IMG/VR virus record: IMGVR_UViG_3300048925_000653
Coordinates: 1-24,467 of that record
From: a virus
Direction: 5' to 3' (one strand)
DNA length: 24,467 bases
How positions within the stretch are numbered: the stretch's first letter is position 1; each line of letters starts with the position of its first letter. The translations under genes and the position numbers were made by a program. Positions 1 through 24,467 of the stretch are shown piece by piece. The notes beneath the pieces are model-generated. The model did not search any database. It was given only the letters and a program-made list of their open reading frames with translations, and had not been told where the DNA came from.

Positions 1-216
1 TTCACGCGCCGCGCGGATCTTCTGCAAGATCAGGATATCGGGCTCGTCGTCATCGAGGCGACACTGTTCTCGCACCATCTCAGCCGTCACCGGCTCCACA
101 AGCGTGACCGATGATGGCACGCCATCGTCGATCAGCGCGGCATAGGCAGCGACGACCTGCGCATCGGTGGCGTCGTCGGGCAACCCGACGATCTGCCGCA
201 TCTCGGCAAGCGTCAT
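1..216 (-). CDS. Phage head-tail connector, gp6-like (partial, 3' end outside window)
   Basis: Only the first 72 codons are in the window; the gene runs off the left edge. The visible protein has a short N-terminal segment (MTLAEMRQIVGLPDD), then from about residue 43 a stretch VTAEMVREQCRLDDDEPD followed by a helix (ILILQKIRAARE). This LRxDxxxED...LI..I.AAR pattern is the N-terminal signature of gp6-like head-tail connector (Phage_connect_1) proteins, which form a ring under the portal where the tail attaches. The ATG overlaps the stop of the upstream gene (ATGA), so it is translationally coupled to the head operon. The position after the capsid and decoration-type genes fits HK97-like gene order. 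The extra N-terminal segment before the connector core is not diagnostic, so the exact family is inferred. Confidence 0.7.
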   Translation of the reverse strand, partial: MTLAEMRQIVGLPDDATDAQVVAAYAALIDDGVPSSVTLVEPVTAEMVREQCRLDDDEPDILILQKIRAARE

Positions 217-434
217 TCGAAGCTCCGGAATTGCGCGGTGAAGAACGGCCCGCCGTCGTCCTTTGTGACCGAGATCAGCACCGGTTCGCCGTCGAGCAGC
301 GCGCCCTTTGCGGCGAGAGCACTGCCGCCAGCACGGTTCGGGGCGAACGCAACCTGATTGCCCTGGACGCCCGCCATGCCGTCGAACACGCCATCAATGA
401 TGAAGCGCGCACGGCGCCCATTCTTGATGATCAT
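213..434 (-). CDS. Small phage structural-region protein, unknown function
   Basis: The ORF has 73 codons and ATGA overlaps at both ends (with the fiber-tail-adaptor-like gene upstream and the connector downstream), so it is an integral member of the head/tail operon. The protein is Gly/Ala-rich and looks beta-rich (RARFIIDGVFDG, EPVLISVTKDDGG, FFTAQFRSFE), with no transmembrane segment or cysteine motif. I do not recognise a family. Its place between a fiber-tail-adaptor-like protein and a head-tail connector suggests a small virion or assembly protein, which is inference from context only. Confidence 0.65.
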   Translation of the reverse strand: MIIKNGRRARFIIDGVFDGMAGVQGNQVAFAPNRAGGSALAAKGALLDGEPVLISVTKDDGGPFFTAQFRSFE

Positions 435-931
435 TGCTGGCGCACCGAGAGAACAGCCGTGCGCTCATAGCGCTTGGGCGGAGTTGCATCCGTCACGATG
501 CGGAAGGTCACGGGCAGCTGCACGCCACTCGCATTGAAAGAGGCAGCAGCCCAATAGGCTTGGTCCACGATGAACCACACTTGCAGGACTTCGCCGTCAA
601 CATCGATGATCGGCGCATAGTCAGCCGACGCGTCGACGGTGAGACCGAGCAAGGCCGCCGTCGCATTGAGCGAGATTTGCTCGATATCAGCGATCTTTTC
701 CCCCTCATCGAGCAGAGGGCCAAAATCAAACGCGAACGGAGCATGGTCGGCCGGGTCGAAGGGCTGGCGCCATTGTTGCGCGCCGAGCGGGATGAGCGAG
801 CCGACATTTGCCGTCGTCTGGAGAATGACAGCCGTCACTGTGCGATCGGGCGACGCGATAACGTCGCCCACGCCGGGATCTCCGCCCGCAGCGGAGCTTA
901 AAATTCCAAGAGCGACGAGCTGCGCGAGCAT
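431..931 (-). CDS. Phage fiber-tail adaptor-like / beta-sandwich virion protein
   Basis: This 166-residue protein has a hydrophobic Ala/Leu-rich N-terminus, then a central block (DPADHAPFAFDFGPLLDEGEKI, about 59-80) followed by GLTVDAS, a V.VWFIVDQAYWAAASF strand and VTFRIVTD...R.ERTAVLSVRQ. The order 'DP-D...-Y/FDF-..L..GE.I-...-V.VW..-...Y.VT.RI.T...R..ERT..L.V' matches the family annotated as phage fiber-tail adaptor proteins, an Ig-like virion protein commonly sited between capsid and connector genes in HK97-type phages. It begins 4 bases after the stop of the upstream gene and its stop overlaps the next start (ATGA). The family call comes from motif memory, not a search; a role in the head-tail or fiber junction is inferred. 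Confidence 0.55.
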   Translation of the reverse strand: MLAQLVALGILSSAAGGDPGVGDVIASPDRTVTAVILQTTANVGSLIPLGAQQWRQPFDPADHAPFAFDFGPLLDEGEKIADIEQISLNATAALLGLTVDASADYAPIIDVDGEVLQVWFIVDQAYWAAASFNASGVQLPVTFRIVTDATPPKRYERTAVLSVRQQ

Positions 932-935
932 CGGA

Positions 936-1652
936 TCAGCCCGGCAGCACGTTGACGACCAGCTTCAGATCGCTGGTCGATGCGAGGGTTGGCGTCGAGC
1001 GGGCAACCATAACCGCGTAAAGCGACGTGCCGGCCGGCAGATCGAACGGCATGCCGATTGCCTGCGCTTGGGCAATGGAGATGGCGGCCCCAAGGCTGGT
1101 CCAATCGGTGATGTGAACGACGCCGATCAGCTTGTCGAAGTCGGCCGCATTGACAGCAAGCGCGCCATTGTCGGTGAACGTGGAAGCGGACGGGTCCGCA
1201 GCGAAGAGCAGGAGATCGACAGCGCCGGTCTGCGCGCTTTTACAGTGCAAGGTGACTGACTGGATGATGCCCGCGCCGCCCGCGATGCGGGCCGCATTGG
1301 CCAGCGTCAGCTTCGAGCCGATGACGTCGCCGGTGGCGTAGGCCGTCGTCGAAACCACTGGCGTTACACTCGTGACGAGCACGTCGCCGCCATTCTTGCC
1401 GATATAGTTCTCGCCAGCGGGGGTCGCTTGGCCGAGTAGCGTCTCGAGCCCATCGACGAAACCTTCGAGTCCGTCGGTGTTGTCCTGGATCGCCTTGAGG
1501 CGGCCGAGCAAGGTATTTGCGTTAGGGTTGGTGGCGACCAAGCCCATGGCATCCGTTCCGGCAGCGTCGGCCAGCAGGTTCCAGGCGTAGAATACGCCGG
1601 CCAGATCTTTGAAGGCATATGTCTTGCCGTCGATGGTTACATTATCAGCCAA
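936..1652 (-). CDS. Putative virion structural protein (238 aa), TTG start
   Basis: This protein of about 238 residues has no cysteine-based motif or transmembrane helix. Its N-terminus (MADNVTIDGKTYAFKDLAG) is followed by a helical segment with QDNTDGLEGFVDGLETLLGQ (about 57-76), a typical short coiled region. From about residue 90 it is a beta-rich Ala/Gly/Thr domain (TTAYATGDVIGSKLTLANAA, VTLHCKSAQTGAVDLLLFAADPS). That pattern is common in phage decoration or tail-fibre-like proteins encoded near the capsid gene. The start codon is TTG, supported by a strong AGGAGG a few bases upstream (minus strand, about 1656-1661). The context (after capsid, before connector) makes a virion protein likely. 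I cannot assign a named family. Confidence 0.6.
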   Translation of the reverse strand: MADNVTIDGKTYAFKDLAGVFYAWNLLADAAGTDAMGLVATNPNANTLLGRLKAIQDNTDGLEGFVDGLETLLGQATPAGENYIGKNGGDVLVTSVTPVVSTTAYATGDVIGSKLTLANAARIAGGAGIIQSVTLHCKSAQTGAVDLLLFAADPSASTFTDNGALAVNAADFDKLIGVVHITDWTSLGAAISIAQAQAIGMPFDLPAGTSLYAVMVARSTPTLASTSDLKLVVNVLPG

Positions 1653-1678
1653 TGCGGCCTCCTATTTTGGCTGACGTT

Positions 1679-1701
1679 CCGCCCAAGCCTGGCTTGAGCG
1701 G
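1679..1701 (-). terminator. Intergenic hairpin in the structural operon (no T-tract)
   Basis: There are two 9-base arms (1679-1687 and 1693-1701) with a 5-base loop and one G-T wobble. It lies in the 58-base gap between two virion protein genes that otherwise sit almost back to back. There is no run of T after it on either strand, so it is more likely a partial terminator, RNA processing or stabilisation element than a full terminator. Confidence 0.35.
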
Positions 1702-1710
1702 CCACGTTCA

Positions 1711-2073
1711 TCAGTCGACGAGAAAGTGAAGTTTGCCCTTCTTGGCATTGCCGCCCTGGGCAACGACAACCTTCAGGCGATCATTGGCCACAGCAGGTTT
1801 GGTGAGCACCCCAACGCCGCCGGACGCATAGAGAGCAGCAGCGCCAGCGGTCGTGTGGGTCGCGGTGCGCGGATAGCGCGAAGCAGCTGCGTTGACGTTG
1901 TTTTCTGCCCAGATTTGTTCGGCCGTCGCTTCGGCCGAGACAGTGAAGTCGACGCCATCTGCAAAGTCGATCTTCTCATAGATGATCGAACAGATTTCGC
2001 CCGACACGCGAGGACTCAGAACGGTCGCTGAGCCATCAGCGGCAGTGATAATTTCCACAGTGATGCGACGCAT
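1711..2073 (-). CDS. Small beta-rich virion protein (120 aa)
   Basis: This is a 120-residue protein with a start MRRITVEIITAADGSATVLSPRVSG, central DFADGVDFTVSAEATAEQIW, then RYPRTATHTTAGAAALYASGG and a C-terminal strand pair DRLKVVVAQGGNAKKGKLHFLVD. The pattern '(R)ITV.I.TAADG.ATV.SP.VSG.I..I.Y......DGVDF', then 'VNA...YPR..TH.T.G.ALYA.GG' and 'V..ERLK+VVA.GG..K.G.', is a recognisable small phage structural protein type encoded between capsid and connector genes. Its specific role is not known to me. It starts 2 bases after the stop of the 65-aa protein upstream. It is probably a head decoration or completion protein (inference). Confidence 0.65.
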   Translation of the reverse strand: MRRITVEIITAADGSATVLSPRVSGEICSIIYEKIDFADGVDFTVSAEATAEQIWAENNVNAAASRYPRTATHTTAGAAALYASGGVGVLTKPAVANDRLKVVVAQGGNAKKGKLHFLVD

Positions 2074-2075
2074 GA

Positions 2076-2273
2076 CTATTCTCCCTCGTTCGACGCCCGG
2101 GCGTCCTTGGTTTTGCGATTGTTTGCGGGCTTTTCGGCGGAACTCTCGCCAACGGCGACCGCCAATTTGCGCTTGATCAGCTCTTTGCCATAGCTATCGG
2201 AGACGTCCCGTTCCGACCCACGGCGGATCATCCCTTCGTCGCCACGAAGAGTGGTGAGTGCCTTAATTTTCAT
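2076..2273 (-). CDS. Small phage protein downstream of the capsid gene (65 aa)
   Basis: The start at 2273 (MKIKALTTLRGDEG...) is chosen because GGAGG lies directly upstream at optimal spacing on the minus strand; longer in-frame extensions would run into the capsid gene. The protein is 65 residues. Its first 40 residues (LRGDEGMIRRGSERDVSDSYGKELIKRKLAV) resemble the small 'gene after capsid' proteins of HK97-like phages (K.L.T.RG..G.+R.G......+..A.EL..R.LAV). It ends in a highly charged, probably disordered tail (EKPANNRKTKDARASNEGE). Function is unknown; a head-associated role is inferred from position. Confidence 0.65.
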   Translation of the reverse strand: MKIKALTTLRGDEGMIRRGSERDVSDSYGKELIKRKLAVAVGESSAEKPANNRKTKDARASNEGE

Positions 2274-2289
2274 TGTCGCCTCCATGGCG

Positions 2290-2315
2290 GCCGGCCCGAC
2301 TTTCGCCGGGCCGGC
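2290..2315 (-). repeat. Perfect GC-rich hairpin directly downstream of the capsid gene
   Basis: The arms are GCCGGCCCG (2290-2298) and CGGGCCGGC (2307-2315) with an 8-base loop. It falls in the 47-base gap between the capsid stop (2321) and the next start (2273). There is no T-tract on the minus strand, so this may protect the 3' end of the abundant capsid message or reduce downstream expression rather than stop transcription. Confidence 0.5.
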
Positions 2316-2320
2316 GTTGA

Positions 2321-3655
2321 TCAGGAGCTGAAGGGCCCGGAGATAAAGCCTTCCGGACGCTTTACGGCGAGCGCAGCGCGCTCTTCGCAACGGATGGTCA
2401 CCATGTTCTTCTCGAAGTCGTCATTGTTCTCGGTCGAGATCACGACGTTTGCATCTTCGCGGTCGAACAGCTGAGCGCCCGTCTTGAAGGGGCCAGTGAG
2501 GAATTCACCTTCGAATTCGGCGACCTCGGTCGGGACGATAGGCAGGCCCCACAGCGTCGGGCCCGCCAAACGAAGCGGATTGGCGAGAATATATCCACCA
2601 TTCTGATCTTTCGTCAGCTCGATCTTAGCCCAATCGATAAAGTGGAGAACGAAGCCGTCGGCCGGCAGGCGAGCAAGCTGTGACTGAAGCATCGCCAGGC
2701 GCAGATCATCGATCGGCGACTGGAATTCGACAGTGAATGCTGGATCGAAAGCCTGCGCTTGTGGCACAATGCCTTCAAGGTGGACGCCCGTGCCATCGCC
2801 GAACAGGATTTCCTGCTCTTCGGCGAATTTGAGACCATAACGCATTTCCGCATCCACGGTGGATTGAAGCTGCGGGAAGTCGTCCAGGATCTGCTTGGAC
2901 GCCTTGAACAGGTGAGCGATCGTCGCCACCGGCGTGATCTTGGTGGCGAAGCTGATCGTCGATTCCGGCTTCTTGGTATTTTCGGCGACAACCGCCGCGT
3001 TGTTAACAAAGCCGGTCTGCTGGACCCAGAAAATTGCCGGAGATGCCGTCCGGCCTGGTGCGATCAAATCACGGATGAACAGGCGCTGCTGAGGCATGCG
3101 ATCGATGCCCGGCAAACGCTGCGGTTCGACAACGCCTTCCGCGACCCCACTGCTGAGCAGAGCATTCTGAACATCAGAGATCGCGATATTAAGCCGCTGA
3201 CCGCCCTGAAGTGAGGCTGCGAACGTCTTGAGCTTATCAGCATCAGCGACCAACTGATTGCCGATGCTGGCTGTTGCGTCGCGGCCATTACCGCCGCCGC
3301 GACGAACCGAGCGCTGCTCCACTTCGCCGAGTTGGGCCTTCAGAGCATCAACTGTGCCGACCAGCGCGGTCTGTTTCGTGGCCAACTCATCCACTACGGC
3401 CTTGGTTTCGGTCGCAAGAGTGCCCGCGTTTTTGACTTCCTTCATCGCCTCGTCGGCTTTGCGCGTGAAATCCTCGCTGACGCGGACCAGTTCGGCCGAA
3501 ACATTTTTCAGCAAAACCGCCGTGTCGCCGTCAGAACGGCCACCTACGCCAGAATTATGGTCAGGTGCGCGCATGAAGCGGCCTGAGGCGCGTTCGGCAG
3601 CAGTCATCGGGCCGAGCGCAGCAAACAGCGCGCCCGCGAAAAACATCTTCTTCAT
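2321..3655 (-). CDS. Major capsid protein, HK97 gp5 family
   Basis: At 444 residues this is a normal length for an HK97-fold capsid precursor. Residues 45-115 form a long charged heptad-like helix (EDFTRKADEAMKEVKNAG..., ALKAQLGEVEQRS), the scaffolding delta-domain expected to be removed by the prohead protease. After a Gly/Arg-rich joint (SVRRGGGNGRDA) the capsid core begins. It contains LFIRDLIAPGRT, FWVQQTGFVNNAAVVAENTKKPES, a lysine-containing E-loop/spine region KASKQILDDFPQLQS, and GDGTGVHLEGIVPQA, all typical of gp5. It has a good AGGAG site before ATG 3655. The gene sits directly after the protease gene. Oddly, its first about 20 residues (MKKMFFAGALFAALGPMTAA) look like a signal peptide, which capsid proteins do not need. 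Confidence 0.93.
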   Translation of the reverse strand: MKKMFFAGALFAALGPMTAAERASGRFMRAPDHNSGVGGRSDGDTAVLLKNVSAELVRVSEDFTRKADEAMKEVKNAGTLATETKAVVDELATKQTALVGTVDALKAQLGEVEQRSVRRGGGNGRDATASIGNQLVADADKLKTFAASLQGGQRLNIAISDVQNALLSSGVAEGVVEPQRLPGIDRMPQQRLFIRDLIAPGRTASPAIFWVQQTGFVNNAAVVAENTKKPESTISFATKITPVATIAHLFKASKQILDDFPQLQSTVDAEMRYGLKFAEEQEILFGDGTGVHLEGIVPQAQAFDPAFTVEFQSPIDDLRLAMLQSQLARLPADGFVLHFIDWAKIELTKDQNGGYILANPLRLAGPTLWGLPIVPTEVAEFEGEFLTGPFKTGAQLFDREDANVVISTENNDDFEKNMVTIRCEERAALAVKRPEGFISGPFSS

Positions 3656-3672
3656 GTTGATTCTCCTGAGCG

Positions 3673-4530
3673 TTAGGCTCGTGTGAGTTTGAGGCGGGCA
3701 AGAGCTATGCTCAGTCCCGTGGTGCCATCGTCGGCAGCGAAATCGACAGCGCCCGGCATGTCGTTGTCACCGGCAGCGCTCGGCTTGCCGATGATGTCTT
3801 TTAGAAGCCGGCGACGCTCCGCACGGGGCAACCCACCCCGCGCGAGCGCTGCTTCAATCTTGTAGGCAGGCTGCATCTCAGACGACGCGCGCACGGACGT
3901 TGTAACCCGGTCGGCCTCCAACAATTCATCCGCGAATCCCATCTCCAGAGCCTTTGCGCTAGACAGAAAGGTGGTCGCATCCATCATCTTGGCGAGTTCG
4001 TCGGCCGGCTGTTCCGTTCGGTCGACGTAGAGGCCTGTTAGCGCCTCATCAAAGGTCACCATGGTGTCGTGGGCATCTTGCATCGCATGCCGATCCCCAA
4101 TGGCAACCCATTGAACGTTATGGATCATGATCAACCCGGCGCGCGCTATCTCGATGCTGTCGCCTGCCATAGCAATGATGGATGCAGCCGACGCCGCAAT
4201 CCCGACCACCTGCACAGTGACTTCGAACGGATGCGCGCGAAGCAAATTGTAGATCGCCAGTCCCTCGAAAAAATTGCCACCGGGGCAATTGATCAGAACG
4301 GTTACCGGCTTCTGGCCGATCGCGGCCAATTGGCTCGCCACGCTTTTCGCTGTGATTCCCGTGCCATCCCAGTTTTCGCCGATGGGATCAAAAATGCTGA
4401 TCGTGTCATCTGAACCTTGGGCAGCTGCGACTGAGCTGTCCCAAGAGGCCAGCGCCTGAGGAGCGATGTCGAAACTGATTTCGGCGCGCGGCGCAGAGAC
4501 ATCAATTTTCGGCAGTGGACGAATGGTCAT
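3673..4530 (-). CDS. ClpP-like prohead (capsid maturation) protease, S14 family
   Basis: This 285-residue protein has a clear ClpP-fold protease domain at about 40-205. NCPGGNFFEGLAIYN (81-95) is the ClpP glycine-loop region. GIAASAASIIAMAG (110-123) holds the nucleophile Ser114, IMIHN (134-138) holds His137, and the acid is probably Asp184 in MMDATTFLSSAKALEMGFAD. This is the expected serine protease that trims the capsid delta-domain inside the prohead. It lies between portal and capsid genes, the standard order. The ATG overlaps the portal stop (ATGA), so translation is coupled, and the capsid ATG is 17 bases beyond its stop. The C-terminal about 75 residues (R-rich, then acidic) are a tail often seen in phage versions. 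Confidence 0.9.
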   Translation of the reverse strand: MTIRPLPKIDVSAPRAEISFDIAPQALASWDSSVAAAQGSDDTISIFDPIGENWDGTGITAKSVASQLAAIGQKPVTVLINCPGGNFFEGLAIYNLLRAHPFEVTVQVVGIAASAASIIAMAGDSIEIARAGLIMIHNVQWVAIGDRHAMQDAHDTMVTFDEALTGLYVDRTEQPADELAKMMDATTFLSSAKALEMGFADELLEADRVTTSVRASSEMQPAYKIEAALARGGLPRAERRRLLKDIIGKPSAAGDNDMPGAVDFAADDGTTGLSIALARLKLTRA

Positions 4531-5756
4531 GCGGCGTTCTCCAGCGGCGGGCCACCATTGTGACGCGGCCCAACAATCGGGACATTTTGCTGCTGCATTC
4601 GCGGCACATCGCCGCCCTCGATCGGCGCGAGCCCTTCAAGGGCGCGGACCTCATTGATGGTGATGACGCCAACCTCAAGAAGCGTCCGATAGAAGCGCGC
4701 GCGTGCGACGCTGTCGCCGCGCAGCAGGTCTTCCAGATTAAACGAAACCGAGAACCCGGCCGCGCGATCAGCGGGTGTCATGAGCTGTTTCCGGATGGCG
4801 CGCTCAATCTTTTTCAGCCTCTTCCGAAGCGTAAACTTCTGGAAGCCAAGGATTTGCTGCTCTAGCCCCGAGCCGAAACTTGTGACCTTTTCCGTATGGC
4901 CCACCATGAACGGCGGGACACCGAAAATCCGGCAGATTTCCTCGACCGAAAAGCCCCTGCTTTGCAGCATTTGGGCTTCCTCGGGATTGAACGTGATCGA
5001 TTCCCACTTCAGCCCGTTGTCGAGCAGCATCGGGACGCCAGCGTTCATCGCGCCGCTGTATTTTTCCCTCAGCAGGGTTTCCGCCTCGGATCGCTGCGGG
5101 CCGGAGAACGCCTTTTCGGTCGACATCACGCCCGACGGGCGGACACCGTTCTTAAATGTGGTGCCGGAGGCGCGCTCGATCGCCTGCGCATTACCAAACA
5201 CGTTTCGATGCCAGGAGATCGGAGACATTCCACCGAGCGGATCGCCGCCAATGCCCCGCACATGGAACACCGCGCCCTCGTTCTCATCGAATTGCTGGCC
5301 GCGCTCATACCAGCGGTAGCGAATGGCGCCGTTGTCATCGCGATAAACGCCGACAATTTCGGGGCGGAGTGGCGTGAGCGATATAATCGAACCGTCCGAC
5401 CGGCGCGCGATATGCGCATACGCGTTGCCCCAAAGCTCAAGGCTGAGGCTCATGAACTCCCAGAAATCGATATCGGTCTGATCGGCGTTCGGATCGCTCA
5501 AAACCGCCTGAAGCGGATGGCTGGCAGCTGGCCGCTTGATGCCAGCTTCCTTTTTGTAAACGTCAAGGCTGAGCGATGAAATCGTGCCAGACAAGAGGGT
5601 CACACATGCCCAAGCCGTCGACAGACCAAGGACCGAAGCCGAATTTACGATCTCATCCGTATAGGATTGGGCGCCGCCGAGATGCTGATAAAGCCTCTCA
5701 TCTTTCGCGGTCAGTCCGCTCGTTCTCCACGATGAGAACCAAGACCAGATGCTCAC
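4527..5756 (-). CDS. Portal protein, HK97 family
   Basis: At 409 residues, this is the usual length for HK97-type portals, which form the 12-fold ring at one capsid vertex through which DNA enters and leaves. Recognisable family segments include STAWACVTLLSGTISSLSLDVYKK (about 46-69), HPLQAVLSDPNADQTDIDFWEFM (80-102), LELWGNAYAHIARR, LTPLRPEIVGVYRDDNG, VFHVRGIGGDPLGGMSPI, GVPMLLDNGLKWESI, the helix-6 region GFSVEEICRIFGVPPFMVGH, and SFGSGLEQQILGFQKFTL near the end. The start ATG overlaps the terminase stop (ATGA) and its stop overlaps the protease start in the same way. The tail ends in a Pro/Asn/Gly-rich segment. Confidence 0.93.
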   Translation of the reverse strand: MSIWSWFSSWRTSGLTAKDERLYQHLGGAQSYTDEIVNSASVLGLSTAWACVTLLSGTISSLSLDVYKKEAGIKRPAASHPLQAVLSDPNADQTDIDFWEFMSLSLELWGNAYAHIARRSDGSIISLTPLRPEIVGVYRDDNGAIRYRWYERGQQFDENEGAVFHVRGIGGDPLGGMSPISWHRNVFGNAQAIERASGTTFKNGVRPSGVMSTEKAFSGPQRSEAETLLREKYSGAMNAGVPMLLDNGLKWESITFNPEEAQMLQSRGFSVEEICRIFGVPPFMVGHTEKVTSFGSGLEQQILGFQKFTLRKRLKKIERAIRKQLMTPADRAAGFSVSFNLEDLLRGDSVARARFYRTLLEVGVITINEVRALEGLAPIEGGDVPRMQQQNVPIVGPRHNGGPPLENAA

Positions 5757-7672
5757 GACCGCAAGCTACCGAGCCATGAATCAATGCCATTGCTGGTGGG
5801 CATAGCCATAGCCACTCCTATTGCCATCGCCAGCGCCACCGCCGCGTCGATCTTCTGGGCTGCCCGATCCTTGGCCAGCCAGCGGTTTTCCCACCTGTCT
5901 TCGTCCGTCACAGCGGACATGATCGCGGAGATCAGGACAGGATTCTTTTTCAGCCGAATGCGACGCTCGAGCATCGCATCTTCCAGCGCCCGCAAAGAGC
6001 CGGGCATCCAAAGCCCTTCGGCCTCCCGGTTCTCCAGCTCGGCCGCTGCCTTCATGTCCTCAGTCGGCTTGCCTTTTTTCGTGCCGCCCTGCGGGTGCTC
6101 GACGAATGGGATCGCGAGACCCAATTCCCTGCATTCGTTCTCAAGCTGGCGGAAAGCGTACCGGTCATAGCCGACCATGCCGATATCGAAGTTGCGATCA
6201 TCGTCCGCCAGCGACTGGGCGACATGATCGAACCGGATATTCTGACCGGCCGGCGCATTCAGATGGCCCTCACGGACCCAAACATCATATGGCGCCTTAT
6301 CTCGCGTGGCGCGCTCCGAGACGGTATCGCCGGGCGTCCACGCTTCAATCCACGCATCGAACGTCGGCTTTGCGACGATGCGGCGCTCCATGCTGCCATC
6401 ATCGGCCTTGACCATGACTTCTATGTCGACCGTGCCGGTCTGCACGGCATACGCTTTCGCCGTGATGTCCCGGCTCTGCGAAAGGTCGACGCCCAGCCCA
6501 ACGCGCTTATTGTAATGCTCTGACGGGTCGAAATCCGCCAAGCATGGCTCCAGCACCGCCCGCGTCATCCATGCCGTTTCCGCGTCAGTCCAAACGCAGA
6601 AGTGAAGCCTCAAGATGCCGTTGAGCTTGCCGGGCAATGCTTTCGCCTGGGCGACGACATCTGCCAGATATTCGTGCGTCAGAATGACGCCCAGCATCGG
6701 GTTAGCTTTGATCCAGCAGCTTGGATCTTTCAGTGGATCGTCTTGCGGATCCAGCGAGCAGATGAATGCGAATGTCCGATCATCGATGACCTCGCCGACA
6801 TAGGCAAAATCCTTGCCCGGCGTCAGCGTGCCGGCGCAGACCTTCACGCCGTGGTCATGTTCCTCCCTTGCGAGCGAATTCCTGTCAGTGCCACTGTTCG
6901 TAATCATCAGCAGCAGAGGCTGACGGCGAAACTTGAAACCGCGCTCGATCATCTCGATCGCGTCGCGGGTTTTATGCTCGTGCACCTCGTCAGCGAGACC
7001 GCAATGCGGTCGCAGTCCGGAGCCGGTCTTGCCCGCTTCCTTACTCAGTGGCCGAAACCAGCTGTTCGAGGCCAAGTGAGCGAGGTTGTGAACCTTACCG
7101 GCGCCGCCGCTCTGCTTGATGCGGCGGTCCAGCTCCGGCGACTGATCGACCATCGCGACAGCGTCGCGGAACAGAATGGCTGACTGGTCGCGATTGGCGC
7201 CCAGCGAGTAGACTTCCGCCCCCGGTTCCTGATCGGCCATCATGCAGTAGAGGCCGACCCCTGCCGCAAATGGCGATTTTCCGTTTCCCTTGCCTTCCTC
7301 GATGTAGGCGCGACGGAAGCGTCGCACCCAACCATGTGTTGGATCGCTCAGCTGCCACCCAAAGAGAGATGCGACCTTGAACGCCTGGCTTTCGTGCAGC
7401 AGGAACGGTTTGCCTTCGAATTGGCCGCCGTTCAGGCAGAGGCGCGTCTCGAAGAACTCGATAGCGCGCTCGGCCAACTCCACATTGTAGCGCAGGCCGC
7501 GCAAAACACCGTGCTTCAGGTCGTCGAGATGCCGACGGCATGCGTTTCGAACATGCGGCCCGGCAATAACCTTGCCGGCGACGACCGCCTTTGCCCACTT
7601 GGTGCCCCGGTCAGTCGCCGAAGAACTTGTCTTTTTCCTTGGTGGCACTGACGTCCCCACGGTTCCGCTCAT
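5753..7672 (-). CDS. Terminase large subunit (packaging ATPase/nuclease)
   Basis: This 639-residue protein belongs to the Terminase_1 / HK97-type TerL group. The ATPase half has a deviant Walker A, GKGNGKS (127-133), after an adenine-binding region, and Walker B LADEVHE (226-232). Motif III-like LLLMITNSGTD follows (253-263). The nuclease half starts with GVDLSQSRD (394-402), where Asp396 is a likely metal ligand, and ends with a conserved acidic position in KIDAAVALAMA near the C-terminus. With the small subunit it cuts concatemeric phage DNA and drives it into proheads. The chosen ATG overlaps the end of the small-subunit gene by about 60 bases; a later start within the basic N-terminal tail is possible but would not affect any domain. 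Confidence 0.93.
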   Translation of the reverse strand: MSGTVGTSVPPRKKTSSSATDRGTKWAKAVVAGKVIAGPHVRNACRRHLDDLKHGVLRGLRYNVELAERAIEFFETRLCLNGGQFEGKPFLLHESQAFKVASLFGWQLSDPTHGWVRRFRRAYIEEGKGNGKSPFAAGVGLYCMMADQEPGAEVYSLGANRDQSAILFRDAVAMVDQSPELDRRIKQSGGAGKVHNLAHLASNSWFRPLSKEAGKTGSGLRPHCGLADEVHEHKTRDAIEMIERGFKFRRQPLLLMITNSGTDRNSLAREEHDHGVKVCAGTLTPGKDFAYVGEVIDDRTFAFICSLDPQDDPLKDPSCWIKANPMLGVILTHEYLADVVAQAKALPGKLNGILRLHFCVWTDAETAWMTRAVLEPCLADFDPSEHYNKRVGLGVDLSQSRDITAKAYAVQTGTVDIEVMVKADDGSMERRIVAKPTFDAWIEAWTPGDTVSERATRDKAPYDVWVREGHLNAPAGQNIRFDHVAQSLADDDRNFDIGMVGYDRYAFRQLENECRELGLAIPFVEHPQGGTKKGKPTEDMKAAAELENREAEGLWMPGSLRALEDAMLERRIRLKKNPVLISAIMSAVTDEDRWENRWLAKDRAAQKIDAAVALAMAIGVAMAMPTSNGIDSWLGSLRS

Positions 7673-8009
7673 CGGAAAGCCCCAGCTCGCCCATGAGCGC
7701 GCGGAGTTGAGCGATGCGTGCAGCCGGGAACACGATCGGGCTCATTCGAAATTCAGCCCACAACTCGCAAAACAGGATGGCGGCCGGCGCTCTCGATCCG
7801 TCGAGCCAGTTCGCCGGCACGATGAATTCCTTCCACGCGATGGCGGCCTTGCCCGTCAGATAGGCGGGCTTCTTGAGCTGGCCGAACGACGCTTCCGCCG
7901 AATCCGCCTTCTCTCTTGCTTCAACGAATTTCCCATGGCGGCTCGTCGTATGCGTTCCATCGACAAGCCGAAGCTTTACCGGCTTTGGCTTCGCTCCACG
8001 CGTTGCCAT
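7611..8009 (-). CDS. Terminase small subunit, P27 family
   Basis: This 132-residue protein starts MATRGAKPKPVKLRLVDG, which matches the R-G-R-K-P-x-P...L+L..G N-terminus of P27 (Terminase_4) small terminases. KKPAYLTGKAAIAWKEFIVPANWL and LFCELWAEFRM are the expected helical DNA-recognition segments. It recognises the packaging site and regulates TerL. A GGAG motif precedes the ATG by 6-8 bases. The 3' end overlaps the TerL gene in another frame. The last about 30 residues (GELGLSDERNRGDVSATKEKDKFFGD) are charged and probably contact TerL, as in relatives that end in F.D. Confidence 0.88.
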   Translation of the reverse strand: MATRGAKPKPVKLRLVDGTHTTSRHGKFVEAREKADSAEASFGQLKKPAYLTGKAAIAWKEFIVPANWLDGSRAPAAILFCELWAEFRMSPIVFPAARIAQLRALMGELGLSDERNRGDVSATKEKDKFFGD

Positions 8010-8205
8010 AATACTCTCCGTTACTTCAACAATACTTTAAATTTGGCCAAATACTGCAAGTCAAACTTGCAAGTAAAAACGAGCAGATTACCAATTTCAA
8101 AACGTTAATCTGCTTTTGCGAGAATTTAGGGCGGGGGACGGTCCTACGGCCAAAAGCCCCAGACTTTCGACATCCCCCCCCATCATCGGCCTCGGCGGCG
8201 TGATC
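8010..8205 (-). other. Non-coding region between HNH and terminase genes; candidate cos/packaging region
   Basis: These 196 bases carry no convincing gene; the overlapping frames have no ribosome site or protein-like composition. The interval between an HNH gene and a P27 small terminase gene is where cos sites of many HK97-like phages lie, and the HNH protein takes part in cos cleavage in some of them. It has a run of eight C on the top strand (about 8174-8183) and a GC-rich block about 8140-8180, then an AT-rich block (about 8020-8110) next to terS. No cut site can be identified by eye. Confidence 0.35.
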
Positions 8206-8529
8206 TCACCCCTTCGGCCATCCATCCGTGCCGATCTCGATACGCTGGCGAGGCGGATTGCGACCCTGGGCTCTCGCGGATTCCTCATGCGTCTTGGCGT
8301 CGTGGCAGGGACCGCATGCGCCCTGATAGTTCTCGCGCTCATCGGTGCCGCCCTCGGCCTTCGGCACGATATGATCAGCAATTGTCGATGGCGTGTGACG
8401 TGGCGGGTCCATGGCCAAACAGATGCGGCATAGCGGCTCTTCGGCCAGCACGATCTTGCGCATGCGCTCATGATCGCGCCCATATCCGCGCTCTTGCCTG
8501 CTCTTGGTCGTTGATGACCAGCCGGCCAT
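8206..8529 (-). CDS. Phage HNH endonuclease
   Basis: At 107 residues from the ATG at 8529, it contains CRIC (34-37), ADHIVPKAEGG (51-61), Asn67 and CGPCHDAKTHE (72-82). This is the complete HNH pattern with two Cys pairs (C34/C37, C72/C75) for a structural zinc and Asp52-His53/Asn67/His76 for the active site. HNH proteins in this exact place, upstream of terminase, assist DNA packaging and cos cleavage in HK97-like phages. A longer in-frame reading back to 8655 is rejected because it would run through a strong terminator hairpin (8546-8581), and ATG 8529 has GAGG at correct spacing. It is the first gene of the late operon. Confidence 0.88.
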   Translation of the reverse strand: MAGWSSTTKSRQERGYGRDHERMRKIVLAEEPLCRICLAMDPPRHTPSTIADHIVPKAEGGTDERENYQGACGPCHDAKTHEESARAQGRNPPRQRIEIGTDGWPKG

Positions 8530-8545
8530 GGGCGCCTCATTAGAT

Positions 8546-8581
8546 AAAAAAAAGCGCCTCAGGCCTAACTGGCCGAGACGC
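8546..8581 (-). terminator. Strong rho-independent terminator just upstream of the late operon
   Basis: On the minus strand GCGTCTCGGCC pairs with GGCCTGAGGCGC (one bulged base, one G-U pair) and is followed directly by eight T. It stops bottom-strand transcription only about 17 bases before the HNH start, so all late genes lie behind it. In lambda the same place is held by tR', which is overcome by the Q antiterminator. Confidence 0.85.
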
Positions 8582-8772
8582 AAATTCAGACGATGACTTG
8601 TTTTGGCGTCGTAATGCCCCCACGTCAAGCGTCTCGTTTCGTCGCGATATGACAAACAATGTTGGTTGAGGCTCGTTTGCTCGTCCGCCTACTTCAACCG
8701 CAAACTAACACATTGATTTGCGGCATTCTTTTGCGCTGAATTCGACCTTGACTGCTGGCTCAATCGAACCAA

Positions 8773-8801
8773 ATTATACCGTTAAGAGATATAAATCTAT
8801 T
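8773..8801 (-). promoter_or_regulatory. Candidate late promoter (pR'-like), minus strand
   Basis: A perfect TATAAT lies at 8778-8773 on the minus strand; the -35 at 17-bp spacing (8801-8796, AATAGA) is poor, as expected for an activator- or Q-dependent promoter. Transcription would start near 8766 and reach the terminator at 8546 after about 220 bases, without any ORF. The box sits right after the stop of the membrane-protein gene in AT-rich DNA, so a chance match is possible. Confidence 0.35.
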
Positions 8802-9363
8802 AAGTCTCGGCATCGTCATCGAATACCGAGGAATTCAGAAGTGGCTCAATCATCTTTGAAAGCTCCATTCTGCGGCGGTCGACCTCGTAGGTTACTGCCA
8901 TCAGGGATCGCATATCATCTTCGTCAATCGGGCGACCTGAACGAGCATGGGTCGTCAGTTCGTCGAATATTAGGCTACACGCGGCCAACATCTCGCTGCA
9001 GTAACTGCCAAAAATTATTGCATTTTCCTTAATTTTTTCAGCCTGTTGCGCTAGCTGGATTGTTCGGGCCAGCCTCGCATCGGAAGCGCGTTCATTTCGC
9101 CGTTGCGCAAAGCTCGACATTATTGATCCGACGGCTAAAATCATGATGCAGCCGGTCAGGCTGTAGGTGAAAGCGACACCAGCAGTTTGTGCCAAGCCGT
9201 TGCTTTGATAAAATCGATAGAGCGGTATTATCGCTGTAGAAATAACTAAGTTGCCGCCCGCAACGGCGACGACGATCATTAAAAACACCAAAAAACATCG
9301 AGCGGCATTAGCGCCCATATATTTCTCGATTGTCTCTGTTAACGATCCAAGACCTAAGTCCAT
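8800..9363 (-). CDS. Two-helix inner-membrane protein, unknown function (probable cargo gene)
   Basis: This 187-residue protein has two clear membrane spans, about 23-45 (ARCFLVFLMIVVAVAGGNLVI) and about 62-85 (GVAFTYSLTGCIMILAVGSIM). They are followed by a long charged helical cytoplasmic domain (QRRNERASDARLARTIQLAQQAEKIKENAI...). There is no recognisable enzyme motif. The ATG has GAGG upstream. The gene is AT-richer than the phage core genes around it and lies with a HEPN/Abi-like gene between the replication/regulatory block and the late operon, a usual site for accessory (moron) genes. Its function is unknown; superinfection exclusion or a partner role for the neighbouring Abi-like protein are guesses from context. 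Confidence 0.7.
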   Translation of the reverse strand: MDLGLGSLTETIEKYMGANAARCFLVFLMIVVAVAGGNLVISTAIIPLYRFYQSNGLAQTAGVAFTYSLTGCIMILAVGSIMSSFAQRRNERASDARLARTIQLAQQAEKIKENAIIFGSYCSEMLAACSLIFDELTTHARSGRPIDEDDMRSLMAVTYEVDRRRMELSKMIEPLLNSSVFDDDAET

Positions 9364-9430
9364 TTCAGCCTCAATTATTCAGATCTACTCAACCGATGCC
9401 ACGATCGAGCACAATCAGGTTTGACGCAAC

Positions 9431-10111
9431 TTATCGCGGTCGCTCTCGAATTACCTTTGGGACGCAAGAATGCTCTCTCGTCCATTCTCGTGTGTCAATG
9501 CAGATCCAACCGAGCATTTTCAGTATATTGCTGTAATTGCCGCTTAAGTCCTGACCGATTAGCGGCTCTTGGTGGAAAATGCGGTTGCGCCAGTCCTGGA
9601 TCTTTGTCCCAACCCTACTGACGTCGTTCATCGTTTCACCCGCTGATAAGTTCGGAAAAGCCTCTTGCGAGTGACGTGTCCAAATCAATGGGACGTAATT
9701 TCTGCGGAGGAGAGATACCCAAAACCCTAGCGATAATGAGGCTAGCAACTGAGGGGTGGTAGGAACGCGTCCATATATGTTATTGTAACGTGTTTCCGCT
9801 TTGGTGAGCTCAACGACGGCCTTAAGCCCCAACGCAGCTCGGCAAGCGTCATTAAAACACCAATTTTCGCCGTATTGATCGCAAAGTGCATCGTGGCAGA
9901 CATTCCTAAGAGCCACCTCAACTGTTTGTAGCGGGAAATGGAAACTCTGGCCCACTGCTGCGTTCCATAGATACAGTTTGATGGCAACGTCGTCCCTAAA
10001 GCCGCTAGCCATCCGGTAAGTGCGCAACCTTTCAGGTGAAACCGTCCTTTTGAAGGCTGTCATTAACTCAGGGCTAACCTGCCCTGCGATAGGGACTTGA
10101 CGAATGGGCAT
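9431..10111 (-). CDS. Abi-like HEPN-domain protein (probable abortive-infection factor)
   Basis: This 226-residue all-helical protein resembles the Abi-like group. It has ISPERLRTY-type N-terminus (SPERLRTYRM, 25-34), AIKLYLWNAAVGQSFHFPLQTVEVALRN (43-70), LLASLSLGFWVSLLRRNYVPLIW (122-144), and a C-terminal RNRIFHQEPL (175-184) followed by a helix ending in GW. RNRIFH is the R-N-x3-H (Rx4-6H) motif of HEPN ribonucleases, in which Arg175, Asn176 and His180 would be catalytic. Abi-like HEPN proteins act in anti-phage abortive infection, probably by RNA cleavage. Here it is carried within the prophage next to a membrane-protein gene in AT-richer DNA, so it is a likely lysogen-defence gene. Family by motif; toxicity and trigger are unknown. 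Confidence 0.72.
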   Translation of the reverse strand: MPIRQVPIAGQVSPELMTAFKRTVSPERLRTYRMASGFRDDVAIKLYLWNAAVGQSFHFPLQTVEVALRNVCHDALCDQYGENWCFNDACRAALGLKAVVELTKAETRYNNIYGRVPTTPQLLASLSLGFWVSLLRRNYVPLIWTRHSQEAFPNLSAGETMNDVSRVGTKIQDWRNRIFHQEPLIGQDLSGNYSNILKMLGWICIDTREWTREHSCVPKVIRERPR

Positions 10112-10169
10112 TGAGAGTCCAGTTCACGAGTGAGAGCCGAGTTTCGTAAGAGATTCGGACCAGATAGAG

Positions 10170-10210
10170 CCCCCGGACAGCTGCAAGGCCCTCCGGGGGT
10201 TTCGCTTTTT
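10170..10210 (+). terminator. Rho-independent terminator, top strand, with no gene in front of it
   Basis: The arms are CCCCCGGA and TCCGGGGG (about 10170-10177 and 10192-10199) with a 14-base loop, followed by TTTCGCTTTTT. The T-tract works for the top strand only, but all neighbouring genes are on the bottom strand. It lies between the Abi-like gene and the winged-helix gene and may end antisense transcripts or a small RNA. On the bottom strand it could act as a weak hairpin after the gene ending at 10219. Confidence 0.6.
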
Positions 10211-10218
10211 GAAGCGTG

Positions 10219-10683
10219 TCAAATTTCAGGCCGGGGCGGCGCAAGCTGATCCCGCGGCCAATAACCTGCGCCGGTGTTGATAAATTGCTTCGACCGCCAC
10301 ATGATTGTGCCCAAGTTACGGGCCTTATCTTGGCCTCCAATAACCAGCCCCATTTTTTCGATCGGCTCAATTAACTCGTAGCGATTGAGCGGCTCCCCAG
10401 CAGCCAAAATCGCCACCAGAGCAGCTCCTGCAATATCTTCCGGAGACGAGCCGTTCGGCCCCCTGCCACCACGCGACGACTTTTCGATGGCTGATCGCAC
10501 GTCGGGCGTCCACTCCACGGGCAAAACAACAGCCCCAGGGTTGTCGTCGACAAACTGGTCGACGAACCGTTCAATCTCGGCCTTTACCGAATTATACCTA
10601 TCGATCGCAGCGTCGATTTTTTCGATCTCTAACGCCAACTTAGCGCGGCGCTCGACGAGCCTCTCAACTGGATCTTTCTGCAT
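10219..10683 (-). CDS. Coiled-coil + winged-helix (HARE-HTH-like) protein
   Basis: The start at 10683 (MQKDPVERLVERRAKL) is set by a perfect GGAGGT nine bases upstream; 154 residues. Residues 5-50 form a charged coiled coil (ERRAKLALEIEKIDAAIDRYNSVKAEIERF). Residues about 95-150 look like a HARE/winged-helix fold: GEPLNRYELIEPIEKMGLVI, GGQDKARNLGTIMWRS, then FINTGAGYWP. The 'GG.D..RNL.TI......F...G.GYW' sequence is typical of HARE-HTH-like domains, which bind nucleic acid or act in regulation. It lies after the replication block and before the late operon, so it may be a late regulator or a cargo-linked regulator. A weak TATGAT box precedes it on the bottom strand. Confidence 0.65.
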   Translation of the reverse strand: MQKDPVERLVERRAKLALEIEKIDAAIDRYNSVKAEIERFVDQFVDDNPGAVVLPVEWTPDVRSAIEKSSRGGRGPNGSSPEDIAGAALVAILAAGEPLNRYELIEPIEKMGLVIGGQDKARNLGTIMWRSKQFINTGAGYWPRDQLAPPRPEI

Positions 10684-10812
10684 ACTTACCTCCGCGACAG
10701 GAATCATATCGCACATCAACACACAGAATTCAACGCGTATGTCATATGGAGCAAGAATTCTTTCATGCACTCTATCAGCGTTGGATGTGAGTGGAGGGAG
10801 ACATCAGCTCAC

Positions 10813-11496
10813 TCAGCCACCTCGCATTCGCGCTTGCTGAGGCACCATCCATTCGTGATGTTTCAAAGCCAGTTCGCTGACAGTCATGACAAATAGCGCT
10901 GATACGCGCTCGCGAGTGCGACTGACTGATTTTCGGACATGCCGCTGGGCACACAGGCGCCGCGCTGTCTCGATGAAACTCTCACCATCCTTCATGACTG
11001 CATCAAACGCGGCGCAACTGTCAGGCGCCAAACCGGCGCGGACGATCGCAATCGCGGACTGTGCCATGAGCGCTGCCTCGTGCGTGGGAATATGGGAGGC
11101 AGCAGCGCCCCCACCGCCGGAGAAGTCGAGGCTGCTTTTGACGGATACGCTGTCGGCGCGGTCGAGTGTGTCCTGATACCATTCCAGAAAGGCCCCAATC
11201 ATTTTCTCGGACACCGGTTTGCCGTCGTGCATGGCCTTGCGGAAGACGCCGCGCGCCAGCATCTCGCGCCATGCCGGCTGGATGCGCAACGCCTTGTGGC
11301 GAACCATAGCGCCACGGATGATCACGTCGCCGCCGGGATCTTCGGCCAGGTCGACAATCTCGACGTTCCGGCGATCCAGCCGCGCACCGTTGCTCAGTGC
11401 CTGGGTGATGAGCGGATGCAGCGGCGCGGGGGCGGGCTGCTTGGTCTTGCTGATGCGCTGGCTCGTCGAGCGGCGCGCTTTGGTCTTGGCGATCAT
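10813..11496 (-). CDS. Unknown phage protein at the end of the early operon; late-regulator position
   Basis: This 227-residue protein begins with a basic Lys/Ser/Thr/Pro-rich tail (1-28). A beta-like part (EIVDLAEDPGGDVIIRGAMVRHKAL) is followed by helices, a Gly/Ala-rich loop (DFSGGGGAAASHIPTHEAAL), and a C-terminal helical domain (AIAIVRAGLAPDSCAAFDAVMKDGESFIETARRLC...RVSALFVMTVSELALKH). The last part has the feel of a DUF6456- or sigma-like DNA-binding helical domain, but I cannot name a family with confidence. The ATG overlaps the initiator stop (ATGA), so it is made with the replication proteins. In lambdoid phages this end-of-early-operon slot is held by the antiterminator Q; that role here is a hypothesis. 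Confidence 0.6.
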   Translation of the reverse strand: MIAKTKARRSTSQRISKTKQPAPAPLHPLITQALSNGARLDRRNVEIVDLAEDPGGDVIIRGAMVRHKALRIQPAWREMLARGVFRKAMHDGKPVSEKMIGAFLEWYQDTLDRADSVSVKSSLDFSGGGGAAASHIPTHEAALMAQSAIAIVRAGLAPDSCAAFDAVMKDGESFIETARRLCAQRHVRKSVSRTRERVSALFVMTVSELALKHHEWMVPQQARMRGG

Positions 11497-12650
11497 GGGC
11501 GGTCTTTCTTGGGGGCCGGTGGAGCGGCCTTGCGTGGGGACTTGGTGACTTCGGCGCGGATGAATTCGACGGCGATGCCTGTTCGCTGGACGGCTTGGAG
11601 CAGCGGCGCGGAATAGTTGTTCTCGATGTAGCCAGCCGCGAAGGACGTCGGCGCGACGACGCGCAGCGTGTCGTCATCGATGAGCAGCGCCGTCTCTTCG
11701 AAGACGCGGGCATAGGTCGCCTTGCCGACGATCTGGGCGAGGGTTTTGCGCAGCCCGTCGGCCGTGCCGCCCTCAACCAAGCGTTCGGCGACCGGCTGGA
11801 CGGCTGGGACGTCGCCATTCGCCACGGTCGAACGGGCAACCTTCGCGAAGCTGGTCCCTGCTTTGCCGGCGCGCATCGCCTTGTCGTGATCACCGATCAG
11901 CCATTTGGCGTGGGTAGAGGCCCAATCCTTTTTGCAGGCCCGGGTGCCAGCTTCTGTGTGGTAGTGCAGCCGGAACCTCTCGCTCGCCGCCTCGTATGCG
12001 CCCTTCGGCCACTCCCGCACCAGTTCGCGGGCCATGGGTTGCAGGTCACCGATCGCCGGCGGCTGCCAGTCAGCAGGCAGGCGGTGGCCACGATCGGCTG
12101 CGGCTGGCTTTGCAGGCTTGGCCTTCTCCGGTTCGCCCTGCTCTTCCCGTTTGCCAGCACCAGCCGATATTTCTTCAATTTCATCGGTGGGGGTCTCATC
12201 TTCGTTAGAAGATGAAGGGGGAATAGGTTCCCTGAAAGGTTCCGTGTCCCTATTTTGGGACTCTTTCCGGGAAAAAGCGGAACTGTTCCGTTTTAGGGAC
12301 TGTCCCGATTTCGGAACTGTTCCGTTTCCGGCACTCTTTAATGTTGCCGGATCGCTGCCCAGATTGCCGCTGCCTTGGGTTTCCAGCGCGCGGAGGCGAT
12401 AGACCTTCACCTGATTGGTCCGGCCCCGGCGCTCGCCCGTATCCTCGATCAGCGCGGCCTCGGCCTCCAGACGCTGGAGCGATGCGATAACCGTCTTGCG
12501 GTTCAGGTCGCTGAAGTCGCACAGCCACTGGATGGACGGATAGGCGCAGTGATTGGCATCGGCGCAGGACGCGAGCCCGAGCAGCACCAGCTTTGCCGAT
12601 GACGAGCCGGGGCGCTGCTTGGCCGCCCAGCTTTGCGTTTCCCAGCTCAT
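11493..12650 (-). CDS. Phage replication initiator: N-terminal winged helix, C-terminal DnaA-N-like domain
   Basis: This is a 385-residue protein. Residues 1-90 are a helix-turn-helix domain (HTH_36 type: SSAKLVLLGLASCADANHCAYPSIQWLC, then NRKTVIASLQRLEAEAAL and a wing). Residues about 90-190 are a low-complexity hydrophilic linker. A segment LPADWQPP...REWPKGAYEAASERFRLHY..EAGTRACKKDWASTHAKWL (about 192-250) is typical of phage replication/DnaT-like proteins. Residues about 300-365 (LAQIVGKATYARVFEETALLIDDDTLRVVAPTSFAAGYIENNY) match the DnaA N-terminal helicase-contact domain. It should bind the phage origin and recruit host DnaB. The iterons at 12278-12324 lie in its own linker-coding part, as in lambda O. 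ATGA overlaps link it to methyltransferase and to the next gene. Confidence 0.8.
   Translation of the reverse strand: MSWETQSWAAKQRPGSSSAKLVLLGLASCADANHCAYPSIQWLCDFSDLNRKTVIASLQRLEAEAALIEDTGERRGRTNQVKVYRLRALETQGSGNLGSDPATLKSAGNGTVPKSGQSLKRNSSAFSRKESQNRDTEPFREPIPPSSSNEDETPTDEIEEISAGAGKREEQGEPEKAKPAKPAAADRGHRLPADWQPPAIGDLQPMARELVREWPKGAYEAASERFRLHYHTEAGTRACKKDWASTHAKWLIGDHDKAMRAGKAGTSFAKVARSTVANGDVPAVQPVAERLVEGGTADGLRKTLAQIVGKATYARVFEETALLIDDDTLRVVAPTSFAAGYIENNYSAPLLQAVQRTGIAVEFIRAEVTKSPRKAAPPAPKKDRP
12225..12341. repeat. Iteron cluster inside the initiator gene: candidate phage replication origin
   Basis: Three 13-bp palindromic units stand at an exact 17-bp period: CGGAACTGTTCCG (12278-12290), AGGGACTGTCCCG (12295-12307) and CGGAACTGTTCCG (12312-12324), each followed by a T/A-rich 4-base spacer. 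A degenerate copy starts at 12329. To the left are GTCCC-N6-GGGAC (12246-12261) and a 12-bp-spaced direct repeat of AGGTTCC (12225 and 12237). They fall in the linker-coding segment (about codons 109-125). This is the arrangement of origin iterons within an initiator gene. Confidence 0.7.
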
Positions 12651-13504
12651 GCCGCGCCGCCGCCAGCAGGAGCATCCGGAAAACTACCGAGTGGATAATT
12701 ACTCAGCGCAGGATTTACGTTTTCCGCACCCGACTCGAACGAAGTCCGCCGGCACTTGCGACCGTGCGATCGGCGGCAATCTCGGTCGGTGCCGGCGTGG
12801 GAGGCACCGACCGAGATATCGCTTGGTGATATTGTCATGGCCGCCGCTGCGCGCAGGCGAGTGCATGCGGTTGCGAAATGCGCCGGGTTCTTCTCGATGC
12901 CGACGAAGCGCTTGCCGGCTCGGATCGCCGCGACGCCGGTCGAACCAGTCCCCATGAAGGGATCGCAGACCGATTCACCGGCGACGTTGCGCATGATCTT
13001 GGCCATGACGGCGTCTGGCTTGACCGTGGGGTGATCCCAGACGCTGGTGCGCATCGTTCCGGCGTCTATCCAGCGATGCTTGTCATGGTGATCGCCTTCC
13101 GGCGCGAAGCCTCGGTTCCAAGCATGGATGAAGGGTTCGGTGTCGGAGAGATAGTGCTTGTTCGCCATGGGCGAAGGGTTGGGCTTTCGCCAGAAGAGCA
13201 GGCAAAACCGATGGAAGCTGCCATCCAGATCCCGGAGCAACTTGGGAAGCTGATCGTTATGGCAAAACACGACGACCGAGCCGCAGAGCAGCGGATTGAT
13301 GATGCTGTGATCAAAGCCTTGGTCTAGCCCCTCTTCGACGATGCGGTCCGCGCCAATGCGGGATTTGCGGAAACCGCCGCCGCCTGAATTGTCGAATAGA
13401 TAAGGCGGGTCCATCACGTCCGCGTCGAACCAGCCGAGCGTCGGGCGGATGATATAGGCGTCGCCCAGATAAAGGGTCGCATTGCCGATAGTGACCGGGC
13501 TCAT
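12647..13504 (-). CDS. DNA N6-adenine/N4-cytosine methyltransferase (beta-type motif order)
   Basis: The protein has 285 residues from ATG 13504, which overlaps the upstream stop (ATGA). DPPY (32-35) is the catalytic motif IV. HPTVKP (158-163) and DPFMGTGSTGVAAI (181-194), motif I that binds S-adenosylmethionine, come later, so the motif order is IV...I, as in the beta class. Such phage enzymes modify the phage DNA against host restriction or mark the origin. The specificity cannot be read. After the domain ends (about 222) there is an unusual 60-residue Ser/Gly/Arg tail which is encoded over a 15-bp perfect inverted repeat (12779-12817). Either the tail is a late addition or the DNA element there has its own function. 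Confidence 0.85.
   Translation of the reverse strand: MSPVTIGNATLYLGDAYIIRPTLGWFDADVMDPPYLFDNSGGGGFRKSRIGADRIVEEGLDQGFDHSIINPLLCGSVVVFCHNDQLPKLLRDLDGSFHRFCLLFWRKPNPSPMANKHYLSDTEPFIHAWNRGFAPEGDHHDKHRWIDAGTMRTSVWDHPTVKPDAVMAKIMRNVAGESVCDPFMGTGSTGVAAIRAGKRFVGIEKNPAHFATACTRLRAAAAMTISPSDISVGASHAGTDRDCRRSHGRKCRRTSFESGAENVNPALSNYPLGSFPDAPAGGGAA
12779..12817. repeat. Perfect 15-bp inverted repeat in the methyltransferase gene tail
   Basis: The left arm ATCTCGGTCGGTGCC (12779-12793), a 9-base loop and right arm GGCACCGACCGAGAT (12803-12817) match without mismatch. No T-tract follows on either strand, so it is not a normal terminator. It lies in the poorly conserved-looking tail of the methyltransferase gene, about 130 bases ahead of the initiator gene start (12650). 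A strong DNA-binding site, a translation-control hairpin or an origin-linked structure are possible. Confidence 0.75.
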
Positions 13505-13842
13505 TCCACCCACCCCTTTTCCGTCGCGAAGGCGAGCAGCATGGCCCGGCTGATGATTCGGTGAGATCCGACGATGAAGACGTTGCGACGCTCTTCGAAC
13601 ACGGGCTTGAAGCCGCGCTGGCGCAGATGCGTCTTGGCGCGCTCGATCGGCGTGGCGGCCAGCCTGGCGCGTTCCTCACGGTCGGCCAGCAGCTTCCGCG
13701 CGACCTTCCCGGCCTGATTGCGGCTGTTCTTGGCATTGCGCTGAAGCTGGCCCTTGCGGAGCCGCGCCATGCGCAGGCTTTCCTTGTCGAGCGGCGCGCC
13801 GAGCGGCACGACCTCGCCAATGGCATAGTCGCGCGGCTTCAT
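13501..13842 (-). CDS. Small basic phage protein (113 aa), unknown
   Basis: This is a 113-residue protein, rich in Arg/Lys (RMARLRKGQLQRNAKNSRNQAGKVARKLLADREERARLAATPIERAKTHLRQRGF, about 25-79), with a C-terminal strand-helix part (NVFIVGSHRIISRAMLLAFATEKGW). ATGA overlaps at both ends put it firmly in the early operon between DUF4326 and the methyltransferase. The high positive charge suggests nucleic-acid binding. No family is recognised. Confidence 0.65.
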   Translation of the reverse strand: MKPRDYAIGEVVPLGAPLDKESLRMARLRKGQLQRNAKNSRNQAGKVARKLLADREERARLAATPIERAKTHLRQRGFKPVFEERRNVFIVGSHRIISRAMLLAFATEKGWVE

Positions 13843-14261
13843 GGCTTGATCCTCCGATTGGCAAGCTCGATCAGCACGTCGGCGTGACAGGGCTCATCGG
13901 CACCGCACCAGCATGCGAGGTTCTTCCACCGCAGGTCGTCGAGGACGGCGTCGCGCAGGATGGCCCAGCCGGGCGCGCTCGATGTCGTGATGGCGTTGCG
14001 ATAGAGGTCGACCGCCTTCTGCTGCGCCTCTGCCTTGGTGGGAAACCACCAGCCCTCAATGCGATCGCCGGGCAGCTTGCAGAGCCAAGGCCCCATCATC
14101 ACCGGCATATTGTCCTCGCCGATATCGCCATTTGGCCGCATCTGGTCGAGAATGACGCGATAGGGATTGCCCCACTTGTGGGGGCGAGCCACGCTCTTGG
14201 CATCGGCAGGCATGCGCCAGCCGCGCGTGCGGCGCAGCTGGATGCGGACGGGCTTGTTCAT
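13839..14261 (-). CDS. DUF4326 family protein
   Basis: The start at 14261 (MNKPVRIQLRRTRGW) is chosen because it overlaps the stop of the RusA gene as ATGA, like its neighbours; 140 residues. RIQLRRTRGWRMPADAKSVARPHKWGNPY at the N-terminus and LRWKNLACWCGADEPCHADVLIELANR at the C-terminus are the two hallmark segments of DUF4326, which ends in a C-W-C-x(5)-C-H-A-D cluster that may bind metal or nucleotide. The biochemical role of DUF4326 is not known; it is common in phages and often sits with nucleotide or DNA metabolism genes, as here with a resolvase and a methyltransferase. Confidence 0.85.
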   Translation of the reverse strand: MNKPVRIQLRRTRGWRMPADAKSVARPHKWGNPYRVILDQMRPNGDIGEDNMPVMMGPWLCKLPGDRIEGWWFPTKAEAQQKAVDLYRNAITTSSAPGWAILRDAVLDDLRWKNLACWCGADEPCHADVLIELANRRIKP

Positions 14262-14731
14262 GCGCCCTCTCCCTTCAGGATGGTGACGACGACGCAGGCA
14301 CGCGGTTCGCTGTGCCAAACAGGCAGGGTGCGGAACCGGCTGTCGTCGATCTTCAGGGCTTCGGCGATGCCGTCGCGCCCGGCTTTGAATGAGGCGATCG
14401 CGTTGTCGTCATCACGGCGCGCGAGATCGGGCGGGAAGAAGTCCAGCCGGAAGATCAGGTTTCCGGTGCGCGGGAGCTTGATTCCTGCGGCCAGCGCCAA
14501 CGCCCAGCACTCGCGGCGATAGGCCTTGGCGGCGCGGATCTTGCCCCAATGGTCGCGGCGGTTCGGATTGCAGGCCACCGGCGGGAACGGCACGACGATG
14601 CGTGGACCAGCCGGCAGGGAAATATCATCGATCGGCAGTGGCGCCGGGCGTGGCCGGGGCGCGCGCTTGCGCGGCTTGGTCTTCCGCTGCGCATCAAGCT
14701 GGGCCAGTGCCAATATGGTGGAATGCTTCAT
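14258..14731 (-). CDS. RusA-family Holliday-junction resolvase-like protein
   Basis: This 157-residue protein starts with a basic tail ([29 protein letters not shown]). The RusA core runs from about residue 45: VPFPPVACNPNRRDHWGKIRAAKAYRRE, FRLDFFPPDLARRDDDNAIASFKAGRDGIAEALKIDDSRF. The metal-binding acidic residues are in RRDDDN (Asp107-109) and the Asp120/Asp129-130 region, as in RusA, where paired aspartates cut Holliday and branched junctions. In phages it resolves replication and recombination intermediates before packaging. ATGA overlaps link it to the small protein upstream and DUF4326 downstream. The fusion of a long basic N-terminus is slightly unusual. Confidence 0.85.
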   Translation of the reverse strand: MKHSTILALAQLDAQRKTKPRKRAPRPRPAPLPIDDISLPAGPRIVVPFPPVACNPNRRDHWGKIRAAKAYRRECWALALAAGIKLPRTGNLIFRLDFFPPDLARRDDDNAIASFKAGRDGIAEALKIDDSRFRTLPVWHSEPRACVVVTILKGEGA

Positions 14732-14928
14732 CGTTTGCCCCGGATTGTCAGGCGTGGATCAACGGGCAGGCCGAGCTGTTTGCGCATCATGGCTGCCGTG
14801 GAGAGGATCGCGCGTTGCGCGGGGCTGTGCTGGACACGCACGAACCGGCCGCGCCGATCGCGCGGTTGAAACTGGGTGGCCATACCGGTCCACAGCTTGA
14901 GTTCGTGCGTGCCAGCGGCGCGGGTCAT
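14728..14928 (-). CDS. Small basic phage protein (66 aa)
   Basis: The 66-codon ORF lies between GapR-like and RusA genes with ATGA overlaps on both sides, which is the main evidence that it is real. The product is basic ([44 protein letters not shown]) and predicted soluble. A DRRGRF..V motif is seen in some phage proteins of this region, but I do not know a function. Confidence 0.6.
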
Positions 14929-15167
14929 TCGAGACCTAGCGCGCCCTTGTAGGTTTCCAGCAGCGCTTCGGCTTCCATGCGCGCGTTCTTCTCCATCTTC
15001 CGGAGGCGGACGATCGCACGCATGGTCTTAGGGTCGAATCCGGTCGCCTTGGCTTCGAGATAGACATCCTTGATGTCGTCACTGATGCCCTTTTTCTCTT
15101 CTTCCAGCCGCTCAATGCGCTCAATCAGCAGGCGCAGCTGATCGCCGGTCGGGTTTTTCTCGCTCAT
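14925..15167 (-). CDS. DUF2312 / GapR-like DNA-binding protein
   Basis: At 80 residues, it closely follows the DUF2312 pattern: [69 protein letters not shown]. In Caulobacter the DUF2312 protein GapR encircles overtwisted DNA ahead of forks and helps topoisomerases. A prophage copy at the head of the replication operon might assist phage DNA replication or affect host chromosome packing. Two long helices, no Cys, and a short N-terminal tail are as expected. It starts the run of ATGA-coupled early genes, about 110 bases after the CII-like gene. Confidence 0.85.
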
Positions 15168-15279
15168 TCTTCAGTCCTCCATCCGCGCACGAAAGCCCCG
15201 CGCGCTGGGCACACGTTCTCGATCCGGGAACTGCCCCGGCTCGGTGATTGGATTGTCAGGCGTCCCCCGCCCCGGGTGT

Positions 15280-15741
15280 TCAGCCCGCGCCGCGAAGCGC
15301 GTCGGCCTCTCGAACAATGGCCAAGGCAGCAGGCAGATGGGGACGAAGCTTGTCGGCGATCAGCAGCGTTTCGTGCCGGTCGCGAATGCCATCGTCCTGC
15401 GCCTTGATGATTTCGGATGCGCCATCGAGCAGACCGGCCGCCGTGTGCAGATCGTTCGCCGCCAGCGCATGCAGCGGCGCCAGGCGGAAGCCATAGGCGG
15501 CCAGCAGCTCGTCGAGCGCCGTTGGGTCGAGGGTCAGGAGATTGAGGGCGAGATCCAGCCGCAGGGTCGACTTCTGGTCGCGCGCATTGCGGACGGTCTT
15601 TTCATCGCAGCCGGCTTCGAGGCCAACGCGAGACGGGCCATGTTCCGAAGTGAGACGAAGAAGCCCGAAACTCAGATGCTTGCGGGCGTCCTCTTCCGTG
15701 AGGCGCTGTTTAAGCGGGCGGACAGTGCTGCACTGCGTCAT
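15280..15741 (-). CDS. CII-like helix-turn-helix regulator (putative)
   Basis: This is a 153-residue protein. The segment LTSEHGPSRVGLEAGCDEKTVRNARDQKSTLRLDLALNLLTL (about 31-72) reads as a helix-turn-helix with the recognition helix near EKTVRNAR. The rest (about 100-145) is helical. An AGGGAG site precedes the ATG. Position is the main clue: second gene of the bottom-strand early operon, right after a Cro-like gene and before replication genes, where lambda has cII. No closer family can be named. A 14-bp perfect hairpin lies in its leader (15778-15820), about 40 bases upstream of the start, which suggests control by RNA folding or a dimeric protein. Confidence 0.6.
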   Translation of the reverse strand: MTQCSTVRPLKQRLTEEDARKHLSFGLLRLTSEHGPSRVGLEAGCDEKTVRNARDQKSTLRLDLALNLLTLDPTALDELLAAYGFRLAPLHALAANDLHTAAGLLDGASEIIKAQDDGIRDRHETLLIADKLRPHLPAALAIVREADALRGAG

Positions 15742-15777
15742 CTAGAAAGCTCCCTGTGGGAACGATTGAACTTGGGG

Positions 15778-15820
15778 TGCGCGACAGAGCGTCTTTTGTG
15801 GGAGGCCGCTCTGTCGCGCA
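15778..15820. repeat. 14-bp perfect inverted repeat in the cro-cII leader
   Basis: The arms are TGCGCGACAGAGCG (15778-15791) and CGCTCTGTCGCGCA (15807-15820) with a 15-base loop. It stands about 35-80 bases upstream of the CII-like start on the bottom strand. No T-run follows on either strand. A candidate attenuator-like leader hairpin, operator or antitermination signal. Confidence 0.75.
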
Positions 15821-15830
15821 TGGGGGCCAA

Positions 15831-15849
15831 CGTGCCGGGGGGAGGCACG
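15831..15849. repeat. Second small hairpin in the cro-cII leader
   Basis: CGTGCC (15831-15836) and GGCACG (15844-15849) flank a GGGGGGA loop. It stands just beside the larger inverted repeat and may fold with it in the same leader RNA. Confidence 0.4.
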
Positions 15850-15878
15850 CCAGCGGGGGCTGGTTGCAGGAGCGCGGT

Positions 15879-16088
15879 TCATGCCGACGCCCCTTTGCTC
15901 AAAACGAGATCGGCCTCGCGGACCGCGCCGCCGGTAGCAGCTGCAATCTTGACCGCGAGCGGCAGCGAGGGCTGCCGTTGCTGATAGACAATCTTCCGAA
16001 CGGTGTTCTCCGGCTCGCCAATATCGTCGGCGAACTCAGGAACAGTCTTCTTCACGTTCTTAAGATGATCGATCAGCCTCATGAACAT
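15879..16088 (-). CDS. Cro-like small helix-turn-helix repressor
   Basis: At 69 residues, MRLIDHLKNVKKTVPEFADDIGEPENTVRKIVYQQRQPSLPLAVKIAAATGGAVREADLVL has a compact helix-turn-helix (TVPEFADDIGEPENTVRKIV, with the pattern A..IG....TV..I) and the typical 'P....A..IA.ATGG.V...DLV' end of Cro/YdaS-like proteins. It is divergent from the CI gene and shares the operator region. The start at 16088 is preferred because AGGG lies 7-8 bases upstream; ATG 16082 has no site. Operator O1 covers the bases just upstream of the start and its ribosome site, so CI binding would block it. Confidence 0.8.
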   Translation of the reverse strand: MFMRLIDHLKNVKKTVPEFADDIGEPENTVRKIVYQQRQPSLPLAVKIAAATGGAVREADLVLSKGASA

Positions 16089-16093
16089 TGATA

Positions 16094-16108
16094 TGCCCTA
16101 TCTGGGCA
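16094..16108. promoter_or_regulatory. CI/Cro operator, site 1 (cro side)
   Basis: TGCCC-TATCT-GGGCA is a perfect 5-bp-arm palindrome of 15 bp. It overlaps the ribosome-binding site of the Cro-like gene (start 16088). The same arms recur at 16155, 19423 and 19457. Confidence 0.75.
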
Positions 16109-16154
16109 CAACGGGCAACCGAAAAATACGCCCAAACTGTCATCTGTTTATTCC

Positions 16155-16169
16155 TGCCCTTGTTGGGCA
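16155..16169. promoter_or_regulatory. CI/Cro operator, site 2 (cI side)
   Basis: TGCCC-TTGTT-GGGCA lies 10 bases upstream of the CI start codon. It is 61 bp from site 1; GGGCA and GCCCA half-sites lie between the two (about 16112 and 16130). Confidence 0.75.
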
Positions 16170-16179
16170 CAAAGTCGCC

Positions 16180-16827
16180 ATGGTCAGAAATAATATCGCG
16201 CAGATTCGCAAGGCCGCCGGGCTGTCGCAGACAGATCTGGCGGATGCTATCGGCACGACACTGAATAACTTGGGGAAGCTAGAGCGCGGTGATCGACGCT
16301 TAAACCAGGACTGGTTGACAAAGATCGGAGCGGCGCTCCACGTCAAGCCACACGAGCTTATTGATGATCGCTCCGATTTGGCGCCTGACCTGCCGACCAC
16401 GCTAAAGGCTGAACCTGGGGCCGTCTCGCTCAAGCATGTCGATATGAGCCTTTCGATGGGCGACGGCGCAAACCTCGACGATTATTTCGAGGAGGGCGTC
16501 TTCGAGTTCGATGCTGCGTTGCTTGGCACTTTGAGCCGCGCTCCGGCCAGCCGACTGATAGTTGGGCAGGGTATCGGTGACAGCATGATGCCCACGATCC
16601 ACGACCAATCCATGGTCATCTTCGACACCACTCAGACCGTGTTGAACACGACCGACAAGATCTGGGCGATTAGCATGTTTGGTGCTGGCGGGATTAAGCG
16701 CCTGCGACCGATTGCCAAGGACAAGGTGCTAGTCATTTCTGACAATCCGACGGTGCCTGATCAGGAAATCGGTGCGGAGGATCTGCGGATCCTTGGCCGC
16801 GTGATATGGTCCGGTCGGCGGCACTGA
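16180..16827 (+). CDS. CI-type repressor, XRE helix-turn-helix plus S24 peptidase domain
   Basis: This is a 215-residue protein. Residues 4-60 are an XRE-type helix-turn-helix (NNIAQIRKAAGLSQTDLADAIGTTLNNLGKLERGDRRL). Residues about 125-212 are the LexA/CI-like S24 domain: GIGDSMMPTIHDQSMVIFD (Ser135 nucleophile) and GAGGIKRLRP (Lys173). It represses lytic genes and can cut itself when RecA is activated; a plain Ala-Gly cleavage site is not visible in the linker (84-105), so self-cleavage is uncertain. It starts divergently from the Cro-like gene, with operator sites TGCCC-N5-GGGCA between. The ribosome site is weak, and translation may be leaderless or poor, as for lambda cI. The start of the next gene overlaps its stop (TGATG). 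Confidence 0.88.
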   Translation: MVRNNIAQIRKAAGLSQTDLADAIGTTLNNLGKLERGDRRLNQDWLTKIGAALHVKPHELIDDRSDLAPDLPTTLKAEPGAVSLKHVDMSLSMGDGANLDDYFEEGVFEFDAALLGTLSRAPASRLIVGQGIGDSMMPTIHDQSMVIFDTTQTVLNTTDKIWAISMFGAGGIKRLRPIAKDKVLVISDNPTVPDQEIGAEDLRILGRVIWSGRRH

Positions 16828-17129
16828 TGAGCGCATCGTTGGATGCCGGGATGCAAACGTTCCTCACTGTTTGGATTTTTTTCGGCCTCGCCGGGGGGGG
16901 CCTGTTAGCCAGCCGGCGCCGTAGCGGCTGCGGCGGCTTTTTGATCGGCCTGCTTCTCGGGCCCTTCGGACTGATTGTCGCATTGGTCATGCGTCCGGGC
17001 CGCAAGCACATGCAGAGGCAGGCGGTTCGAAAGGGTGAGATGAGGAAGTGCCCATCATGCGCGGAGCTGGTGAAGGGCGAGGCGAAGAAATGCCGTTTCT
17101 GCGGAATTGATTTGCGGCCGCTACGATGA
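16827..17129 (+). CDS. Membrane protein with C-terminal zinc ribbon, in cI operon
   Basis: The start at 16827 overlaps the CI stop (TGATG); 100 residues, with another Met nine codons on. Two hydrophobic segments lie at about 10-25 (FLTVWIFFGLAGGGLLA) and 33-52 (GFLIGLLLGPFGLIVALVM), both Gly-rich. The C-terminus is a zinc ribbon: MRKCPSCAELVKGEAKKCRFCG, with two C-x2-C pairs. Such short two-helix/zinc-ribbon proteins are common in prophages and bacteria; none has a firm role. Being expressed with CI in the lysogen, a part in superinfection exclusion is a reasonable guess. The ATGA overlap with the next gene continues the operon. Confidence 0.7.
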   Translation: MSASLDAGMQTFLTVWIFFGLAGGGLLASRRRSGCGGFLIGLLLGPFGLIVALVMRPGRKHMQRQAVRKGEMRKCPSCAELVKGEAKKCRFCGIDLRPLR

Positions 17130-17446
17130 GCTCACTGCCATTGTCCTCGCCTGCGCCGATCGACGGCGATACCTTGAAATGCGGGCGTCAGCGTTATCGA
17201 CTAATGGGTATGGATGCTCCGGAAATGGCTGGCCACTGCCGCAAGGGCTGGGCGTGCGCACTGGGCGACCCCATCGCGAGCCGTGACAGCCTGGTGCGGC
17301 TGATCGAGGGGCGTGAGGTCGAGATGAACGTTTTCGGCATCGAGCGATATCAGCGGCCGCTTGCGTGGCGAAGGCTGGCGGAATTAATTTGTCTTGCGCT
17401 CATATTCGGTCAAGAAATGCGGCCTATGTCCGAAGTGGGATATTAA
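17126..17446 (+). pseudogene. Thermonuclease-like (SNase) gene broken by a frameshift
   Basis: The start is an SNase: IDGDTLKCGRQRYRLMGMDAPEMAGHCRKG (12-41) holds the DGDT motif, the Arg and Glu (R-L-x-G-x-D-A-P-E) of the active site, then ALGDPIASRDSLVRLIEGREVEM and ERYQRPLA where the family has DRYGRTLA with the catalytic Arg. At about 17363 the frame is lost: the encoded end PLAWRRLAELICLALIFGQ is unrelated, while the +1-shifted frame continues VAKAGGINLSCAHIRSRNAAYV, the normal 'AGG.NLSC..I..GNA.YV' of the family. One missing base explains it. The shifted frame has no stop until the end of the next gene. Most likely an inactive relic or a sequence error. Confidence 0.75.
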
Positions 17447-17490
17447 GCAACATTCTAAGCGCGGATGCGCTGTGGGATAGTGGGGAACTA

Positions 17491-17727
17491 ATGCCATTCG
17501 ATGACAAAAAGTATCACGCGCCAGCAAAGCGCGGTCAGCTCGGAAGTGTGGCCCTTCAAGCCTCAATTGCGTTGGACCTCGTCGCCGATGCGCTGGATGC
17601 AATCGTCAAAGGCGATCCTGAACTAGCACATTCGAAAATTGTCGAGATCAAAGAGAAATCGCAGAAACTAGATAAGCTTTTCGACACGCTTACGGGCTGG
17701 ACCAGTCAGGAGCCGGCGGATGAGTAA
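17491..17727 (+). CDS. Small helical protein (78 aa)
   Basis: The ATG at 17491 has GGGGAA at suitable spacing. The product (MPFDDKKYHAPAKRGQLG, then helices ALQASIALDLVADALDAIVKGDPELAHSKIVEIKEKSQKLDKLFDTL) is a soluble two-helix protein of unknown family. The next gene starts 7 bases before its end. It shares its frame with the shifted end of the broken nuclease, which could be chance. Confidence 0.6.
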   Translation: MPFDDKKYHAPAKRGQLGSVALQASIALDLVADALDAIVKGDPELAHSKIVEIKEKSQKLDKLFDTLTGWTSQEPADE

Positions 17728-18169
17728 CGTCGTTAAGGTCCAGAAATGGGAAGCTCTGAAGGCTGCAATCCATACTGTAGAAGATGACGTTGAAATTGAG
17801 GTGCCCTTGAATCACGGTGGTGGTGGTGGCACATCAGGCGGTATGGAAACGGTGGACGCAAAGATCGCAGCAGCGGAAGCACGCACCGACACGAAGTTCG
17901 CAGAGCTTCGCGGCGACCTGAAATCCTTCGCCACCGCCAAAGAGCTGCGAAACGCTGTTTGGGGTGCTGCGGCGGTAGTGATTGCAACAGTATTGGCTGC
18001 AATTGCCTTCGGTGGAGATCGCTTTGACGCCGGGCTCGGCATGGCGGACGTGCGTCAGGCTCAGTTGCAGCGCGATGACAAGCAAGACGAGGCGCTGAAG
18101 AGCATCGAAGGCAAGCTCGACAAGCTGATCGAGGCCCAGCAGGCCAAGCCAGCGCCAACTCAGAAATAA
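17720..18169 (+). CDS. Coiled-coil, single-span membrane protein (149 aa)
   Basis: This 149-residue protein has a soluble N-terminal part (to about 34), a Gly-rich hinge (NHGGGGGTSGG), a coiled-coil helix (METVDAKIAAAEARTDTKFAELRGDLKSFATAKELRNAV), one membrane span about 79-97 (WGAAAVVIATVLAAIAFGG) and a second charged helix (QLQRDDKQDEALKSIEGKLDKLIEAQQ). The layout coil-membrane-coil is common in phage and plasmid proteins of unknown role. Overlap with the upstream gene points to one operon from cI. A terminator (18195) follows it. Confidence 0.7.
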   Translation: MSNVVKVQKWEALKAAIHTVEDDVEIEVPLNHGGGGGTSGGMETVDAKIAAAEARTDTKFAELRGDLKSFATAKELRNAVWGAAAVVIATVLAAIAFGGDRFDAGLGMADVRQAQLQRDDKQDEALKSIEGKLDKLIEAQQAKPAPTQK

Positions 18170-18194
18170 CTTCTGGCTCCCGTAGCCGACGATC

Positions 18195-18220
18195 AGCCCG
18201 CCCTCTCCGGCGGGCTTTTT
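18195..18220 (+). terminator. Terminator of the cI operon
   Basis: AGCCCGCC (18195-18202) pairs with GGCGGGCT (18209-18216), loop CTCTCC, then TTTTT. It ends transcription about 25 bases after the last gene of the cI operon. The stem is almost the same as that at 18455. Confidence 0.85.
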
Positions 18221-18311
18221 GTTGCCCGACCCTTAAATTTACCACTCTGTAATCAGCACTCGGCATAAGCGAACATGATCTGGTTCCCTCCATCAACCGA
18301 TCGTAACACCG

Positions 18312-18342
18312 AGCCCGCCTCTCGCGACAGAGGCGGGCTTTT
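18312..18342 (+). terminator. Second terminator, top strand
   Basis: The arms are AGCCCGCCTCT and AGAGGCGGGCT (18312-18322, 18329-18339) with a CGCGAC loop and TTTT. It is an 11-bp perfect stem in a 320-base stretch (18170-18489) without a convincing gene. It is likely the end of a short RNA starting between 18220 and 18300, or a back-up terminator. Confidence 0.75.
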
Positions 18343-18454
18343 CATTGCCAACGGAACCCCAATCGACGCCGCCAGTTTCTATCGCGATCTCGGCGTTGAC
18401 CGTTAAGCGTCGAGATCACTGATCCGGTCATCCCGGGTCATCCGATCCGTCTCT

Positions 18455-18482
18455 GGCCCGCCCTCTCCGGCGGGCCTTTTTT
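18455..18482 (+). terminator. Third terminator, top strand
   Basis: GGCCCGCC (18455-18462) pairs with GGCGGGCC (18469-18476), loop CTCTCC, then TTTTTT. It has the same loop and stem core as the first one at 18195. On the other strand it lies just after the stop of the gene ending at 18490, where it could also slow transcription. Confidence 0.8.
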
Positions 18483-18489
18483 GGGCACG

Positions 18490-18735
18490 CTAATCCCGGC
18501 GCAACCGATTCATGAATGATGGAGCGACGTCCTTCATGACCTTCGGATCGTCAGTCAGCGCATCAAACACGCGTTCGAGGTGGGCAACGACATCGCCAAT
18601 CTCCTCGCCAAGCAGCGCACAACCAGTGTTCGCCAGCGCGCGCATTGTCGCAATTTCGTCTGCCATCAACGATAGCAGCTCCGCATTGGACATTTCCTCT
18701 AGAGGCAGTCGGCTTTCATCCTGGGTTCGATCCAC
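18490..18735 (-). CDS. Small acidic helical protein (81 aa), GTG start
   Basis: The start is GTG at 18735, supported by AGGAG seven bases upstream. The protein (LPLEEMSNAELLSLMADEIATMRALANTGCALLGEEIGDVVAHLERVFDALTDDPKVMKDVAPSFMNRLRRD) is acidic and helical, soluble, one Cys. I recognise no family. It is a lone bottom-strand gene between two top-strand operons; its product may be a small regulator or cargo. Confidence 0.6.
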   Translation of the reverse strand: MDRTQDESRLPLEEMSNAELLSLMADEIATMRALANTGCALLGEEIGDVVAHLERVFDALTDDPKVMKDVAPSFMNRLRRD

Positions 18736-18914
18736 GAGCGCTCTCCTTTGTCGCGCAACGCCGCTCGATTTAAAAAGCTCCCGTTAACATGAGCATGGGC
18801 CGCAGGACGCTACGCCTGCGCCTGCGCCCTGTATTATCGTGGATCGGGACATTCCGACGATCTGAATGGTTTTACTACTGCGGCGGGTTCTAACAACCGC
18901 CGCCCCACACCTTA

Positions 18915-18943
18915 CGGCCCGCCCCCCAGCGGGCCGCTTTCTG
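18915..18943 (+). terminator. Terminator-like hairpin before the HIRAN gene
   Basis: CGGCCCGC (18915-18922) pairs with GCGGGCCG (18929-18936); the tail CTTTCTG is only moderately T-rich. No gene on the top strand ends before it (18736-18914 shows no convincing coding), so it may belong to a small RNA. Confidence 0.5.
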
Positions 18944-19002
18944 TCGCCGACATTGCTCCATCCCGAGACGGTATTGAATTCTCTCGGCACTAGCGTTTCG
19001 TG

Positions 19003-19022
19003 ATCTAGGAATTAACCTAGAT
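19003..19022. promoter_or_regulatory. Palindrome at the HIRAN gene start
   Basis: ATCTAGGAATTAACCTAGAT has 7-bp perfect arms about an AATTAA centre and ends two bases before the HIRAN ATG. No ribosome site is visible, so the site may hold a regulator or be part of a leaderless promoter. Confidence 0.45.
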
Positions 19023-19024
19023 TA

Positions 19025-19420
19025 ATGATTCGAGAGCTTTCGCTGGCCATTGTGGGCGCCGACCATCCCAACAAAAAAGGCCCCGGCCGACGTTTCGAGA
19101 TAGCGCTTTGCCTTCCCGGCGAGGCTGTTGAACTGCGGCGAGAACCGAAGAACCCAGCCGACCCCTACGCAATTGCCGTCTATTCCGCCCGTGATATCCA
19201 GATCGGCTATGTGCGGGCGGAGCGCGCCCAGCTGGTCGGTTTGATGATGAGGCGTGCACCTTTCTCAGCCATCTTCCAGGGTGCAGAGAGCTGGGGCGCG
19301 ACAATCCGCGCCGGAGTTAACCCCACCCTTCCCGAACCGTCTGATTCCGAGGCTTATGACTGGCCACCGCCGGGGTCAGAAGATGCCGACTGGTGGCCTG
19401 ATGAAGTCTGGCCAGATTAA
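19025..19420 (+). CDS. HIRAN-domain protein
   Basis: This is a 131-residue protein. Residues about 6-80 (LAIVGADHPNKKGPGRRFEIALCLPGEAVELRREPKNPADPYAIAVYSARDIQIGYVRAERAQLV) are a HIRAN domain: the 'P.G..V.L.REP.NP.DP.AIAV+....IGY.' core is unmistakable. HIRAN domains bind single-stranded DNA 3' ends and are found in fork-remodelling proteins and as stand-alone phage proteins. The tail is acidic and Trp-rich (DWPPPGSEDADWWPDEVW). The TAA stop lies two bases before operator O3. There is no Shine-Dalgarno; a 20-bp palindrome is just upstream. Confidence 0.85.
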   Translation: MIRELSLAIVGADHPNKKGPGRRFEIALCLPGEAVELRREPKNPADPYAIAVYSARDIQIGYVRAERAQLVGLMMRRAPFSAIFQGAESWGATIRAGVNPTLPEPSDSEAYDWPPPGSEDADWWPDEVWPD

Positions 19421-19422
19421 TA

Positions 19423-19437
19423 TGCCCACAAAGGGCA
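19423..19437. promoter_or_regulatory. CI operator, site 3
   Basis: TGCCC-ACAAA-GGGCA (with flanking A/T making ATGCCC...GGGCAT) lies directly after the HIRAN stop and upstream of the -35 box at 19448. Same arms as the cI-cro sites. Confidence 0.75.
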
Positions 19438-19447
19438 TAATTATGAT

Positions 19448-19477
19448 TTGACAATATGCCCTTTGTGGGCACATAAG
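19448..19477 (+). promoter_or_regulatory. Promoter of the integrase-side operon
   Basis: A perfect TTGACA -35 (19448-19453) is followed at 18 bp by CATAAG (19472-19477) as -10. Operator O4 fills nearly the entire spacer. The start would be near 19484, giving a short leader before the GAGGG site of the next gene. Confidence 0.65.
19457..19471. promoter_or_regulatory. CI operator, site 4, between -35 and -10
   Basis: TGCCC-TTTGT-GGGCA lies between the promoter boxes, 34 bp (centre to centre) from site 3. A repressor here would exclude RNA polymerase. Confidence 0.78.
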
Positions 19478-19502
19478 CTCTCGTCAACCGATGAGGGCAG
19501 TC

Positions 19503-19814
19503 ATGCACGCCACCGACTATCACCCAGACGTCCTGCGCCAGCGCGCCTCGCTGCTGGCCTACCGCGCCGCAAAGAGCATCGCTAAGGGCGACCGCGAGAC
19601 GTCTGCTCGCGAGAGCATTGCCGCCCGCTCCTATAAGGAAGCGGCCGACGCGATCGACTATGCGGAATCTCAGGAAGAGCGCGCGGGCTATCAGCTGTCC
19701 GAGCGTGGCCTTCCTATGATATACGCGCCCGACACCTTCTGGGATCGGGTCGCGATTATCGGCCTGGCCCTTCTCGGCATGTTCACCCTTGGCTTGTGGA
19801 GCATCGCGCAGTGA
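19503..19814 (+). CDS. Small protein with C-terminal membrane anchor, first gene of integrase-side operon
   Basis: ATG 19503 is favoured over 19491 because GAGGG lies six bases upstream of it. The 103 residues are helical, alanine-rich (LRQRASLLAYRAAKSIAKGDRETSARESIAARSYKEAADAIDYAESQEERAGYQL) and end with one membrane span, WDRVAIIGLALLGMFTLGLWSIAQ. The protein is thus probably tail-anchored with the bulk in the cytoplasm. It would be the first product made on loss of CI. No family is recognised. Confidence 0.65.
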   Translation: MHATDYHPDVLRQRASLLAYRAAKSIAKGDRETSARESIAARSYKEAADAIDYAESQEERAGYQLSERGLPMIYAPDTFWDRVAIIGLALLGMFTLGLWSIAQ

Positions 19815-20104
19815 GCGCGGTTGCCGCCAGCCGCGCTCAGGCGGTCGACCTGCTCAACAGATCCGGGGTGGACTTTGAGCAGAGCGACGTAGCGCTTGTG
19901 GCGCGGCTGCTGCCGCTGATCGAGGCGGACATGATTTGCAAGGTGGCGACGGGCCATCTGCTCGTTGCTGTCCCGCGGGACACGCTTGAAAGCCTGTTCG
20001 AGAAACTGCCGCTCGATAGCGGCCCGCTGCGCGAACGCGCGGCGCAGACCCTCAGCGACGATGTCTGCCGTTGCGCCCTCTGTCGGAGGGCTGACCATGG
20101 CTGA
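19811..20104 (+). CDS. Small unknown protein (97 aa), GTG start
   Basis: It starts with GTG at 19811, overlapping the previous stop (GTGA). It has 97 residues, mostly helical (VDLLNRSGVDFEQSDVALVARLLPLIEADMICKVATGHLLVAVP) and ends with CRCALCRRADHG, a Cys cluster. It overlaps the next gene start by 8 bases. Family not known. Confidence 0.6.
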   Translation: MSAVAASRAQAVDLLNRSGVDFEQSDVALVARLLPLIEADMICKVATGHLLVAVPRDTLESLFEKLPLDSGPLRERAAQTLSDDVCRCALCRRADHG

Positions 20105-21254
20105 CGGTACCAAGATCGAATGGACCGACGCGACGTGGAACGTGATCACGGGCTGCTCTGTCCTCTCGCCCGGCTGCAAGCATTGCTATGCGATGAAGCT
20201 GGCAGGCACGCGGCTGCGCAATCACCCCAGCCGTGCGGGGCTCACGGTCGAGACGAAGACCGGACCGGTCTGGAACGGTGAGGTTCGCTTCAATGACGGC
20301 CGGTTCGGGACGCCCGATTGGCTGAGACAGCCGCTGCATTGGGCGAAGCCGCGCATGATCTTCGTCTGCGCCCACGCCGATCTCTTTCACGATGGCGTCG
20401 ACGAGACATGGCTTGACCAGATCTTCGCCGTCATGGCGCTCGCTCGCCATCACACCTTTCAGGTGCTGACCAAGCGCGCTGACGCGATGCACGACTATCT
20501 GTCCGACCCGATAATGCCGCAAAGGGTGTCTGCCCTGCTCGACGGGCTGAAGCCCAGCAGCTTGTGGAACGGCAACGTCCATCAGGCGGGTGTCGATTTG
20601 GCCGCTTGGCCGCTCAAGAATGTCTGGCTTGGCGTGTCGGTCGAGGATCAGCAGCGGGCAAACGAGCGCATCCCGGCTCTATTAGCCACGCCGGCCGCTG
20701 TTCGCTGGGTTTCGTGCGAACCTCTTCTAGGGCCGGTCGATCTAAGGTCAATCAAGGCGCCCGGCGAGAAAGACGAAACCGACGGTCTCGACTGGCGCTT
20801 CGACGCTTTGGAAGTCGGCGATTACTACTGGTTTGACGGGGAAGGCGGCCAGCCGGGCGACTGCGGAGATGGCCCCTACAGGGATCATCGGATCGATTGG
20901 GTTGTAGCAGGTGGCGAGAACGGTCCGCGCCCGATGCATCCGGATTGGGCGCGAGCGCTGCGCGACCAGTGCGCTTCCGCGACGTTGCACGGCGATGATG
21001 CACCGGTGCCCTTCCTGTTCAAGCAGTGGGGTGAATGGGAGACGGGCCTGGATCGAGAGCGCGACGACCCTGATTGGCGGGCCGACTACACGAACGACTA
21101 TGTCGATCATGGCAAATCGCGCTGGCTGAACTTGGCAGGCGGCAGCGGTTTCCATGGCGAGCGCTTCCATGTGATGCGCCGCGTCGGCAAGAAGGCCGCA
21201 GGCCGACTGCTTGACGGTGTCATTCACGACGGCTTCCCGGAGACAAACCGGTGA
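20097..21254 (+). CDS. DUF5131 (phage Gp37/Gp68) protein with radical-SAM-like Cys cluster
   Basis: 385 residues from ATG 20097, which has GGAGGG upstream. [33 protein letters not shown] (1-33) is the Gp37/Gp68 signature: 'IEWTD.TWN...GC....PGC..CYA'. The Cys residues follow C-x6-C-x2-C, like a radical-SAM [4Fe-4S] site. Also [77 protein letters not shown], and [36 protein letters not shown], as in this family. The reaction is not established. It is the largest gene of the operon driven by the O3/O4 promoter. Stop overlaps the next GTG start. Confidence 0.88.
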   Translation: [385 protein letters not shown]

Positions 21255-21667
21255 ACGCCGCACTCGCATATAGCGTAGCCACCAAACCCGTCCCGTCGGA
21301 CGAACACCGCTCGGCCATGCTCGCCTCAGTTAACTCTGAGGAGCGAATCAATGCCCGACCCGATGTCCCGACGCTTTCAGGCAGGCCAGCGCGATCTGAT
21401 GAAGGCGCGACCGAACTGCGAGATTCCTACGGCAATCTCTGGTTCCGCAACTTCGGCTTCGCGCCGATCTTCACGCCCAGCTTTGAAGGCGAAGAGTGCC
21501 CAACCGGAATGATCCATGAGGATCGGAAGGAAGATGCGCGCGTGTTCGTCCGCCTGCGCTGCGGCAAGCGCCCCGACTATGACTGGCCCGTCATCGGCCG
21601 CCCGCTCACCACGCGCTGGACGCTGGAGGGCGAAACTCACGACATCACCCATTGGCGGCCGGCATGA
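21251..21667 (+). CDS. Unknown phage protein (138 aa), GTG start
   Basis: The GTG at 21251 overlaps the stop of the DUF5131 gene. The C-terminal 80 residues (TELRDSYGNLWFRNFGFAPIFTPSFEGEECPTGMIHEDRKEDARVFVRLRCGKRPDYDWPVIGRPLTTRWTLEGETHDITHWRP) look like a genuine, Trp/Pro-rich folded domain; the N-terminal 55 are less convincing. Within this gene is an ATG (21351) in another frame with a strong GAGGAG site; that frame looks coding for about 25 codons (MPDPMSRRFQAGQRDLMKAR) then fails. A past frameshift or a nested start is possible. Family unknown. Confidence 0.6.
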   Translation: MNAALAYSVATKPVPSDEHRSAMLASVNSEERINARPDVPTLSGRPARSDEGATELRDSYGNLWFRNFGFAPIFTPSFEGEECPTGMIHEDRKEDARVFVRLRCGKRPDYDWPVIGRPLTTRWTLEGETHDITHWRPA

Positions 21668-21693
21668 CCCAGCCGCGAGCATCAGGAGCCCCC

Positions 21694-22143
21694 ATGCGCG
21701 AGAGAATTAGCCGCGACGAGCGAACCGCCATCTTCCGGGTCGCCGACCATGTGCGCATGCTGATCAAGGAACAGAAGCCATTCATCACGGCAGAGGTGAC
21801 GGCGGCCACAGGCACTGACACGCGCAGCCTCGCGAACATCATGATTGTGCTGCGGCGGCGCGGTGCGCTGACCTATCGCTTCGTCACCGTCAACGGCGCC
21901 CAGATCCGCCTCGTCACGATCGACAAGTTGGGCACCACGCCCCTTGCGACCGGGCGAGTGATGAGCAAGCTGAACATGACGGACGACGAGATCATGGCCC
22001 TGCGCATCGCGCGGGAGAATGAGCATGCCCAGCACCGCCGCTACTGGCTCGAACGCGAGCGTGAACCCCGCCCCCGCGCCCAGCCGCGCCGGATCTTTAT
22101 GGACAAGGCCACCGAGCTGGCGCTTCAGGGGCTATCCGCATGA
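21694..22143 (+). CDS. Putative winged-helix DNA-binding protein (149 aa)
   Basis: ATG 21694 has AGGAG at good spacing (an in-frame ATG at 21664, overlapping the previous stop, is an alternative). Residues about 5-75 (SRDERTAIFRVADHVRMLIKEQKPFITAEVTAATGTDTRSLANIMIVLRRRGALTYRFVTVNGAQIRLVTID) read as a winged-helix: helix, short helix-turn, recognition helix (RSLANIMIVLRRRGAL) and wing. The C-terminal part is basic and helical. It is near the integrase, so an excision or operon regulator role is possible but not shown. Confidence 0.6.
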   Translation: MRERISRDERTAIFRVADHVRMLIKEQKPFITAEVTAATGTDTRSLANIMIVLRRRGALTYRFVTVNGAQIRLVTIDKLGTTPLATGRVMSKLNMTDDEIMALRIARENEHAQHRRYWLEREREPRPRAQPRRIFMDKATELALQGLSA

Positions 22144-22658
22144 CGGGAATAGGCGACATCGCCCGCAAATATCGCCGCGCTCTGCGCAACAACACCGGGG
22201 CGACCTTCACGCTCGATCAGCTCCGCGCCATGGTGGAATGCGGCGTGCTTGATCGGCTTGCCGCCGTCGAAACTGAGGAATTGAAGGCGTCATGGCCCGC
22301 GAAGACAGCCCCTATATCGTCGGAGACTTCTGGCTCGACAAACGTCGGGACGGCAAGTCCCCGGAGATCTGGCAGATTGCCCACTATGAGCCCGGCACTC
22401 GACAGGTCCGCTATAGCAGCACTCGTCAGCGGAGCTTTGCGGCCGCGCGCGCGTCTATACCCGCCCACTTCAGCGAGGCCCGATCAAAGCAGAAGCAACC
22501 TGCTTCGGAGGCAAAGATCATCCCCCTGCTCTTCACCTATTGGAAGGAGCATGGGAGCAAAGCCGTCGCGCCGGATCAAATCGCCAGCAGCATCCGCTGC
22601 TTCATGGGATTCCTGTTCCAGGACGAAGCAGGCATCAACGCAGTCGTCGACGACTTGA
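22140..22658 (+). CDS. Small protein ahead of integrase (Xis-like position); end uncertain
   Basis: ATG 22140 overlaps the previous stop (ATGA). The first about 50 codons (MTGIGDIARKYRRALRNNTGATFTLDQLRAMVECGVLDRLAAVETEELK) look like a genuine helical DNA-binding-like protein. Beyond about 22290 the frame runs on for 120 more codons inside the integrase gene in another frame, with Ser/Arg/Pro-rich composition that looks like an antiphase shadow. Either it really overlaps or its stop was lost by a small indel near 22285, where TGA lies in another frame. It could be an excisionase or directionality factor by position. Confidence 0.45.
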   Translation: MTGIGDIARKYRRALRNNTGATFTLDQLRAMVECGVLDRLAAVETEELKASWPAKTAPISSETSGSTNVGTASPRRSGRLPTMSPALDRSAIAALVSGALRPRARLYPPTSARPDQSRSNLLRRQRSSPCSSPIGRSMGAKPSRRIKSPAASAASWDSCSRTKQASTQSSTT

Positions 22659-23542
22659 CCCCGGCGATGGTCGAGCGCTTCAGGGAGTGGCGCATGGCGC
22701 CGCACGAATACACCGTGCCATGGGGTGGGAAGGAATATGCCCATAGCTCCAAGGGAGTGAAGGGCGAGAGCGTCCAGCGCAATCTCGACGACGTGCGCGC
22801 CGGCGTCAATCATGCCGACAACAATCGCCGTCTCGATCATGCCCCCAAGGTGCCCTCGGTGGCCAAGCGCTACCGGTCGGAGCCGCGCGACCGCGTGCTG
22901 ACGATGCAGGAGCTGGGCGCGATTGTGTGGTACACGTCTCACTTCCCGGATCTCGCGCGCTATGTCGCACTCATGCTTGGCACGGCCGTGCGTCCGGAGG
23001 CGGCGGCGGTATTCGATGCGCAGCGCCAATATGGCGGCGGGCGGCTCGTCGACCTTCACCCAGCCGATTGGGAGCGGACGGACAAGCGCAACGGCATCGT
23101 GCCCGCTATTCGCCCGCTGCGGCTCATCCTGCGTCGCTGGCAGGCAGACAGCAGCCACGAGGCATCATTGAGCCACGGCAAGGCCTGGCGCACCATGCGG
23201 CGCGTTCTGGGGCTGAGCGATGACGTCGTCTCGAAGACGATCCGTCACACGGTCGCCACCCTGCTCTATCAAGACTTGTCCGTCCCGGAGCGGCAGATCA
23301 GCGACCTGCTCGGGCATATTGTGTCGGGGGGGATGCGCCGGACGACACGGGTCTATGCGAAATACGACCCGCTCTATATGGCGGAGACTGAGCGAGCGCT
23401 GGCCACTATCTGGCATCAGGTGCGGCGGGAAGCTCGCCAATTCGGTGCTGTCCATTTGCTGTCAAAGCCTAAGCGTGGCTCCGCGAGGCAGCTAGTGAAA
23501 TCAATCCCGATGCAACCCGCGCTACCTGATCAGGATTTTTGA
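22292..23542 (+). CDS. Tyrosine recombinase / phage integrase
   Basis: This is a 416-residue protein. An N-terminal arm-binding/core-binding half (about 1-190) precedes the catalytic domain. The catalytic residues visible are Arg234 (GTAVRPEA), Lys315/Arg318 in KTIRHTVATLL (where the usual His-x-x-Arg box has Lys for His), His342 (LLGH), and a Tyr in TRVYAKYDP (Tyr355 or 358) as nucleophile. It catalyses recombination between phage and host att sites. The last about 50 residues are a basic tail. GAAGG precedes the ATG. It is last in the operon under the CI operator pair at 19.4 kb, so loss of CI would also raise integrase/excision. The att site should be just after it. Confidence 0.9.
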   Translation: MAREDSPYIVGDFWLDKRRDGKSPEIWQIAHYEPGTRQVRYSSTRQRSFAAARASIPAHFSEARSKQKQPASEAKIIPLLFTYWKEHGSKAVAPDQIASSIRCFMGFLFQDEAGINAVVDDLTPAMVERFREWRMAPHEYTVPWGGKEYAHSSKGVKGESVQRNLDDVRAGVNHADNNRRLDHAPKVPSVAKRYRSEPRDRVLTMQELGAIVWYTSHFPDLARYVALMLGTAVRPEAAAVFDAQRQYGGGRLVDLHPADWERTDKRNGIVPAIRPLRLILRRWQADSSHEASLSHGKAWRTMRRVLGLSDDVVSKTIRHTVATLLYQDLSVPERQISDLLGHIVSGGMRRTTRVYAKYDPLYMAETERALATIWHQVRREARQFGAVHLLSKPKRGSARQLVKSIPMQPALPDQDF

Positions 23543-23640
23543 CAGTTTTCCGCTCGGTGCAGCGCTACTGCCGCTGCCCCCCTTCGAGTCAACGCACGGC
23601 CAGATCTCGTCGGGGATGCCCAGCTACCTTTGAAGCTTAA

Positions 23641-23671
23641 ATGCTATGCCGCACAGATAAGTGCGGAGCAT
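23641..23671. repeat. Hairpin between integrase and the following convergent gene
   Basis: CCGCAC (23649-23654) and GTGCGG (23661-23666) around AGATAA, extended by ATGCT (23641-23645) and AGCAT (23667-23671) with a three-base bulge. It lies in the 150-base gap between the stops of converging genes, so may be a two-way terminator, or part of the att region. No clear T-run. Confidence 0.5.
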
Positions 23672-23694
23672 GAGATGATTTAAAATCGCTCAGG

Positions 23695-24237
23695 TTAGGA
23701 CTTCATCAAAGATTTAAAAATCATGAAAAAAGTATCCACGCTAAGCGCACTGTTTTTATACATGTAAAAACAGACATTGTGCAAGTAATCAAAATCATAC
23801 TCAATCGGCGTATTTTCATATGCGGCACACACACGATAAGCAATGTCGAACGCATGTATGAAGTTGTGATACGTGTTGTAGAACTCTAGCGCTTCAAAAG
23901 CCTTACCCTCGTCATGGAGGTGAATCAGCGCAACACCGTTACCTATTTCATGATCATCATAGGCAGGAGCAATCGAAGTTATGATTTTGCTGCCGTACAA
24001 TGCATGCAACAACGAACCAGACCGCTTATAGTGGTCAGGATTCGAAGAATTTAGGAGTAGCGAATACCGCTGTATATTTTGACTATATTCTTGGAACGCA
24101 TACACCACGCGCTCGGTATCTATTTCCAGATCACACTCCATATACGGAGTGAGTGGCGTTACAGCTGATTTGTAGTTTTCTTCAACAAACGTAACAAAAT
24201 TATGCTGCTCGGAAATGGAAGTAAAAATGTCTGACAA
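23695..24237 (-). CDS. AT-rich orphan gene after the integrase (180 aa), unknown function
   Basis: This 180-residue protein is AT-rich compared with all phage and nearby genes, so recent acquisition is likely. It is acidic, aromatic-rich, helical (VVYAFQEYSQNIQRYSLLLNSSNPDHYKRSGSLLHALYGSKIITSI, DEGKAFEALEFYNTYHNFIHAFDIAYRVCAAYE), without signal or membrane spans or a motif I recognise. The TTG start is uncertain; GGGGG lies about ten bases upstream, yet a strong terminator hairpin lies only about 35 bases further on, so its promoter must be short or weak. It is convergent to the integrase, a common site for defence or cargo genes. Function is unknown. Confidence 0.6.
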   Translation of the reverse strand: MSDIFTSISEQHNFVTFVEENYKSAVTPLTPYMECDLEIDTERVVYAFQEYSQNIQRYSLLLNSSNPDHYKRSGSLLHALYGSKIITSIAPAYDDHEIGNGVALIHLHDEGKAFEALEFYNTYHNFIHAFDIAYRVCAAYENTPIEYDFDYLHNVCFYMYKNSALSVDTFFMIFKSLMKS

Positions 24238-24269
24238 CCGTTACGCCCCCAAAAAGAAATGAGGCATAA

Positions 24270-24300
24270 AAAAGGCCCCAGCCTACGGCAAGGGCCTTTT
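24270..24300. terminator. Bidirectional terminator near the right edge
   Basis: AAAAGGCCC (24270-24278) pairs with GGGCCTTTT (24292-24300) around a 13-base loop; A-runs and T-runs on both sides make it work on both strands. It would end the small ORF from the right edge. Confidence 0.8.
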
Positions 24301-24323
24301 ATAACTACGAGACATTTATATGT

Positions 24324-24467
24324 CTACTTACACGCGCTCGCGATCACCGTGAACGCTGAGAGCGTGTCGTCAAATGCACGTACTTGTGCTTTTAACTGAT
24401 TGTTCGGGTACATGCGGACGGCCTCGCGGCCGTCGCCGGTCCCGGTCTCTTTCTTCGCCGTTTGCAT
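24324..24467 (-). CDS. Short ORF at the right edge (47 aa, maybe longer)
   Basis: Reading on the bottom strand from ATG at 24467 gives 47 residues (MQTAKKETGTGDGREAVRMY, then PNNQLKAQVRAFDDTLSAFT and VIASACK) and a TAG at 24324. It is followed by a strong terminator, which supports a real gene. No upstream sequence is available, so the true start may be further right. It may be the first host gene after the prophage. No family is known to me. Confidence 0.4.
   Translation of the reverse strand: MQTAKKETGTGDGREAVRMYPNNQLKAQVRAFDDTLSAFTVIASACK

Follow-up and report, generated by a model that had tools for sequence, protein, structure and literature searches.

The window, the 24,467-base virus record IMGVR_UViG_3300048925_000653 taken at its full length, carries a minus-strand gene for an Abi-type HEPN protein with a predicted AbiF fold and an invariant RNxxxH motif and, upstream of it on the same strand, a covarying two-hairpin element. 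We consider it probable that the two form an AbiF-type toxin-antitoxin unit carried by the phage, a type III-like pairing of RNA and protein in which the antitoxin RNA is a class of its own. The first-pass annotation had paired the HEPN gene with the membrane-protein gene next to it; judged from sequence comparison, its conserved partner looks like the small folded upstream RNA, not the membrane gene.

The window looks like a temperate phage. Genes for capsid, a Clp-type protease, portal (assigned by position and by eye) and terminase lie on the minus strand at 2.3–8.0 kb, an S24/HTH repressor-like gene at 16.1–16.8 kb and an integrase, recognised by a weak match, at 22.3–23.5 kb. Flanked by the replication/methyltransferase block on one side and the HNH/terminase module on the other are, as had been described from the letters, two bottom-strand open reading frames of differing base composition: the membrane protein gene (8800–9363, 187 aa) and the putative AbiF/Abi_2-type HEPN RNase toxin gene, assigned by profiles and fold (9431–10111, 226 aa). 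Their GC contents are 0.49 and 0.51 (GC3 0.52 and 0.54), lower than those of most neighbours (0.59–0.63), while the gene upstream of HEPN (10219–10770) is intermediate at 0.54 and had no viral relative by tblastn. The HEPN gene, the membrane gene and the element (the last by pattern scan) were all absent from 34 phage loci that share the HNH gene, distant relatives whose terminase identity was 25–37% in the 14 loci printed, and this absence fits accessory cargo. For the HEPN/Abi-type gene, the idea of accessory cargo in a temperate phage was borne out. Elsewhere in the window, a very AT-rich open reading frame at the record end (23695–24237, minus strand, GC 0.41, 180 aa) adjoins the integrase-like gene; it had no convincing match in Pfam or PADLOC and could be cargo or host DNA. 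The plus-strand half of the phage encodes a HIRAN-domain protein and a DUF5131 protein (19025–19420 and 19965–21254, plus strand).

The RNRIFH HEPN motif that the first-pass annotation had read was confirmed in the product of 9431–10111 as R175-N176-R-I-F-H180, and the check for its conservation in relatives gave the same picture, R175, N176 and H180 being invariant first in 9 and then in 43 aligned sequences. RNxxxH was present in 49 of 50 HEPN stretches, the fiftieth (L095) having been read out of frame. Taken alone, the window protein gave nothing in Pfam at E values up to 10 and matched the PADLOC model PD-T4-5 with an E value of 3.9e-10, the best matched stretch covering residues 24–111 only. 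Among the 43 aligned family members, PD-T4-5 matched all 43, the PADLOC AbiD model 31 and Pfam Abi_2 (PF07751) 37 (E up to 0.01), and the likeness to PD-T4-5, which reportedly goes back to a paper on an E. coli selection, is one of profile matches, limited in the window protein to the residues given. By tblastn, HEPN relatives were found in 729 plasmid records (with the annotation Abi family protein in 12 of the 20 matches listed) and in 4 phage records, and a subfamily scan of one genome per species across 84,980 species returned 80 loci, with Azorhizobium doebereinerae UFLA1-100 and Bradyrhizobium frederickii CNPSo 3426 among the native carriers.

The AlphaFold model of the HEPN protein had a pLDDT of 94.5 and a pTM of 0.89. 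In a fold search with this model, the PbAbiF–ncRNA structure (8vz6_A) ranked top with Z 12.2 and an rmsd of 3.4 over 203 residues, while the next best reached Z 5.7; chains of Csm6, Cas13b and MntA-HepT lay at Z 5.3–5.7, a resemblance of the model that may reflect a common helical arrangement. Foldseek also ranked the 8vz6 chain first (probability 1.00, E 0.12). Besides PbAbiF, the fold search listed further HEPN chains but none of ToxN, an absence that excludes nothing as regards ToxN. The predicted fold is that of AbiF, and family profiles and predicted fold together place the protein in the Abi_2/AbiD-F group; the HEPN/Abi-type identity proposed earlier is upheld by the motif, the Abi_2 and PADLOC profiles of relatives and this model.

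Several relatives differed in state or setting. An in-frame stop fell within the matched HEPN stretch in L073/L163, L074, L075, L076 and L098, and from these sequences some carriers seem to combine a broken toxin with a retained RNA. On a Microvirga plasmid (L004, 5695–8660) the DISARM gene drmC and a DUF1998 gene lie near the HEPN gene, a defence-rich setting. Plasmids of Ancylobacter (L002, 4679–8645) and Bosea (L003, 4688–8648) both have an HTH gene, then HEPN, then an open reading frame of about 1300 aa, possibly a larger HEPN system.

The interval singled out by the first-pass annotation runs to 10210 and includes a structured noncoding element that drew no comment there. From the stop codon of the gene upstream to the start codon of HEPN, the spacer measures 107 nt; it contains the putative antitoxin ncRNA (approximately 10131–10210, minus strand), which begins about 8 nt past that stop codon and ends about 20 nt ahead of that start codon. 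Its P1 hairpin (10170–10199, minus strand) has an outer stem CCCCCGGA/TCCGGGGG and a short inner helix and is preceded by a conserved AAAGCGAAA; a conserved linker, CTCTATCTG (10161–10169, minus strand), leads to the P2 hairpin (10134–10160, minus strand), which has the outer stem CCGA/TCGG and, in the window, a short interior. Folding of 10112–10225 gave −36.9 as compared with −28.7 for shuffles (z −2.4), better than the shuffled sequences, and two relatives with 54–55% protein identity had the same hairpin in the same stretch, one of them with a compensated change.

Covariation was determined for each hairpin. The P1 alignment comprised 32 sequences, 30 from upstream of HEPN genes and 2 from loci without HEPN (L061 and L062); over its 11 pairs, 98.0% of cells were paired and 6 pairs showed both-sided change, with a covariation score of 0.278, shuffles giving 0.082 and slid partners no more than 0.027. 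P2 was analysed in 25 of the 32, leaving aside L085, L087, L090, L091, L096, L098 and L061, which had another P2 form or a poor fit. In its outer stem, 92.4% of cells were paired and four of the five pairs had changes at both positions, and the score was 0.341 against at most 0.128 for slid partners, while the count of further pair types in P2 showed no excess over shuffles (369 of 500 reached it). The pair at columns 21–38 is G-U in 30 of the 32 sequences and A-U in 2; the G-U form can pair on the HEPN sense strand alone. Taken together, these comparisons point to a conserved structured ncRNA directly upstream of HEPN on the same strand.

We built a covariance model from the element alignment (R1), which recovered the window copy at 10129–10208 (minus strand) with 79.8 bits. 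R1 found the element in 28 of the 80 genome HEPN loci, every time upstream of HEPN on the HEPN strand, 27 of these being seeds; the loci that had the element were those closest to the window. It also found the element in 2 of 55 viral, phage-record and plasmid loci, both of them seeds or seed copies. Scanning 397, 296 and 295 genomes from three families gave 19 matches over the thresholds used, of which 13 reached at least 44 bits. Twelve of these 13 were immediately followed by HEPN on the same strand, once (L163) with an in-frame stop, and the one match without HEPN was L159. Most R1 seeds had been picked for lying upstream of HEPN, so that only the non-seed matches are an independent test, and these are few: 7 of the 13 strong matches were seeds, and 5 of the 6 non-seed ones had HEPN (L155, L157, L158, L166 and L167). 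Drawing 385 genomes at class level yielded just two copies, both known before, and the non-seed test therefore rests on these six. None of the six weaker matches, at 31–36 bits, had HEPN.

Two pattern scans of viral contigs yielded eight distinct element groups. The first returned 10 stretches, of which L058, L059 and L063 were dropped as chance and the remaining seven formed five groups, and the second returned five stretches in three groups. HEPN accompanied the element in five groups (L057, L060, L064/L066, L213 and L216) and was missing from three (L061/L065, L062 and L214/L215/L217). Together with L159, which lies in a genome, these last represent solitary copies, located at 6238–6328 (minus strand) in L061, 8655–8740 (plus strand) in L062, approximately 1290–1368 (minus strand) in L215 and 1501–1584 (minus strand) in L159. 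In L061 the element is accompanied by a 16-nt remnant that matches the HEPN start at 15 of 16 positions, the rest of the gene not being found there; L062, L215 and L159 had no HEPN, the sequence downstream of the element amounting to 296 nt in L214, 534 nt in L217 and 1383 nt in L215. In L061, L062, L215 and L159 both hairpins are kept, and the P2 outer stem pairs by eye. Such copies may be decaying remnants, opposite-strand terminators or antidotes, and they raise the possibility of a counter-defence role. That some phages carry the antitoxin RNA alone, as an antidote silencing the AbiF toxin of the host or of a rival prophage, strikes us as unlikely; if true, an RNA that regulates defence in one phage would serve counter-defence in another.

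Comparison with known RNAs set the element apart. The Rfam abiF family (RF03085) was not listed for window positions 8500–10900 at E up to 10 and was above its gathering cut-off in none of the seven relative-bearing genomes or records tried. At gathering level, Rfam turned up just two tRNAs in sets of 13 and 14 loci, and two upstream stretches scanned permissively yielded no relevant match. The Rfam family P15 (RF00627) matched 10170–10286 with 19.5 bits (E 0.39, gathering cut-off 70), which we judged to be chance on a shared GC hairpin. Other HEPN relatives have a single hairpin with the core GCATGC-GCAGAGGC, and a model of 12 one-hairpin abiF-like motifs (R3) matched L106 and L122, two non-seed loci, again upstream of HEPN; the HEPN loci recognised by R1 and by R3 differ. 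Homology of P2 with the one-hairpin motif was considered, the cores being alike by eye (TATGCnAAGCAGTGAC versus CATGCnAAGCAGAGGC), and is not claimed, R3 giving only 5.5–5.8 bits for P2. With RF03085 below its cut-off and P2 unseen by R3, kinship to known AbiF antitoxin RNAs is one of position and architecture only, and by these tests the element RNA forms a class apart. As far as the evidence goes, this is a class of two-hairpin RNAs, mostly of alphaproteobacteria and their phages, that lay below every Rfam cut-off where tested. Upstream of HEPN in L004, L006 and L014–L017 a third form was seen by eye, a GAAACACCAGGT..ACCTGGTG hairpin with a TCGA..TTCGA one after it, in the two-hairpin layout of the window element but with differing stems. 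Among the papers listed by searches of an open-access library, we recognised none that describes the element; the work of Zilberzwige-Tal and others on AbiF and Cas13, cited in PMC12373285, may cover it.

In the membrane protein, about residues 15–45 and 60–85 form two hydrophobic stretches, likely transmembrane helices, and a marginal third stretch lies near 115; the C-terminal part is long and helical and is taken as cytoplasmic. Its single-sequence AlphaFold model was poor (pLDDT 53), so that, while the two hydrophobic stretches and the helical part agree with the earlier description, the label 'two-helix' rests on hydropathy. No relative was found in viral contigs, genome contigs, phage records or plasmid records, nor in 145 other fetched loci (next best E 1.3). 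In 14 carrier genomes, matches at E up to 10 occurred in 2 (best 0.024), and searches of 297 and 249 genomes gave one and two matches, respectively (E 4e-4 to 8e-4, about 20 bits); these sit inside frames of 961, 846 and 425 aa and were judged to be coiled-coil background. None of the frames downstream of HEPN in 29 relatives was related to the membrane protein, and in many of these relatives the largest nearby frame, from mechanically called open reading frames, was on the opposite strand. A 335-aa frame directly after HEPN in L084 was flagged by hydropathy and, inspected by eye, resembles a sugar-phosphate etherase of the MurQ kind rather than a membrane protein.

The first-pass annotation had suggested that a membrane sensor and the HEPN RNase could be a two-part defence against other phages, while allowing that their pairing may be chance. 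In such a system the membrane protein would sense infection (or depolarisation) and activate the HEPN RNase. The two genes are indeed adjacent on the same strand, 67 nt apart and similarly low in GC, and the membrane protein weakly matches the PADLOC model Mem_04, a type III CRISPR-associated membrane protein (E 9e-4). However, the survey of co-occurrence by which that annotation proposed to judge the pair never found them together: a membrane relative stood beside no other HEPN locus and was in no collection searched, and a promoter-like site, recognised by consensus only, separates the genes in the window. By the refuting condition which that annotation had set, the pairing fails, and we regard a two-part defence as highly improbable; on these sequence comparisons the membrane gene was judged to be separate accessory cargo that is the next gene downstream by happenstance, for which superinfection exclusion is an ordinary guess.

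Two further readings concern the RNA itself. As a cis leader or attenuator, the element would be a structured 5′ UTR controlling HEPN expression rather than a trans-acting, protein-binding antitoxin, which would suit its position immediately upstream, probably on the same transcript; the C. difficile report mentions both a structured 5′ UTR reported to control translation of L. lactis AbiD1 and an action of RCd22 in cis via premature termination (PMC12373285). Against this, the sense strand has no U-tract after P1 or P2, the predicted fold matches the RNA-binding AbiF dimer, and P1 and P2 are kept in copies that have no HEPN gene, and we think a cis leader quite unlikely. The opposite strand has an intrinsic-terminator-like site, P1 followed by a T-rich run on the plus strand, and when the element of L061, L062 or L215 is read on its opposite strand, it comes right behind the 3′ terminus of an adjoining frame (mechanical open reading frames). 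The element might accordingly be a mere transcription terminator for opposite-strand genes, adjacent to HEPN by hitch-hiking, but a terminator needs neither the conserved inner helix and linker nor a covarying P2, the conserved G-U pair forms on the HEPN strand only, and each of the 14 whole carrier genomes held exactly one copy, unlike a dispersed terminator present many times. We give this reading very little credence.

A toxin-antitoxin unit of the AbiF kind remains our preferred reading. Counting against it are the missing Pfam match of the window protein itself, an RNA that does not reach the RF03085 cut-off, the copies lacking HEPN, the terminator-like site opposite P1 and the small number of non-seed matches. 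The element and the HEPN gene would be co-transcribed, and the RNA would fold, bind the HEPN dimer and keep the RNase off; if RCd22 of C. difficile is a guide, one of its two hairpins may sit on each protomer. Were the RNA lost or outrun, for example on infection by another phage, the free dimer would cut single-stranded cellular RNA and growth would stop, which would protect the lysogen population and stabilise the prophage.

Among known systems, AbiF/RCd22 of the Clostridioides difficile phi027 prophage is likewise a prophage-borne Abi_2/AbiF HEPN protein with RNxxxH and an upstream, co-oriented ncRNA of two hairpins and a short linker (PMC12373285). According to that report, an RNA of about 100 nt with two abiF motifs neutralises the toxic AbiF by direct binding, and toxicity requires the HEPN R and H residues (PMC12373285). 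The RNA motif in C. difficile is RF03085, whereas that in the window is not, by score; AbiFCd lies in the lysis module, whereas the window gene lies between replication and terminase genes; and toxicity was demonstrated in C. difficile, while the window toxin is putative, read from sequence (PMC12373285). PbAbiF with its AbiFr ncRNA (8vz6) shares the predicted fold over 203 residues, the HEPN motif and an upstream ncRNA, but is only 12% identical, with a solved chain of 297 residues against 226. Its description presents PbAbiF as a dimer with single-stranded RNase activity that binds one RNA per protomer, whereas the window has one RNA with two unlike hairpins (PMC12737573). The ToxIN, CptIN and TenpIN type III systems work alike, a small RNA antitoxin lying upstream of an RNase toxin, a likeness for which we claim no kinship: the predicted fold of the window toxin is that of AbiF/HEPN and probably not ToxN-like. 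In addition, the ToxIN-type antitoxin RNA is a tandem repeat (PMC12373285), whereas we found no tandem RNA repeats in the window element, P1 and P2 each being present as one copy. AbiF is also reported to be the ancestor of Cas13 (PMC12737573), so that any further class of AbiF antitoxin RNA illustrates the variation of these RNAs before they became guides. A covariance model for the two-hairpin class is ready for use, and the view of the neighbouring membrane gene as the HEPN partner is corrected. Set beside these systems, the simplest reading of the window would be the logic of C. difficile AbiF with another RNA.
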